Origin: Mesorhizobium sp.
Lineage (GTDB): Bacteria; Pseudomonadota; Alphaproteobacteria; Rhizobiales; Rhizobiaceae
NCBI RefSeq assembly: GCF_024710845.1
Contig: NZ_JANJTZ010000053.1
Location: 62,001 to 126,000, forward strand
Length of the DNA: 64,000 bases
Direction: 5' to 3'
In this document: positions 1-64,000 of the stretch, in pieces
How the letters are laid out: every line of letters starts with the position of its first letter
Numbering within the stretch: the stretch's first letter is position 1
Program-made: the position numbers and the translations under genes
Notes under the pieces: model-generated
Databases searched by the model: none
The model's input: the letters and a program-made list of their open reading frames with translations, nothing else
Told to the model about the DNA's origin: nothing

Positions 1-162
1 CCGGATTCGCTGTTCAAGGCGGACGGGGAAAGGACCGCGATCCGATTCGTGCGCTTCCGCCCTCCGAAGCTCGAGCGGACGGCGGACGGGCTGACTCTCT
101 CGCTGCCGCATATCCGGCTCGACCGCGCCCTTCAATTCCTTATTGGAGATGCATTGGCATGA
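1..162 (+). CDS. YcjX-family GTP-binding protein, C-terminal fragment
   Basis: The window opens inside this gene, and only the last 53 residues are present, ending FLIGDALA. The stretch RFRPPKL followed by PHIRLDRALQFL matches my memory of the C-terminus of the YcjX family (DUF463), P-loop proteins linked to envelope stress in E. coli. The P-loop lies outside the window, so the call rests on the tail and on the next gene being YcjF-like. The TGA stop overlaps the ATG of the next gene in an ATGA junction, which implies translational coupling of the pair. Confidence 0.6.
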   Translation, partial: PDSLFKADGERTAIRFVRFRPPKLERTADGLTLSLPHIRLDRALQFLIGDALA

Positions 163-1232
163 CGCAACCACGCCAGCCGGCGTCCTTCCAGCTCACGCCG
201 GAGCCAGAGGCGGCGCCGCCTAAACCGGAGCCCGCCCGCAAACCGCGTGCGATCCGCAAGGACGAGGTTGCGCTGGTCGTCCCCGCGGAAATCGACGTCT
301 TCGAGACGGACGGCCTGGACGCCCTGGCGCCGCCAGCGCCGCTGAAGCCGCGACCGGCGTCGCGTCTAGGCACATTGTTCTTCGGCGCCCTCGTTACGCT
401 CCTTTCGCTGGCAGCCGGCCTGTGGGCGGAGCAACTCATTCGCGACCTGTTCCGTCGAAGCGAATGGCTTGGCTGGCTGGGGATCGCGCTTGCCGCGATA
501 GTCGTCGTCACTTTTCTGGCAATCCTCGTGCGCGAGCTTTACGCCCTGGCGCGCCTTGCGTCGGTGGAAGCGCTTCGCGAGCGGGCCGAACGCGCATCCC
601 GGGCCAATGACAGCAAGGCCGCGCGCGCAGCGGTGGCCGACCTGGTCGTGCTCGTCGGCAAGAAGCCGGAAACCGCCGCCGGACGCCGCGCCATGGTCGA
701 ACTCAAGGGCGAAGTCATCGATGGCGTCGACTTTCTGCGCTACGCCGAGGCCGAGATCCTCGCCCCCCTGGATGAGAAGGCCAAGGACCTGATTCTCGAC
801 GCCGCCAAGCGGGTGTCGATCGTCACCGCCGTCAGCCCGCGGGCGCTGGTGGACCTCGGCTATGTGCTGTGGGAGGCCGGCCGGCTGGTGCGTCGCATGT
901 CAGAACTCTACGGTGGCCGGCCCGGCACACTCGGCTTCTTCAGGTTGACACGCAGCGTGTTGGCACATCTGGCCGTCACGGGCTCCATCGCAGCCGGCGA
1001 CAGCCTGATCCAACAGCTGGTCGGGCACGGGCTTGCCGCCCGAATCTCGGCCAAGCTCGGCGAAGGCGTCGTCAACGGAATGATGACGGTCCGAATCGGC
1101 ATCGCCGCGATGGAGACCGCACGCCCCTTTCCCTTCGACGCCGTGAAGCGTCCCGGCATGGGGGATTTCGCCTCGGCGCTCGCTACGTTCGCCTCCCGGA
1201 AACGCGAGGTAGCGACCAGCGAGGACGTTTGA
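159..1232 (+). CDS. YcjF/TIGR01620-family inner-membrane protein (DUF697)
   Basis: This 357-residue protein has a Pro/Ala-rich cytoplasmic N-terminus (about residues 1-65). Two membrane segments follow at about 70-90 and 103-124, then a long alpha-helical C-terminal part. The order and the GRPGTLGFFRL and LGEGVVNGMMTVRIG stretches fit the YcjF family, whose members are encoded directly after YcjX. The start overlaps the upstream TGA by 4 bases (ATGA), so the two are probably made together. Its molecular role is not established; YcjX and YcjF are stress-associated partners in enterobacteria. No terminator is visible after it. Confidence 0.85.
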   Translation: MTQPRQPASFQLTPEPEAAPPKPEPARKPRAIRKDEVALVVPAEIDVFETDGLDALAPPAPLKPRPASRLGTLFFGALVTLLSLAAGLWAEQLIRDLFRRSEWLGWLGIALAAIVVVTFLAILVRELYALARLASVEALRERAERASRANDSKAARAAVADLVVLVGKKPETAAGRRAMVELKGEVIDGVDFLRYAEAEILAPLDEKAKDLILDAAKRVSIVTAVSPRALVDLGYVLWEAGRLVRRMSELYGGRPGTLGFFRLTRSVLAHLAVTGSIAAGDSLIQQLVGHGLAARISAKLGEGVVNGMMTVRIGIAAMETARPFPFDAVKRPGMGDFASALATFASRKREVATSEDV

Positions 1233-1351
1233 TCTTGCGTCGCGCGGCTCCCTCGCGCATTGTATGAGACAAAGGACGGGTGACGAAGCATTAACCAATC
1301 GCGGCCATGCTCCGGTCGACCCCGCCCCCGAGAAATGCCGGACTCGACCCC

Positions 1352-1894
1352 ATGCGCGTGAACCGAACTGCCATTCTTTCGTTCGCAGCCGTCCTTCCGG
1401 TGCTCGTAGCGCCGGTCGCGGGCTTCGCCGCCGACGGTGACGAACAGTTCTTCCGTTCGGTCCAAGGGGTTTGGACTGGACCAGGCGAAATCGTCGCCGG
1501 CAAGTACAAAGGCACGAAGTTCACCTGCCGCCTGAACGGATCGACGCCGGACGGCAAGATTGGAATGAAGCTCGACGGCTCCTGTCGCGTCGGCGTCTTC
1601 TCGCAGCGCATGTCGGCGACGGTCGAGCGCAAGGGCCGTGGCTATCGCGGAATCTTCCTCGACGGCGCCGCCGGCGAAGGGCTCGACATTGTCTCCGGAA
1701 GCGTCGATGGCAAGAAGGTTACGTTCTCGATCTCGCGCAACCAGTTGAATGGCGCGATGAGCGCACGCCTGCCGAACAAGGATTCGATGAACGTCAGCGT
1801 CTCCGTCAAGGTCGACCGCCAGATGGTCCGCGTGATTGCGATGGACCTGAAGCGGACAGGTGACGCGCCTGTGGCGACCGTAGCCGCCGAATAG
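1352..1894 (+). CDS. Secreted beta-rich protein of unknown function
   Basis: I do not recognise this protein. Starting at the internal ATG gives 180 residues with a clean Sec signal peptide (MRVNRTAILS, then a hydrophobic core) and a likely cut after AGFA near residue 26. The longer ORF start would put 15 polar residues in front of the signal and is unlikely. The mature part has regular short hydrophobic stretches typical of a beta-sandwich or lipocalin-like barrel. It has two cysteines (FTCRLNG and GSCRVGVF) that could form a disulfide in the periplasm. It ends exactly where convergent folK ends, with no spacer. Confidence 0.7.
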   Translation: MRVNRTAILSFAAVLPVLVAPVAGFAADGDEQFFRSVQGVWTGPGEIVAGKYKGTKFTCRLNGSTPDGKIGMKLDGSCRVGVFSQRMSATVERKGRGYRGIFLDGAAGEGLDIVSGSVDGKKVTFSISRNQLNGAMSARLPNKDSMNVSVSVKVDRQMVRVIAMDLKRTGDAPVATVAAE

Positions 1895-2410
1895 TCACTC
1901 CTTCCACCAGGACCCATCTTCGGTCAGTTTTTCGATGCCGCTCGCATCGAGGCCGGTAAGATGGCTCGCCACCTTGACGTTGCGGATCGTCAGATCCGGG
2001 GCGATCTCCGCCAACGGTACAAGAACGAAAGCGCGCAGGAACATCCGTGGATGCGGTATTTCCAGCCCGAGTTCCTTCACCGATCGCGTTCCGTACAGGA
2101 GCACGTCGATGTCGATCAGTCTTGGGCCGAAGCGTTCGCCGCGAACCCGTTTAAGCTGGATTTCGGTATCGAGGCAGAGATCAAGAAGCGCCTTCGGCGA
2201 TCGTTGGGTTCGCACTTCGGCCACGGCGTTCAGAAATGGCGGCTGGTCGAGCTTGCCCCACGGTGGGGTGCGGTAGAGCGAAGACACTCTGGCGATGTCG
2301 GTCATCCTGTCGGCGTCGATCGCGCGCAGGGCTTTCGTCATCGCCGTCCGAGGATCGCCGATATTGCCGCCAAGGCCCAGATAGGCCACCTCCTCACCGA
2401 GGCCAGGCAA
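1895..2410 (-). CDS. folK: 2-amino-4-hydroxy-6-hydroxymethyldihydropteridine pyrophosphokinase
   Basis: HPPK transfers pyrophosphate from ATP to 6-hydroxymethyl-7,8-dihydropterin, the step before dihydropteroate synthase in folate synthesis. The 171-residue protein shows the N-terminal YLGLGGNIGD, the RTPPWG loop and FGPRLIDIDVLLYG, which carries the paired metal-binding aspartates. IPHPRMFLRAFVL then matches the C-terminal family motif. It is the last gene of folP-folB-folK; its start overlaps folB by 17 bases. It converges with the secreted unknown gene with no bases between the stops. Confidence 0.97.
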   Translation of the reverse strand: MPGLGEEVAYLGLGGNIGDPRTAMTKALRAIDADRMTDIARVSSLYRTPPWGKLDQPPFLNAVAEVRTQRSPKALLDLCLDTEIQLKRVRGERFGPRLIDIDVLLYGTRSVKELGLEIPHPRMFLRAFVLVPLAEIAPDLTIRNVKVASHLTGLDASGIEKLTEDGSWWKE

Positions 2411-2756
2411 CGGTCACCTCGACATGATCCAGAACTCCGTTCACGGGTGCGTTCGGTTTCCTGATGGTGATGGCCGCCTGTACAATCATGGGAAACCGGT
2501 CGCACAAGGATCTGCCGATCTCCTGCGCCAGCGCCTCGATCAGAAATCTGCGCCGCCCGGTAACGATCTGTTCGATCAGGCTGAAAGCCGCGCCGTAGTC
2601 GACAGTCTCCGCGATACGATCCCGATCAAGCGCAGCATCGGCATCGACGGTCAGTTCGGCATCGACGTAGAAGCGCTGTCCCATGCGCTCCTCCTCGTCA
2701 TGGACCCCATGCCGCGCAAAGAACGCGCAATTCCTGAGCCGGATCACATAGCTCAT
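2394..2756 (-). CDS. folB: Dihydroneopterin aldolase
   Basis: FolB cleaves 7,8-dihydroneopterin to 6-hydroxymethyl-dihydropterin and glycolaldehyde. The 120-residue length is typical. The sequence shows RNCAFFARHGVHDEEERMGQ, where FARHGV-EER is the family signature at the pterin site, and ITIRKPNAPV near the C-terminus. The ATG overlaps the folP TGA in an ATGA junction and the 3' end overlaps folK by 17 bases. The three folate genes therefore form one tightly coupled operon. Confidence 0.97.
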   Translation of the reverse strand: MSYVIRLRNCAFFARHGVHDEEERMGQRFYVDAELTVDADAALDRDRIAETVDYGAAFSLIEQIVTGRRRFLIEALAQEIGRSLCDRFPMIVQAAITIRKPNAPVNGVLDHVEVTVAWPR

Positions 2757-3601
2757 GATGTCGGGGAGCCTCCCTGACTCCGCAGAATCGCATCCGCCAG
2801 CTTCAACGCGTCGACGGATGACGCTACGTCATGCACCCTGAAGATGGAGGCTCCACGTAACCGGAGGATGGCGCTGGAGACAGCGGTCGCCGTGTCACGC
2901 TGGTCGACCGGACGTCCCGTGACATGGCCCAGGAATCGCTTCCGCGACGTCCCCACCAGCATCGGATAGCCCAGCCGCAGCAATTCGCCGAAACGGGCAA
3001 TGATCTCGATGTTCTCATCCGGGTCTTTGGCAAAGCCGAAGCCGGGATCGAGAACGACCGCTTCGTCCGGTACGCCGGCCGCGCGGGCGATTTCGATCGA
3101 ACGCTGGAAGAAGGTCAATTGATCATCGATCGGATCGGGGAGCCTGTCTCGATCCCGGCCATTGTGCATCGCCACCAGGCCGCATCCGCTGCGCGCTGCA
3201 AGCAGGGCGATGCCCTCCTCGCCCTGCAGCCCCCCGATATCGTTGATGATATGGGCACCGGCATCGATCGCGATCCGGGCGGTCTCGGCACGGTAAGTGT
3301 CTACCGAGATGATGATCTGCGGATGACGTGCCAGCTCCGCTACCACGGGAATCACGCGCCGCTGCTCTTCCAGCGCGGTGATCGATTCGCCTCCCGGCCG
3401 GGTCGATTCGCCACCCACATCGACGACTTCGGCGCCTGCCGATCGGAGATCCAGGGCAAGCTTGACCGCTGCCTCGATCGTCTCGACCCTGCCGCCGTCT
3501 GAAAAACTGTCCGGCGTGACGTTGACGATTCCCATGACGACGGCCGTGCTGCCGAAGGCGATCTGCCGACCGTGCGCTAGCGACCAGATTCTTCGTCCCA
3601 T
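2753..3601 (-). CDS. folP: Dihydropteroate synthase
   Basis: DHPS condenses 6-hydroxymethyl-dihydropterin pyrophosphate with p-aminobenzoate and is the sulfonamide target. Visible motifs are GIVNVTPDSFSDGG, VVDVGGESTRPG, SVDTYRAE, NDIGG, DPGFGFAK and GTSRKRFLG, covering the pterin, pABA and phosphate sites. I chose the ATG giving MGRRIWSLAHG (282 residues), which matches the usual family length. In-frame starts at 3640 (ATG) and 3658 (TTG) would add 13-19 residues, and no start has an obvious ribosome site. First gene of folP-folB-folK. Confidence 0.95.
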   Translation of the reverse strand: MGRRIWSLAHGRQIAFGSTAVVMGIVNVTPDSFSDGGRVETIEAAVKLALDLRSAGAEVVDVGGESTRPGGESITALEEQRRVIPVVAELARHPQIIISVDTYRAETARIAIDAGAHIINDIGGLQGEEGIALLAARSGCGLVAMHNGRDRDRLPDPIDDQLTFFQRSIEIARAAGVPDEAVVLDPGFGFAKDPDENIEIIARFGELLRLGYPMLVGTSRKRFLGHVTGRPVDQRDTATAVSSAILRLRGASIFRVHDVASSVDALKLADAILRSQGGSPTS

Positions 3602-3736
3602 GGTTTTCGTACGACCGTTGGAAAAGTGGTGTTTGCGCATATCGGATAGCCAATGCAACGAAATTCATCACGAACTCGTGAACACGCTGGGGAAACCGGG
3701 ATTGCCGTTCGCAGCAGGCTATCGCATGGTTCGGCC

Positions 3737-4363
3737 ATGACCTTCCGGATATTCTTGATCACAACGATCGTTATGCCGATCGCGCTGTGCGTCGGCCTCG
3801 CAAATGCGGCGAGCGTATCGCGCTCTTACAGCTATTTCCGAATTGGTGGCGCCACCTTACCCGAGCTGCAGGACGAACTCACGTCTCGCGGGCCGACCGT
3901 CAAGAGCACCGGCCGGCGCCATCCCGGCGCGACGGAGATGCAGTTCGTCAATCGCCTCGACTATGACGGCGGCACCGGAAAGTGTCGCGTGTCGAAGGCG
4001 AGCATCTCGGTCAAGGCGAAGATCACCCTGCCGCGCTGGACGCGACCGGCTGGGGCAGCGGAAGACACAAGGCTGATCTGGGGCGCGCTCGCCGGTGATA
4101 TCAAGCGGCATGAGGAGAGCCATGTGAGCATCGCGCGCGACTACGCCCGACAGATGGAGGATGCCCTGCTGGCCCTGACGGCGCAGAAGACGTGCGCAAT
4201 CGCCGCCGACAAGGCGCAGGAGACGATCCGCAGGCTGCTTGCCTCGCATGACGCCGCGCAGGAGCGTTTCGACCGAATCGAGCGGATCAACTTCTCCGAG
4301 CGGATGGACCGCCTGATCCGCTACCGCATCGAACAGATTGAAGCTGGCCGGATCAGGAACTGA
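3737..4363 (+). CDS. Secreted DUF922 zinc-protease-like protein
   Basis: This 208-residue protein begins with a signal peptide (MTFRIFLITT, then a hydrophobic run, probable cut after ANA). The body resembles DUF922: an N-terminal beta-rich part and, near the middle, DIKRHEESHVSIARDYA. HEESH fits the metal-binding HExxH pattern of zinc peptidases. A long charged helix follows (residues about 150-208). DUF922 proteins are predicted Zn-dependent proteases, but the substrate is unknown. The longer ORF start was rejected because it would bury the signal peptide. It is divergent from folP. Confidence 0.75.
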   Translation: MTFRIFLITTIVMPIALCVGLANAASVSRSYSYFRIGGATLPELQDELTSRGPTVKSTGRRHPGATEMQFVNRLDYDGGTGKCRVSKASISVKAKITLPRWTRPAGAAEDTRLIWGALAGDIKRHEESHVSIARDYARQMEDALLALTAQKTCAIAADKAQETIRRLLASHDAAQERFDRIERINFSERMDRLIRYRIEQIEAGRIRN

Positions 4364-4526
4364 CAGTCCTTCCCGTCTGGCTGCTGGACCAGCGCATCTT
4401 CCTTGCAATTGCGGTGGCTTTGTCGCAAACGACGCTCTGTTGCCGAAGCGCCGCGGCTGAAAAGTCCGTCCGTAACGGGTTGATACCCTAGCCGGACCGC
4501 GTCTCGCCCCATTTGGACCGATCGAA

Positions 4527-5927
4527 ATGTCAGTCTCAGCGCTGGAAGGCCGCGCGACTCGCGCGGCGTGGATTGAGGAGATTCGCGCTACCGTCGGACT
4601 CGCATGGCCGATGGTCCTCACCAATGTCGCGCAGACGGCGATGACGGCGACCGACGTGATGATGATGGGGCGTCTCGGTGCCAATACGGTCGCCTCAGGC
4701 GCGCTTGGCTCCAACCTCTATTTCGCGCCGTTGATGTTCGGACTTGGCCTGATGCTGGCGACGTCGCCGATGATGGCGAGCGAGCTCGGCCGCCGTCGCC
4801 ATTCGGTCCGCGACATCCGCCGGACGGTTCGCCAGGGACTTTGGACTGCGATCGCCGTTTGCGTGCCGATGTGGGCGATGCTCTGGCATGCCGAGAGCAT
4901 ACTGGTCGCGATGGGACAGCAGCCGGACCTGTCGGCGGATGCCGGCCGCTACATGCGGACGCTCATGTGGGGCATTCTCCCTTTCTATGGCTACATCGTC
5001 CTGCGCTCGTTCATCTCAGCGCTGGAGCGGCCCGGCTGGGCGCTTGCGATCGTCTTCGTGGCCGTCGGCTTCAACGTCCTCGCCAACTGGTGCCTGATGT
5101 TCGGCAATCTCGGCTTTCCCGCCATGGGGATCGCAGGTTCGGGGCTTGCCACCACCATGTCGAACCTTCTGATGCTCGGCGGGCTGGCTGCCGTCGTCAC
5201 GATCGACGGCAAGTTCCGGCGCTACAGCCTGTTCGGCCGTTTCTGGCGCGCCGACTGGCCTCGCTTCCGCGCCTTGTGGAGGCTCGGATTGCCGATCGCC
5301 GCCATGGTCGCGTTTGAAGTGACCATCTTCAACGCGGCCGCGTTCATGATGGGACTGATCGACGCTCCGTCGCTTGCGGCCCATGCGATCGCACTGCAGA
5401 TCGCCTCGATCAGCTTCATGGTGCCGCTGGGTCTCGGCCAGGCTGTCACCGTGCGCGTCGGCCGCGCCTGGGGAGCAGGCGACGCCGACGCCGTGGCCCG
5501 TGCCGGATGGACGGCCTATGTTCTCTCGCTGGCCTTCATGTCCACCATGGCGCTGACGATGTTTACCTTCCCGCGACAGCTCATCGGCGCGTTCCTCGAC
5601 CTCGACGATCCGGCCAACGCGGTCGTGCTCGCGCTCGGCGTGTCGTTTCTGGCCTATGCGGCGCTCTTCCAGATCGTGGACGGCGCCCAGGCCGTCGGCA
5701 GCGGCATGCTGCGCGGTCTGCACGACACCGCCGTGCCGATGGTGTTCGCCGGGATCGGCTACTGGGGTATCGGGTTGCCGCTCGGTGCGCTTCTCGCGTT
5801 CCGGTTCGGCTTCGGTGGCATCGGCATCTGGATCGGCCTGTCGACGGGACTTGCCGTGGTCGCCCTGCTGCTACTGGTGCGGTGGCTGCGACGACCGTCT
5901 CCGCCGACGCGCGTCGTCTCTGCCTAA
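4527..5927 (+). CDS. MATE-family multidrug/cation antiporter
   Basis: A 466-residue integral membrane protein with about twelve hydrophobic segments in two related halves, the layout of the MATE (NorM/DinF) family. These use Na+ or H+ gradients to export cationic drugs and dyes. Family-like stretches include GLAWPMVLTNVAQTAMTATDVMMMGRLG at the N-terminus, PMMASELGRRR after TM2, and GQAVTVRVGRAWGAG in the second half. It stands alone, with a 163-base upstream gap and convergence with the ferredoxin gene. The substrate cannot be read from sequence. Confidence 0.93.
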   Translation: MSVSALEGRATRAAWIEEIRATVGLAWPMVLTNVAQTAMTATDVMMMGRLGANTVASGALGSNLYFAPLMFGLGLMLATSPMMASELGRRRHSVRDIRRTVRQGLWTAIAVCVPMWAMLWHAESILVAMGQQPDLSADAGRYMRTLMWGILPFYGYIVLRSFISALERPGWALAIVFVAVGFNVLANWCLMFGNLGFPAMGIAGSGLATTMSNLLMLGGLAAVVTIDGKFRRYSLFGRFWRADWPRFRALWRLGLPIAAMVAFEVTIFNAAAFMMGLIDAPSLAAHAIALQIASISFMVPLGLGQAVTVRVGRAWGAGDADAVARAGWTAYVLSLAFMSTMALTMFTFPRQLIGAFLDLDDPANAVVLALGVSFLAYAALFQIVDGAQAVGSGMLRGLHDTAVPMVFAGIGYWGIGLPLGALLAFRFGFGGIGIWIGLSTGLAVVALLLLVRWLRRPSPPTRVVSA

Positions 5928-5980
5928 GACAGGGCGAGCAATCGAATCGGCTCGGTCTATATCCGTCGAGTGCCGAGAAC

Positions 5981-6301
5981 CTATGCCTGACGCTCGGGGA
6001 TCCTGACGATCAGGCCGTCGAGCGCATCCCTGACCTTGATCTGGCAGGACAGGCGCGAATTCGGCTGAACTTCATAGGCGAAGTCGAGCATGTCCTCCTC
6101 CATCGCTTCCGGTTCGCCGACTTCGTCGGTCCATGCCTCGTCGACATAGACATGGCACGTCGCACAGGCGCATGCGCCGCCGCACTCGGCCTCGATGCCG
6201 GGCACCGCGTTGCGGATCGCGTTCTCCATCACGGTGGAGCCGTTCTCCGCCTCGATATCGAAACGCGTGCCGTCGAAGGCGATGTAGGTCAGCTTTGTCA
6301 T
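5981..6301 (-). CDS. Adrenodoxin-type 2Fe-2S ferredoxin
   Basis: A 106-residue small electron carrier. The cluster ligands are Cys40, Cys46, Cys49 and Cys86, matching the vertebrate-type pattern CX5CX2CX36C ([12 protein letters not shown], then RLSCQ). An extra Cys44 lies inside the loop. The acidic helix [12 protein letters not shown] is the usual docking surface for a ferredoxin reductase or partner enzyme. Possible partners include iron-sulfur assembly, cytochrome P450 or heme A synthesis; none is encoded next to it. It lies 67 bases downstream of hpt on the same strand and may be co-transcribed. Confidence 0.93.
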
Positions 6302-6368
6302 GAAATAGGCCCCGGAACCTGTGTCTGCGCGGAGATAGTCACTCCGCGAGCCGAGTCAACCGCGAGAC

Positions 6369-6743
6369 TCAGCGGCTGATCGACGCGATGAAATCCTTCA
6401 CCTCGTCGATTCGCGCGGCCAGATGCAGCAGCAGCGATTTGTCATCGGGATCGTGCTCGATCTCGGTCGCGGTCTTCGCAACTCCGAACGCTCCGATCCC
6501 CGAGGCCGAGCCCCGCAAGCCGTGTGCGAGGAATTTCCGTTCCGAAGCGTTGGCGCTCGAGATCCGATCGCGAACCATGGTCGCCTGCTGGACGAAAAGT
6601 GCCAGCACCTCGCGTTCAAGATCCCGGTCTCCGAGTGTTTGTTTTGCCAGGTGCACGAGATCGACCGGCCGCGTGCGCGAGGGCGGGCATTCCTCTCCGC
6701 CGGGATTGGCAAAGGCCACTGTCTGAAGATTCGCTTGCGGCAT
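6369..6743 (-). CDS. Orphan Hpt (histidine phosphotransfer) domain protein
   Basis: The internal ATG gives 124 residues: a disordered N-terminal 25 residues and one Hpt four-helix bundle. The phospho-accepting histidine is His74 in LAHGLRGSASGIGAFGVA, which follows the H-x-L-[KR]-G-S-A pattern. No kinase or receiver domain is attached and none is encoded nearby, so its partners are unknown. The 36 extra residues upstream in the ORF are not domain-like. It is divergent from the giant coiled-coil gene across 279 bases and upstream of ferredoxin. Confidence 0.85.
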   Translation of the reverse strand: MPQANLQTVAFANPGGEECPPSRTRPVDLVHLAKQTLGDRDLEREVLALFVQQATMVRDRISSANASERKFLAHGLRGSASGIGAFGVAKTATEIEHDPDDKSLLLHLAARIDEVKDFIASISR

Positions 6744-7022
6744 GCGCCCGGTCCCGATGTGCTCTGATGGAACAAACTTAGAGGAAGGCGACCAACAAGC
6801 CGTTAACGACGCTGGACGGCAATAGGGCCTCGGCCATGCCGATTTTCCCATATCCGTCGCGTTGTTAACCTTATGTTTAAAGTTTTACACATGGGTTGGA
6901 ATGCAGGTTTCAATTGCCGGGTCGTGCCATTACGATACGAGCACGTGTAATTTCGCGTTGCGCGCGGGCTGTGGGGAGCCGGAAACGGTTGGGTCGCGCA
7001 CTTAGTAGAGGGTTGTAGCTGC
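6744..7022. promoter_or_regulatory. Divergent intergenic region between hpt and the giant coiled-coil gene
   Basis: These 279 bases hold no convincing gene and must contain both divergent promoters. It includes three TTAA cores at 6803-6806, 6865-6868 and 6877-6880. The last two are separated by 8 bases, in TTAACCTTATGTTTAA. This is close to, but not the same as, the CtrA consensus TTAA-N7-TTAA known from alphaproteobacteria. A GAGGG about 11 bases before the ATG at 7023 is a loose ribosome site. Confidence 0.4.
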
Positions 7023-10000
7023 ATGGCGCGTAAACCAAACACCACGTCTCCCATCGACCGCGACGTGGACAAGGAACTCGAAAAGGCCCTCGAATTCGAC
7101 CTCAACGGCGTTGAGGAGATCGACTTCTCCTCGTCGATGGATGAACTCGAGGCGCAGATATCGCAGGCCGCCGACGACCTCGTCAAGGAAAGCCGCGGCG
7201 GCACGACATCCGCCAGCCCCCAGGCAGCATCCACGGGCTCCAGCAGTTCCCAGACCGCGACCGCCTCGCGCTCGGCCCCCAATGCTGCCGGCAAGGCGAC
7301 GGCGAGCACTTCCAAGTCGGCGGCAAACACGCCTGCGGCCCCCTCGACTGCAAGCGCCGGGTCGGGCGCCAGGAAGGGCGAGCCGCTTCGCCCCGTCGAG
7401 GCACCCGCTTCGTCGTCGGCTCCTGGGCCGATCTCGTTCCAGCCCGCCAATGACGACCGTCAGCGCGAGTATCAGTCTGTCCAGCAGTCTCTGGCACGCG
7501 GGACATCGCGCACGCTTTCGGTTTCCATGGCGCTTCTCAGCGTAGCGTGGATCGCAGGCGGGCTCGCTCTCGGCCACGTTCTCTACGCGCCGCAGATATG
7601 GGCGATCCGCTCGATGCAGCAGCTTCTTGCCATGCCGCAGGTGATCGCGCTCGCCATTGGGATCGTCGTGCCGCTGCTCCTGTTCTGGGCGTTCGCCGCG
7701 ATGATGCGTCGCGCGCAGGAGATGCGCCTCGCCGCACAGTCGATCGCCGAAGCGGCATTCCGCCTCACCGAGCCCGAGAACCTGGCCGAAGACCGTGTCC
7801 GCAAGGTCAGCCAGGCGGTCCGCCGCGAAGTCCAGGCCATGGGCGAAGGGATCGAGCGCACGCTCGCACGTGCGGTCGAACTCGAGACGCTGGTTCATAC
7901 CGAGGTCAACGAACTCGAGCGTGCCTACAGCGAAAACGAAATGCGTATCCGCTCGCTCGTCGACGGGCTCGGCAGCGAGCGCGAAGCGGTGATCACGCAT
8001 GCGGAGCGTGTGCGCGCCTCGATCTCCGGCGCTCACGAGCTGCTGAAGGAGCAGCTCACCTCCTCGAGCACCGTCATCCACGACAGCGTCGCCGATGCGT
8101 CGACCCGGCTGACCTCGATGATTTCCGGTTCGGGCGAAATACTGGTCAATCGCATCAACGACAGCGGCCGCGCGATCTACTCGGCGATCGATGAGCGGAT
8201 GGACACGATCTCCGATCGGATCATCACATCGGGCGAAGCGTTCGCCAGCCTCCTCGACACGCGTATCGCCACCCTCACGGACCGTACCGACGAAGCCTCT
8301 CGTGCCCTGTCGGATATGCTCGACAGCCGCACCTCCGACATGGTGTCCCTCCTCGGTGGCACGTCCCGCACGCTGGCGGAAGAGTTCGATTCGCGCCTTG
8401 CCGGCATCGAGCGCACTCTGGCCGAGCGCGGGCAGACGCTGATCGGCGAATTCGAGACACGTGTCCAAGCGCTGGACCAGGGCACCGCCACACTCAACGC
8501 CGCGCTCGAGGCGCGCGCCCGCCAGATCAACGAGACCCTCATCGAGCGTGCCCGCGAGATCGCAGGCGCCTTCAGCGCCGGCAAGGAAGGCATGGCCGGG
8601 GTCATCGAGGAAACCAAGTCTCGCATCGGCGCGGATCTCGCCGAACTCGTCATGTCCACCTCGACGATGCTCGAAGGCCGGGCGAATGAGTTCACCCAGC
8701 GCCTCGAAGGTGGCCGACACCTCATCTCGACGGCACTCGACACGGATCTCGCCCGTCTCGCGGATGCGCGCGCCGCGCTCGACGAAACCGTCGGCGCCCA
8801 TGCGATGAAGCTCGCCGAAGGCCGCAACTACCTGTCCAGCATCCTGCAGGAGGATCTGGCGCGCGTCGAGGAAACCCGCGCGGAACTCGACCAGCGCCTG
8901 GAGGGCCACGCCCAGATGCTGGCGCAGGGCCGCACCGTGCTCACCAACGCCCTGGACGACGACATGCGTCGCCTTGCCGAAGCCCGGGCCGAAATCGACG
9001 CCCGGATTGCCGACCATACGGCGACCCTCGACGAAGGCCGCAGCTTCCTGTCCCGGGTTCTCGATGAAGACCTGGCGAAGCTGGAGCAGATCCGCGGCGA
9101 GATCGACAGGCGCGTCGAAGCGCATTCGCACCTTCTCTCCGAGGGACGGAGCGTTCTGTCGGGCGTCATGGACGAGGATCTTGCGAAACTCGCCCAGGCT
9201 CGGGCCGCGATCGACGCGTCGGTGGAACGCCATGTCGAGAAGCTGGCCGAAGGCCGCGATATCATGACCCACGCGCTGCAGTCGGATCTGGAGAAGCTTG
9301 CCGCGACACGCGCCGAGATCGACAGCGCGATCCAGAGCGGCATCGCGCGCCTCGCCGACGGACAGGGCGACGTCGGTCAGGCCCTCTCGCTGGAGATGGC
9401 GAAGATAGAAGACGCATTCCGCTCCCAGATCGGAGTCGTCGAAGGGCGCACGCAGGCCATTGAAGCCGCATTGGCCAATGGCGTCGAGAATGTACGCACG
9501 GTTCTCGAGCGGAGCGCGGGAGCGGTCGCCGGTGCGCTGCGCGACCGGGTTCTGGAAATCACGGCGGCCCTCACCGAGGACGCCGGCCAGGCCTTCCAGG
9601 ACGCGGACCAGAAGATCGCCGAACGCATCGATCTCGCCAATACCGCCTTTTCGGCGCGCGCGGCCGAGATCGCAAAGGCATTCGAAGAGGTGGACGGCAG
9701 GATCGTCGGCCGTATCGACCAGGTGTCGGATGCAATTTCGCGCCGCACGGACGAATTCGCTCTGACGATCGATCATGTCGACGGCAAGCTTGCCGGGCGG
9801 ATCGACGCCGCTTCCGGGATCATCGCGAACCGGGCCGACGAGCTCTCGCGCGCCTTCGAACAGGTCGACGAGAAGCTCGGCGAGCGCATCCAGGAAGTGA
9901 CCACCGTGGTGGCGACGCGCGTTGGAGATCTCTCGCGCGCAGTCGCGAAGGTTGACGAACGGCTTTCGGAGCGGATCGATCAGACCTCTTCGACGATCGC

Positions 10001-12755
10001 AGCACGGTCCGACGATCTGGTGCGCGTCATCGACCAGGCGGACGCCAGGTTCAGCGAACGCGTCGAAATGGCATCCGGCATGATCTCGGCCCGCGCCGAC
10101 GACCTTGCCCGTGCCGTCGAGCAGATCGACGGCCGGCTGGTCGAGCGGATCGACCTGGTGACCAGCGCCGCCGACGCGCGCGCCGACGATCTCTCGAAGA
10201 CCATCCAGCAGATCGACGGCAAGATTTCCGAACGCATCGTCCTCGCTTCCGATCTCATCAACGCGCGGGCGAACGACCTGTCGAACACGATCAGCCAGGT
10301 CGACGACCGGCTCGCCCAGCATGTCGACATCGCCGCCGACAAGCTCACCGAGCGCGCCCAGGATCTGGTGCGCACCTTCGATGATGCCGATTCGAAGATC
10401 GTCGAACGCATCGACTACGCTTCGGGTCTGTTCAACGCCCGGGCCGAGGATGTCGCCCGCACTTTCGCGAACGTCGATCGCGCAATCGAGGATCGCCTGA
10501 ACGTCGCCGCCAGCACCATCACCGAAAAGGTGGGAGAGCTCGACCGCACCTTCAGCGACGCCGACCAAAAGTTCGCCGAACGCATCGACCTCGCGGCGGC
10601 CGCGATGGCCGCGCGCGCCGATGACCTGTCGCGGGCTTTCGACAATGTCGATCAGAAGCTCGTCGACCGGATCGACTATGCGGGCAGCGCGCTTTCCGCC
10701 CGTGCGGAGGACTTCGCCGGCGTCTTTGACGCAGCCGACCGCAAGCTCGCCATGCGTCTCGAGGAAGGTTCGGCCGCGCTGTCCGATCACGCCGACGGCA
10801 TCGTGCGCGCTTTCGACGATGTCGACCGCAAGCTGGTCGAGCGTACCGAGCAGACTGCGGAGGAACTGCACTCGCGGGCCCGCGCCATCGAGGACACGCT
10901 CGTCAACATCGAGCACCGCCTCGGCGACAGCGCCGATTCGATCGTTGCGCAGATGGGCAACCAGATCGATTCGGTCGAGCGTCGTCTGGCGGAAGGTGCC
11001 GAACTCGTCGGCCAGAAGCTGATCGAACAGGTCTCGGTCTCCGAGGCTCAGCTCGTGTCGCGTGCAAACGTCATCGCCGAAACCTTCGCGGCGGTGAACA
11101 AGCATATCGGCCAGCGCACCAACGAGGCCGCTTCCACCTTCGATGCGCACACGCGCGAGCTGAGCGAGATGCTCGCCAATCGCACGGCCGAGATCGGCCG
11201 CGTGCTCGACGAACAGGCCAAGCCCCTCGTCGAGAAGTTCTCCGAGAGCGGCGGCGAACTGCAGCGCAGCCTCGAGGAGGCGACCCATGCCGCGACGGAG
11301 CGTCTGCGCACCGAGAATGCGGCCCTGGTCAACGCGCTCGCAAGCCGCACCGCCGAGACTCTGGCCGCGGTCGACAAGGCGCGCAACAGCCTTGGCGAAG
11401 GCGTTGCGGACCTGATCGACAGGCTGGCATCGTCGAACGCCCAGCTCGGACATCTGATCAACGTGGCGTCCAACAACCTCTCCGAGCTCGAGGAGCGGCT
11501 CTCGGGAACGACCCATTCCTTCGCCACCTCGGCGGAGAAGGCGGCGCAGACCTTCTCGAGTTCCGCGCGTCTCATCGACGTCAACGCGACGAAACTCACC
11601 GAGCTGTCGTCCAGCACGCTCAAGGACATCGCCGCGATCGCGCATCGCTTCGACGACCACAGCCGGGTGCTGGCCTCGGCGTCCGACCTCCTCGGTTCGG
11701 CGCAGTCCAACCTCGCCTCGACGCTCGACGACCGCCAGTCGGCACTCGAGACGCTGGCCGTCGGCCTCGTCAAGAAGTCCGAGGACATCGAGCGTGTCAT
11801 GCGCTCCTTCGAGAACCTCGTGGAACGCGCCTTCGACAAGGCCGATGGGCGTGCCCGCGAGACGACCGAGCACATGCGCAACGCCGTCTCGGAGGTGGTG
11901 GAATCCGCGACCCAACGCTTCGCCGATGCGACGCAGGAAATCCGCCGCTCTGCCAGCACCATCCGCACTGAGCTGGAAGAGACCCGCAACGAGTTGCGCA
12001 AGGGTGTCCTCGACCTGCCGGAAGAGACCAAAGAGACGACCTCGGCAATGCGTCGCGCAGTCGCCGAACAGATCAACGCGCTCAAGGAACTGTCCGACAT
12101 CGTGGCGCGCTCGGGCCGCACGTTCGACAATGGCGGCAAGTCTGCGTCGCTGCCACGGTCGGCGCCGCCCGCTGCCCGCCTCGACGCCCCGGCTCCCCGC
12201 GCGCCTGAGCCACAGAAGCGTCCGCCGGTTGAGCCGCAACGCGCCGAAGCGCCCCGCCCTGCAGCGCCGCGTGCGCCCGCTCCGCGGCAGCCGGAACCCG
12301 CCCAGGGCGGCTGGGTCAGCAACCTGCTGCGCCGTGCCTCGGAAGAAGGTGAAGCGGAACCTGTTGCGCCCGCCCCTGCCCGTGCCGAGGCGCCCCAGCG
12401 GTCGCCGCTGCACGTCGTCGAATCGCTCAACTCGCTGTCGGTCGATATCGCGCGCGCGATCGATCACGACGCGTCGATCGAACTGTGGGACAGGTATCGC
12501 CGGGGCGAGCGCAATGTGTTCACCCGCCGGCTCTACACGCTGAAAGGCCAGCAGACGTTCGACGAGATCCGTCGCAAATACGAGGCCGAGCCCGAGTTCC
12601 GCTCGGCGGTGGACCGCTACTGCGACGACTTCGAACGCCTGATCGCAGATGTCACCCGGACGGACCGCGATTCGATGATGGCGCAGACCTATCTCTCTTC
12701 CGACACCGGCAAGGTCTACACCATGCTGGCGCATGCGAGCGGACGCCTGAAATAG
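7023..12755 (+). CDS. Giant membrane-anchored coiled-coil protein, GPR/RgsE-like polar growth factor
   Basis: This 1910-residue protein has an acidic N-terminus (FDLNGVEEIDFSSSMDELEAQ), a Ser/Ala/Pro linker (60-140) and two membrane segments at about 164-186 and 206-227. Over a thousand residues of helical coiled coil follow, containing six 36-residue repeats (575-790) and fifteen 29-residue repeats (868-1302). A Pro/Ala-rich linker (about 1709-1793) leads to a folded C-terminal domain (about 1796-1910, RRGERNVFTRRLYTLKGQQTF). This matches what I know of Agrobacterium GPR and Sinorhizobium RgsE, apolipoprotein-like proteins of about 2100 residues that ring the growth pole; automated annotation often calls such proteins kinesin-like. 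The family assignment is inference from architecture. A strong terminator follows. Confidence 0.75.
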   Translation: MARKPNTTSPIDRDVDKELEKALEFDLNGVEEIDFSSSMDELEAQISQAADDLVKESRGGTTSASPQAASTGSSSSQTATASRSAPNAAGKATASTSKSAANTPAAPSTASAGSGARKGEPLRPVEAPASSSAPGPISFQPANDDRQREYQSVQQSLARGTSRTLSVSMALLSVAWIAGGLALGHVLYAPQIWAIRSMQQLLAMPQVIALAIGIVVPLLLFWAFAAMMRRAQEMRLAAQSIAEAAFRLTEPENLAEDRVRKVSQAVRREVQAMGEGIERTLARAVELETLVHTEVNELERAYSENEMRIRSLVDGLGSEREAVITHAERVRASISGAHELLKEQLTSSSTVIHDSVADASTRLTSMISGSGEILVNRINDSGRAIYSAIDERMDTISDRIITSGEAFASLLDTRIATLTDRTDEASRALSDMLDSRTSDMVSLLGGTSRTLAEEFDSRLAGIERTLAERGQTLIGEFETRVQALDQGTATLNAALEARARQINETLIERAREIAGAFSAGKEGMAGVIEETKSRIGADLAELVMSTSTMLEGRANEFTQRLEGGRHLISTALDTDLARLADARAALDETVGAHAMKLAEGRNYLSSILQEDLARVEETRAELDQRLEGHAQMLAQGRTVLTNALDDDMRRLAEARAEIDARIADHTATLDEGRSFLSRVLDEDLAKLEQIRGEIDRRVEAHSHLLSEGRSVLSGVMDEDLAKLAQARAAIDASVERHVEKLAEGRDIMTHALQSDLEKLAATRAEIDSAIQSGIARLADGQGDVGQALSLEMAKIEDAFRSQIGVVEGRTQAIEAALANGVENVRTVLERSAGAVAGALRDRVLEITAALTEDAGQAFQDADQKIAERIDLANTAFSARAAEIAKAFEEVDGRIVGRIDQVSDAISRRTDEFALTIDHVDGKLAGRIDAASGIIANRADELSRAFEQVDEKLGERIQEVTTVVATRVGDLSRAVAKVDERLSERIDQTSSTIAARSDDLVRVIDQADARFSERVEMASGMISARADDLARAVEQIDGRLVERIDLVTSAADARADDLSKTIQQIDGKISERIVLASDLINARANDLSNTISQVDDRLAQHVDIAADKLTERAQDLVRTFDDADSKIVERIDYASGLFNARAEDVARTFANVDRAIEDRLNVAASTITEKVGELDRTFSDADQKFAERIDLAAAAMAARADDLSRAFDNVDQKLVDRIDYAGSALSARAEDFAGVFDAADRKLAMRLEEGSAALSDHADGIVRAFDDVDRKLVERTEQTAEELHSRARAIEDTLVNIEHRLGDSADSIVAQMGNQIDSVERRLAEGAELVGQKLIEQVSVSEAQLVSRANVIAETFAAVNKHIGQRTNEAASTFDAHTRELSEMLANRTAEIGRVLDEQAKPLVEKFSESGGELQRSLEEATHAATERLRTENAALVNALASRTAETLAAVDKARNSLGEGVADLIDRLASSNAQLGHLINVASNNLSELEERLSGTTHSFATSAEKAAQTFSSSARLIDVNATKLTELSSSTLKDIAAIAHRFDDHSRVLASASDLLGSAQSNLASTLDDRQSALETLAVGLVKKSEDIERVMRSFENLVERAFDKADGRARETTEHMRNAVSEVVESATQRFADATQEIRRSASTIRTELEETRNELRKGVLDLPEETKETTSAMRRAVAEQINALKELSDIVARSGRTFDNGGKSASLPRSAPPAARLDAPAPRAPEPQKRPPVEPQRAEAPRPAAPRAPAPRQPEPAQGGWVSNLLRRASEEGEAEPVAPAPARAEAPQRSPLHVVESLNSLSVDIARAIDHDASIELWDRYRRGERNVFTRRLYTLKGQQTFDEIRRKYEAEPEFRSAVDRYCDDFERLIADVTRTDRDSMMAQTYLSSDTGKVYTMLAHASGRLK
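8745..9392 (+). repeat. Six tandem 36-residue (108-base) coding repeats
   Basis: Residues 575-790 of the giant protein consist of six in-register 36-residue units. Each has the form DLAxLxxxRAEIDxRxxxHxxxLAEGRxxLSxxLxE, for example DLARVEETRAELDQRLEGHA then QMLAQGRTVL. Positions of Leu, Arg, Asp and the EGR triplet are the best conserved; the last unit is degenerate. The spacing is constant with no insertions. At the DNA level the copies are diverged, so this is an old protein repeat, not a recent satellite. Confidence 0.85.
9624..10928 (+). repeat. Fifteen tandem 29-residue (87-base) coding repeats
   Basis: Residues 868-1302 are fifteen uninterrupted 29-residue units close to RIDxASxxIxARADDLxRAFxxVDxKLxE, for example RIDLAAAAMAARADDL then SRAFDNVDQKLVD. 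I counted the register unit by unit and found no length change. Arg1, Ile2, Ala/Arg near 11-13, Asp14-Asp15, Asp24 and Leu27 are the steady positions. The unit is amphipathic and helical, resembling apolipoprotein A-type repeats. A degenerate unit precedes the block. Confidence 0.88.
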
Positions 12756-12782
12756 GCTCTATAATTGCTTGAATATCAAAAC

Positions 12783-12811
12783 AAAGGGCGGTGCCGAGGC
12801 ACCGCCCTTTT
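12783..12811. terminator. Bidirectional rho-independent terminator
   Basis: AAAGGGCGGTGC and GCACCGCCCTTT form a perfect 12-base stem around a CGAG loop. The stem is flanked by A and T runs, so it can end transcription from the giant coiled-coil gene on the plus strand and from eno on the minus strand. Confidence 0.9.
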
Positions 12812-12843
12812 CATTCTGAGATTGCGCGTCTCAGCGCATCGGA

Positions 12844-14265
<1,422 letters not shown>

Positions 14266-14631
14266 TCAGTACCAGTAGGGCGGGACCTTGTAGTAGTCGT
14301 AGGAGGCATCCCGCGCGGCCTTACCGTCGTCGCCGGTGAGTTCGTTGATCGAATAGGCGGGCGCAGCCTTCAACTGCTCCTGTGAGAACGGCACGACATA
14401 GCCGCCGCGGCTCTTCTCGTAGTCGAGCGTCGACCACGGGATCGCGTGATACTTCTCGCCGATGCCGAGGAACCCGCCGAAGCCGATGACGGCGAACATG
14501 ATGCCGTTGGAGGATTTCTCCAGCATGACGTCCTCGATGACGCCGATCTTCTGGCCCGCCGTGCTGAAGACGTCCGTGCCGATCACCCTGGAGGCGGGGA
14601 TGGCGTTCGTGTGTCCTGTATGGGTGTTCAT
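14266..14631 (-). CDS. PRC-barrel domain protein
   Basis: From the internal ATG (MNTHTGHTNAIPASRVIG) the protein has 121 residues. The core SRVIGTDVFSTAGQKIGVIEDVMLEKSSNGIMFAVI is a PRC-barrel, the small beta fold shared by photosynthetic reaction-centre H subunits and RimM. The GEKYHAIPWSTLDYE stretch is typical of the free-standing soluble members. These are common in soil alphaproteobacteria and often stress-associated, but no biochemical role is established. The C-terminus ends in an unusual aromatic tail, YDYYKVPPYWY. It has its own terminator. Confidence 0.88.
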   Translation of the reverse strand: MNTHTGHTNAIPASRVIGTDVFSTAGQKIGVIEDVMLEKSSNGIMFAVIGFGGFLGIGEKYHAIPWSTLDYEKSRGGYVVPFSQEQLKAAPAYSINELTGDDGKAARDASYDYYKVPPYWY

Positions 14632-14760
14632 GAGGGCTCCCTTCGAGTCATTGCGTTCGACGAGAGAACGAACGCGGGCTCGAGCGGTTGCTCTCACATT
14701 GGCTCACGTTAAGTAATATTGAGAAATATTTCGTGATCGTGTACTGCGAAACCAGTTCGC

Positions 14761-15597
14761 TCAGCGCGACCGTTTGGCGATGCGATCAAATTCCATCAGC
14801 CGTTCGATCAGCGCCCGCATATCCTTGAGCGGTACCATATTCGGCCCGTCCGACGAGGTCGAGTTGTCAGGATCCTGATGCGTCTCGATGAAGACGCCGG
14901 CGACGCCCACCGCTACCGCGGCGCGTGCCAAAGTCTCCACGAAACGACGCTCGCCCCCGGACGAGCCGCCCTGGCCGCCGGGCTGCTGCACCGAATGCGT
15001 CGCGTCGAAGATCACGGGGGCGCCGATCTCGGCCATGATCGGCAGCGCGCGCATGTCGGAGACCAGCGTGTTGTAGCCGAACGAGACGCCGCGTTCGGTT
15101 ACCAGCACGTTCGGATTGCCGGAACCGGTTATCTTGGCGACGACGTTCTTCATGTCCCAAGGGGCGAGGAACTGGCCCTTCTTGACGTTGACGACCTTGC
15201 CGGTCCTCGCCGTCGCGACCAGCATATCGGTCTGGCGCGACAGGAACGCGGGGATCTGCAGCACGTCGACCACATCGGCGACGATCGCGCATTGCTCCTC
15301 GGTGTGAACGTCAGTCAGGATCGAGATGCCAAGAGCCTCCCGTAGATCGGCGAATACCGGCAATGCCGCGTCGAGGCCCGCGCCTCGAGTGGCGCCGAGC
15401 GAGGTGCGGTTGGCCTTGTCGTAGCTCGTCTTGTAGACGAAGCCGATGCCGAGTTCGGCAGTCAACTCCTTCAACGCACCTGCCATGTCGAAAGCGTGCT
15501 GGCGGGATTCGAGCTGGCAAGGGCCGGCAATGAGCGTCAGCGGCCCTGAATTGGAGAAGCTCGCGGTTCCGACCGTCACGTTTGCGTTGGGCTGCAT
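14761..15597 (-). CDS. kdsA: 3-deoxy-8-phosphooctulonate (Kdo-8-P) synthase
   Basis: KdsA condenses phosphoenolpyruvate with arabinose-5-phosphate to make Kdo-8-phosphate, the precursor of the lipopolysaccharide inner core. The 278-residue length is standard. Motifs seen are IAGPCQLES, YKTSYDKANRTS, DVHTEEQ, VNVKKGQFLAPWDM, FDATHSVQQPGG and ETHQDPDNSTSDGPNM, close to the family signatures. Its ATG shares one base with the stop of the upstream VOC gene (TGATG), so translation is coupled. Confidence 0.97.
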   Translation of the reverse strand: MQPNANVTVGTASFSNSGPLTLIAGPCQLESRQHAFDMAGALKELTAELGIGFVYKTSYDKANRTSLGATRGAGLDAALPVFADLREALGISILTDVHTEEQCAIVADVVDVLQIPAFLSRQTDMLVATARTGKVVNVKKGQFLAPWDMKNVVAKITGSGNPNVLVTERGVSFGYNTLVSDMRALPIMAEIGAPVIFDATHSVQQPGGQGGSSGGERRFVETLARAAVAVGVAGVFIETHQDPDNSTSSDGPNMVPLKDMRALIERLMEFDRIAKRSR

Positions 15598-16445
15598 CAG
15601 TTCGGTCTCCTGAAGATGAAGGTCGCGCCTTGCCCCTTGGCCGGCGGAACCACCAGCCCAGCGGGGGTCGCTTGAAATCCGATACCGCCGGCATCGAGAG
15701 CTCGCCGTGTCGCTTCGATATCCGAGACGTTGAAGACGATCGCGGCCAGCGTCGCATCGCTTTGCGCGATCCCGGCGGGGTCATCGGGCCGCAACAGTCT
15801 GAGCGTCGCGTTCGTGAACTCGGCCGTGTGCGTCGTGTCATGCGGCGTCCGGCCGACGGCGCGCTCGATCAGCCCGACGAAGGAGCTTGCGTGCTCGCCT
15901 GCGATGATCTCGCCAATCCCCGTCGCGCCATTGGCGTGCCGCTCAAGCGAACTGCGGTCGATGGTCGGCGCATTGATCCGCTGGCAGGTGAACAGGAAAG
16001 CGTCGGCGGTCTCGATGTCAGCCGCAAAGGCAAGCTTGAAGGTCGCGGTGTCGATGTTGCCGAGCGCATCGGCCGCAGGGCGGGAGAAATTGAGCATGTC
16101 TCCTCCCGAAATGTCCGCCCTGGCAAAAGCAGAGTGGTCGCGGTCCGCGTCGTCAGAGGCCAGGACGACCGCCGAGAACCCTTCCTCGCCCCGCATTGCG
16201 CGATAGACATGGTCGCGTGCGACGAAGACGTTGCCGTGTGCAATCGCCGAGGCGGCCGTTTCGCCTTCGCCAACCGCGAGCGCCTCCAGAAACGTCCCAC
16301 CCGGAAAGTAGACGCAGGCGTTGACGGTGCCGAACGGATGCACGCCCGTCGGCGCGACAGTGAAGCCGAGCCGCGTCAGCCTCTCGCGGGCCGCGTCGAG
16401 GCTGGCGGTGGGCAAAACGAGATGGTCAAGCGCGCGCTGGGTCAT
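15597..16445 (-). CDS. VOC-superfamily (glyoxalase-like) protein
   Basis: A 282-residue protein with two beta-alpha-beta-beta-beta modules: an N-terminal one starting MTQRALDHLVLPTASLDAARERLTRLGF and a second near SDATLAAIVFNVSDIEATRRAL. This is the vicinal oxygen chelate fold, close to the glyoxalase-like domain family. The histidine in DHLVL and Glu in FLEAL are plausible metal ligands. The substrate is unknown. It is joined to kdsA by a one-base TGATG overlap, so both proteins should be made in step. Confidence 0.8.
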   Translation of the reverse strand: MTQRALDHLVLPTASLDAARERLTRLGFTVAPTGVHPFGTVNACVYFPGGTFLEALAVGEGETAASAIAHGNVFVARDHVYRAMRGEEGFSAVVLASDDADRDHSAFARADISGGDMLNFSRPAADALGNIDTATFKLAFAADIETADAFLFTCQRINAPTIDRSSLERHANGATGIGEIIAGEHASSFVGLIERAVGRTPHDTTHTAEFTNATLRLLRPDDPAGIAQSDATLAAIVFNVSDIEATRRALDAGGIGFQATPAGLVVPPAKGQGATFIFRRPN

Positions 16446-16510
16446 CGCGGCACCATGTGGCCCAGAACGGTGCCGAATGGAAGCCCGCCGAAGCGGTCAA
16501 TGCCCGATGG

Positions 16511-18313
16511 TCAGTGATTGTCGCGCGGAACGCCGCTCGTGTGCGCCACGTCGCGATATTTGACCGCCGGTTTCAGGACCATGCCTTCGGAAAGCTGGTC
16601 GACCATACCGCGCTGGATCTCCTGCCAGGGCGTCTGGTGCTTCGGATAACGATAGCCGCCATTGTTCTGCAGTTCGGCGCGCCGACGCGTGATCTCGTCG
16701 TCGGTGACGAGGATGTCGGCCGTGCCTTTCCTGAGATCGACGCGGACACGATCGCCCGAGCGCAACAACGCCAGCCCGCCGCCGACCGCCGCCTCCGGCG
16801 AGGCGTTGAGGATCGACGGACTGCCCGAGGTGCCGGATTGCCGTCCGTCGCCGATGCACGGCAGCGAGTGGATGCCTTGCCGGATGAGGTAGGCCGGGGG
16901 CTGCATATTCACCACCTCTGCCGCGCCCGGATAGCCGACCGGACCGGCGCCGCGCATGAACAGGATCGTGTTTTCGGTGAGGCCGAGAGCCGGGTCGTCG
17001 ATGCGCGCGTGGTATTCCTCGGGTCCGTCGAAAACCTGCGCCGTGCCTTCGAAGGCGTCCGGATCGCGTGGATTGGACAGGTAGCGCAGACGGAACTCTT
17101 CCGAGATCACGCTGGTCTTCATGATCGCGGAATCGAACAGGTTGCCCTTCAGGTTGATGAAGCCCGCGTCTTTCTTCAGAGGGGCCGAAACGGTCCGGAT
17201 CACCTTCTCGTCCATGTTTTCGACATTGGCGCAGTTCGCGCCCATCGTCTTGCCGTTGACCGTCATCGCATCCGGGTTCGGCAGCAGTCCGCCCTTCATC
17301 AGTTCCGCCACCACCGCCGGAACGCCGCCGGCATGATGATAGTCCTCGCCGAGATATTCGCCCGCCGGCTGCAGGTTGACCAGCAGCGGGATCTTGTGTC
17401 CGACCGCCTGCCAGTCGTCGTTGTCGAGCTTTACGCCGAGATGGCGCGCGATCGCGTTCAGATGGATCGGAGCGTTGGTGGAGCCGCCGATCGCGGAATT
17501 GACGACGATCGCGTTCTCGAAGGCTTGGCGGGTCATGATGTCCGAGGGCTTCAGGTCCTCATGCACCATCGCGACGATGCGCTTGCCGGTTTCGTAGGAG
17601 ATCTGTCCACGCTCGCGATAGGGAGCGGGAATGGCCGCGGCGCCGGGCAGCTGCATGCCGAGGGCCTCGGCAAGGCTGTTCATCGTCGTCGCGGTGCCCA
17701 TCGTGTTGCAGTAGCCAACCGATGGCGCCGACGACGCGACGATGTCCATGAACTGGTCGTAGTCGATTTCGCCGGCAGCGAGCTTCTCGCGCGATTTCCA
17801 GACGATCGTGCCCGAGCCGGTGCGTTCGCCGCGATGCCAGCCGTTGAGCATCGGGCCGACCGAAAGCGCGATCGCCGGGATGTTCACCGTCGCGGCCGCC
17901 ATCAAGAGCGCCGGCGTGGTCTTGTCGCAGCCGATGGTCAGCACGACGCCGTCCAGCGGATAGCCGTACAGAACCTCGACGAGGCTGAGATAGGCCAGAT
18001 TGCGGTCGAGCGAGGCCGTCGGACGCTTGCCGGTCTCCTGGATCGGGTGGCAGGGGAACTCGAACGGCACGCCGCCGGCGGCCTCGATGCCGGCGCGCAC
18101 CCGCTTGGCGAGCTCGATATGGTGCCGGTTGCAGGGCGAAAGGTCGGATCCGGTCTGCGCAATGCCGATCAACGGCTTGCCGGACTGCAGTTCCTCGCGG
18201 GTCAGGCCGAAGTTCAGGTAGCGTTCGAGGTAGAGCGCCGTCATGCCCGGATTGTCGGGATTGTCGAACCACTCACGCGAGCGCAAGCGCCTGGTTCCGT
18301 TTCCAACCGACAT
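16511..18313 (-). CDS. IlvD/Edd-family dehydratase, probable sugar-acid dehydratase
   Basis: The 600-residue enzyme carries the three cysteines expected to hold the iron-sulfur cluster: [17 protein letters not shown] and [19 protein letters not shown]. The overall form, with [26 protein letters not shown] near the C-terminus, is closer to arabinonate/xylonate dehydratases than to the branched-chain amino acid enzyme IlvD. That would make it a producer of 2-keto-3-deoxy sugar acids. The chosen ATG ([12 protein letters not shown]) has GGAGG just upstream. No sugar transporter or aldolase is adjacent, so the substrate is open. Confidence 0.85.
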
Positions 18314-18480
18314 GTCATCCTCCGCAATCTGCCATACTAGTGAAATGGCGCCATAGGGATATGGCATCGCATTTGCGCCCGCAAGCGTGTCCGCCGACCC
18401 GAGAGGGGCGGACTTTGGTGCGATAGACAAGGAGGACCCCCTCCGCTACTCCCACTCAAGATAGAAATCGGGAGGAAGCC

Positions 18481-18933
18481 ATGGCAGTCGACATGCAGGG
18501 TGAAGAGCGAATCGAAGCTCCCATCGCCAAGGTATGGGCAGCACTGAACGATCCGGACGTATTGAAAGCCTGCATTCCGGGCTGCGAAACGCTGGAGAAG
18601 AAGTCGGACACCCAGCTCGCTGCGACCGTAGCGCTCAAGATCGGCCCGATCAAGGCGCGGTTTGCGGGCGAAGTGGAACTGCAGAACCTGAAGCCGCCGC
18701 ATTCCTACACGATCGCGGGCGAAGGCAAGGGCGGAATCGCGGGCTTTGCCAAGGGCGGCGCGGACGTGGTGCTGAAGGAGGACGGCGAGAACGCGACGCT
18801 GCTCACCTACACCGCCAAGGCGGATGTTGGCGGCAAGATCGCGCAGCTCGGCAGCCGGCTGATCCAGTCGACGTCGAAGAAGCTCGCGGGGCAGTTCTTC
18901 TCGGAGTTCAACAAAAAGGTGAGCGCGGGCTGA
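18481..18933 (+). CDS. CoxG-family SRPBCC protein (carbon monoxide dehydrogenase subunit G-like)
   Basis: A 150-residue single-domain protein. MQGEERIEAPIAKVWAALNDPDVLKACIPGCETLEK is the N-terminal signature of the CoxG family of helix-grip (SRPBCC) proteins. DVGGKIAQLGSRLIQSTSKKLAGQFF forms the C-terminal helix. In carboxydotrophs CoxG helps anchor CO dehydrogenase to the membrane. Here no coxLMS genes are present, so it is probably a free-standing relative serving another enzyme or lipid. A strong GGGAGGA ribosome site precedes the ATG. It is divergent from the dehydratase gene. Confidence 0.87.
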   Translation: MAVDMQGEERIEAPIAKVWAALNDPDVLKACIPGCETLEKKSDTQLAATVALKIGPIKARFAGEVELQNLKPPHSYTIAGEGKGGIAGFAKGGADVVLKEDGENATLLTYTAKADVGGKIAQLGSRLIQSTSKKLAGQFFSEFNKKVSAG

Positions 18934-18963
18934 TAACAGTCCGCGCCAACGCCCGAATCCCGG

Positions 18964-20701
<1,738 letters not shown>

Positions 20702-20726
20702 CACTTATCGCAGGAATTGCAAGGAG

Positions 20727-21596
20727 TTAGAGGACGACGACGTTCGCGCCCATGCGCACGCGATTGTAGAGGTCCATGACGTGCTCATTGACCATCCGGA
20801 AGCAGCCGTTCGAAGAATCGGTGCCGATCGTCCAGGGCTGGTTGGTGCCGTGGATGCGGATGTGGGTGTCCTTCTTGCCCTGGTAGAGATACATCGCCCG
20901 CGCCCCGAGCGGGTTTTCCGGACCACCGGGCATCCCATCCTTGTATTTCCCGTATTTCGCAGGATCGCGTTCCTGCATTTCCTTGGTCGGAATCCAGCGC
21001 GGCCATTCCTGCTTGTCCTGGATCTTGCCCGTGCCCTTGAACTTCAGGCCATCCTTGCCGACGGCGATCGCGTAGCGACGCGCCTTGCCGGAGGACTCGA
21101 CCAAGTAAAGATACTTTTCGGACGTGTTCACAACGATGGTGCCGCGCGAATACGAGCTGCTGTAGTCGACCACCTGCGGCTGGAAATCGGCCTTTACCTT
21201 GAATTTCTTGCCTTTTTTCAGCTCACGCTCGCGCAGTTCCTGGTCGCGCCTCTGTGTCTCCGGCAGCATCTGAGGCGCACCGCCAAAGAGCGCGCTGAAC
21301 AGGCCCCGCTCCTGGGTGTCGCTGCGCAATTCGGTCGGCGCGGTGACGACTGCCACTTCGACCGTCTTTTCCTTCTTGCTGGAGGCCGCGCCATTCTTCT
21401 CGGCCTTGGCTACTTTCTGTACCGACTTGCCAGGCTTCTGCTCAGCCTTCTTGTCCACCTTCTTTTCAGGTTGTGTCGCAGATGCCGTGCTCTTGACCGT
21501 CATCGTGAACGCGGAACCGCCCGACTCCGCGAAAGCCGGCGTGCCGAGGCAGAAGGACGAAACCATCCCCGCCACAACGATAGTCCTGATTCTCAT
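20727..21596 (-). CDS. Secreted L,D-transpeptidase (YkuD domain)
   Basis: The 289-residue protein has a signal peptide (cut near TPAFA-ES), then a Lys/Glu-rich linker to about residue 85. A YkuD catalytic domain occupies the C-terminal half (GTIVVNTSEKYLYLVESSG, GMPGGPENPLGARAMYLY). The active-site region is IRIHGTNQPWTIGTDSSNGCFRM, with catalytic Cys; the usual His before Gly-Cys is Asn. Such enzymes make 3-3 crosslinks in peptidoglycan or attach proteins to it, which matters in polar-growing Rhizobiales. It has its own promoter-like element and terminator. Confidence 0.9.
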   Translation of the reverse strand: MRIRTIVVAGMVSSFCLGTPAFAESGGSAFTMTVKSTASATQPEKKVDKKAEQKPGKSVQKVAKAEKNGAASSKKEKTVEVAVVTAPTELRSDTQERGLFSALFGGAPQMLPETQRRDQELRERELKKGKKFKVKADFQPQVVDYSSSYSRGTIVVNTSEKYLYLVESSGKARRYAIAVGKDGLKFKGTGKIQDKQEWPRWIPTKEMQERDPAKYGKYKDGMPGGPENPLGARAMYLYQGKKDTHIRIHGTNQPWTIGTDSSNGCFRMVNEHVMDLYNRVRMGANVVVL

Positions 21597-21685
21597 TTCA
21601 ACAACCCCACTCCAATGGTCTCTGGCCGCCCAACAGCCCTGGTAGCAGACCTCGCGCTCGCGACGTCGTGCAAACCTATGGGGTC

Positions 21686-21715
21686 CTTATAGTTGCGAAT
21701 CGGTCAAGCTCTCAA
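21686..21715 (-). promoter_or_regulatory. Putative sigma70-type promoter for the first L,D-transpeptidase
   Basis: On the minus strand TTGAGA (21710-21715) and TATAAG (21686-21691) are separated by 18 bases, about 90 bases upstream of the ATG. The rest of the 248-base gap to secG shows no gene. Confidence 0.45.
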
Positions 21716-21844
21716 GCGGTTGCGAAGGTCGCCATCCTTCACATTGGCGTCAGATCGAAAGTAAATTGCTAAAAGGTCACAGTTTGTGGCGCGGCCGCAA
21801 CAGTACATGCGTCCGCGAGACGATGCGCGTTTCGGATCGGCCGT

Positions 21845-22303
21845 TTACTGTCCGCTCGGGACGGCAGGCGTCGCCGGCACAATCGGCGCCAGGGGAGCGA
21901 TAGGAACCGCGCCCTGCCCTTCCGCCGGGGCGGTCGTGGATGGCGCAGGCGCCTGCTGCTCCCCGGCCGGCGCGGTCGAGGGCGCACCCTGGCCGCCCAA
22001 CTGGTCCAGAACGCCGTTGCCCGAAGGGGCCTGCTGCTGACCGGTCGTCGAAGGCACCCGGTCGAGGATGTCGATCGGCCGCTCACCGTAGCGGGCCATG
22101 ATCGACAGGATCAGGGAGGTCGCAAAGAAGGCCGCCGCGAGGATTGCCGTCGCGCGCGTGAGCGCATTGGCTGCGCCCCGCGCCGTCATGAAGCCCGAAC
22201 CACCGCCGATGCCAAGTCCGCCGCCCTCCGAGCGCTGGAGCAGCACGACGCCGACCAGCGCGAGCACGACCATGAGGTGAATGACGATGACGACGGTTTC
22301 CAT
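21845..22303 (-). CDS. secG: Preprotein translocase subunit SecG with long C-terminal tail
   Basis: SecG is the small third subunit of the SecYEG channel. The first 75 residues hold the two membrane helices (METVVIVIHLMVVLALVGVVLLQ and ATAILAAAFFATSLILSIM) and the conserved LLQRSEGGGLGIGGGSGFMTARGAANALTRATAILA loop. Residues about 80-152 are an Ala/Pro/Gln-rich tail (APAPSTTAPAEGQG), roughly doubling the E. coli length. Such tails are known in alphaproteobacterial SecG but their role is unclear. It lies 155 bases downstream of tpiA on the same strand. Confidence 0.95.
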   Translation of the reverse strand: METVVIVIHLMVVLALVGVVLLQRSEGGGLGIGGGSGFMTARGAANALTRATAILAAAFFATSLILSIMARYGERPIDILDRVPSTTGQQQAPSGNGVLDQLGGQGAPSTAPAGEQQAPAPSTTAPAEGQGAVPIAPLAPIVPATPAVPSGQ

Positions 22304-22458
22304 GCGGGTATCCGGGCAATCTTGGCTGGGTCTACGCGCAGACCGGCGCGTGGCCGCGGGTCAATACACGGCTTTGCCCGCAAATCCAACCCCCGCGGCG
22401 ATCTGAGTGCCGGATATGGGAACTTCCCGGGCCGTTGCAATGGCCCTGATCGCAAACC

Positions 22459-23226
22459 TCAACGGATCGAGACGTAGGCCTCGGCAATCGCAAGGAAGTC
22501 GACCGCCTTCAGGCTAGCTCCGCCAACCAGCGCGCCGTTGACATTGTCGATGGCGAGCAGTTCGCGCGCGTTCGACGGCTTGACCGACCCGCCGTAGAGT
22601 ATCCGCATGCCGGACGCCCGTTCGCCGATCAGTTTCGACAACTCGGCCCGGATATGTGCGTGCGCCTCGGCGACGTCCTGCAGCGTAGGCGTCAGGCCCG
22701 TGCCGATCGCCCAGACCGGTTCATAGGCAATGACGGTGTTCTTCGGGGTCGCGGTCGCGGGAACGGACCCGGCAATCTGGCGCGAGAGCACGGAAAGAGT
22801 CTTGCCGGCTTCGCGCTCGGCCTTGGTCTCGCCGATGCAGATGATGGCCGTAAGCCCGGCGCGCCACGCGGCGTCGGCCTTGGCGTGGACGATCGCATCC
22901 GTCTCCGCATGATCGGTGCGGCGCTCGGAGTGCCCGACGATGACATAGCTTGCCCCGGCGTCCTTCAGCATCGGCGCGGAGATATCGCCCGTATGGGCGC
23001 CGCTGTCGTTCACATGGCAATCCTGGCCCCCGACCTTCACCGGCGATGACTCGAGCACATCGGCAGCCCGGGCGAGCAGCGTGGCCGGAACGCAGATGAG
23101 CGCCTCGGCTTCCGCGTCGAGCCCTTGCATGAATCCGTTGGCGATCGCATGAAGTTCGGGCATGGAAGCCGACGTCCCGTGCATCTTCCAGTTGCCTGCG
23201 ACGAGGGGACGGATCGTGCGCGTCAT
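22459..23226 (-). CDS. tpiA: Triosephosphate isomerase
   Basis: TpiA interconverts dihydroxyacetone phosphate and glyceraldehyde 3-phosphate. From [17 protein letters not shown] it has 255 residues, the normal size. Catalytic residues are visible: the lysine in NWKMHG, the histidine in VIVGHSERR and the glutamate in [11 protein letters not shown]. The phosphate loop is [11 protein letters not shown]. The ORF track start 19 codons upstream would add a non-conserved leader. tpiA is divergent from the PpiD-like gene and upstream of secG, an arrangement I recall as common in Rhizobiales. Confidence 0.98.
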
Positions 23227-23364
23227 ATGCTGCCTCCTGGCGTTCTTCGCCGCGGTGACTACCAAAATGCCGCCATAAAGCAATCGACAGTCGCCCGGAA
23301 GGGCGCTATTGCCGGACCGGCAACGCAGAATGTGCCGTTCGTGGCGGAAATTCCGGGAGTTTTG

Positions 23365-25254
23365 ATGCTCGACTCATTGAGAAATGCCGCTGGCACCTGG
23401 GTCGCCAAGCTCCTCCTGCTGCTGCTCGTGATGAGCTTCGCCGTGTGGGGAATATCCGGCCAGTTGATGACGGGGGGCGGCGGCAACGCCGTGATTACCG
23501 CCGGCGACACCGAGGTCTCAGTCGCCGACTACCGGCTCGCCTATGATCGCCAGGTACAGGTTATGTCGCAGCAGCTCGGCCAGCGGATCACCCGCGAACA
23601 GGCGACGATGTTCGGCATCGACCAGCAGGTGCTCGCGCAGCTGACCGCCGGCGCGGTGCTCGACGAACAGGCCCGGCGGATCGGCCTGGGCGTTTCGCGC
23701 GACAAGATCGCCGAACTGACCGCCGAGGATCCGGCCTTCCGCGGATCGAGCGGCCAGTTCGACCGCCAGCAGTTCGAATATGTCCTGCGCCAGGTTGGCA
23801 TGCGGCCGGAGGATTATTTCCGCAACCGCGAGCAGGTGGCGGTGCGCCAGCAGATCGTCGAAGCCGTTTCGGACGGCATGAAGGCGCCGGACACGTTCCT
23901 CCGTGCGGTTTCCCTCTATCAGGGCGAGAACCGTACCATCGAGTACGTCACACTGCAGAAGTCGATCGTAGGCACGGTGGCCGCGCCGGCCGACGATGTG
24001 CTGGCAAAGTGGTTCGAGGCCAACAAAGCGAAATACGCCGCGCCCGAATACCGCAAGATCGCTTATGTAAAGCTCGAGCCGGAGGATATCGCCGACCCTT
24101 CGGCGATCACCGACGAGGATGTAGCCAAGGACTACGAGGCGAGAAAGAAGCGCTTCACCACGCCCGAAACGCGCACGATCGAACAACTGGTGTTCACCGA
24201 CAAGGCCGCGGCGGACGCCGCCGTCGAGAGCATCCGCGGCGGCTCGACCTTCGATTCCCTCGTCACTGCCCAGGGCAAGACGATGGCCGACGTTCAGCTC
24301 GGCACGTTCGAGAAGGACAAGGTCGCGGATCCGGCCGTCGCCGAGGCTGCCTTCAAGCTGTCGCTCAACGAGGTGAGCCCGGTTGTCGACGGTGCATTCG
24401 GGCCAGTGCTCCTGCGCGTCACTGACATCAAGCCCGAAATCGTCAAGCCGCTTGCGGAAGTTGCCCCTCAGATCCGCCAGGACCTGGCGCTGGTGGAGGC
24501 GAATACGCAGTTGCTCGACGTCCACGACCGCTACGAGGATGCCCGCGCGGCCGGTCAGACGATTGAGGAAGCCGCAGCCGCCACCAAGCTCAAACTCGTC
24601 ACGATCGAAGCAGTCGACCGCAATGCGCAGGATCCGAGCGGCGCCGTGATCCCGACCATCCCCGCCTCCCGCGAACTGCTTCAGGGCGCCTTCGAGACAC
24701 AGCCGAACGTTGAAAACCCTCCGCTTGCGCTCGGATCGAACGGTTTCGTCTTCTACGAGGTCAAGGGAGTCACGCCGGCTCGCGACCGGACGCTGGACGA
24801 GGTCAAGGACAAGGCGGTTGCGGACTGGATCACCGAGGAAACCGATCGCCTGTTCTCCACCAAGGCCGCAGAACTCGAGAAGCGAGTCAGGGACAGCAAC
24901 TCGCTCGATCAGGTTGCGAGCGAACTTGGCCTGGAAAAGCAGGTCAAGCGGGGCTTGAAGCGCGGGGCGGAGGACGTCGATCTCGGTCCGGACGGCGCAG
25001 CCGCCGTGTTTGCCGTGACGCAGGGCGGCGCCGGCGTCATGGCCCCCGCCGATGGCAACACGAAGCTCCTCTTCCGCGTGACGGAAGTGTTCGAGCCGGC
25101 GGGCGCGGGTGCCGATGCCGTATCGGCCGAGAACCAGCAGGCCTATGCTTCCGGCATGGCCGACGACCTCCTGGACCAGCTCGTCTCGCGTCTCCAGGGC
25201 GAAATCGGCGTCACCAACAACCCCGCCGCAATCCAGCAGGCGCTGAGCTTCTGA
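23365..25254 (+). CDS. PpiD-like membrane-anchored periplasmic foldase
   Basis: From the ATG at 23365 the protein has 629 residues. One N-terminal membrane anchor ([16 protein letters not shown]) is followed by a SurA-type N-terminal chaperone region (about 35-200; [21 protein letters not shown]). A parvulin-like PPIase segment is near the middle ([18 protein letters not shown]) and a long helical tail follows. PpiD-type proteins sit at the Sec channel exit and help outer-membrane and secreted proteins fold. The longer ORF upstream runs antisense into tpiA and is not used. trpD starts 10 bases downstream. Confidence 0.87.
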
Positions 25255-25264
25255 CGGGATCGCC

Positions 25265-26275
25265 ATGGCCGACTTCAAATCCTTCATCGCCAAGGTCGCC
25301 GCCGGCAAGGCGCTGACCTTCGAGGAGGCACGCGAAGCCTTCGATATCGTGATGTCCGGCGAAGCGACCCCCTCGCAGATCGGCGGCTTCCTGATGGCGC
25401 TGAGAGTGCGCGGCGAAACGGTGCCTGAAATCATGGGCGCGATCGCGACCATGCGCGACAAGATGCTGCGCGTCGAAGCGCCGGCCAACGCGATCGACAT
25501 TGTCGGCACTGGAGGCGACGGCCAGCACAGCCTCAACATCTCGACCGGCTCGGCCTTCGTCATCGCCGGCTACGGCGTGCCGGTGGCAAAGCATGGCAAC
25601 CGCAATCTCTCCTCGCAGTCGGGAGCCGCCGATGTGCTGATGGCGCTCGGCATCCGGATCGACCTGGCGCCCGATGCGATCTCCCGCTGCATTTCCGAGG
25701 CCGGCATCGGCTTCATGTTCGCGCCGGCGCATCATCCGGCGATGAAGTATGTCGGTCCTTCGCGCGTCGAACTCGGCACACGGACGATCTTCAACATCCT
25801 CGGGCCGCTCTCCAATCCCGGCGGCGTGACGCGCCAGCTGGTTGGCGTCTTTGCATCTGAATGGGTGAGGCCGATCGCCGACGCGTTGAAGGAACTCGGC
25901 GCTGAGAGCGTCTGGGTGGTCTACGGCGACGGCTATGACGAGATCACCACGACCGGCGAGACGCATGTGGCGGAGCTTGCGGACGGAACCATCCGGGAAT
26001 TCACGATCACGCCGGCGCAGTATGGGCTCGGCTGGCACACGCAGGCGGAGCTCAAGGGCGGCGACAGCGCGTTCAACGCCAAGGCTCTCCGCGATATGCT
26101 GTCGGGTGTTCCCGGCGCCTATCGCGACACGGTGCTGATGAACGCCGGCGCTGGGCTCATCGTTGCCGGCATTGCAGCGGACCTGAAGGAAGGCATCGCG
26201 CTTGCCGCGCAATCGATCGACAGCGGCAAGGCTCTGGCGCGGCTGGAGAAACTGGTCCAGGTGTCGAACGCATGA
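25265..26275 (+). CDS. trpD: Anthranilate phosphoribosyltransferase
   Basis: TrpD attaches phosphoribose to anthranilate in tryptophan synthesis. The 336-residue protein shows [33 protein letters not shown], the PRPP and anthranilate-binding region. [25 protein letters not shown] follows, both hallmarks of the family. It starts 10 bases after the PpiD-like gene, and its TGA overlaps the trpC ATG in an ATGA junction. No glutamine amidotransferase TrpG is present in the run. Confidence 0.98.
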
Positions 26276-27084
26276 CCGATATCCTGCGCAAGATAGAAGC
26301 GTATAAGCGCGAAGAAATCGCCGCAGCCAAGTCGCGTGTGCCGCTGGCTGATCTCAAGGCGCGCATTTCGGACGGCGACAAGCCGCGCGGCTTTCTCGAC
26401 GCCCTTCGCGCCAAACAAGCGGCGGGCCAGTTCGCGCTGATCGCCGAGATCAAGAAGGCGAGCCCGTCCAAGGGGTTGATCCGTCCGGACTTCGATCCGC
26501 CTTCGCTCGCCACCGCCTACGAGGCCGGCGGCGCGGCATGTCTGTCGGTTCTCACCGACACGCCGTCCTTCCAGGGCGCGCCGGAATTCCTGACGAATGC
26601 CCGCCACGCCTGCGCGCTGCCCGCCCTGCGCAAGGACTTCATGTTCGACACCTACCAGGTCTTCGAGGCGCGGGCCTGGGGTGCCGACGCCATCCTGCTG
26701 ATCATGGCCAGCCTGTCGGACGACGATGCGAGATTGCTCGAGGCCTGCGCTTTCGAGCTTGGAATGGATGTGCTCGTCGAAGTCCATGACGAGGCGGAGA
26801 TGGAGCGGGCGCTGCAGCTCGACTCGCCGATGATCGGCGTGAACAACCGCAATCTGCGCACGTTCGAGGTCTCGCTCGAAGTCTCCGAGCGTCTCGCCCG
26901 GATGGTTCCGCCGGACAGGCATCTCGTCGGTGAAAGCGGTATCTTCACGCATGACGACTGCCTCAGACTGGCGCGCCATGGCATCGGCACCTTCCTCGTC
27001 GGCGAAAGCCTGATGCGGCAGGCGGACGTCGCAGCCGCGACCCGCCTTCTCCTCAATGGCGCCGCAGCAGCGGCGGCGGAGTGA
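26272..27084 (+). CDS. trpC: Indole-3-glycerol phosphate synthase
   Basis: TrpC closes the indole ring from carboxyphenylaminodeoxyribulose phosphate. The 270-residue TIM barrel has [21 protein letters not shown] with the catalytic lysine, then [41 protein letters not shown] and [12 protein letters not shown] form the phosphate site. It is a monofunctional enzyme, not fused to TrpF. The start overlaps trpD by four bases and the stop lies next to moaC, so trpD-trpC-moaC-moeA reads as one operon. Confidence 0.98.
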
Positions 27085-27086
27085 CC

Positions 27087-27575
27087 ATGGCCGCCCCTGC
27101 CCTGACCCATATCGGCGCCGACGGGCAGGCCGACATGGTCGACGTCGGGGCGAAGGCGGAGACTCAGCGGATCGCGGTTGCCGAGGGCGCGGTGATCATG
27201 AAACGCGAGACGCTGGACATGATCCTCGCCGGCAATGCAAAGAAGGGCGACGTGATCGGCGTCGCTCGGATCGCCGGCATCATGGCGGCCAAGCGCACCC
27301 ATGAACTCATCCCGCTGTGCCATCCGCTGCTTCTCGACAAGGTCGGCGTCGAGATCGAACCGGATCCTTCGCTTCCGGGCCTCAGGGTCACCGCCACCGC
27401 ACGCGTTACCGGGAAGACCGGCGTGGAGATGGAAGCGCTCACCGCTGCCTCCGTCGCCTGCCTGACGATCTACGACATGGCCAAAGCCGTCGACCGCGAG
27501 ATGGAACTCAGCGGCATACGGCTGGTCGAGAAGACCGGCGGCAAATCGGGCGACTATCGCCGCGCAGGGCGCTGA
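27087..27575 (+). CDS. moaC: Cyclic pyranopterin monophosphate synthase
   Basis: MoaC converts the MoaA product to cyclic pyranopterin monophosphate, the first stable molybdenum cofactor precursor. Visible motifs are [36 protein letters not shown] and [28 protein letters not shown] chose ATG 27087 (162 residues), with GGAG five bases upstream. A GTG at 27081, overlapping the trpC stop, would add two residues and is also possible. moeA starts 3 bases after the stop. The link to trp genes is positional, not functional. Confidence 0.97.
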
Positions 27576-27578
27576 CCC

Positions 27579-28784
27579 ATGGCGCTGATGCCCGTTCCGG
27601 AAGCATTGGAGCGGCTGCTCGACGGCGCCGCGCCGCTTCCGGCCGAAACCGTCGCGATCGACAAAGCGGCCTGGCGCGTGCTCGCGTCGGACATCGCAGC
27701 GCTGCGCACCCAGCCACCATTCGACGCCTCGGCGATGGACGGTTACGCGGTGCGTGCGGCCGATGTCGCGTCTCCGCCCGTGAGCCTCAAGATCGTAGGC
27801 GAGGCACCGGCCGGTAAGGGCTTCAAAGGCCAGGTCGGCCCAGGCGAAGCGGTCCGCATCTTTACCGGCGCTCCGGTTCCGCACGGCGCCGACGCCGTGC
27901 TCATCCAGGAAAACGCCCGCGCCGTTTCGCCGGGAGTGGTCGAAGCGCTCGAACCCGTTGCGGTTCTGCGCAACATTCGCCACGCAGGCCTCGATTTTCG
28001 CGAGGGCGAACCTCTGCTTGAGGCGGGGCGTGTCCTCGACGCCGCAGCCCTGTCGCTGGCGGCGGCCGCCAATCACGCGACCCTGCCCGTCGTACGCCGG
28101 CCGATCGTGGCGATTCTCGCCACCGGGGACGAATTGCTGCCTCCCGGCAGCGAGACCGGCCCGGACCAGATCATTGCGTCAAACGCCTACGGCGTCGCCG
28201 CGATCGTCGAGCGAACCGGCGGCGTGCCACTCGATTTAGGCATCGTCCGCGACGACCGTGCGGCGATCGATGCTGCGGTTCGCCGCGCGATCGATGCCGG
28301 CGCCAATATCATCGTGACGCTCGGCGGCGCCTCGGTCGGCGACCACGATCTGGTGCGCGAAGTTCTGACGTCAGCGGGAATGTCGCTCGATTTCTGGAAG
28401 ATCGCGATGCGCCCGGGCAAGCCGTTGATGTTCGGCCGTCTCGGCGAGGTCCGCGTGCTCGGTCTGCCCGGCAATCCGGTCGCCTCGCTCGTCTGCTCGC
28501 ATCTCTTCGTCGCGCCGCTGGTCGCCCGCCTCGCCGGCCGGCCCTATGCGGTCGACCTGCGCGACGCCGTCCTTGGAGTCGGCATGAACGGAAACGACCA
28601 GCGGGAAGACTATGTGCGGGCCCGCGGCGAGTGGCGCAACGGACACCTGGTCGTGTCGCCTTTTCCGGTTCAGGATTCGTCGATGCTCAGAACATTGGCC
28701 GAGGCGAATATCCTCATCGTTCGGCCGCCGTTCGCCCCGGCGGCGCCGGCCGGAACACCATGCCGGGTCGTCATGCTGCGCTAA
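27579..28784 (+). CDS. moeA: Molybdopterin molybdenumtransferase
   Basis: MoeA inserts molybdate into adenylylated molybdopterin. The 401-residue protein has the N-terminal domain with PPFDASAMDGYAVRAAD and the GEAVRIFTGAPVPHGADAVLIQE stretch. The central MoCF-biosynthesis domain shows ILATGDELLPPGS and GGASVGDHD. KPLMFGRLGEVRVLGLPGNPVAS precedes the small C-terminal barrel. It follows moaC with a 3-base gap. The 129-base gap after it holds the lexA operators. Confidence 0.97.
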   Translation: MALMPVPEALERLLDGAAPLPAETVAIDKAAWRVLASDIAALRTQPPFDASAMDGYAVRAADVASPPVSLKIVGEAPAGKGFKGQVGPGEAVRIFTGAPVPHGADAVLIQENARAVSPGVVEALEPVAVLRNIRHAGLDFREGEPLLEAGRVLDAAALSLAAAANHATLPVVRRPIVAILATGDELLPPGSETGPDQIIASNAYGVAAIVERTGGVPLDLGIVRDDRAAIDAAVRRAIDAGANIIVTLGGASVGDHDLVREVLTSAGMSLDFWKIAMRPGKPLMFGRLGEVRVLGLPGNPVASLVCSHLFVAPLVARLAGRPYAVDLRDAVLGVGMNGNDQREDYVRARGEWRNGHLVVSPFPVQDSSMLRTLAEANILIVRPPFAPAAPAGTPCRVVMLR

Positions 28785-28849
28785 AGCGCGATTTGGGCGA
28801 ATAGCCTGAACGAACGGTAAACAAATTCATTAAAATTTAAGCAGTTGCA

Positions 28850-28864
28850 GAACACATATCGAAC
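28850..28864. promoter_or_regulatory. LexA operator (SOS box), GAAC-N7-GAAC
   Basis: GAAC ACATATC GAAC is an exact match to the direct-repeat LexA box of alphaproteobacteria, placed 50 bases before the lexA ATG. This position supports autorepression of lexA. Confidence 0.85.
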
Positions 28865-28875
28865 AGATAGTGTTT

Positions 28876-28890
28876 GTTCTGGTTTTGTTT
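28876..28890. promoter_or_regulatory. Second, imperfect LexA-type operator
   Basis: GTTC TGGTTTT GTTT matches GTTC-N7-GTTC except for the last base. It lies 12 bases downstream of the exact box and 24 bases before the lexA start, so it could give tighter or graded autorepression. Confidence 0.5.
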
Positions 28891-28913
28891 GTAGACGATT
28901 CCCGGAGGGCGAG

Positions 28914-29627
28914 ATGCTGACACGCAAGCAACATGAGTTGCTGATGTTCATCCACGAACGGATGAAGGAGTCCGGCATTCCTCCGTCGTTCGACGAGATG
29001 AAGGAGGCGCTCGACCTCGCCTCGAAGTCGGGCATACATCGCCTCATCATGGCGCTGGAGGAGCGAGGCTTTATCCGCCGGCTGCCGAATCGGGCGCGGG
29101 CGCTCGAGGTGATCCGGTTGCCCGAATCGATGTCGCCGGCTTTTTCCAGTCCCAAGAAGTTCTCGCCCAGCATCATCCAGGGCAGTCTCGGCCAGAAGCC
29201 TGCGGAGGCGCCGCGCGCGCCGGTCGCCAGCAATGACGCAGGCAGCGCGATCTCGATCCCCGTCATGGGCCGCATCGCCGCCGGTGTGCCGATCGACGCG
29301 ATCCAGCACCAGACGCACGCGATCATGGTGCCGCCGGAGATGCTCTCGGCCGGCGAACATTATGCGCTTGAAGTCAAAGGCGACTCGATGATCGAGGCCG
29401 GAATCTTCGACGGCGACACCGTGATCATCCGCAACACCAACAATGCGACGCCCGGCGATATCGTCGTTGCCCTGGTCGACGACGAGGAGGCGACGCTCAA
29501 GCGTTTCCGCCGCAAGGGCGCGTCGATCGCACTGGAGGCGGCGAATCCCGCCTATGAGACGAGGATCTTCGGTCCCGACCGGATCAAGGTGCAGGGCCGT
29601 CTGGTCGGTCTTATCCGCAAATATTGA
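28914..29627 (+). CDS. lexA: LexA SOS repressor
   Basis: LexA represses DNA-damage genes and cleaves itself when RecA is activated. The 237-residue protein starts [21 protein letters not shown] with a winged-helix DNA-binding domain (1-70). A long linker leads to the protease domain. The self-cleavage Ala-Gly bond is at about 123-124 in RIAAGVP, and the Ser-Lys dyad is Ser158 (GDSMIEAG) and Lys196 (EATLKRF). The CCCGGAGGGC ribosome site supports this ATG. Two LexA-type boxes upstream indicate autoregulation. Confidence 0.98.
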
Positions 29628-29660
29628 GCGGCGCGGCGCCTGCGGGCGGATGCGATCTGT

Positions 29661-32045
29661 TTAGGGAGCCGGTAGCGAACCGGCCTTCTTGCTCTTGGGC
29701 TCGTAGGGCGCGAGGCCGCGTGCCGTTCGCGAGAAACGGCGGTGATCGTGCCAAGGGCGCGGTTTTCCCTCCGCGATTGTGTGTCTCACCGTCGCATTGC
29801 CAGACCTGTCGAAGCGGATCTCGGCGCTTCCATTGAGGGCCAGTCGTCGCGCGGTGATGACGCTGGTCGTGCTGTGCGGACACGGGTTCGCCGCCGTCGC
29901 ATCGCCGATGACGATCACGCTCGCAATGCCACATGCCCGTTCCGCCGCGGGCATTGTCTCAGCATGGGCGACGACGCCACCGGATGAATGGCGGATCCGG
30001 CACAGGCCATCCGCGCAGGCGAATCTGTCCGAAGGAACCGCCGTCGTGTCTGCCTGTTTCTCCGGCCTGACCAATTGCGGCGCAGACAATGCGCGCGACC
30101 AGTCTTCGGTCGCGAACGCATTCGGCCGGCTCCGGTTGACCGCGAGCAATCCGGCGTCCGTCCGCACGCCGATCAACCGTCCGTCTTCCGACACCAAAGC
30201 ATCGGGCGGATCGCGCAGGCCGATGGTCACGAAGCCCGCCAGCAGAAGGGGGATCGCGGCGAGGCGCATCGCATTCGTTGTCGCCAGGGTGAGTGGCACG
30301 AGCGCGAGGGAAAGCAGAATGACGGAAAGCAGGGGGATCGCCCCGATCGCATCGATCGGCGTCCGTTCCGCGAGCCAGCCGGCGATCGACAGCGCCAGTG
30401 ACAGGCCCTGCCCCATTATCCCGAATGCCCAGCCGTCAAGACCGAACGGCATCAGCACCATGCCCGCGACGGCGGCCGGCATCACGACGACCGAGAACAC
30501 GGGCATCGCGGCGAGATTCGCAACGAGGCCTAGAGGCGACACGCGCTGAAAATGCCACGCACCGAAGATGCCGGTCGCCGTTCCGGCAATGAGAGAGGTT
30601 GCCGCAAGCCCTGCCGCGTAGATCGCAACGGTATGGACGATGCGGACCGGCCTGCTCCGTGTCGCCGGATTGACATGCGGCTTGCCGGCGCGGCGCTCGG
30701 CCCACCAGGCATAGGCGGAGACGAGGGCGGCCGTTGCCGCGAAGGACATCTGGAAACTCGGGCCGACGACCTCGTGCGGCGAAACCAGGATGATCAGCAG
30801 CGCCGCGATGGCGAGGTTGCGCATTGTGAGAGCCGCCCGATCGAAGAGCAGTGCAACCAGCATCACCGCGATCATCAGGAAGCTGCGCTCGGCCGCGACC
30901 TGCGAGCCGGAGATCAGGAGATAGGCGGCGAGCGCACCGAGTGCTCCCGCCGCCGCGTATTTGCGCACGGATCGGCGCGAGGCGAACCCCGGAAAGGCCG
31001 CGAAGCCGAGCCGCAGCGATCCGATCACGACGCCTGCCACCAGTGCCATGTGGAGTCCGGAAATCGACAGCACATGCGCAAGGCCGGTGACGCGCAGCGT
31101 TTCGTTGACCTCTTCGGGTATCCCCGCGCGTACGCCTGCGACCAGCGCCGCGGCGATCTCGCCTTCCGGCCCGTCGATATGGCCCCGAATGCGCTCGGCA
31201 AGGCCGATCCGCCGTCCCTCGATCCATGCATTCAGCAGTTGGCCGATGGAGGGTGGGACATTGTGCCCAGCGAATTCCGGCGCCTTCAGGAAGAACCCGT
31301 TCGCTCCGATGCCGTCGAAATAGCTCTCGAAAGCAAAGTCGTACGAATCCGGCCGTAGCGGTCCGAGCGGCGGCGCCAGGCGCGCCAGTCCGGTCACCAC
31401 CATCCCCGGTTCGAGCCCTTGAGGCACGGAGCGGGCGGTCAGCCGCACCTTGTCCGGCTGGTAGCGCAGCTTCGGCCGCTCGGTGTCCAGCACCGCCAGG
31501 GTGAGCCGCACGCGGCCGTTGTCCCGCTTCTCGATCGTTTCGACACGCGCGGTGACCCGTGTCGTGATCTCTCCGCCGATCACCTTGGTCCCGGCCCGCC
31601 ACGTCTCGATCTTCCCGGCCACGACGCCTGCGATGATCAGAAGCAGTGCCAGGAGCGCGTATCGCACAGGCGGATAGGCGCGCGCGAGCCAGGCGCCGGC
31701 AGCCAGGATTGAGGCCGACGACAGGACCGGCGTCCAGCCTGGTTCGGTGTCCGCCGCGAAATAGGCGACGGAGCCGACACATAGAAGCACGGGCACGAGC
31801 AGGAACGCCGCGCCCCGATCGAGCTCGAGACTGACCGCGGAGGCCAGCTTTCGCCCATAGGTAGACCAACGGACAGACCGTGGACTAGCGTTCGCCCCGG
31901 TTCGACCGGCCACCGCCGCGCCGTCACCAAGCGGTTCGATCCTGCCTGGGCGCCACGGCGAAATCTCCGCTCCGCGAGTGCCGAACGGCGGCGGTGCGAA
32001 CAGAACACGCTCGTCCTGCCGTTGATCGCTCCCCTCGCCGTCCAT
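29661..32045 (-). CDS. ComEC/Rec2-family DNA-uptake channel protein
   Basis: This 794-residue polytopic membrane protein has hydrophobic helices near the N-terminus ([19 protein letters not shown]), a DUF4131-like soluble region, and the ComEC core with [26 protein letters not shown]. ComEC forms the inner-membrane channel for single-stranded DNA in natural transformation. I see no metallo-beta-lactamase HxHxDH motif at the C-terminus, so the nuclease-like domain found in some relatives seems absent. No other competence genes are nearby. Its 3' end faces lexA across 33 bases; it is divergent from gltX. Confidence 0.9.
29668..29695 (+). terminator. Weak terminator-like hairpin after lexA
   Basis: GCCGGT, an AGCGA loop and ACCGGC form a 6-base stem followed by CTTCTTGCTCTT. 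It lies inside the 3' end of convergent comEC. The stem is short and the tract mixed, so the call is tentative. Confidence 0.3.
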
Positions 32046-32147
32046 GCGACAGCCACCCGACGACCTTGCGCCCCAGACGCTTCATGCTACATGAACCGCA
32101 ACGAAACGCTATCCGCGCGGCTTCCGCGCCGCCATCCGGAACATTCA

Positions 32148-33569
32148 ATGTCCAGTCCTGTCGTCACGCGCTTTGCGCCCTCCCCCACGGGCTACCTCCA
32201 TATTGGCGGCGCCCGCACCGCGCTCTTCAACTGGCTCTACGCAAGACACACCGGCGGCAAGATGCTGCTACGCATCGAGGACACCGACCGCGAGCGCTCG
32301 ACGGACGCCGCGACGGCCGCGATTCTCGAAGGCCTGACCTGGCTCGGCCTCACATGGGACGGCGAGCCGATCTCGCAGTTCGAGCGTGCGCCGCGCCACC
32401 GCGAGGTGGCCGAGCAGCTGGTCGCCATGGGCAAGGCATATTACTGCTACGCCACGCCCGAAGAACTGAACGAGATGCGCGAGAAGGCGAAGGCCGAAGG
32501 CCGGCCGCCGCGTTATGACGGGCGCTGGCGCGACCGCGACCCCTCCGAGGCACCTGCCGGCGCCAAGGGCGCGATCCGCATCAAGGCGCCGCAGGTGGGC
32601 GAGACCGTCGTCCATGACCGGGTCCAGGGCGAGGTCCGCTTCCCGAACAAGGATCTCGACGACTTCATCATCCTGCGCTCCGACGGCAACCCGACCTACA
32701 TGCATGCCGTGGTCGTGGACGACCATGACATGGGCGTCACCCACATCATCCGCGGCGACGATCACCTGACCAATGCCGCGCGGCAGACCATCATCTACCA
32801 GGCGATGGGCTGGGACGTGCCGTCGATGGCGCATATCCCGCTGATCCACGGCGCCGACGGAGCCAAGCTGTCGAAACGCCACGGCGCTCTCGGCGTCGAG
32901 GCTTATCGGGCGATGGGCTACCTGCCCAAGGCGCTGCTCAACTATCTGGCGCGTCTCGGCTGGAGCCATGGCGATGACGAGGTGATGTCGATCGAGGACA
33001 TGGTCTCCTGGTTCGAGATCGAGGACGTGAACAAAGGCGCAGCGCGTTTCGACTTCGCCAAGCTCGAGGCGCTGAACGGCCTGTGGATGCGCCGCACCGA
33101 CGATGCCGAACTGACCGATGCGCTGATCGCGACGCTTCCCTTCCTGCAGGGCGGCGAAGCGACCCTCTCCGCGCTTTCGGACGAGAAGCGCGCGCAACTG
33201 CTTGCCGCCATGCCCGGTCTCAAGGAACGCGCGAAAACACTGGTCGAGCTTGCCGACAGCGCCGGCTATCTGTTCGCGCACCGTCCTCTCGACATAGATG
33301 AGAAGGCGGCCGCGATCCTGGACGCAGATGCGCGGTCGATCCTCTCCAAGGCGGCCGACGCGCTTGCCTCGGTCAGCGACTGGACGGCGCAGGAGACCGA
33401 AGCAGCGGTTCGCACCGTCGCCGAGGCGGCCGGCCTGAAGCTCGGCAAGGTCGCGCAGCCATTGCGCGCCGCGCTCACCGGCAGAAGCACGTCACCAGGC
33501 GTCTTCGACGTGCTCGCCATTCTCGGACGCGAGGAATCGCTCGGACGCATTCGCGATCAGGCACGATAA
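32148..33569 (+). CDS. gltX: Glutamyl-tRNA synthetase
   Basis: GltX charges tRNA-Glu (and in many alphaproteobacteria tRNA-Gln, later amidated). The ATG giving [29 protein letters not shown] yields 473 residues; the 42-codon ORF extension is not family-like. HIGG replaces the HIGH class I signature, as usual in GltX, and AKLSKRHGA is the KMSKS-type loop. The discriminating [15 protein letters not shown] stretch is also present. GST follows after 24 bases and may share the transcript. Confidence 0.97.
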
Positions 33570-33593
33570 ATAACAGCATAGGGGGAACCGCGG

Positions 33594-34223
33594 ATGTACA
33601 AGCTCTACGGCAGGCCGGGCTCCGGCTCAGGAGCGGTCGAAGCCGTTCTGCGTTTTGCGGATATCGATTGCGAGATCGTCGATCTGCCGCGCTGGCCAGA
33701 GGGCGAGCCGCCGGCCGAACTGCTTGCGGTCAATCCTCTCGGGCAGGTGCCGACGCTGATCCTGCCCAATGGCGGCATCATGACGGAATCGGCCGCGATA
33801 TGCGTCTTCCTCGCGGACCTCCACCCGTCTTGCGGCCTTTCACCTTCAATCAGCGAGCCTTCACGCGCAGCCTTCCTGCGCTGGATGTTCTATCTCGCGG
33901 CGAACGTCTACATGAGCGAGTTGAGATGCTACTACCCGCATCGCTACACGGCCGACGCCGGCGCTGCGGATGCGATCAGACAATCGGCGCTGGAGCGCCG
34001 GACCTTTGAGTGGTCCGTCTTCGCCGATGCTCTCGGCGACAGGCCCTTCGCGCTCGGAGACAAGCTGTCGGCGGTCGACATCTACGCGGCCATGCTGATC
34101 AGTTGGGTCGATGATCTGGACGTGTTCTGCGAGCGCTTTCCCGCACTTAGAGCCCTTTATGCGCGCGTCGCGGAGGAGCCCGCGATCGCGAAAGTGTGGT
34201 CGCGGCACGGCATGCCGGTCTGA
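33594..34223 (+). CDS. Glutathione S-transferase family protein
   Basis: This 209-residue protein has the thioredoxin-like N-terminal half MYKLYGRPGSGSGAVEAVLRFADIDCEIVDLPRW, then NPLGQVPTLILPNGGIMTESAAICVFLAD, where the Pro and TES form the glutathione site. The C-terminal half is all-helical (DRPFALGDKLSAVDIYAAMLISW). The catalytic residue is probably Ser11 or Ser13 near the N-terminus. The substrate is unknown. It is 24 bases after gltX, probably co-transcribed, and a weak hairpin follows. Confidence 0.9.
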   Translation: MYKLYGRPGSGSGAVEAVLRFADIDCEIVDLPRWPEGEPPAELLAVNPLGQVPTLILPNGGIMTESAAICVFLADLHPSCGLSPSISEPSRAAFLRWMFYLAANVYMSELRCYYPHRYTADAGAADAIRQSALERRTFEWSVFADALGDRPFALGDKLSAVDIYAAMLISWVDDLDVFCERFPALRALYARVAEEPAIAKVWSRHGMPV

Positions 34224-34229
34224 GGCGAT

Positions 34230-34252
34230 AAATTCTCTCCGGCGGCCGGAGA
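34230..34252 (+). terminator. Weak hairpin after the GST gene
   Basis: ATTCTCTCCGG pairs with CCGGAGAAT with a two-base bulge and a CGG loop. No T-run follows directly, so this is a tentative terminator or mRNA end. Confidence 0.3.
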
Positions 34253-34421
34253 ATCTTCTGGACCGACCGGATTTTGCATTGCAGCATCAGCCCAACGGTC
34301 AGCTTGGCACCTTGTCGTAAATGCGATAGCACATGCCGGGAAAAACACCGGGGCGGGTTTTTCTCTTCGCGCCTCATCATCCTCCAGGCGCGTTCTTTTG
34401 GGGCATTCGAAGGGAGTTGCT

Positions 34422-35711
34422 ATGACGAATAAAACTGCGAAATTGGAATTTGGCGGCAAGTCCCTCGATCTCAAAGTGCGAAGCGGGTCCGTCGGGCCGG
34501 ATGTCATCGACATCGCTCCGCTGTTTAAGGAGACGGGAGCCTTCACCTACGATCCGGGCTTCACGTCGACGGCTTCGTGCGATTCCGCCATCACCTATAT
34601 CGACGGCGATGAGGGCATCCTGCTGCACCGCGGCTACCCGATCGACCAGCTTGCCGAGCACGGCGATTTCCTCGAAACCTGTTACCTGCTGCTCTACGGA
34701 GAATTGCCGACCAAGACGCAGAAGGAGGATTTCGACTATCGCGTCACGCGCCACACCATGGTGCACGAGCAGATGGTGAACTTTTTCCGCGGCTTTCGCC
34801 GCGACGCGCACCCGATGGCCGTGATGTGCGGCGTGGTCGGCGCTCTGTCAGCCTTCTATCACGACTCGACCGATATTTCCGATCCGCATCAGCGCATGGT
34901 CGCCTCGATCCGGCTGATCGCAAAGATGCCGACGATCGCTGCGATGGCCTACAAATACCATATCGGCCAGCCATTCGTGTATCCGCGAAACGATCTCTCT
35001 TACGCGGCGAACTTTCTGCGGATGTGCTTCGCGGTGCCGGCCGAGGAATACCAGGCCAATCCGGTGCTCGCCCGCGCGATGGAGCGCATCTTCATCCTCC
35101 ACGCCGATCATGAGCAGAATGCATCGACCTCGACCGTACGTCTCGCCGGCTCGTCCGGCGCCAATCCGTTCGCCTGCATAGCAGCCGGCATCGCGTGCCT
35201 GTGGGGGCCGGCGCATGGCGGCGCAAACGAAGCCGCGCTCAACATGCTTTCCGAGATCGGGACGGTCGACCGCATCCCGGAATACATTGCCCGCGCCAAG
35301 GACAAGAACGATCCGTTCCGGCTGATGGGCTTCGGCCACCGCGTCTACAAGAACTACGACCCGCGCGCGAAGATCATGCAGCGCACCACGCACGAGGTTC
35401 TCGGCGAACTCGGCATCAAGGATGATCCGCTGCTCGACGTCGCGATGGAACTCGAGAGGATCGCTCTTACCGACGAATACTTCATCGAGAAGAAGCTCTA
35501 CCCGAACATCGACTTCTATTCCGGCATCACGCTGAAGGCGCTCGGCTTCCCCACCACCATGTTCACGGTGCTTTTCGCGGTGGCCCGCACCGTCGGCTGG
35601 ATCGCCCAGTGGAAGGAGATGATCGAGGATCCGCTGCAGAAGATCGGCCGGCCACGCCAGCTTTACACCGGCGCCCCGGAACGGGACTACGTGCCGATCG
35701 CCAAGCGCTGA
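34422..35711 (+). CDS. gltA: Citrate synthase (type II)
   Basis: Citrate synthase condenses oxaloacetate and acetyl-CoA to start the TCA cycle. The 429-residue protein has an N-terminal segment typical of the hexameric type II enzymes. [48 protein letters not shown] carries catalytic histidines, and [16 protein letters not shown] carries further active-site residues. The ATG at 34422 has GGGAG seven bases upstream; the ORF extension to 34398 is not needed. Monocistronic in appearance, convergent with lpxB. Confidence 0.98.
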
Positions 35712-35730
35712 TCGACCCTCGGAATAGAAC

Positions 35731-35754
35731 GAACGGGCGCTCAGGCGCCCGTTC
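35731..35754. terminator. Perfect hairpin between gltA and lpxB, with the lpxB stop in the loop
   Basis: GAACGGGCGC and GCGCCCGTTC pair perfectly around a TCAG loop. The first three loop bases are the reverse complement of the lpxB TGA. It lies 20 bases after the gltA stop. T-tracts on either side are poor, so it may act as a bidirectional terminator or as a 3' end stabiliser. Confidence 0.6.
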
Positions 35755-36916
35755 TGCGTTCTATCTCCGAGATGACCACATTCGCGGCGATCTCTCCCGG
35801 CGGACGGTCCGTGGCAAGCCGTCGACGGATTTCGGCAAATCCCGCCTTCTGCCAAGCTCGCATCTCGTTATCGGCGAAGAGGCACTCGAGAACGCGGGCC
35901 AAATGCTCCGGCCTGACGTACTGGTTGTAGTATTCTGGCGCGACCGGACGATCGGCGATCAGGTTCGGCAGCAAGGCGGACCAGGTCGTGATCCAGCCTT
36001 CCACCTGGCGGGAGAGCCAGTCGAACTTGTAGCAGGAGACGAGCGGTACACCCGCCAGCGCCAACTCGAGCGAAACAGTGCCCGATGCGATCAGCGCCGC
36101 ATCCGCCTCGCCGAATGCCCGCCATTTCTCGTCCGCGCCGACCACGATCTCCGGGGCCTGAGCCCAGTCCTTCACGCCGGCCGCCACACGCTCGCGTAGG
36201 CGCGGCAACGTCGGCAATACGATGCGGAAACGGTTTCCGCGCGCGCGCAGCACGTCGATGGTCTCGCCGAACGGCACGAGAAGCTGGGCGATTTCCGTTC
36301 CGCGGGAGCCCGGTAGGACGAGCAGCGTCTTCTCGCGCTCAGCGCCCATGTCACGCGGCACGCTCTGCGCGGAGGCGGCGGACAGAACACCGGGATCTGC
36401 AGTCAGCCGATGCCCGACGAAGGTCCCTTGCGGTCCTCCAAGCCGTTGCAGGACATCGGGCTCGAACGGGAGAACGCACAGGATATGGTCGACATAGGGC
36501 TTGATCGCCTTCGCCCGCCCCGGCCGCCAGGCCCAGACGCTTGGACTGACATAGTGGACGATCGGGATGGACGGGTCGGCGGCGCGCACCTTCTTTGCGA
36601 CACGCAGGGAGAAGTCCGGACTGTCGATGGTCACCAGGCAGTCCGGCTTCGCACGGACGATCTCGCGCGCTGTCCGCCCGATACGGCGGATCAAACGCGG
36701 CAGGTCGCGGACCACCGCGGTCACGCCCATGAGGGCGATCTCGGACGAGTTGAAGAGCGAGGTCAGACCCTGAGCCTCAAGATGTCTGCCGCCCAGACCC
36801 GTGAGCTCGACCTTCCGGCCGGAGGAAGCGCGCAGCGCGGCGACAAGATCGGCTCCCAGAAGGTCGCCAGACTCCTCGCCTGCCACAACCGCGAGCTTCA
36901 GCGGCCTGCCGTTCAT
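35741..36916 (-). CDS. lpxB: Lipid-A-disaccharide synthase
   Basis: LpxB (GT19) joins lipid X and UDP-2,3-diacylglucosamine into the tetra-acyl disaccharide 1-phosphate at the membrane. The ATG giving MNGRPLKLAVVAGEESGDLLGADL yields 391 residues, the family length. The GEESGDLLGA and YVSPSVWAWRPGRAKAI stretches are LpxB signatures. LLPNLIADRPVAPEYYNQ lies near the C-terminus. It overlaps lpxI by 4 bases and is the last gene of the lpxD-fabZ-lpxA-lpxI-lpxB run. Confidence 0.97.
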   Translation of the reverse strand: MNGRPLKLAVVAGEESGDLLGADLVAALRASSGRKVELTGLGGRHLEAQGLTSLFNSSEIALMGVTAVVRDLPRLIRRIGRTAREIVRAKPDCLVTIDSPDFSLRVAKKVRAADPSIPIVHYVSPSVWAWRPGRAKAIKPYVDHILCVLPFEPDVLQRLGGPQGTFVGHRLTADPGVLSAASAQSVPRDMGAEREKTLLVLPGSRGTEIAQLLVPFGETIDVLRARGNRFRIVLPTLPRLRERVAAGVKDWAQAPEIVVGADEKWRAFGEADAALIASGTVSLELALAGVPLVSCYKFDWLSRQVEGWITTWSALLPNLIADRPVAPEYYNQYVRPEHLARVLECLFADNEMRAWQKAGFAEIRRRLATDRPPGEIAANVVISEIERRTGA

Positions 36917-37809
36917 TCGGCCCAATCCTTTTCGACGAGGCCGATCACGAACAGTCCCAGTTCGTCGGCCTTCGATACCACGGCCCCCATATCGAGCACG
37001 ATCGACCGGTCTGCTTCGATCCCGATGCCGGCAAGTCCTGCTGCATGTGCCAGTTCCACCGTTCCGACGCCAATCGTGGGAAGGTCGGCTCGCAATTCCT
37101 GCGACGGCTTGGCGCATTTCACCAGCACTCCGCCGCTGGCGCCCGCGATGCGACCGTTCGTTCTGAGGGCGACCGTTCGCTGCAACAGTCCGTCCGTGCC
37201 TTCGATGCCTTCGAGCGCGACCGCCCTGCCCCCGACAGCAACCGCCGCCTGTCCGATGTCGAGCGCGCCGATGGCGCGGGCTGCGGTCGCGGCGGCCTTC
37301 AGATCCACCCGGTCGCGCGCTTTTGGCGCCCGGGTCGTGAGAACGCCCGGCGGCGCCAGCAGATCGGGCATTATGTCGTGGGCACCGACCACGGTTATCC
37401 CCAGTCCCTCATAGTAGCGGACGATCGCCCGCAGCAGGTTGTCGTCGCCGCGTGCAAGAGACGCAGCGACACGGGGCACCATACGCAGGATACCGAGGCT
37501 CGGCCTGAGGGAGCTCAGGCGCAGGCGGCGGCTTACACCTCCGGCCATGACGAGGTGAGTCACCCCCTCGCGCCTAAACCTCGCCGCCGCCTTGCCGATA
37601 TGCTCGAGAGGCATGATCCAGTGGTCCTGCCCGGTCAGCACAGGCGAGGTCGCATCGGCTTCGCCTTCGATCAGGACCACGAAAGGCCGGTGCCCCATGG
37701 CGACGAGCCTCTCGACCAACTCGATCGGGAGCCGGCCGGCGCCCGCGCCAACGGCGATGCGCTCGCCAGGGCGAATCTCGAATGCCGGTGAGCCTTCAGT
37801 CCTCGCCAT
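36913..37809 (-). CDS. lpxI: UDP-2,3-diacylglucosamine pyrophosphatase LpxI
   Basis: LpxI (DUF1009) hydrolyses UDP-2,3-diacylglucosamine to lipid X, the step done by LpxH in enterobacteria. The 298-residue protein begins MARTEGSPAFEIRPGERIAVGAGAGRLPIELVERL. It shows VTHLVMAGGVSRRLRL, the VGAHDIMPDLLAPPGVLT stretch and the C-terminal TIGVGTVELAHAAGLAGIGIEA, which match the LpxI family. The start overlaps the lpxA 3' end by 14 bases and the stop overlaps lpxB by 4, so expression is coupled. Confidence 0.93.
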   Translation of the reverse strand: MARTEGSPAFEIRPGERIAVGAGAGRLPIELVERLVAMGHRPFVVLIEGEADATSPVLTGQDHWIMPLEHIGKAAARFRREGVTHLVMAGGVSRRLRLSSLRPSLGILRMVPRVAASLARGDDNLLRAIVRYYEGLGITVVGAHDIMPDLLAPPGVLTTRAPKARDRVDLKAAATAARAIGALDIGQAAVAVGGRAVALEGIEGTDGLLQRTVALRTNGRIAGASGGVLVKCAKPSQELRADLPTIGVGTVELAHAAGLAGIGIEADRSIVLDMGAVVSKADELGLFVIGLVEKDWAE

Positions 37810-38629
37810 TGTCGTCAGACTGGTCCTTCGCGCCTCGCCACGGCGTGGCGAAGGAGCGGTGCCCGGCCGAGCGCATGAAGGTGAGCACATCCTGCACTGC
37901 CGGCGAATCCGCGAATGCCCGCTCCGCCTCCGACATGTTTTCGTCCATGGTGTGGGAACGGTCGAAGATGGCCTTGAAGGCGTTGCGAACCGCGTGGATC
38001 TCCGAGCGGGGCATGCCTGAGCGCTTCATGCCGATCAGGTTCAGGCCGCGAAGTGCGCCAATCGTGCCCCGCACCATTCCGTACGGTATTACGTCCTCGA
38101 ACGCCGCCGACAAGCCGCCGATAAAGGCGTGGTGGCCGATTCGGACATTCTGGTGCGCTGCGGAGAAGCCGCCGAATCCGACATAGTCGCCGACGACAAC
38201 ATGACCTGCCAGCGTCGCGAGGTTGGCCATCGTGACATTGTTGCCCACGACACAGTCGTGAGCGACGTGGGTGTAGGCGAGAAAATACCCATTGTCGCCG
38301 ACGGTCGTCTCGCCCCGGCTCGTATCGGTGCCAAGATGCATCGTGACGCCTTCGCGGATCGTGCAATTGCGCCCGATGACCAGTGTCGTCCGTCCGCCCT
38401 TGTGCTTGGTGTTCTGCGGCGGCGCACCGAGCACGGCCTGCGGATAGACCTTGCATCCGGCACCGATAGTCGTGGCGCCCATGATCGACACATGGCTCAC
38501 CAGTTCGACCTTGTCTCCCAGCGTCGCATCGGCGCCGACATGGCAGAACGGTCCGATCTTCACGCCGGCCCCGAGTGTCGCCCCCGGCTCGACGATCGCC
38601 AGAGGATGAATGACTGTATCGCCTGCCAC
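37796..38629 (-). CDS. lpxA: UDP-N-acetylglucosamine acyltransferase
   Basis: LpxA transfers 3-hydroxyacyl groups from acyl carrier protein to the 3-OH of UDP-GlcNAc, the first lipid A step. The 277-residue protein is a left-handed beta helix of hexapeptide repeats (VIHPLAIVEPGATLGAGVKIGPF). The catalytic histidine lies in YTHVAHDCVVGNNV, and the MHLGTDTSRGETTVGDNGYFLA loop is specific to LpxA. The C-terminal helices follow. It starts 5 bases after the fabZ stop. Confidence 0.97.
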   Translation of the reverse strand: MAGDTVIHPLAIVEPGATLGAGVKIGPFCHVGADATLGDKVELVSHVSIMGATTIGAGCKVYPQAVLGAPPQNTKHKGGRTTLVIGRNCTIREGVTMHLGTDTSRGETTVGDNGYFLAYTHVAHDCVVGNNVTMANLATLAGHVVVGDYVGFGGFSAAHQNVRIGHHAFIGGLSAAFEDVIPYGMVRGTIGALRGLNLIGMKRSGMPRSEIHAVRNAFKAIFDRSHTMDENMSEAERAFADSPAVQDVLTFMRSAGHRSFATPWRGAKDQSDDNGED

Positions 38630-38634
38630 TTCGC

Positions 38635-39111
38635 TCAGACTCCGGTCTCGATTACCGGGGTCGTCATTGCCGAGATAACGGCTTCCGCCACCTTGTTACC
38701 GTCCACTTTCGCCTCGCATTTGAATTTCCAGACGTTGGCGCGTTGCCGTTCCTTCACGACGCGGATCTCGAGACGGTCGCCGGGCACGACGGGCCTGCGG
38801 AACTTCGCTCCGTCGATCGTCAGGAAATAGACCAGAGAAGGCTTCGCCGAGCCGACCGAATGCAGACAGATCGCGCCGGCTGTCTGCGCCATCGCTTCGA
38901 CGATGAGCACACCCGGCATCACCGGACGCTCGGGAAAATGACCCTGGAAATGCGGCTCGTTCATGGTGACGTTCTTGATACCGGTGGCGGAACGGTCCCC
39001 GTCGATGTCGACGATCTTGTCGATGAGCAGGAATGGGTATCGATGCGGCAGCAGCCGCAGCAGCTGGCCGATGTCGAGACTCTCCAGTTGCTTCGCACCG
39101 GGTTCAGCCAT
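38635..39111 (-). CDS. fabZ: 3-hydroxyacyl-[ACP] dehydratase
   Basis: FabZ dehydrates 3-hydroxyacyl-ACP in fatty acid elongation and competes with LpxA for its substrate, which explains its place here. From [33 protein letters not shown] the protein has 158 residues with hot-dog fold. The catalytic histidine is in LPHRYPFL and the glutamate in [20 protein letters not shown]. The ORF track start 40 codons upstream lies within lpxD in another frame and was rejected. The chosen ATG overlaps lpxD by 8 bases. Confidence 0.97.
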
Positions 39112-40162
39112 TGCCGTCTTGCTTCCTCGACTTGTCGCGCACCATGCCGCGGAGCACCGATACCTCGCGCAGCCAACCCTTGATCGGCTGGGCAGGCGCC
39201 CCTCCCCATCTCTCGCCGGCCGGAACGTCATGCATCAGCCCGCTGCCGGCGGCAATCTGAGCGCCGCTGCCGATCGTCAGATGATCGCCGATGCCGACCC
39301 GTCCGCCCAGCATCACATAATCGCCAATGACGACGGATCCGGAGATACCGACCTGGGCCGCGATCGCACAGCTTCGCCCAATGCGCACGTTGTGTCCGAT
39401 CTGGACGAGATTGTCGATCTTGGTTCCGTCTCCGATGATCGTATCGCCGAGAGCGCCGCGGTCGATCGTCGTGTTTGCGCCGATCTCGACATTGTCCTGG
39501 ATGACGACGCGGCCGATCTGCGGCACCTTCTCAAGACCCGTCCGCCCGGAAATGAAGCCAAACCCGTCCGTTCCGATCCGCACGCCGGCGTGAATGATGA
39601 CACGGTCGCCGATCAATGCCGCCTGGATGCTCGCGCCCGGTCCGACATAGGTGTTTCTGCCGATCTGGCAGGATGGGCCGATCACTGCGTTCGGAGCAAT
39701 CACCGCGCCGGCGCCGATCGTGGCGCCCGGCCCGACGACTGCACCCGCCTCAACGACCGCACCCGCCTCCACATGAGCATCGTGTGCGATATGCGCGGCC
39801 GGCGAAATTCCGGCTGTGACCAGCCACGGTCGCGGCATCGTTGCCTCTGGAAAGAGGCTGCGCGCCACGAGGGCGAAAGCCTGCTGCGGTCGCGGCGTGA
39901 TGAGGACGGCAATGTCGGACGAAATGGATGCTGCGAGTTCAGCCGTGCAAAGCACCGCGCCGGCCCGCAGACGCGGCAGTAGTTCGGCTCCCCGCCGCCC
40001 TTCGAGAAACACTATATCGCCGGGGCCGCCCTGCTCCGCGGAGGCGATACCGGTGATCACTGTTCCAGATGTGTCGGGATTCGCCAGCGAAGCTCCGCAA
40101 AGCTCCGCCACCTGTGCCGCATCGATCCGGCGGACGGGCGAGAAAAACACCGGATCGCTCAT
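39104..40162 (-). CDS. lpxD: UDP-3-O-(3-hydroxyacyl)glucosamine N-acyltransferase
   Basis: LpxD adds the second acyl chain to the lipid A precursor. The 352-residue protein has the N-terminal uridine-binding domain ([15 protein letters not shown], then [12 protein letters not shown]) and a long left-handed beta helix of hexapeptide repeats. The helix includes [40 protein letters not shown] and QIGHNVRIG. It follows bamA by 50 bases; skp, which sits between bamA and lpxD in E. coli, is missing here. It overlaps fabZ by 8 bases. Confidence 0.97.
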
Positions 40163-40212
40163 AAATGCCCCAGACCTCCGGGCCGAACGCCCGGAAGGGT
40201 AGTCAGGATTTC

Positions 40213-42609
40213 CTAGAACTTCGCCGACATGCCGAAATTTAGGTTCTGCACGATGTCGGTGTCCTCTTTCAGGACCGGGATCGCATAGTCGATGCGGATC
40301 GGACCGAACGGCGAAGCCCAGATCACGCCGGCGCCAACCGATGCGCGCCAGCGCATGTCGAAGGAGGCCTGATTGGCACCCGGCACCGCAGCCGCCACAC
40401 CGTTGTCAACGCCAAAAAGAGTAGCGGCATCGGCGAAGATCGCACCCTTTACACCAAGGCTTTCCGGAAGCGCCGGCATCGGAAACTGCGCTTCCGCCGT
40501 GGCATGGAAATAGGTCGTGCCTCCAAGATGATCGTAATTGTCTTCGTTTGTAGAGCCATTCGTATCGACGGGGCCAAAACCGTTATACGCAAAGCCGCGA
40601 ATCATACGATCCGTGCCTTTGAACTGGTCGAAAACCCGAAGACCATTATCGGTAAACGGCTGAATATGTCCGCCCCCGAGCGTCAGCAACCCTACAATAT
40701 CCTGCTGCTCGGACAGGGTACGGTAATAATTGCCACGTGCCGTGATCTTTGCCCATTTGGCGTCGCCACCGAGGCCCGCGACCTCGCCCGTCAACGTCGC
40801 GTAGATACCCGAATGGGGGTTCTTCATGTCGTCGATCGAATTGTACTGCAGAGTGGCACTTACCGACGACTTTATCCATTGCCCATAGGCAATAGCATCT
40901 TGGATGGGCTGGGAAATGATACATCCCGGATCCGGAATGCCATTATTGTTCGCGTCACATGACTCGGTGTAGTTATACTCTTCCGACGTCAAGTTGTACG
41001 CCAACTGCGTCGTCAGGTTCTGCGTGATCGGCAGACCGAAACGGACCGTAGCGCCGGAAGTCGCCGATTCGTAGTTCGTATACTTCTGGGTCTGCCGGTA
41101 GACATCGAATCCGGCTGCGATGCGCCGGCCCAGGAAATACGGCTCGGTGAACGACAGCGCGTAGTTGCGCGTATCCTTGCCTCCGCCCGCCGAGATGCGA
41201 ATGAACTGGCCCCGGCCGAGGAAGTTGCGCTCGCTGACCGAGCCTTCAACCGAGAATCCCGCGTTCTCGCCCGTGGTGTAGCCGCCGCCGACCGAGAACT
41301 CGCCGGTCGACTTCTCGACCAGGTCCACCACCAGAATAACCTGGTCAGGCTCCGAGCCAGGGGCCGTCGCGATGTTCACGGTCTCAAAGAAATCAAGGCG
41401 CTCCAGCCGCCGCTTCGCGCGCTGGATCAGCACCTGATTGAACGCATCGCCTTCCGAAACGTCGAACTCGCGGCGGATGACGTAATCGCGCGTGCGCTCG
41501 TTGCCGCGGATCTCGATGCGCTCGATGTAGGTGCGAGGACCCTGATCGATAGTATAGACGACCGAAATGGTCCGGGTTTCGAAGTTGCGGTCGCCGCGCG
41601 GCGTCACCTGGGCGAAGGCATAGCCTGCGCCGGCGACCCGTTCGGTCAGGCCGATGATCGTGTCCTCGACGTTCTTGGCGCTGTAGACGTCGCCGGATCG
41701 CGTCTCGATGGCAGAGTTCAGCGTCGTCGAATCGACGCCATCGATCGAGGATTCGATCGTCACATCGCCGAACGTGTAGCGCTCGCCTTCGTCGACCGTG
41801 AAGTTGACCGTGTACTCGTTCGTCGCCTCGTCGAGCTCGGCCGAGGACGACACGACCTGGAAGTCCGCATAGCCGCGATCGTAGTAGAAGCGGCGCAGCG
41901 TCTCCTCGTCCGCCCGCAGACGGTTCTCATCGTAGATGTCGTCGCGGAATACGAAAGACAGGATGTTCGAGCGCTTCGTCGAGATCACATCGGCGAGACG
42001 CCGATCGCCGAAAGCGTTGTTACCAACGAAATTGACGGCCCTGATCTTGGTGCGCCCGCCTTCGTTGACGGTGAAGACGACGTTCACGCGGTTCTCGCCG
42101 AGGTCTATGACCTGGGTCTGAACCTCCGCATCGTCGCGGCCGATGGCGCTGTATGCAGCCTTGATCGCCTCGACGTCGGCTTCCATCTGCGCCTGCGAGA
42201 AAGGCCCACGCGGCTTCAGCTGCACGGCGCGCGCCAGATCGGCGTCCTTGCGCTTCTTGTTGCCCTGGAAGAGCACCTGGTTGACGACGGGATATTCCTC
42301 GACCTGGACGACCAGGGTCCCGCCCGACTGCGTCACCCGCACGTCGGAGAACAGTCCGGTCGCGAACAGCCGCTTCACCGCCTCGTCGATATCCGCCGCC
42401 GAGAAGCTGCGTCCAGGCTGGATGCCGATGTTGCCCCGAATCGTCTCGGCATCGACGCGCTGGTTACCCTGCACGGAAATGCTGCTGACGACCGCTGCAT
42501 GCGCCGCGGAAACCGCGGCGACCTGCACGAAGAGTGAGGCTGAAAACACCATTCCAGCGGTAAGGGCTACCGCGGATGCCGCGCCCATCAGTCTTTTAGT
42601 TGCCTTCAT
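40213..42609 (-). CDS. bamA: Outer-membrane protein assembly factor BamA
   Basis: BamA is the barrel-inserting core of the BAM complex. The 798-residue protein has a signal peptide (cut near AAHA-AVV), then POTRA domains beginning [21 protein letters not shown] and continuing to about residue 400. The 16-strand barrel begins near [34 protein letters not shown] is the family [V/I]RGF loop region, and the terminal Phe of NFGMSAKF is the outer-membrane signal. It is downstream of rseP across a 197-base gap that probably adds its own promoter. Confidence 0.98.
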
Positions 42610-42806
42610 AGGGCTGTCTTACCTTGTTTTCTCGTAGTCCCCACGGCGAGAAACCGGACGTGACGGTCATACCGCCTACCGTAATAGCCGGATTTTCCCT
42701 ACACGCAAGGCTTCTGGTTAATTTGCGTTTACGAAGCCACGGACCGTGGCTTTCTCGTCACGCCAAATCCCCACCATGGTTAATAAGTGTCGAATTTTCA
42801 TTGGCT
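42610..42806. promoter_or_regulatory. Intergenic region between rseP and bamA with inverted repeat
   Basis: This 197-base gap contains AAGCCACGG-A-CCGTGGCTT, a perfect inverted repeat with one central base (42734-42752). As RNA it would fold as a 7-base stem with a 5-base loop. A TTAA-N7-TTAC element lies next to it at 42718-42732. Probably includes a bamA promoter or operator. The repeat could instead be a hairpin after rseP, though no T-run follows. Confidence 0.4.
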
Positions 42807-43946
42807 TCAGCATCCGAACAGGTCATTCCAGACGACAAAGCCCATGAACAGCAGAACGGCCAGAAGCCCGATTCTGTAGACCGCCTCCATCGCCCTCTCG
42901 GGCACGGGACGACGGGTCGCGGCCTCTATCCCGTAGAAGAGCAGATGGCCGCCGTCGAGCGGCGGAATCGGCAGCAGATTGAGGAAGCCGATGCCGACCG
43001 ACAGCAGCGCCACGAGGTTGATCAGCCACAGGAATCCGAGCTGCGCGGCCTGCCCGGACATCTTCGCGATCTTGATCGGCCCTCCGAGCTGACACTTGTC
43101 CTCGCGGCCGAATGCGAATCGCTTCAGGAATTGTCCGGTCCGGCTGATGATCGATCCGGTTTCGACAATCGCCTGGCCGACTGCCTCGACCGGTCCATAG
43201 TGCTCCACCCTGCCCTCGCCGACCTCCTGGTTGGTCGCGACACCGATCACCCCGACCTTGATCGTATTGCCGAGCGCGTCTTTCTGCTCGGTCAGTCTCG
43301 GCGCCGCGGTGAGCGTGACTTCCTTCCCGTCGCGCAGCATTACGAAGACGAGCGGATCGTCCGTTCGGCCGGACACGTAGCGCTGGACGTCGGCAAACGT
43401 TTCGACCGGACTTCCATCGACCGAGACGAAACGGTCGCCGGGCCTGAAGCCGGCCGCTTCGGCAGCACTTCCCACCACCACTTCCGCCACCACCGGCTGG
43501 ATCACCGGCTTTCCGTAAGTGCCGAAAAGAACAGCGAAAACGGCGATCGTGAGCAGGAAGTTGAAGACCGGACCGGCAACCACGGTCAGCGCCCGCTTCC
43601 ACACCGGCTGGGTGTGGAAGGCAACCTTCTTCTCCGCCTCGGTGAGTGATTCTATCTCTTCGGGGTCCGGAGTGGAGGTCGCATTCATGTCGCCGGTAAA
43701 CTTGACATAGCCGCCGAGAGGAATGGCAGACAGCTTCCACCGCGTGCCGTGACGATCGTTGAAGCCGAAAAGTTCGGGGCCGAAGCCGACCGAGAATGCC
43801 TTGACGCCGATGCCGCACCAGCGGCCGACGAGATAGTGCCCCATCTCGTGAACGAAGACGACGACGGTGAGCACGAACAGAAACGGCACGATCGTACCGA
43901 GGATCAGCCCGTTCGTGCCTACGATCGAATTCAGAATGTCACCCAA
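42807..43946 (-). CDS. rseP: Site-2 intramembrane metalloprotease RseP
   Basis: RseP cleaves membrane-bound anti-sigma factors and remnant signal peptides. The 379-residue protein has the zinc motif HEMGH in VVVFVHEMGHYLVGRWCG in the first helix. The PDZ part contains FRPGDRFVSVDGSPVETFADVQ, and the third catalytic ligand region is LNLLPIPPLDGGHLLFYG. About four membrane helices are seen. One PDZ is clear and a second is not obvious. It follows cdsA by 87 bases. dxr, often placed here in other bacteria, is not present. Confidence 0.95.
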   Translation of the reverse strand: MGDILNSIVGTNGLILGTIVPFLFVLTVVVFVHEMGHYLVGRWCGIGVKAFSVGFGPELFGFNDRHGTRWKLSAIPLGGYVKFTGDMNATSTPDPEEIESLTEAEKKVAFHTQPVWKRALTVVAGPVFNFLLTIAVFAVLFGTYGKPVIQPVVAEVVVGSAAEAAGFRPGDRFVSVDGSPVETFADVQRYVSGRTDDPLVFVMLRDGKEVTLTAAPRLTEQKDALGNTIKVGVIGVATNQEVGEGRVEHYGPVEAVGQAIVETGSIISRTGQFLKRFAFGREDKCQLGGPIKIAKMSGQAAQLGFLWLINLVALLSVGIGFLNLLPIPPLDGGHLLFYGIEAATRRPVPERAMEAVYRIGLLAVLLFMGFVVWNDLFGC

Positions 43947-44033
43947 ATGGAATGTCCCGAAATGTGCGGCGGGCCGCGAAGGTGTGAGGTTGCGACGCCA
44001 AACCGGGCGAATCCGTGACCTCTTCGGTGCCGC

Positions 44034-44849
44034 TCAGATGGGAAACAGCCCCGACACCGGAGCAGCCGGACCGGCGAGAAACCAGCCCGCGAGATACAGT
44101 GCCACCGCCGCCGCGACAAGCCCGTCGACCCGGTCCATCACGCCACCGTGTCCGGGAATGAGCTGGCTCGAATCCTTTGCGCCGAACCGCCGCTTGAAGC
44201 CGGATTCGAAGAGATCCCCCGCCTGCGAGACGACAGACAGAGGCAAGGCAAGAAGCCCCATGAGCACCGGCGAGGGGTGCCCGGCAGAATAGGCGACAAT
44301 CCAGCCGGCAACCAGTGCGGCGACCGCGCCGCCCACTGCTCCGCTCCAGGTCTTGCCTGGAGATATCGACGGCGCGAGTTTTGGTCCGCCGACTGCACGG
44401 CCGACGAAAAAGGCGAAGATATCCGTGCCCCAGACGACCGCGAAAAGGTAGAGAATCGCCAGCAGTCCCGAAGTGTCGCCGCCACGCAGGAACGCCAAAG
44501 CAACGGCTGGAAGCACGGCATAGGCCATACCGATCGCCGCTAGGGTGCCAAGCTCGCGAACTTGCCCGATCGCAAGCAGCAGGAGCGTCGGCACGATCGC
44601 GAGAATCAGCATCGGATAGCCGTTCAGCCCTGCGGCAAGCGCCACCAGCATGACCGCCACGACAATCCACGCAGCGAGCCAGAGCGGCCAATCGCGCTTG
44701 AGATTCGACACGGTCGTCCATTCGTAGAAGACGAGCGCCCCGATCGCGGCGGCGAGCAGCCGGAACGGCAGGCCCCCTGTCCAGGTGAGCGCGAGCACGA
44801 TGACGGCGAGAACGACGCCCGAAACGATTCTGAGCTGGAGGTTGCTCAC
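44034..44849 (-). CDS. cdsA: Phosphatidate cytidylyltransferase
   Basis: CdsA makes CDP-diacylglycerol, the branch point for all membrane phospholipids. The 271-residue polytopic membrane protein ends with [21 protein letters not shown] and [33 protein letters not shown], the family signature with metal-binding aspartates. Its ATG overlaps the uppS stop in an ATGA junction. The pairing with uppS couples phospholipid and undecaprenyl precursor supply. Confidence 0.97.
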
Positions 44850-45568
44850 GACGCTACGCCCGCGGCGGGCACGCCGCCGAAGCGGCGCTCGCGCGCCGCG
44901 AAGGTCTGGATCGCCTCGACGAGATGGGCCTTGCCGAAATCCGGCCAGTAGCAGGAAAGAAAGACGAGTTCGGCATAGGCCGCCTGCCAGAGCAGGAAAT
45001 TCGACAGGCGGATCTCGCCGCCGGTGCGGATGATCAAGTCAGGATCGGGGATGTCGGCGGTATCGAGGAAGGCGCCGAAGCTCTCGGGCGTGACGTCGCG
45101 GGGGTCGAGTTGTCCCGCGACGGCGGCCTCGGCGATCCTGGTCGCAGCCCTCGCGATCTCGTCGCGCGAGCCGTAGTTGAAGGCGATGACGAGGTTCAGC
45201 GCGCTGTTGTCCCGCGTCAGAAGCTCTGCCTCGTCCAGCAGCGCGGCGATATCGGGCTGCAGGCTTTGGCGCTCGCCGATGACGCGCACCTTCACGCCGT
45301 TCTGGTGCAGTTCCGCCAGATCGCGCCTGATGAACAGCTTCAGCAGGCCCATCAAATCCGAAACTTCGGATTTTGGGCGCGACCAGTTTTCCGAGGAAAA
45401 GGCATACACCGTGATCCAGCGGATCCCGAGATCGTCGGCGTTCCGGACGGTCTGGCGAAGAGCCTCGACACCCGCGCGATGCCCGGCCGCGCGAGGCAGG
45501 CCCCTCGCCTTCGCCCAGCGGCCATTGCCGTCCATGATGATCGCGATGTGCTCAGGCTTCAATTTCAA
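44846..45568 (-). CDS. uppS: Undecaprenyl diphosphate synthase
   Basis: UppS adds eight cis isoprene units to farnesyl diphosphate to make the C55 carrier for wall and O-antigen synthesis. The 240-residue protein begins with [35 protein letters not shown], containing the catalytic Asp and the diphosphate loop. [17 protein letters not shown] and the C-terminal [24 protein letters not shown] complete the active site. It lies 52 bases after frr and overlaps cdsA by 4 bases. Confidence 0.97.
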
Positions 45569-45620
45569 TCGAGCACTCCGGGGTAGACGGCATTTGCGCC
45601 GCCGACATTGCCGATGATCG

Positions 45621-46181
45621 TCAGACCTGCATGATCTCGGCTTCCTTCTCGGTGAGAAGGCTGTCGATCATAGAGATCGTGTCGTCCGTCATCTTCTGGA
45701 CCCTGTCCGAGCCGACGCGCATGTCGTCCTGGCTGATGACGTGGTCCTTTTCCGACTTCTTCAGGGCGTCGATGCCGTCGCGCCGCACGTGCCGCGCCGC
45801 GACGCGGGCCGATTCGGCGTACTGGTGCGCGATCTTGACCAGTTCCTTGCGCCGCTGCTCGTTCAGTTCCGGCAAGGGGATGCGCAGCGTCGTGCCGTCC
45901 ATGATCGGATTGAAGCCGAGATTCGCCTCCCTGATCGCGCGGTCGACCGCGCCGACGAGCGAGCGGTCCCAGACGCTGACGCTGATCATGCGCGGTTCCG
46001 GCACGCTGACCGACGCCACCTGATTGATAGGAGTCGGCGCACCATAGGCCTGCACGACAATCGGGTCGAGCAGATTGGACGAAGCACGACCGGTGCGCAG
46101 CGAAGCGAGGTCGTGCTTGTACGCGCTGATCGCGCCGTCCATGCGGCGCTGGAGATCCTTGAAATCCACTCCGTCAGCCAT
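45621..46181 (-). CDS. frr: Ribosome recycling factor
   Basis: RRF splits post-termination ribosomes together with EF-G. The 186-residue protein has [35 protein letters not shown] at the N-terminal helix. [40 protein letters not shown] is the conserved three-helix bundle region. The length is normal. It is 41 bases downstream of pyrH, in the usual rpsB-tsf-pyrH-frr order. Confidence 0.98.
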
Positions 46182-46222
46182 GTGTTTCTCCCGGTCTCTT
46201 GGTGGTTGCGCCCTGTCTGGCG

Positions 46223-46945
46223 TCAGGCGTCCGCGACGATCGTGCAGTGGCCTTCACCACGCAGAATTGCGCCGAACCCACCTTTTTCGTGAATCGAGTA
46301 GACGATTATCGGAATGTTGTTCTCGCGCGCAAGCGCAATCGCCGCGGTATCCATGACCTGCAAGCCCTGGCTTAACACTTCACGATGGGTGATGCGTTCA
46401 TACCGAACGGCGTTCGGGTCCTTCTTCGGGTCCGCCGAATAGATTCCGTCGACCTGGGTGCCCTTGAACAGCGCGTCGGCCCCGATTTCCGCCGAGCGCA
46501 AGGCAGCGGCGGAATCGGTGGTGAAGAACGGATTGCCTGTGCCGCCGGCGAAGATAACGACCTTGCCGGAGTTCATGTAGGCGGTCGCCTGGCGCTGGGA
46601 AAAGCTCTCGCACAGTTCCGGCATCGCGATCGCCGACAACACCACCGTATCGACGCCGAGCTTGACCAGCGAGGTCCGCATCGCGAGGGAATTGATCACG
46701 GTCGCCAGCATGCCCATGTGGTCGCCGGTGACGCGGTCGCCGCCTTTCGACGCCACAGCAAGGCCGCGGAAGATGTTGCCGCCGCCGATGACGAGGCCGA
46801 CTTCCACGCCCATTTCCCGGGCTTCAGCGATGTCGGAAGCGATCCGGTCGGCGACAGAGACGTCGATGCCGAAATGCTGGTCGCCCATCAGCGCCTCTCC
46901 CGATGCCTTGAGAAGAACGCGGCGATAGAGAGGCTTAGCCGACAT
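46223..46945 (-). CDS. pyrH: UMP kinase
   Basis: PyrH phosphorylates UMP to UDP and is a hexameric amino acid kinase fold enzyme unrelated to eukaryotic UMP kinases. The 240-residue sequence shows [13 protein letters not shown], the [12 protein letters not shown] loop and [62 protein letters not shown] follows, all family motifs. A hairpin separates it from tsf (46999-47024), so it may have its own promoter or be reached by read-through. Confidence 0.98.
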
Positions 46946-46998
46946 CGAATGCTTTCTCTTGAATACAGGCGCTCGGAAACGGTGCTGCGATACACGAA

Positions 46999-47024
46999 GG
47001 GCGCCGCGATGTCACGCGGCGCCC
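46999..47024 (-). terminator. GC-rich hairpin between tsf and pyrH
   Basis: GGGCGCCGCG and CGCGGCGCCC pair perfectly over 10 bases with a 6-base loop. It lies 30 bases after the tsf stop. On the minus strand only TTCGTGT follows, so it may be a partial terminator or an mRNA 3'-end stabiliser. Confidence 0.55.
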
Positions 47025-47053
47025 CTCTTTATCCAGGCAATGCCGTGGAGGAG

Positions 47054-47974
47054 TTACTTCTTGATCGTCGCAGCGACTTCGGCCGCGAAATCGGTCTCTT
47101 CCTTCTCGATGCCCTCGCCGACGGCGTAGCGTACGAAGCCGGTGATCTTCGCCGCAGCGCCGATTTCCTTCTCGGATTCCTTCAGCGCCTTCTCGACCGT
47201 CAGGTCCGGGTTCATCACGAAGGCCTGCTTCAGAAGCACGACTTCCTCGTAGAACTTGCGCAGGCGACCTTCGACCATCTTCTCGATGATGTTCTCGGGC
47301 TTGCCCGACGCGCGCGCCTGATCGGAGAAGATCGCCTTCTCGCGTTCCACGGCAGCCGGATCGAGCGCGTCGATGTCGAGCGACATGGGGTTGGTCGCAG
47401 CGACATGCATTGCGACCTGGCGCGCAAACGCCCTGGCGGCCTCCGCCTTGCCTTCGGTCTCGATCGCAACGAGCACGCCGATTCTGCCGAGGCCGTCGGC
47501 AACCGCGTTGTGGACATAGGTCGCGACCACGCCCTTGGACACAGACAGCTTCGTCGAGCGGCGGAAGTTCAAATTCTCGCCGATCGTGCCGACGGCGTCC
47601 TTGATCGTCTCCGTCACGGTCTTGTCCGATCCGGGATAGCGGGCGGCGGCAACCTTCTCCGTCTCGCCGAATGCAAGCGCCACCTTGGCGACGTTGCTGA
47701 CGATGTCCTGGAACTGGTCGTTGCGGGCGACGAAGTCGGTTTCCGAGTTGACCTCGACAACCGCAGCCTCATGGACGCCCGCGTCGACGCCGATCAGGCC
47801 TTCGGCGGCCGTGCGGCTCGCCTTCTTGTCCGCCTTCGCGATACCCTTCTTGCGCAGCCAGTCGACCGCCGCCTCCATATCGCCGCCAGTCTCAGTCAGC
47901 GCCGCCTTGCAGTCCATCATTCCCGCGCCGCTCAGTTCGCGCAGTTCCTTGACCTGTGCCGCCGTAATGCTCAT
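47054..47974 (-). CDS. tsf: Elongation factor Ts
   Basis: EF-Ts recharges EF-Tu with GTP. The 306-residue protein starts [44 protein letters not shown], a UBA-like domain with the classic [13 protein letters not shown] signature. [15 protein letters not shown] follows, then the core and coiled-coil regions. It lies 99 bases downstream of rpsB, with a UUCG hairpin in between. Confidence 0.98.
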
Positions 47975-48035
47975 CTCAGCCTCTTCATCTCAAAAAATGA
48001 CGGCGCGCGATTGGCATCGTGCGCCTGGAATGGGT

Positions 48036-48057
48036 GGGCGCGGCCGAAGCCGCGCCC
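48036..48057 (-). promoter_or_regulatory. UUCG-capped hairpin between rpsB and tsf
   Basis: On the minus strand GGGCGCGGC-TTCG-GCCGCGCCC is a perfect 9-base stem closed by the very stable C(UUCG)G tetraloop, 17 bases after the rpsB stop. No T-run follows (ACCCATT), so it is more likely a partial terminator or RNase barrier that sets the rpsB to tsf ratio. Confidence 0.6.
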
Positions 48058-48073
48058 GTCATATGGGATCGGC

Positions 48074-48841
48074 TCAGGCCGACGGGGCTTCTTCCAGCGC
48101 CGGCTCGACAGGCGCCTCGGCCGAAGCGCCGATATCGATGCCGTAATTGCCCTGCTGGCGCGCGATGCCGTCGATCGCCGCACGCGCAATGAGGTCGCAG
48201 TAGAGCGCGATGGCGCGCTGCGCGTCGTCATTGCCCGGGATCGGGTAGTCGATCTTGTCCGGATCGCAGTTCGAATCGATGATCGCGACGACCGGAATGC
48301 CGAGACGCTTGGCTTCCAGGATCGCGATCGCTTCCTTGTTGGTGTCGATCACGAACATCAGGTCCGGGGTCGAGCCCATATCCTTGATGCCGCCGAGCGC
48401 CTTGTTCAGCTTCTCGCGTTCGCGATCGAGGTTCAGGCGCTCCTTCTTGGTGAAGCCCTGTGCCTCGCCGGCCAGCAGTTCGTCGAGCTTGCGCAGACGC
48501 TGGATCGAGTTCGAGATCGTCTTCCAGTTGGTGAGCATGCCGCCCAGCCAGCGCGAATTGACGTAGTACTGGGCAGAACGCTGCGCGGCGTCCGCCACGA
48601 TGTCCGAGGCCTGGCGCTTGGTGCCCACGAAGAGCACGCGGCCGCCGGCAGCGACGGTGTCAGAGACGACCTTCAACGCCTGGTGCAGCAGCGGAACCGT
48701 CTGCGACAGATCGATGACGTGGATGTTGTTGCGGGCGCCAAAAATGAAGGGCGCCATCTTGGGGTTCCAGCGGTGGGTCTGGTGTCCGAAGTGGACGCCA
48801 GCATCCAATAGCTGGCGCATGCTGAAATCAGGCAGAGCCAT
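48074..48841 (-). CDS. rpsB: 30S ribosomal protein S2
   Basis: S2 binds the small-subunit head and shoulder. The 255-residue protein starts [29 protein letters not shown], with [17 protein letters not shown] and [63 protein letters not shown] follows, all S2 signatures. The C-terminal acidic Ala/Glu-rich tail ([16 protein letters not shown]) is longer than in E. coli. It heads the rpsB-tsf-pyrH-frr-uppS-cdsA block and has a good promoter upstream. Confidence 0.98.
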
Positions 48842-48964
48842 GTCTTATCCTTTTCCGGTTAGCCTCCACGGACACTTGACGCTCGGATTTCTCGTCGCGC
48901 CACCGGAGGCGTCAGCCGGATTTCTCCCGGAAGACCACCCAAGTCCGTGTGTGGAATGGTCGCG

Positions 48965-48993
48965 CATATAGAGGCGTTATACGGGAAACGCAA
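48965..48993 (-). promoter_or_regulatory. Putative sigma70-type promoter of rpsB
   Basis: On the minus strand TTGCGT (48988-48993) and TATATG (48965-48970) are separated by 17 bases. This implies a leader of roughly 115 bases before rpsB. The leader contains no ORF I would support. Confidence 0.55.
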
Positions 48994-49028
48994 GCGGTCC
49001 ACCGATCCTGGACCGGCGGCGGCGCGTG

Positions 49029-50018
49029 TCAGGTCGTCGCGAGATACTTGCCGAGCGCCGCGAGATCGACATTGCCGCCGCTGAGCACGATGCCGACGCG
49101 CTTGCCTTTGCACTCGACCTTGCCGGACAGGATCGCGGCAGCGGCCAGGCAACCGGTCGGCTCGACGACGATCTTCATCCGCTCGGCGAAGAAGCGCACC
49201 GCCGAGACGAGATCCTCGTCGGGAACGGTCACGACCGCCTCGACTTTCTCCCGGATGATCGGGAAAGTATGCAGCCCGAGCGCCGTCGTCAGCGCTCCGT
49301 CGGCGATCGACCGCGGTACCGGGATGGTCACGATCTCGCCTCTGGCCATCGATTGCTGGCCGTCATTGCCCGCCTCAGGCTCGACGCCGATGACCCGGCA
49401 GGCTGGCGACAGGCCCTTCGCCGCGAGCGCGCTGCCGGCCAGAAGCCCGCCGCCGCCGAGCGGCGTGAGGACGATGTCGAGATCGCCGACTTCCTCGACG
49501 AGCTCGAGCACCGCCGTGCCCTGTCCGGCGATGACGTCCGGATGATCGAAGGGCGGGATGATCGCCGCGCCGGTTTCCTCAGCGATGCGCCGGGTGACCT
49601 CCTGCCGGTCTTCCTTGTAGCGGTCGTAGAACACGATCTTCGCGCCATAGCCGCGGGTGCCGGCGACCTTCACAGCCGGCGCATCGGTCGGCATGACGAT
49701 GGTGGACGCAACGCCGAGCAGCTTTGCCGCATAAGCGACCGCCTGGGCATGATTGCCGGAAGAGAACGCCAGAACGCCGCGCAACCTCGCATCGGCGTCG
49801 AGCGCGGCGATCGCATTGTAGGCGCCGCGGAACTTGAACGCCCCTCCCCGCTGCAGATTCTCCGCCTTGAAGAACAGCGATGCGCCAGTGCGCTGATCCG
49901 CCGTGCGCGAGGTCAGCACCGGCGTCCGGTGCGCATGGCCCGCGATACGCAACTGTGCCGTCCGCACGTCCGCGAAGGTCGGAATGCGCAGCCCTTCGGG
50001 CACGGAATGTACGGTCAC
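49029..50018 (-). CDS. PLP-dependent threonine/serine ammonia-lyase-like enzyme
   Basis: A 329-residue fold-type II PLP enzyme. The PLP lysine is in GGAFKFRGAYNA and the substrate loop is FSSGNHAQAVA. The phosphate-binding glycine loop is PLGGGGLLAG, and SGGNVDL lies near the C-terminus. It lacks the C-terminal ACT regulatory domain of biosynthetic IlvA. It is close to catabolic threonine dehydratases, serine racemases and threo-3-hydroxyaspartate ammonia-lyases, which sequence alone cannot separate. It is on the same strand as eipB, 40 bases downstream of it. Confidence 0.88.
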   Translation of the reverse strand: MTVHSVPEGLRIPTFADVRTAQLRIAGHAHRTPVLTSRTADQRTGASLFFKAENLQRGGAFKFRGAYNAIAALDADARLRGVLAFSSGNHAQAVAYAAKLLGVASTIVMPTDAPAVKVAGTRGYGAKIVFYDRYKEDRQEVTRRIAEETGAAIIPPFDHPDVIAGQGTAVLELVEEVGDLDIVLTPLGGGGLLAGSALAAKGLSPACRVIGVEPEAGNDGQQSMARGEIVTIPVPRSIADGALTTALGLHTFPIIREKVEAVVTVPDEDLVSAVRFFAERMKIVVEPTGCLAAAAILSGKVECKGKRVGIVLSGGNVDLAALGKYLATT

Positions 50019-50058
50019 GATCAGCTCCGGGATCTGGTGAGGCTCGTCTGGGAGGAGC

Positions 50059-50889
50059 CTACTCGGGCTTCTTGCAGCCGTCCTTGCTGTCGAGCAGGTC
50101 GAGCCCGACCAGCTTCGCCTTGATGGAGAACTCGCCGTAGCTCATCGTCAGGTCGCGGGTGAAGCCGTTGTCGTAGAGCTTGAACGAGATCGCATAGTCC
50201 GGCACTTCCTCGCCATCGTCCTTGCTCAGGTCGAAATAGGCGATCGAGACCGGCCAGTACTGCTCTGATTTCAATGTCTTGAGCGCGGGCAACTCCGGAT
50301 CGTTGGCCGCCGGCGTCGTCTTCTTGCCGATCACCACCGTGGTCGTCATCACCTTGTTGGCGTCGTCCGACCCGTCGAAGATCGAGGTCTCGTAGAAATT
50401 CTCGCCACCCTTCGCCTTGTCGATCAACTCGATCATATGCTGCGTGGGAAAACGCGTCGCCGGGAGTTCGACCGTCTGAGCCTGCGGCTTCTGCAGCTTG
50501 ACCGCCATGCCCTTGGGGTCGATCGAGGCCGAGCCCTTGGTCTCCTTGTCGAGCCCGTCGTCGACGAAGAACTTCGTCACGAAGTCGAACGACTTGCCCT
50601 CGCCGTCTTCGAAAGTGGTCATCTGGTAGTCGTTCATGCGCTGCGTCTCTTCGACGTTCATCCGGGAGACGAAGCGATAGTTGGTGGAATAGCCTTCGCA
50701 GCGAGATCCAGTGAACTCGTAGACGATGCGGCCCGTCACGCCGGTTACGCCTGATTTCTCCGACGCCTCGCCGAGATCGAGGTCGTAGACCGCGCGGTGG
50801 GCCAGCAACGCGCCCGCGGCAGTGGCGAATTCGACGGGAAACACGGCGGCGAAGACGACGGCAGGAAGGACAAGGCGCAAGGCGCTCAT
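50059..50889 (-). CDS. eipB: Periplasmic cell-envelope integrity protein EipB (DUF1849)
   Basis: EipB is a periplasmic beta-spiral protein that Brucella needs for envelope integrity. The 276-residue protein has a signal peptide (MSALRLVLPAVVFAAVF, cut near TAAG). The family body includes LLAHRAVYDLDLGEAS and IVYEFTGSRCEGYSTNYRFVSRM. Cys64 and Cys272 (KDGCKKPE) match the two conserved cysteines that form a disulfide in the family. Its 3' end is 40 bases from the ammonia-lyase. It is divergent from ridA. Confidence 0.9.
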   Translation of the reverse strand: MSALRLVLPAVVFAAVFPVEFATAAGALLAHRAVYDLDLGEASEKSGVTGVTGRIVYEFTGSRCEGYSTNYRFVSRMNVEETQRMNDYQMTTFEDGEGKSFDFVTKFFVDDGLDKETKGSASIDPKGMAVKLQKPQAQTVELPATRFPTQHMIELIDKAKGGENFYETSIFDGSDDANKVMTTTVVIGKKTTPAANDPELPALKTLKSEQYWPVSIAYFDLSKDDGEEVPDYAISFKLYDNGFTRDLTMSYGEFSIKAKLVGLDLLDSKDGCKKPE

Positions 50890-51036
50890 CTAGTGCTCTC
50901 CGGTGGCCGCATCCGCTCGGGACCGCCAGTTAAGTTGACTCTGCCGCATCCTCCACAATAGTCGTGGCCGAAGCGAGGCGAGCATAATGGCTTCGTCCGC
51001 GCAGGATGCCACGAGTCCCGTTCCCGAGGAAAGCAA

Positions 51037-51501
51037 TTGGTTGACACAATCGAAGCCCGCCTCGCCGCCGAGGGCGTAACCTTGCCGGCCGCAGCGGCCC
51101 CCGCCGCGAACTACGTCCCGTTCATGCGGACCGGGAACCTGCTCTTCACCTCCGGACAATTGCCCCTGTCCGACGGCAAACTCGTCGCGACCGGACTGCT
51201 CGGCCGCGATCTCGACACGGAGGCCGGCAAACTGGCGGCGCGCGCCTGCGCGATCAACATCCTCGCCCAGGTCAAGGCCGCCACCGGCGACCTGGAGAAG
51301 ATCGCGCGCATCGTCAAGATCACCGTCTTCGTCGCCTCGGCACCCGGCTTCACCGAGCAGCATCTGGTCGCCAACGGCGCCTCCGACCTGCTGGCGAAGG
51401 TGCTGGGCGAGCGCGGCAGGCACGCCCGCGCGGCGGTCGGCACGGCTTCGCTGCCGCTCGACGCGCCGGTCGAGATCGAAGCGATCGTCGAACTCGCCTG
51501 A
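51037..51501 (+). CDS. RidA-family protein (YjgF/YER057c/UK114), TTG start
   Basis: RidA-family proteins hydrolyse reactive enamine/imine intermediates released by PLP enzymes. The 154-residue protein shows VDTIEARLAAEGVTLPA, the NLLFTSGQLPLSDGKLVATGLLG stretch and IARIVKITVFVASAPGF. It is the longer RidA subgroup, with ARAAVGTASLPLDAPVEIEAIVEL at the end. The start is TTG, supported by GAGGAAA six bases upstream and by the family N-terminus. It begins the ridA-GDPD-acyltransferase-ybaK-HIT run; a PLP ammonia-lyase lies 1 kb away. Confidence 0.9.
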   Translation: MVDTIEARLAAEGVTLPAAAAPAANYVPFMRTGNLLFTSGQLPLSDGKLVATGLLGRDLDTEAGKLAARACAINILAQVKAATGDLEKIARIVKITVFVASAPGFTEQHLVANGASDLLAKVLGERGRHARAAVGTASLPLDAPVEIEAIVELA

Positions 51502-51512
51502 GGCCCGCCCAG

Positions 51513-52235
51513 ATGACCGACATTTCCTGGCTCACCGCCCGTCCGATCGCGCATCGCGGCTATCACGACCTGAACAAGACCCGCTGGGAGAACACGCTCT
51601 CGGCCTTCGACGCCGCGGCGCGCCGGAATTTCGCCATCGAATGCGACGTGGCGCTCTGCGCCGACGGGGTGCCGGTGATCTTCCACGATCACGATCTGCA
51701 GCGGCTTGCCGGCCAGGGCGGGCTCGTCTGGCAGAAGACCGCCGCCGAGATGGGTGCCCTGAAGATCGGCGGCACGGAAGACCATGCGCCGACGCTGAGG
51801 GAGATGCTCAACCTCGTCGCCGGACGCGTGCCGCTCGTCATCGAACTCAAGGGCATTCCGGGGCACGACGACGGGTTGGTGCAGGCGGTCGCGAAGGAAC
51901 TGCGCGCCTATGAAGGCAAGGCTGCGATCATGTCCTTCGACCACTGGCTGATCCGCCAGTTCCCGGTTCATGCGGCGGGCATCCCCGCCGGCCTCACCGC
52001 CTGGGGCGACAAGCCGCATGAGATCGAGGCGCATTTCTCGATGCTGGCCAATGGCCTCTCTTTCACCTCCTACCACTACGGCCACCTGCCAAACCGGTTC
52101 GTCACCTTCCTGCGCGAGACGCTCCGACTGCCGGTCATCACCTGGACGGTCCGCGACGGCGACGCCGTCAGGACCACATTCGCCAATGCCGACCAGATGA
52201 CGTTCGAGGGATTCGATCCGGACGCGGTTGCCTGA
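51513..52235 (+). CDS. Glycerophosphodiester phosphodiesterase family protein
   Basis: GDPD enzymes hydrolyse glycerophosphodiesters to glycerol-3-phosphate and an alcohol. The 240-residue TIM barrel has IAHRGYHDLNKTRWENTLSAFDAAARRNFAIECDVALCADGVPVIFHDHDLQRL, containing the catalytic His-Arg, Glu-Asp and second His of the family. No signal peptide is seen, so it is cytoplasmic (UgpQ-like). It starts 11 bases after ridA and is probably co-transcribed. Confidence 0.93.
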   Translation: MTDISWLTARPIAHRGYHDLNKTRWENTLSAFDAAARRNFAIECDVALCADGVPVIFHDHDLQRLAGQGGLVWQKTAAEMGALKIGGTEDHAPTLREMLNLVAGRVPLVIELKGIPGHDDGLVQAVAKELRAYEGKAAIMSFDHWLIRQFPVHAAGIPAGLTAWGDKPHEIEAHFSMLANGLSFTSYHYGHLPNRFVTFLRETLRLPVITWTVRDGDAVRTTFANADQMTFEGFDPDAVA

Positions 52236-52289
52236 CTCTCGCGCCGCGAGGCCCTTGCCGGATCGGTGTGCAGCGCACACATTGGTGCC

Positions 52290-53507
52290 ATGGATACAGG
52301 GACATTCGGCGGGACAGGTGGGCATGGCGAGGTCACGCTGAAGGTCGTGACCGGCATGGAAGCCTTCACCGGCGAGGAATGGTCAGGCCTTGGCGGCGCC
52401 TCTCGCGAGGACCTGCAGACACCGTACAACCCGTTCATTTCGCACGCGTTCCTGTCGATCGTCGAAGAGTCGGGGACCGTGTCGCGCAACACGGGCTGGC
52501 AGCCGCAGCACCTGCGCCTGGAAGCCGCCGACGGCACGCTCCTCGGCGCGGCCCCCTGCTATCTCAAGTCGCACAGCCAGGGCGAATACGTGTTCGACCA
52601 CGGCTGGGCCGACGCATTCGAACGGGCGGGCGGGCGCTACTATCCGAAGCTGCAGGTCGCGGTGCCTTTCACGCCGGCGACGGGCCCTCGCCTGCTGGCG
52701 TCGGGCGTGTCCGCCACGCCGATCCGGGCGGCTCTCGCCGGTGGCCTGAAGACGCTCACCGACCGGCTCGGCGTCTCGTCGGCCCACGTCACCTTCGCGG
52801 CCAACGAGGACATCGAGCAGCTGGACGCGGCCGGCTTCCTGCTACGCACCGACCAGCAATTCCATTTCCGCAACGAGGCCTATCGCGACTATGCCGATTT
52901 CCTCGACACGCTTGCCTCGCGAAAGCGCAAGGCGCTGCGCAAGGAGCGCGCCGCCGCGGTCCAGGACGGCATCACCATCGACCGGCTCACGGGCAAGGAC
53001 CTGACCGAGTCGGTCTGGGACGACTTCTTCCGCTTCTACATGGATACCGGCAGCCGCAAATGGGGCCGGCCCTACCTCAACCGCAAATTCTTCTCGCTGG
53101 TCGGCGAACGCATGGCCGGCGACGTTCTTTTGGTGATGGCGAAGCGCAACGGCCGATACGTCGCCGGCGCGATCAACTTCATTGGCGGCGACCGCCTGTT
53201 CGGGCGCAACTGGGGCTGCGTCGAGGACCACCCTTTCCTGCATTTCGAGGTCTGCTACCATCAGGCGATCGATTTCGCGATCGAGCGGGGGCTGAAGGTG
53301 GTCGAGGCCGGCGCGCAGGGCGAACACAAGCTAGCGCGGGGCTATATGCCGGTCACCACACGGTCGGCGCACTACATCGCCCATCCCGGCCTGCGCCGCG
53401 CCGTCGCCGACTATCTTGAACGCGAGCGGCAGGAAGTCGCCCAGGTCGGCGAGTATCTGGAAGAGCACGGACCGTTCCGGCGCGGAGAACTGCAGGAGCG
53501 GGAATAA
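52290..53507 (+). CDS. GNAT-fold acyltransferase, DUF482 (peptidogalycan-biosynthesis-like) family
   Basis: From the ATG at 52290 the protein has 405 residues; a GTG at 52266 is also open. Landmarks are NPFISHAFLSIVEESGTVSRNTGWQPQHL, GEYVFDHGWADAFERAGGRYYPKLQVAVPFTP and the C-terminal GVCH-like region FLHFEVCYHQAIDFAIERGLKVVEAGAQGEHKLARGY. These match the DUF482 family, related to FemAB/GNAT acyltransferases. The name suggests cell-wall work but the substrate is not known. It lies 54 bases after the GDPD gene. Confidence 0.85.
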   Translation: MDTGTFGGTGGHGEVTLKVVTGMEAFTGEEWSGLGGASREDLQTPYNPFISHAFLSIVEESGTVSRNTGWQPQHLRLEAADGTLLGAAPCYLKSHSQGEYVFDHGWADAFERAGGRYYPKLQVAVPFTPATGPRLLASGVSATPIRAALAGGLKTLTDRLGVSSAHVTFAANEDIEQLDAAGFLLRTDQQFHFRNEAYRDYADFLDTLASRKRKALRKERAAAVQDGITIDRLTGKDLTESVWDDFFRFYMDTGSRKWGRPYLNRKFFSLVGERMAGDVLLVMAKRNGRYVAGAINFIGGDRLFGRNWGCVEDHPFLHFEVCYHQAIDFAIERGLKVVEAGAQGEHKLARGYMPVTTRSAHYIAHPGLRRAVADYLERERQEVAQVGEYLEEHGPFRRGELQERE

Positions 53508-53562
53508 GCGGCGAGCGAACGCGCCCGCTTGCCAATTCTCGCCTTGGCCATAGCACAAATCC

Positions 53563-54024
53563 ATGTCTCTCGATTCCGTCCGCGCCTTCTTCGGCCAACA
53601 CGCACCCGACATCGACGTCATCGTCACCGAAGCCAGTTCGGCGACCGTGGCCTTGGCTGCTGAGGCGCACGGGGTCGAGCCGGCGCAGATCGCCAAGACC
53701 ATCTGTCTGCGCGCCGGCGACGAGACGCTTCTGCTGGTCACCAGCGGCACCGAGCGGCTGAGCAACCGCAAGTTCAAGGAGCGCTTCGGCGGCAAGCCGC
53801 GCATGCTCGATGCCGAACAGGTGCTGGAACTGACCAGCCACCCTGTCGGCGGGGTCTGCCCGTTCGGCCTGCCTGCACCCTTGCCCGTCTATTGCGATGT
53901 GTCGCTCAGGCGCTTCGACGAGGTGGTGCCGGCGGCAGGCGCCACCAACGCGGCGGTGCGGCTGGCGCCCGACCGCGTCGCCGCGCTCACCGCTGCGCGG
54001 TGGGTTGACGTGTGCGGCGAATAG
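53563..54024 (+). CDS. YbaK/EbsC-family aminoacyl-tRNA deacylase
   Basis: A 153-residue free-standing editing domain related to the ProRS insertion domain and E. coli YbaK, which remove mischarged Cys or Ala from tRNA-Pro. Visible elements are SATVALAAEAHGVEPAQIAKTICLR, with the conserved lysine, LVTSGTERLSNRKFKERFG and the VGGVCPFGLP loop. It ends near the HIT gene (36 bases) and 55 bases after the acyltransferase. Which amino acid it removes is not readable here. Confidence 0.93.
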   Translation: MSLDSVRAFFGQHAPDIDVIVTEASSATVALAAEAHGVEPAQIAKTICLRAGDETLLLVTSGTERLSNRKFKERFGGKPRMLDAEQVLELTSHPVGGVCPFGLPAPLPVYCDVSLRRFDEVVPAAGATNAAVRLAPDRVAALTAARWVDVCGE

Positions 54025-54059
54025 CTGACAAGAAATCGCGGTCTTCGCTTACGGAGTGG

Positions 54060-54494
54060 ATGAACCAGATGGCTCCCGCCTACGATCCTTCGAATGTCTT
54101 CGGAAAAATCCTGCGCGGCGAGCTTCCCGCCTACAAGCTCTACGAGGACGCGGACACCTTCGCCCTCATGGACATCATGCCACGCGGCGACGGCCACTGC
54201 CTCGTCATCCCGAAGGCGCCGTCGCGCAACATTCTCGACGTTTCGGAAGACAGCCTCCTCGCCGTCGCGCGGACCACGCAGAAGCTCGCCCGCGCCGTCG
54301 TCAAGGCATTCGCGGCGGATGGCGTCACCGTCCAGCAGTTCAACGAGAGCGCCGGCGGGCAGGTCGTGTTCCACCTGCACGTCCACATCATCCCGCGCTT
54401 CCAGGGCGTGTCGCTGAAGCCGCACACGGGCCAGATGGAGAAGCCGGAAGTGCTGTCCGCAAACGCGGAGAAGATCCGCGCGGCCCTGCAGTAG
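54060..54494 (+). CDS. HIT-family (histidine triad) protein
   Basis: HIT proteins hydrolyse nucleoside phosphoramidates and adenylates. The 144-residue protein has SNVFGKILRGELPAYKLYEDADTFALMDI, then GHCLVIPKAPSRNILD. The triad is VVFHLHVHIIPRFQG. The ATG giving MNQMAPAYD was chosen because GGAG lies just before it, although the spacing is short; the next ATG (54069) is possible. It closes the plus-strand run and converges with the PAP2 gene across 8 bases. Confidence 0.93.
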   Translation: MNQMAPAYDPSNVFGKILRGELPAYKLYEDADTFALMDIMPRGDGHCLVIPKAPSRNILDVSEDSLLAVARTTQKLARAVVKAFAADGVTVQQFNESAGGQVVFHLHVHIIPRFQGVSLKPHTGQMEKPEVLSANAEKIRAALQ

Positions 54495-54502
54495 ACCTGG
54501 CG

Positions 54503-55471
54503 TCAGACCGGATTCGGCGTGGCGACCGGTCGCGGTTGGGCGGCAAGGCGTGTCTGCGCGTCGTAGATCTTCAGGCCCGCAATCCACGAACCGACAGTGA
54601 TCGCAACGCCCGCCAGGACGTCGGTCAGGTTGTGTCCGCCATGGACCAGGATCGCCGGGAAGAGCAGCAGGCAGACGCCGATCAGGACGAGGCGGGCGAT
54701 CAGGTACGGCCAGAGCGCAATAAGCGAAATCAACGCCATCACAGTGTGGAACGACGGGAAGCCGACCAGCCCGGTCACTCCCATTGCCGACAGGTCCGTC
54801 ACCCCTTCGCGGAAAAGCCGATTGAGCTCCGCGCCATAGGCCGGATTCACCACGGGCCGGACGATGCGCTCGACCTCGGGATCGAGGGTCCAATACGCCG
54901 CCGCGCCGCCGGAAGGAAACAGCGCCCAGCAGAAGATCGTCGCGAGGGAGGCAAAAACGGTGCCGAGCGCGGCGGCATGAAGTCGCCGGCGGTCGAGCAG
55001 TGCGCCGAGGACGATGAAAGCACATAGCAGCTGGATCAGCGTCAGTGCGTAGACCCGCCTGACGACATCGTTGAGGGCCGGATGCTCCGCGAACCAGGAA
55101 ACGAACGCCGGCCAGGAATAGCCGAGCCATGCATCTATCCTGACCAGCGCCGCGTCGATCGGGGCTGTCGGGCGCGGCAAGAGGACGATATTGAACAGCA
55201 CGCCAAAGGCCGAATAGGCAACGAAAAGACCCAGGACATGAGTCACCAGCGCGATCCGCTCGCTGTCGCGAAACTGCCGGTAGATCTGGCCGACGCCGAT
55301 CATCACCGCGGCGAAGCCGGCGGAAAACGTGAAGAATTCCGGCCCGACGGCAATGCCCTTCCACCATACGAGGAAGAAGCTCGCGACGCCAAGCGCCCCG
55401 GTTATCAGTAGGATTGTCCGTTCTGCCGGATGAAATACCAAGATCTGCGTCCTCGCGGTCGAGAGGACCAT
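54503..55471 (-). CDS. PAP2-superfamily integral membrane phosphatase/transferase
   Basis: A 322-residue membrane protein with about six to eight hydrophobic helices. The C-terminal part has GFPSFHTVMALISLIAL and HGGHNLTDVLAGVAITV, which carry the second and third active-site motifs of the PAP2 family. It resembles the inositol-phosphotransferase-like PAP2_3 subgroup. Substrates may be phosphatidic acid, undecaprenyl pyrophosphate or lipid A phosphates; I cannot tell which. Convergent with the HIT gene, and downstream of azlD by 46 bases. Confidence 0.87.
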   Translation of the reverse strand: MVLSTARTQILVFHPAERTILLITGALGVASFFLVWWKGIAVGPEFFTFSAGFAAVMIGVGQIYRQFRDSERIALVTHVLGLFVAYSAFGVLFNIVLLPRPTAPIDAALVRIDAWLGYSWPAFVSWFAEHPALNDVVRRVYALTLIQLLCAFIVLGALLDRRRLHAAALGTVFASLATIFCWALFPSGGAAAYWTLDPEVERIVRPVVNPAYGAELNRLFREGVTDLSAMGVTGLVGFPSFHTVMALISLIALWPYLIARLVLIGVCLLLFPAILVHGGHNLTDVLAGVAITVGSWIAGLKIYDAQTRLAAQPRPVATPNPV

Positions 55472-55517
55472 AGTGGCTTGCGGTTAAGCGGCGGTAAGCC
55501 CGGATTCGATTTCGCCA

Positions 55518-55871
55518 CTATGTTTGGCCAATGAGCATCCCTGCGATCAGGACGGCTTCCGCCGCAATGATGCCCGCCAGCATGCTGTGCCGGAGTGCCA
55601 GATAGGCGGCGAACCCGGCTACCGCCGCTCCGACGCGCAGCGCCATCGGCGTGTCTGCCAATACCCCGCCTGGAAAGACGATCAGATTGGCGATCACCGC
55701 GGCCACCAGCGCGGTCGCGATGGTGCGCACCAGCACCATCGCATCCGAATCCTCCGAAACGCGTCCGCCGATGAAGACGCCGAGAAACCGCCACACGTCC
55801 GTTGCGAGCCAGCCGGCGACCAGAATGAACAGATAGGGCCACCACCAGGCATCGTTGCCGAAGAAGGTCAT
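55518..55871 (-). CDS. azlD: AzlD-family branched-chain amino acid export subunit
   Basis: The 117-residue protein has three to four hydrophobic segments (WPYLFILVAGWLATDVWRFLGVFIGG and TIATALVAAVIANLIVFPGG). This fits AzlD (DUF4491/AzlD-like), the small partner of AzlC. Its ATG overlaps the azlC stop in an ATGA junction, so start 55871 is well supported. The ORF track extension upstream reads through azlC in another frame and was rejected. Confidence 0.88.
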   Translation of the reverse strand: MTFFGNDAWWWPYLFILVAGWLATDVWRFLGVFIGGRVSEDSDAMVLVRTIATALVAAVIANLIVFPGGVLADTPMALRVGAAVAGFAAYLALRHSMLAGIIAAEAVLIAGMLIGQT

Positions 55872-56611
55872 GTCGCACCCCATCGCCGGCTGGCCAGGTG
55901 ATATCCGAACGCGCCAAACCCGCCGACAAGGCCGGCCGCCAGGAGGTCGAAGCCGGGCGTCCACAGATGGAACAGCGGGCCGAACGCAAGGCCCAGAACC
56001 ATCGCGACATACCCTGCCCTCTCCCGCGCCGAGCTCCACAGCGAGGTCAGGAAGTAGATCGGCGTCAGAAGCAGCAGCGCCGCGGAAGCGAGCGGAGGCA
56101 GATCGCCGGCAAGCGCGAACGCGACAGCGACGGCAATCATGTTCACCAACACCAGCGTGCCACCGAGGCCGGCGTACCAAGCCGTGCGCATTTCGCGCGG
56201 CACGCCGCGAATGGCCTGCATGGCAATGACCCATGAGGTCACCGCCACGAAATGGGACAGCAGATAGAGCACCCATGTCCGCGTTCTGGAACCGCGCATC
56301 TCCGGAACCAGCGCCACCACCATCGGCGTCAGCCGGATCGAGGACAAGGCCACCGCAAAGGCCGCCGCCGGCAGGCCGGCTCCGCCGATGATGGCGCCGA
56401 CCAGCACCACATTGGCCGGCAGCGCCCAGACGATTCCCGTCGCGAACACGATCTGCGTCAGCGTCAGTCCCGCCTCGCGCGCCAGCCCGGCAAAACCGAC
56501 ATGGGCCGCCACCAGCATCAGGAGCGGCAGCGAGAACGCGGCGCGCACCCCGCGCCGGAACCAGGTCGCAGTAGAAAAATCCGTGATTGGAGACGATGGG
56601 TTGCCAGACAT
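55868..56611 (-). CDS. azlC: AzlC-family branched-chain amino acid exporter
   Basis: The 247-residue membrane protein starts MSGNPSSPITDFSTATWFRRGVRAAFSLPLLMLVAAHVGFAGLAREAGLTL. It shows the AzlC landmarks TQIVFATGIVWALPANVVLVGAI, LSSIRLTPMVVALVPEMRG and LYLLSHFVAVTSWVIAM. AzlCD exports branched-chain amino acids and analogues (BrnFE-like) in other bacteria. The ORF track start 64 codons upstream has no family similarity. It is coupled to azlD. Confidence 0.92.
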   Translation of the reverse strand: MSGNPSSPITDFSTATWFRRGVRAAFSLPLLMLVAAHVGFAGLAREAGLTLTQIVFATGIVWALPANVVLVGAIIGGAGLPAAAFAVALSSIRLTPMVVALVPEMRGSRTRTWVLYLLSHFVAVTSWVIAMQAIRGVPREMRTAWYAGLGGTLVLVNMIAVAVAFALAGDLPPLASAALLLLTPIYFLTSLWSSARERAGYVAMVLGLAFGPLFHLWTPGFDLLAAGLVGGFGAFGYHLASRRWGAT

Positions 56612-56680
56612 CAGCTCGATGCCTAGCCGAAGTTCTTTCGGTGGTGAACCGCCAATGTTGCAGGGCATGTCGGGCCAAAC

Positions 56681-56709
56681 GAAAAGGCCGGCGACAGCTG
56701 CGCCGGCCT
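56681..56709 (-). terminator. Rho-independent terminator of clpA
   Basis: On the minus strand AGGCCGGCG, a 7-base loop and CGCCGGCCT form a perfect 9-base stem. TTTTCGTTT follows. It lies 21 bases after the clpA stop. Confidence 0.85.
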
Positions 56710-56729
56710 CATCGTATCGTTTACACGCC

Positions 56730-59201
<2,472 letters not shown>

Positions 59202-59256
59202 TCAATACCTCGCTTGTTCTCCGTCTTGGCGCGGTGGGAGTCCGCGCGGACGGACT

Positions 59257-59607
59257 TCATTTCTTCTCCATCACGCATTGCAGCGGATGCTGGTGCTGAC
59301 GGGCGAAATCCATGACTTGCGTCACTTTGGTCTCGGCGACCTCGAATGTATAGACCCCGCATTCGCCCACTCCGTGATTGTGAACATGCAGCATGATGCG
59401 GGTCGCGGCTTCCCGATCCTTCTGGAAGAACCGCTCGAGGATATGCACGACAAACTCCATCGGAGTGTAGTCGTCATTGAGAATGAGCACGCGGTAGAGG
59501 CTGGGCTTCTTCGTCTTGGTCTTGGTGCGCGTGATGACGGAGGTTCCCCGACCCGGAACGCCTCTGTCATTGTCGCCTGCCTGCATGCGTCCGTCCTGGA
59601 ACCGCAT
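59257..59607 (-). CDS. clpS: ClpS adaptor (N-end rule)
   Basis: ClpS brings substrates with destabilising N-terminal residues to ClpAP. The core [76 protein letters not shown] contains the substrate pocket (DDYTP, the conserved MLHVH and HPL). I chose ATG 59607 (116 residues, [12 protein letters not shown]) because it matches the length of rhizobial ClpS. ATG 59586 would give 109 and has AGGA nearby. It lies 55 bases upstream of clpA. Confidence 0.95.
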
Positions 59608-59857
59608 TGGCGCCCCGCCGATCGTCAATCTCTGCCCACCCTTGCGCGTGCCCGGACTCGAACACGAATGTAGGTGTTCGGCTGTCGATTTTAAGGCCTT
59701 CTTTCGCGCTGACAATATGCCCGGTCGGTCAGGTCGCGGAAAACGGGCGAGACGAAAGGCGGATGACCGCACGGCCAAGCGGTGTGCCGAGGCTGCGCCG
59801 CCTCTATCTGGGAGAGGTTTGAGCCAGGATCAATGAAAGCGGATGCGGTCCGCGGAA

Positions 59858-60556
59858 TCAGGCGACGACGACCGTCGCCTTCGGGCCGACGCGATTGTAG
59901 AGGTCGATCACATCCTGGTTCATCATGCGGATACAGCCCGATGACATGTTCTGGCCGATCGACTGCCATTCCGGCGAGCCGTGGATACGGTATCCAGTGT
60001 CGGCGCCGTCCTTGAAGAGGTAGAGCGCCCGGGCCCCGAGCGGATTGTCCGGGCCTCCCGGCTGACCCGTGCGCCATTTTTCCAACTCGGGCCGACGCGC
60101 GATCATTTCCGCGGGCGGCGTCCACACCGGCCATTCCTTCTTGTACTGGACCACCGCCCTGCCCGACCATTCGAAGCCGGCCTTGCCGATGCCGACGCCG
60201 TAGCGCAGCGCGTCGCCGCCCTCCTGCACGAGATAGAGATGGTGTTCGGCCAGACGCACGACGACCGTCCCCGGCGCCTCGCCGGTCGGGTCCTGGACGA
60301 TCTGGCGCTGAAACTGCCGCGGAACCTGCTTGTATGGGATCGCCGGCAGGGCGAAGCTCCCCTCCTGCACGGAGGCATACATCACGTCCGGATCAGTGAA
60401 GGCCTTGTCGACGCTGATCTTCGGACGGATGGAGCCCGTCGCCTCCATGTCGAGACCAAGGTCCGGCATGTCGAGACTGGTCGAACAACCGGCAAGCGCC
60501 ACACCACCCAACGCGAGGAAAAAACCTCTGCGCGTCAACTCGACCGGATCACTCAT
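59858..60556 (-). CDS. Second L,D-transpeptidase (YkuD), probable lipoprotein
   Basis: From MSDPVELTRRGFFLALGGVALAGCSTS the protein has 232 residues. A twin-arginine-like TRRGFF run leads to a lipobox-like LAGC, so it may be exported as a lipoprotein. The YkuD domain (APGTVVVRLAEHHLYLVQEG, GGPDNPLGARALYLF) ends with YRIHGSPEWQSIGQNMSSGCIRMM. The catalytic Cys is present, with Ser in place of His before Gly-Cys. Its C-terminal motifs resemble those of the first transpeptidase. The ORF start 67 codons upstream was rejected. Confidence 0.88.
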   Translation of the reverse strand: MSDPVELTRRGFFLALGGVALAGCSTSLDMPDLGLDMEATGSIRPKISVDKAFTDPDVMYASVQEGSFALPAIPYKQVPRQFQRQIVQDPTGEAPGTVVVRLAEHHLYLVQEGGDALRYGVGIGKAGFEWSGRAVVQYKKEWPVWTPPAEMIARRPELEKWRTGQPGGPDNPLGARALYLFKDGADTGYRIHGSPEWQSIGQNMSSGCIRMMNQDVIDLYNRVGPKATVVVA

Positions 60557-60744
60557 GAACACGCCCACTCCAAACACTGGGTGAACTCTAACGCGATCAT
60601 GGTTCATAAATGGATAATGCACCCCGCCGCGTGCCCGTGAAACGTCGTCATCGCACGCATCGCACCCGGCGCTGTTGATCGCATCGCGCGGCGGTGGTTC
60701 ACACTCGACGCCAAGCAGGTTGCGATTCGCCGAAAGACCAGACG

Positions 60745-61230
60745 ATGGGTAAGACACTGACGAGCTTCGCCCTGACCGCCGTGCTCACGGCGATCCTCAT
60801 GGCGCTTGCCCTCTATCTCGCGCAGAAGGCGTATCCGTTCGGCGCGACAGGCGTCGGCCGGCTGGAAAGCCTGGCGAGTTCCGCGAGCTTCATCCCACTG
60901 GCCGCGCTTTATTTCTTTTCGGCGGCGTTGCTGATGGTTTTGCCGCTTCGCGCGGCAGCCTTCGTCCTCGTCAACGCCACGGACCGGCTCTATTTCGTGG
61001 CGGTCGCCCTGTTTGCGACCATTGTCGGCTGCCTCCTGGCACGGACGGCCTTCGGCATGCCGCGCTCGCTTTGGCAGCTGTGGGACTGGCAGTTCATCTT
61101 CGTGCCGGCCATGGTCGCGAGCCATCTCCTGCTCAACGAGATCAGGCGCAATGTGCTGTTGCGCGGGTTGGGGCTGGTGGTCTTCGTCCTCGCGGCGCTG
61201 GCCTGCCTGTTCTGGTCGTTCCGCTTCTGA
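60745..61230 (+). CDS. Small membrane protein of unknown function
   Basis: I do not recognise this protein. The ATG at 60745 gives 161 residues with four hydrophobic segments, about residues 5-27, 47-70, 75-100 and 140-160. No catalytic motif or cysteine pair is evident. A short loop LARTAFGMPRSLWQLWDWQF between helices is aromatic-rich. It lies between the second L,D-transpeptidase gene (divergent) and the AI-2E-family permease gene (convergent, 10 bases). Confidence 0.65.
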   Translation: MGKTLTSFALTAVLTAILMALALYLAQKAYPFGATGVGRLESLASSASFIPLAALYFFSAALLMVLPLRAAAFVLVNATDRLYFVAVALFATIVGCLLARTAFGMPRSLWQLWDWQFIFVPAMVASHLLLNEIRRNVLLRGLGLVVFVLAALACLFWSFRF

Positions 61231-61240
61231 CGCGGCTCTG

Positions 61241-62392
61241 TCACTCGTCTCGTACGGGTAGAGGCGTCACGTCGATCGGCGGCTGTTCCATTGCCGCGGT
61301 CATCTCGAGCTCGTGGATCCATTCCCGCCAGATTGCCACCAGCAGCGCCATCAGCACCGGACCGACGAACAGGCCGAGAAAGCCCATCGTCTTCACGCCG
61401 CCGACCAGGCCGAAGATCGTCGGCAGGAACGGCAGCTTGATCGGCCCCCCGACCAGTTTCGGGCGGATCGTCTTGTCGACGACAAACAGTTCGATCGTTC
61501 CCCAGGCAAACAGCGCCAGGCCGGCGAAAGGCGATCCGCTCGCGGCGAGGTAGATCGACACGAGCGTCATGGACAGCGGCGCTCCGCCGGGGATCAGGGC
61601 CATGACGCCGGTGATCACGCCGAGCGTCACCGGCGACGGCACCCCGGCGATGTAGTAGGCGACACCGAGCACGATCCCCTCGCCAAATGCAATGATCGTC
61701 ATGCCGGTGACGGTCGAGCTGATCGTCGCCGGCACGACGCGCGAAATCCGATCCCAGCGGCCGGGCAGCACGCGTTCGCCGATCAGGTCGACCTGGTGCA
61801 GGAAGCGCGCGCCGTCGCGATATGCGAAGAAAAGGACGATCAGCATGAACAGGATCGTCAGCATCAGCGAAAAGGCGCTGCCGCCCGCGGCCAGAACCGT
61901 CAGGTAGATATTGCGGATGTTCGATCCGCTGACCGTCTGCACGACCTCGCCGAATCCGCCGGGATGGCCGAAATAGTGCGTCCACTGCTCGCTCAACAGT
62001 TCGCCGATCCAGGGCAGCGTGGCGATCCACTCCGGCGTCGAAACCCCGGTGCGATTCGCTTCGAGCACCCATGTCACCCATTGCTGGATCTCGGCCACCG
62101 CATAGCGGCTGACGAGCACGATGGGCGCGATGAGGAAGGCAAGGATCAGCATCAACGCGATCGTGGCGGCAATTGACCTGTTGCCTTCGACGGCCGCGAG
62201 CAGCCGCCGGTAAACCGGCCAAGTGGCCAGCGCGATCACCAGCGCCGCAAGCACCGGGACGATGAAGCCGTGAAAGAAATAGGCCCCGGCCGCGAACACC
62301 AGGACGAGCAGCCAACGCGCCGCCGTGAGCGGCGGCAGGACCGCGGGGCGCGCGGACCGAGTGGGTCCGAACAGTGGTATCTGCTTTTGCAT
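61241..62392 (-). CDS. AI-2E (TqsA/PerM) family permease-like protein
   Basis: From MQKQIPLFGPTRSARPAV the protein has 383 residues with about seven to eight hydrophobic helices. Family stretches are FFHGFIVPVLAALVIALATWPVYRRLL, AYYIAGVPSPVTLGVITGVMALIPGGAPL and VGGVKTMGFLGLFVGPVLMALL, which match the UPF0118/AI-2E exporter family. The substrate is unknown; members are linked to autoinducer-2, cations or folate. GGAG precedes the ATG. It converges with the small membrane protein gene (10 bases). Confidence 0.88.
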   Translation of the reverse strand: MQKQIPLFGPTRSARPAVLPPLTAARWLLVLVFAAGAYFFHGFIVPVLAALVIALATWPVYRRLLAAVEGNRSIAATIALMLILAFLIAPIVLVSRYAVAEIQQWVTWVLEANRTGVSTPEWIATLPWIGELLSEQWTHYFGHPGGFGEVVQTVSGSNIRNIYLTVLAAGGSAFSLMLTILFMLIVLFFAYRDGARFLHQVDLIGERVLPGRWDRISRVVPATISSTVTGMTIIAFGEGIVLGVAYYIAGVPSPVTLGVITGVMALIPGGAPLSMTLVSIYLAASGSPFAGLALFAWGTIELFVVDKTIRPKLVGGPIKLPFLPTIFGLVGGVKTMGFLGLFVGPVLMALLVAIWREWIHELEMTAAMEQPPIDVTPLPVRDE

Positions 62393-62730
62393 CCGATCTC
62401 CGGGCCTATCTAGTCCTACCGGACCGGCCAGCGCCCTCGTCATGGCCTCCGATCCGACCTTATGGCCGCATTTATCTATATTATCATGTCGGCGAGGACG
62501 CGCGGCTTCAATCGAATCGTCGGATTCGGCCTGGAAGGCCGATTCCGCTGATCCCGAGAAGCAGAAGCCGCGCAAACCCGCGCCGCTATCTCTGGCAATT
62601 CGCCGCAGGCCCTGCAATGCTAGTGAGACGGCAGCCGCCCATTGCACGTTCTATGGACGAGATGCCAATGGCCGAGCGATGATCGAGTCGCCTCAACGAC
62701 CACGTTGAGCTGTGTTACTGGGAGACAGGA
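62393..62730. other. Non-coding divergent gap (338 bases)
   Basis: This gap separates the AI-2E-family gene (minus) from the VIT gene (plus). The ORF track lines here are shadows with no domain character. An A/T-rich patch (TTTATCTATATTATCATG, about 62472-62489) may hold a promoter, but I cannot fit a -35/-10 pair with normal spacing. No repeat, RNA gene or terminator is visible. Confidence 0.5.
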
Positions 62731-63426
62731 ATGAGCCGGCTGCACCGCGAGAATCACCTTGTTTCGCGCATTGGCTGGCTGCGCGCCGCCGTCCTCGGAG
62801 CCAATGACGGGATCGTCTCAACGGCGAGCCTCATCGTCGGCGTCGCATCCGCCGCGGCCGGGAGTTCCGAGGTGCTGGTCGCCGGCGTAGCAGGTCTTGT
62901 CGCGGGCGCCATGTCGATGGCGGCGGGCGAATATGTCTCGGTCAGTTCCCAATCGGACACGGAACTGGCCGACCTCGCTCGCGAGCGGTCCGAGTTGGTG
63001 ACACAACCCGAGTTCGAGCGCGAAGAACTGGCGCAGATCTACGTGAAGCGCGGTGTGACGCCGGAGCTTGCACGCCAGGTTGCCGATCAGCTGATGGCGA
63101 AGGATGCGCTGGCCGCCCACGCGCATGACGAACTGGGCATCTCTGAGATGACCACGGCGCGCCCCATCCAGGCGGCCCTCACGTCGGCGGCGACCTTTGC
63201 CGTCGGCGCCGCAATGCCGCTCGCCATGGTGCTGCTGGCGCCCGCCGCCTCGCTTGTGTGGGTCGTGTCAGTCGCTTCGCTCCTGTTCCTCGCGCTGCTC
63301 GGTGCGATCGGGGCGAAAGCCGGCGGAGCTAACGTGATGAAGGCGACGCTGCGCGTCACGTTCTGGGGCGCATTCGCCATGGCACTGACCGCCGGTATCG
63401 GCGCGCTGGTCGGCACGGCTGTCTGA
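62731..63426 (+). CDS. VIT1/CCC1-family iron/manganese transporter
   Basis: VIT/CCC1 proteins move Fe2+ or Mn2+ into stores or out of the cytoplasm. The 231-residue protein begins MSRLHRENHLVSRIGWLRAAVLGANDGIVSTASLIVGVASA, with the conserved ANDGIVSTA metal-site helix. GAMSMAAGEYVSVSSQSDTELAD (Met and Glu metal ligands), the cytoplasmic metal-binding loop with EREELAQIYVKRG and about five membrane segments follow. GGGAGACAGG just before the ATG is the ribosome site. Confidence 0.93.
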   Translation: MSRLHRENHLVSRIGWLRAAVLGANDGIVSTASLIVGVASAAAGSSEVLVAGVAGLVAGAMSMAAGEYVSVSSQSDTELADLARERSELVTQPEFEREELAQIYVKRGVTPELARQVADQLMAKDALAAHAHDELGISEMTTARPIQAALTSAATFAVGAAMPLAMVLLAPAASLVWVVSVASLLFLALLGAIGAKAGGANVMKATLRVTFWGAFAMALTAGIGALVGTAV

Positions 63427-63471
63427 GGCGACCGCAGGATCGCAAAACGCAAGTTACTTCAGAGGTTAAGC

Positions 63472-63545
63472 TGGAGCGGGTGAAGGGAATCGAACCCTCG
63501 TATTCAGCTTGGAAGGCTGCTGCTCTACCATTGAGCTACACCCGC
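63472..63545 (-). tRNA. tRNA-Gly (anticodon TCC)
   Basis: On the minus strand a 74-base cloverleaf runs from GCGGGTG to CACCCGC-T-CCA. The anticodon loop is CTTCCAA (anticodon TCC) and the T arm contains GGTTCGATTCC. CCA is encoded. It follows tRNA-Tyr by 61 bases on the same transcript. Confidence 0.95.
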
Positions 63546-63606
63546 ATTCCGCCTTGTCCGCTCTGATCCGGCCATGGGGCCAGTATGCGAGGCTTCCGGG
63601 GCGCAG

Positions 63607-63691
63607 TGGTGGAGGGAGTTGGATTTGAACCAACGTAGGCTGAGCCAACGGATTTACAGTCCGTCCCCTTTAACCACTCGGGCATCCCTCC
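63607..63691 (-). tRNA. tRNA-Tyr (anticodon GTA)
   Basis: On the minus strand an 85-base class II tRNA runs from GGAGGGA to TCCCTCC-A-CCA. The anticodon loop is CTGTAAA (anticodon GTA), it has a long variable arm (GTTGGCTCAGCCTAC) and a GGTTCAAATCC T arm. CCA is encoded. Confidence 0.95.
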
Positions 63692-63756
63692 GTACTGCGC
63701 CGGAGCCTTGCAACGAGGCAAACGCGGCAGGCCCGAAAGGGCAAACCGCGATGCGC

Positions 63757-63785
63757 CTTATGGCGGCAAGGTCCAGGACTGTCAA
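63757..63785 (-). promoter_or_regulatory. Strong promoter of the tRNA-Tyr/tRNA-Gly operon
   Basis: On the minus strand a perfect -35 TTGACA (63780-63785) is 17 bases from CATAAG (63757-63762), about 65 bases before tRNA-Tyr. A small hairpin GCCC-TTTC-GGGC lies in the leader. Confidence 0.75.
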
Positions 63786-63869
63786 CACGCGCGGGGGCGA
63801 AAACCGGGCCGGGAAACGAACTTCCCCGCCGCCATAGGCAAGGCGCAGGCGCGGGTCTATAAGCGCCCG

Positions 63870-64000
63870 ATGACCGATGACAGCAAGCCCCGCACCGCCA
63901 AGGACACCCACTACGCCAAACTGCGCCGCGCCTATCGCGACGAGAAGGCGGGCGGCACGCCGCAGTTCCGCGCCCGCCAGCCGGTCGCGCCCGGCGAGGC
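63870..64000 (+). CDS. Probable TrmH-family rRNA methyltransferase, N-terminal fragment
   Basis: Only the first 43 residues are present (MTDDSKPRTAKDTHYAKLRRAYRDEKAG, then a basic/Pro-rich run) and the window ends inside the gene. A DxHYAKLRRA-type N-terminus next to tRNA-Tyr is what I recall for the RlmB/TrmH-like 23S rRNA methyltransferase of Rhizobiales. No catalytic motif is inside the window, so the call is tentative. It is divergent from the tRNA operon. Confidence 0.45.
   Translation, partial: MTDDSKPRTAKDTHYAKLRRAYRDEKAGGTPQFRARQPVAPGE

Follow-up and report, generated by a model that had tools for sequence, protein, structure and literature searches.

The hpt locus and its neighborhood

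The window analyzed here, i.e., the whole stretch of 64,000 nucleotides of the Mesorhizobium sp. genome G000 (C58:62001-126000), contains a small gene, hpt, placed between a ferredoxin gene (fdx) on the same strand and a giant gene (gpr) in divergent orientation. The following features are of relevance:

5981..6301, minus strand: fdx, 2Fe-2S ferredoxin directly downstream of hpt (PF00111; linkage in 105/113 loci)
6369..6743, minus strand: hpt, ShpA-family stand-alone histidine phosphotransfer protein, 124 aa (translation, PF01627, profile vs. 2ooc, AF2 model, Foldseek)
6522..6524, minus strand: codon of the predicted phospho-accepting His74 (computed from the translation; conserved in 116/120 homologs)
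6802..6807, plus strand: another GTTAAC site in the hpt-gpr intergenic region (sequence)
6864..6880, plus strand: conserved CtrA-like box GTTAACCTTATGTTTAA (motif above threshold in 98/112 hpt-gpr intergenic regions)
6924..6939, plus strand: GTGCCAYTACGATACG, another conserved element, located upstream of gpr (motif above threshold in 53/112 loci)
7023..12755, plus strand: gpr, GPR/RgsE-like protein of the growth pole ring, 1910 aa (translation; PF01442, 102 bits; C-terminal domain conserved)

The product of hpt matches PF01627 at 24.6 bits, which is exactly the curated Pfam cut-off, and it is the only protein of the genome that does so (whole-genome search, 5.36 Mb). Its AlphaFold model, built from 78 homologs with a mean pLDDT of 92, has five helices (residues 29-35, 40-61, 66-83, 86-97, and 102-123), and the top Foldseek matches of this model are bacterial, fungal, and plant HPt proteins, Caulobacter ShpA (2ooc) among them, with E-values that are modest (0.002 or higher), which is to be expected of a helical protein this small. 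A helical bundle and a conserved His in H-x-L-[KR]-G-[SA] are both present, and the claim of the sequence-only reading that this gene encodes an orphan Hpt is thus confirmed by the 124-aa HPt, its PF01627 match, and its HPt-like model. An alternative start (ATG at 6851) would give a longer reading; in the homolog alignment, the conserved part sets in at about residues 9-14 of the short version, which favors the start at 6743.

His74 sits within LAHGLRGSASGIGA (translation of 6369..6743, minus strand), a good Hpt motif as originally proposed, and the lack of its conservation among homologs, named at the outset as potential counter-evidence, was not found: the residue is kept in 116 of the 120 homologs of the fuller set. 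It is also invariant in 78/78 diverse family members of an alignment from which rows known to be His-less had been left out beforehand, and His74 with the surrounding surface motif is among the best conserved positions of Hpt. The four homologs without His74 (L111, L088, L114, and L067) comprise changes of H to R, A, and N plus one pseudogene with a TAG stop; all of them come from genomes without the regulator TacA (see below), where such His-less copies appear to be decay in progress. As a side observation, the single PF01627 match in the 5.36 Mb of G000 means that no CheA-type HPt was detected, and this genome may be devoid of a classical chemotaxis kinase.

The divergent neighbor had been taken for a giant polar protein, and the features of GPR and RgsE are indeed found in it: a size of 1910 aa, repeats of the apolipoprotein type (PF01442, 102 bits), a pair of hydrophobic stretches close to the N-terminus (assigned by eye from the translation), and order-wide conservation, with the C-terminal domain present in 147/151 related genomes. 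Apolipoprotein repeats combined with two N-terminal membrane segments have been described for both GPR and RgsE (PMC8262873, PMC7327166). Hpt itself was found in 130/151 genomes of the order, almost always in a single copy, and the suggested check of the neighborhood across Rhizobiales revealed hpt and gpr as divergent neighbors in 115/116 genomes of the order carrying both on one contig. The same pair is kept in 20/21 same-contig genomes outside the order and, among named genomes (mostly Mesorhizobium and relatives), in 71/74 loci with room. Outside the order, GPR-like proteins are mostly of ~700-1000 aa and also divergent from hpt (including L346-L351); GPR may have become giant only later, by expansion.

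On the other side of hpt, fdx is co-oriented and lies no more than 1.5 kb downstream in 105/113 loci, and the MATE gene beyond it is linked in 6/113 loci, i.e., unconserved. In Hpt-less genomes fdx is usually still found beside gpr, and GPR is retained in 19 genomes without Hpt. Since fdx is as conserved a neighbor as gpr and stays after the loss of hpt, the relevant unit is gpr/(hpt)-fdx, an ancient arrangement from which hpt can be lost. The adjacency of hpt to gpr is, by itself, no evidence of Hpt acting on GPR, and adjacency alone as a proof of an Hpt-GPR link was rejected with these same data (fdx equally conserved, GPR persisting without Hpt). In one locus (L422, Mesorhizobium sp. J18), hpt is gone from between gpr and fdx, which point toward one another.

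Similarity of Hpt to ShpA

A family profile of Hpt (A1) retrieved ShpA (2ooc) at E=1e-17, with the next solved protein at 1.5e-5, and a phmmer search with the single Hpt sequence gave 2ooc as the only match among solved proteins. The same entry, assigned to ShpA of Caulobacter crescentus by its title, has the highest target-normalized TM-score in the Foldseek table (0.79). By both profile and phmmer, Hpt is nearer to ShpA than to other HPts of known structure and, as far as sequence can tell, is a further member of the ShpA kind. In Caulobacter, ShpA serves as the go-between of ShkA, a hybrid kinase, and TacA, a sigma-54 regulator, and the ShkA-ShpA-TacA relay, which is activated by c-di-GMP, governs stalk and G1/S genes (PMC7010744).

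Candidate partners of Hpt in the genome

Kinases (PF02518) and receivers (PF00072) were collected from G000. No match to either family is present inside the window (C58:62001-126000), where the earlier remark that no kinase or receiver is encoded nearby therefore holds true; a CckA-like hybrid kinase (G000:C58:55764-59009) is found just outside, 9.4 kb from hpt. Its location near the gpr/hpt-fdx block loosely links a cell-cycle kinase to the growth-pole gene in this genome.

An orphan hybrid kinase encoded at G000:C40:202859-205096, unlinked to hpt, is ShkA-like, with a layout of hydrophobic N-terminal segments, PAS, DHp, CA, pseudo-receiver, and canonical receiver. Among solved proteins it matches ShkA best (6qrj, E=6e-88), in an alignment extending across DHp, CA, pseudo-receiver, and receiver, and its first receiver is without the acidic pair. 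A second hybrid kinase, a multi-PAS protein of 1117 aa (G000:C63:102637-105987), has two receivers and no HPt, and is a possible second donor for Hpt. At least two hybrid kinases of G000 have terminal receivers but no HPt, and the availability of just a single PF01627 protein to serve such kinases was counted in favor of a relay role of Hpt.

A TacA-like orphan regulator (G000:C66:44162-45712) combines REC, Sigma54_activat, and a Fis-type HTH; in S. meliloti, SMc04011 is annotated as tacA (PMC11387232). In G000, the tacA-like gene is followed on the same strand by a DUF882/M15 peptidase gene (positions 2157-3713 and 3851-4999 of L252 = G000:C66:42000-47000), and TTAACCAT, of the CtrA half-site type, is located between the two. 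S. meliloti SMc04010 encodes RgsC, an M15-type polar growth factor that is required for growth (PMC7327166), and the neighboring tags SMc04011 and SMc04010 parallel the tacA-M15 pair of G000. This adjacency was not seen in those TacA loci of other families that have 1.5 kb flanks.

Co-occurrence of Hpt with its candidate partners

Functional (i.e., His74-bearing) Hpt was scored against partner genes in 151 genomes, and all counts are given in the order both/Hpt only/partner only/neither. The p values are from Fisher tests that ignore relatedness, and TacA and kinase calls depend on self-chosen E-value cut-offs (1e-110 and 1e-100) with close paralogs, so that these values are a guide and not exact probabilities. 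Under this reservation, Hpt is tightly associated with the TacA-like regulator, both among the 151 genomes (122/4/2/23, p=6e-21) and outside the home family (52/0/1/7, p=2e-8, most of these genomes representing different families), as well as in a class-wide sample (35/7/14/328, p=2.5e-31). The ShkA-like kinase was detected in 93/126 Hpt genomes vs. 0/25 others (93/33/0/25, p=7e-13), leaving 33 Hpt genomes without a ShkA-like match at the chosen cut-off. As controls, GPR did not co-vary with Hpt (124/2/23/2, p=0.13), and the multi-PAS kinase showed a much weaker association (63/63/3/22, p=3e-4), by which it was rejected as the main partner. The result was stable after dropping small or incomplete genomes.

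A sensitive re-search with the family profile revealed no stand-alone Hpt replacement in Hpt-less genomes. Exceptions to the TacA pattern include G024, G025, and G090 (His-bearing Hpt, no TacA match) and G139 (TacA, no Hpt); in addition, the TacA match of G022 has 44% identity, and the second kinase match of G050 is right at the kinase cut-off. On a rough and poorly resolved ferredoxin tree, losses of Hpt are scattered (~15 parsimony changes), pointing to more than one event. In Caulobacterales, shkA, shpA, and rpoN were reported to be absent along with c-di-GMP and dimorphism genes (PMC12700997), a pattern resembling the co-loss seen here, which could partly reflect a general loss of motility/c-di-GMP genes.

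The hpt-gpr promoter region

The box GTTAACCTTATGTTTAA comprises a half-site TTAACC and a degenerate second half, most often at 8-bp spacing, and it is the sole match in the window (0 expected). Related short sites are enriched between hpt and gpr across genomes: GTTAAC occurs in 89/117 intergenic regions vs. 10.8 expected, and TTAACC or its complement in 108/117 vs. 23 expected. As verified CtrA sites of S. meliloti follow the consensus TAA-N7-TTAAC (PMC3616915) and the spacing here is mostly 8 bp, we infer a CtrA-like site and treat GTTAACCTTATGTTTAA as a putative one. No sigma-54 box was found between hpt and gpr, which makes it unlikely that TacA would drive gpr directly from this region. 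Overall, the position of hpt beside gpr reflects the ancient gpr/hpt-fdx block and, perhaps, a shared cell-cycle promoter control.

Discussion

The analysis presented above supports, as the likely explanation, a role of Hpt as the ShpA-type step of a ShkA-Hpt-TacA-like phosphorelay. This reading is based on the HPt sequence and fold, His74, the similarity to ShpA, the presence of both partners in the genome, and the observed co-occurrence and co-loss; what we infer from it is which way the phosphate flows, which proteins are the partners, and whether growth is affected. In the proposed mechanism, the ShkA-like membrane/PAS hybrid kinase (C40:202859-205096) would autophosphorylate and pass the phosphate to its own C-terminal receiver, from which His74 of Hpt would accept it. 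Hpt would then phosphorylate the receiver of the TacA-like sigma-54 activator (C66:44162-45712), and the phosphorylated regulator would alter transcription of sigma-54-dependent genes.

The sequence-only reading had also raised the possibility of a phosphorelay input to polar growth. The relay part of this idea is supported, in the form of the ShkA-Hpt-TacA type, and support for the polar-growth part is partial: GPR is independent of Hpt (124/126 genomes with Hpt vs. 23/25 without), fdx is equally linked (105/113), and a sigma-54 promoter is missing between hpt and gpr. Nevertheless, the rgsC-like tacA-M15 adjacency and the CtrA-like box are circumstantial indications of a possible growth link.

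Among the alternatives, we regard as a less probable but serious one that Hpt is a hub, serving several Hpt-less hybrid kinases (e.g., the multi-PAS one) or fed by two or more sensors, with TacA as one of several outputs. Such a role would suit the only PF01627 protein of a genome that has at least two HPt-less hybrid kinases with terminal receivers, and it would accommodate the 33 Hpt genomes without a ShkA-like match; the much weaker association of the multi-PAS kinase (63/63/3/22) and the nearly one-to-one relation of TacA to Hpt speak against it.

It appears unlikely that Hpt belongs to a dedicated polar-growth relay, controlling gpr/rgs genes or the growth pole via TacA or via binding to GPR, with the hpt/gpr pair forming one functional unit. 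The conserved divergence of hpt and gpr (115/116 in the order, 20/21 outside), the CtrA-like box between them, and the DUF882/M15 gene after tacA, with its parallel in S. meliloti SMc04011 (PMC11387232) and SMc04010/RgsC (PMC7327166), are all in line with such a relay. Nevertheless, the occurrence of GPR does not follow that of Hpt, with 19 Hpt-less genomes still carrying GPR, fdx is an equally conserved neighbor that mostly stays at the side of gpr where hpt has been lost, the hpt-gpr region is without a sigma-54 box, the tacA-M15 adjacency is unseen in other families' TacA loci with 1.5 kb flanks, and the GPR and Rgs papers mention no Hpt. A broader evolutionary version, which we likewise regard as unlikely, would have the ShkA-Hpt-TacA-like relay ancestral in alphaproteobacterial polar morphogenesis and re-used in Hyphomicrobiales to time unipolar growth, with TacA acting on rgs genes (e.g., the adjoining M15 gene) and hpt/gpr sharing cell-cycle promoter control.

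An input from CckA or from the essential hybrid kinase RdsA, placing Hpt in the CtrA cell-cycle circuit, is very improbable: the CckA-like gene is only 9.4 kb from hpt, but CckA already has its own phosphotransferase, ChpT. Cells depleted of RdsA are known to be defective in shape and polarity, and which protein RdsA exchanges phosphate with is not known (PMC9022086). The query taken as RdsA, R. etli p42e WP_011427883 (gene identity deduced from position and domains), best matches the CckA-like protein (35%), and RdsA was rejected as a partner kinase because no close counterpart of this query is present among the G000 kinases searched. Finally, a degenerate HPt kept for a non-phosphotransfer role (e.g., as a scaffold) would fit the Pfam score barely at the cut-off and the four homologs without His74, but His74 and the surface motif rank among the best conserved positions and His-less copies are confined to genomes where TacA is gone, making this reading extremely improbable.

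Little is known about the signals that feed into polar growth in rhizobia, Agrobacterium, and Brucella, and a search of open-licence literature yielded no description of Hpt, its conserved pairing with gpr, or a Rhizobiales ShkA-ShpA-TacA relay. Should Hpt prove to be ShpA in these bacteria, a hitherto uncharacterized protein would gain a defined place in a relay, between two partners that can be named, and the Caulobacter pathway would turn out to be old and widespread. At the same time, this case is a warning that conserved adjacency to gpr is, by itself, no proof of a growth role.

Comparison with known systems

A side-by-side comparison with known systems places Hpt closest to ShpA. Both are stand-alone HPts of about 110-125 aa that share the motifs VD(F/L)..L..GD....EVLALF..QA and H..KG.A.G.GAF, and the same kind of partner genes (ShkA-like and TacA-like) is present in the genome; identity between them is just 26% (Foldseek alignment), and hpt is located here within the gpr/hpt-fdx block. 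Like ChpT, Hpt would take phosphate from a hybrid kinase and hand it on to response regulators, but ChpT is a kinase-like dimer of another family, whereas Hpt is a small PF01627 HPt. A ChpT-type assignment (histidine-kinase-like dimeric transferase) was rejected, as Pfam gives PF01627 only and the model is of the HPt type.

The candidate kinase shares with ShkA the DHp-CA-pseudoREC-REC architecture and the loss of the acidic pair in REC1; unlike the 6qrj chain of ShkA, it carries hydrophobic N-terminal segments and PAS. Of the c-di-GMP determinants of ShkA, Tyr338 and the DDR linker (PMC7010744), the former is replaced by Phe and the latter is absent, so that the input to this kinase probably differs from the c-di-GMP control of ShkA. 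The candidate regulator resembles TacA (S. meliloti SMc04011) in its REC, Sigma54_activat, and Fis-type HTH and in its co-occurrence with Hpt; apart from this likeness, an M15/DUF882 gene follows the tacA-like gene here, and gpr is without a sigma-54 promoter. The giant neighbor, in turn, is similar to GPR (Agrobacterium Atu1348) and RgsE (S. meliloti SMc00190) in its size of ~2,000 aa, apolipoprotein repeats, two N-terminal membrane segments, and conserved C-terminus, and by its phylogenetic profile it stands outside the relay.

Follow-up and report, generated by a model that had tools for sequence, protein, structure and literature searches.

GPR (Atu1348), a 2115-aa protein of Agrobacterium tumefaciens, forms a polar ring, gives phenotypes upon depletion and upon deletion of its C-terminus, and is important for rod shape (PMC8262873). 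RgsE (SMc00190), a 2089-aa protein of Sinorhizobium meliloti, is located at the growth pole and interacts with RgsA, RgsS and TolQ (PMC7327166), and a Brucella protein named as an RgsE homologue is found at the new pole (PMC9938171). The 64,000-nucleotide stretch of a Mesorhizobium sp. genome analysed here (the window) contains a 1910-residue open reading frame for which a GPR/RgsE-like identity and a probable growth-pole role had been proposed; that role would be carried over by analogy from the Agrobacterium, Sinorhizobium and Brucella copies (PMC8262873, PMC7327166, PMC9938171).

The frame was confirmed as a real ORF, and its gene is present in single copy in the 5.36-Mb host genome. An antisense ORF of identical length, 1910 aa, lies at 7002-12734 (-), and GC-rich codons (GC3 0.82) probably account for it; despite this equally long frame, the plus strand was taken as coding because homology backs the plus frame. 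The protein begins with a variable N-terminus, followed by two membrane helices (predicted at about residues 169-188 and 206-228), a 1465-residue segment, hereafter the rod, a proline-rich linker and a C-terminal domain (Table 1). This is the layout given in the original prediction, whose two N-terminal membrane helices and Pro-rich linker leading into a C-terminal domain were found, and whose thousand and more residues of repeats and coiled coil correspond to residues 228-1693, a span with 3 prolines only and with the periodicity and autocorrelation peaks described below.

Table 1. Features of the locus, in window coordinates
Feature	Position	Strand	Remarks
Free-standing Hpt (histidine phosphotransfer) protein, likely internal start (about 124 aa)	6369..6851	-	Hpt motif HGLRGSASGIGA
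TTAACC-N5-TTTAAA element	6865..6881	+	intergenic to the two divergent genes; kept in relatives; unique in the window
GPR/RgsE orthologue, 1910 aa	7023..12755	+	ORF list, single copy, homology of both ends
N-terminal membrane hairpin (about residues 166-230)	7518..7712	+	45-50% identical to Sinorhizobium and probable Agrobacterium copies
11/22-residue (hendecad) zone, about residues 240-560	7740..8702	+	length constant among close relatives
Six 36-residue repeats (residues 566-781)	8718..9365	+	autocorrelation
About fifteen 29-residue repeats (residues 867-1301)	9621..10925	+	chief site of between-species length variation
Distal part of the rod (residues 1302-1693), no clear repeats	10926..12101	+	length constant among close relatives
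Pro-rich linker (about residues 1694-1795)	12102..12407	+	boundary estimated; overlaps the C-terminal domain by 4 residues
All-helical conserved C-terminal domain (residues 1792-1910)	12396..12752	+	without Pfam family

Orthology was assessed against the closest available relatives of S. meliloti and a probable Agrobacterium genus, which stand in for SMc00190 and Atu1348; the Sinorhizobium genomes were recognised because their DNA is 93-95% identical to pSymB of S. meliloti, and the probable Agrobacterium genus, presumptively, by its telomere resolvase. Identity to these copies is 79-80% in the C-terminal domain (110 residues) and 45-50% in the membrane region, and the Sinorhizobium copies, at 2054-2094 aa, fit the length of RgsE. 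The conserved ends, on whose match the original prediction had staked the assignment, do find GPR/RgsE homologues; judged by these two non-repetitive ends, the 1910-aa protein is a GPR/RgsE orthologue, and it is an ordinary local copy of a known growth-pole scaffold of rod-shaped rhizobia, which do without the usual MreB cytoskeleton. Within the host's family, that of Mesorhizobium and Tianweitania, the C-terminal 121 residues are matched in 296 of 299 genomes. The copy had also been described as about 200 residues shorter than its namesakes, which is true but uninformative: family frames, with short contig-edge fragments left out, range from 1171 to 3392 residues (median 2000), and the window frame stands at the 44th percentile, so that its shortness as a meaningful difference was rejected in favour of ordinary variation. 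In one same-genus copy (L125, G253:C1:4988903-4989266) the C-terminal domain is divided between two reading frames, with the break at about residue 65 of the domain query, through either a sequencing error or a true frameshift.

The C-terminal domain had no family in a Pfam search and no relative by sequence among solved structures. Its AlphaFold model, a check proposed together with the original prediction, comprises seven helices (pLDDT 77.6, pTM 0.73), consistent with the folded domain that had been expected; comparison of the model with solved folds gave no match at E 0.001, where the shallow alignment and the pLDDT make a missed match possible. The domain occurs in 188 of the 199 genomes of the order and, outside the order, in 118 sampled genomes of the class (Alphaproteobacteria). 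In each of the 20 distant copies examined, it forms the C-terminal end of a protein whose N-terminal part has one or two predicted membrane helices, together with a long acidic helix. Outside the order, the homologous proteins are shorter, at a median of 1057 aa. The architecture from which GPR had been recognised is present in the window protein, but it is weaker evidence than implied, being shared by MreB-bearing alphaproteobacteria outside the order.

No true MreB was found in the host genome, where the best match, a 655-aa frame, reached about 61 bits against 426-510 bits for true MreB, and none was found in sampled family members. The Mesorhizobium-like host without MreB very probably grows from one pole, and GPR is a leading candidate organiser for confining rhizobial growth to one pole without MreB. 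Outside the order, MreB is present in 38 of 39 domain-bearing genomes; inside it, two genomes (G424 and G434) carry both MreB and the C-terminal domain. Possession of an RgsE-type protein does not strictly exclude MreB, contrary to a general statement that treats the two as exclusive (PMC7327166). Because the domain coexists with MreB outside the order, it is by itself no marker of polar growth, and its class-wide occurrence alongside MreB argues that the protein is probably older than polar growth.

Along the rod, autocorrelation peaks fall at 11, 22 and 33 in residues 240-560; at 36, 72 and 108 in residues 560-800, where the units are 40-42% identical to each other; and at 29, 58, 87 and 116 in residues 800-1360, with units about 30% identical to each other. 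Hydrophobicity along the rod has a period of 3.63 residues (power 47.7, compared with at most 11.0 in 200 shuffles), the net charge of the rod is about -90, and aromatic residues are few. When 552 rod residues were modelled with AlphaFold as a single-sequence monomer, at low confidence, helices of 67-184 residues and no short hairpins were obtained. In a Chelativorans copy (L069, 1-700) the tandem repeats are near-identical, which suggests that its units were duplicated recently.

Length changes were read from a minimum spanning tree of 87 full-length proteins, in which the 63 edges of 80% identity or more serve as roughly independent comparisons. These contain 88 rod indels, none shorter than 11 residues and most of 11, 29, 36, 58, 65, 72 or 94 residues, whose sizes match whole helical turns; the best period is 3.615 residues (mean cosine 0.92), and the mean deviation from whole turns is 0.19 residue, against a random expectation of about 0.9. 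Indels of the linkers in the same 63 comparisons number 236, are mostly of 1-5 residues and have no phase (cosine -0.19). Rod indels are confined to about residues 600-1250, and the flanking rod segments are constant in length. Over all 86 edges, distant and poorly aligned pairs included, the rule is weaker but clear (mean cosine 0.69, versus at most 0.16 for randomised lengths), and some small rod indels show up there. Among four same-genus relatives, one has no rod indel and three have 87, 174 and 261 extra rod residues, equal to 3, 6 and 9 units of 29. As read from these alignments, the rod of close relatives shifts in length by whole helical turns only, a phase rule that is new here. In-register indels partly come free, because unequal recombination between repeats keeps the register; the part that clearly argues for selection on the rod is that close relatives show no small indels there. 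The rule predicts which rod edits would be tolerated, namely whole turns, and which would not.

The best explanation as a whole, and one that we regard as very likely, is a membrane-anchored GPR/RgsE growth-pole scaffold with a phase-locked rod and a C-terminal docking domain. The N-terminal hairpin would anchor the protein in the inner membrane, the remainder being cytoplasmic; about 1465 residues would then form a near-continuous, acidic, almost untwisted amphipathic helix, which may associate laterally with further copies to build a rod or ring. A flexible Pro-rich tether would expose the C-terminal domain, which is the best conserved part of the protein, as a putative docking site for growth-pole partners; in Agrobacterium, deletion of the C-terminus abolishes function. 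Selection would act on the phase of the hydrophobic stripe and not on exact rod length, units being gained or lost as whole turns, and for that reason exact rod length is unlikely to set ring size finely. The scaffold explanation draws on the localisation and depletion of relatives, and its picture of the rod in part on the low-confidence monomer model described above.

Were rod length to set ring size after all, ring size would differ stepwise between species, by about 4.4 nm for each unit of 29 residues. Such a molecular ruler, in which the length of the rod directly determines ring diameter or distance from the pole tip, would fit a rod of about 220 nm at 0.15 nm per residue, near the published ring diameter of 200 nm, and its length-constant ends around a variable middle; the almost threefold variation of total length in the family, and a spread of more than 200 residues within one genus, make it unlikely. 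A lipid-organising apolipoprotein, with the rod binding or sorting polar lipids, has been proposed from the PF01442 match, which in the window protein lies above the curated cut-off (E 3e-29; 102.4 bits versus 90), and deletions of apolipoprotein-like segments do impair Agrobacterium GPR (PMC8262873). Among homologues with the same ends, however, PF01442 scored 195 and 144 bits in 11-mer members, whereas four further members that were scanned gave 31.6 bits or no match, and the match is weak or absent in homologues with 25-residue repeats; apolipoprotein ancestry was rejected as the explanation of the match because the score tracks the 11-residue periodicity and not descent, and we read the label as convergent periodicity. 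The rod is, moreover, strongly acidic and aromatic-poor, unlike a typical lipid-binding face, and we consider a lipid-sorting function quite improbable. ZorA-like NCBIfam matches fell far under their cut-offs and were discarded as coiled-coil noise. Chance matches come easily to long coiled coils, so an unrelated large coiled-coil protein that resembles GPR by architecture only might be suspected; the identity of both non-repetitive ends already refutes this reading, one match is found in nearly every family genome, and its probability is negligible.

The gene adjoining the scaffold gene on the opposite strand (Table 1) encodes an Hpt motif of the HxLKG/HxLRG class with the active histidine present, and scores 23.7 bits against PF01627, just under the cut-off of 24.6. 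Of the 97 order loci whose upstream sequence reaches far enough, 95, among them that of the window, have an Hpt homologue adjacent to the GPR gene and on the other strand; the exceptions are L072 and the broken L127, and the paired loci include Sinorhizobium, the probable Agrobacterium and distant families. The pairing recurs outside the order in six genomes of four families, and of 99 Hpt homologues 98 retain the active histidine, the exception being a weak distant match. This nearly constant gene pairing is new here; no mention of it was found in the open-access literature searched, where absence is no proof of novelty. At L146 (515-959, minus strand) and at L158, a divergent Hpt-like neighbour has tryptophan in place of the active histidine, and is possibly a degenerate Hpt in another order. 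TTAA-N8-TTAA lies between both genes in 75 of 96 loci compared with 0.0 in shuffles, the loci being related and not independent, and the spacing is 6 in the Sinorhizobium and probable Agrobacterium loci; the window's element resembles a CtrA site, but with a spacing of 8 instead of 7. On the downstream side lie an enolase and a KdsA-like gene (window 12844-15597); conserved synteny with enolase, kdsA or a MATE gene was ruled out, since only members of the genus share this gene order.

The conserved Hpt neighbour hints at a signalling input to GPR, of which no test was found in the literature searched. The scaffold could be under phosphorelay control, the Hpt relaying phosphate between a hybrid kinase (for example of the RdsA type) and a response regulator and so tying the synthesis or activity of GPR to the cell cycle; such control would supplement the scaffold explanation and not replace it. 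The pairing within and beyond the order, the retained histidine and the shared intergenic element all argue for such a relay, as does the RdsA-type kinase, which has no known Hpt partner and near whose gene no Hpt was reported (PMC9022086). GPR expression is nevertheless normal upon RdsA depletion (PMC9022086), the set of loci contains many close relatives, and both the sub-threshold Pfam score of the window Hpt and the non-canonical spacing of the element weigh against it. Phosphorelay control is accordingly possible, at rather less than even confidence. It is a speculative and somewhat doubtful extension that GPR and a dedicated Hpt form an ancient divergent phosphorelay module that times or places the scaffold, the scaffold being a phase-locked, unit-extendable rod derived from an older alphaproteobacterial protein that acts in company with MreB.

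Compared with the described systems, the window protein shares with GPR (Atu1348) a membrane hairpin, a continuous helix and a Pro-rich region, and in GPR the C-terminus is essential. The probable Agrobacterium copies have a C-terminal domain 80% identical to that of the window protein, whereas their repeats are of 22, 44 and 66 residues in place of 36 and 29, and their total length differs, which is ordinary. With the standard rise of 0.15 nm per residue, an extended helix of 1700 residues is 255 nm long. Its length has been given as 600 nm (PMC8262873), and the folding-back argument made there is weakened by the shorter value, although 50 nm foci are still smaller. The copies of the closest available Sinorhizobium relatives are 79% identical to the window protein in the C-terminal domain and 49-50% in the membrane region, but differ in repeat grammar, and the N-terminal 60 residues are only 27-29% identical. 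The Brucella protein is likened to the window protein through its naming as the RgsE homologue and its place at the new pole. In other alphaproteobacterial orders, proteins with the C-terminal domain likewise have N-terminal membrane helices, a long acidic helix and a terminal domain, here 27-50% identical; they are shorter, many have 25-residue repeats (period about 3.57), they mostly lack an Hpt neighbour, and they occur beside MreB, so that the class-wide occurrence of the protein opens its original job to study in MreB-bearing bacteria.
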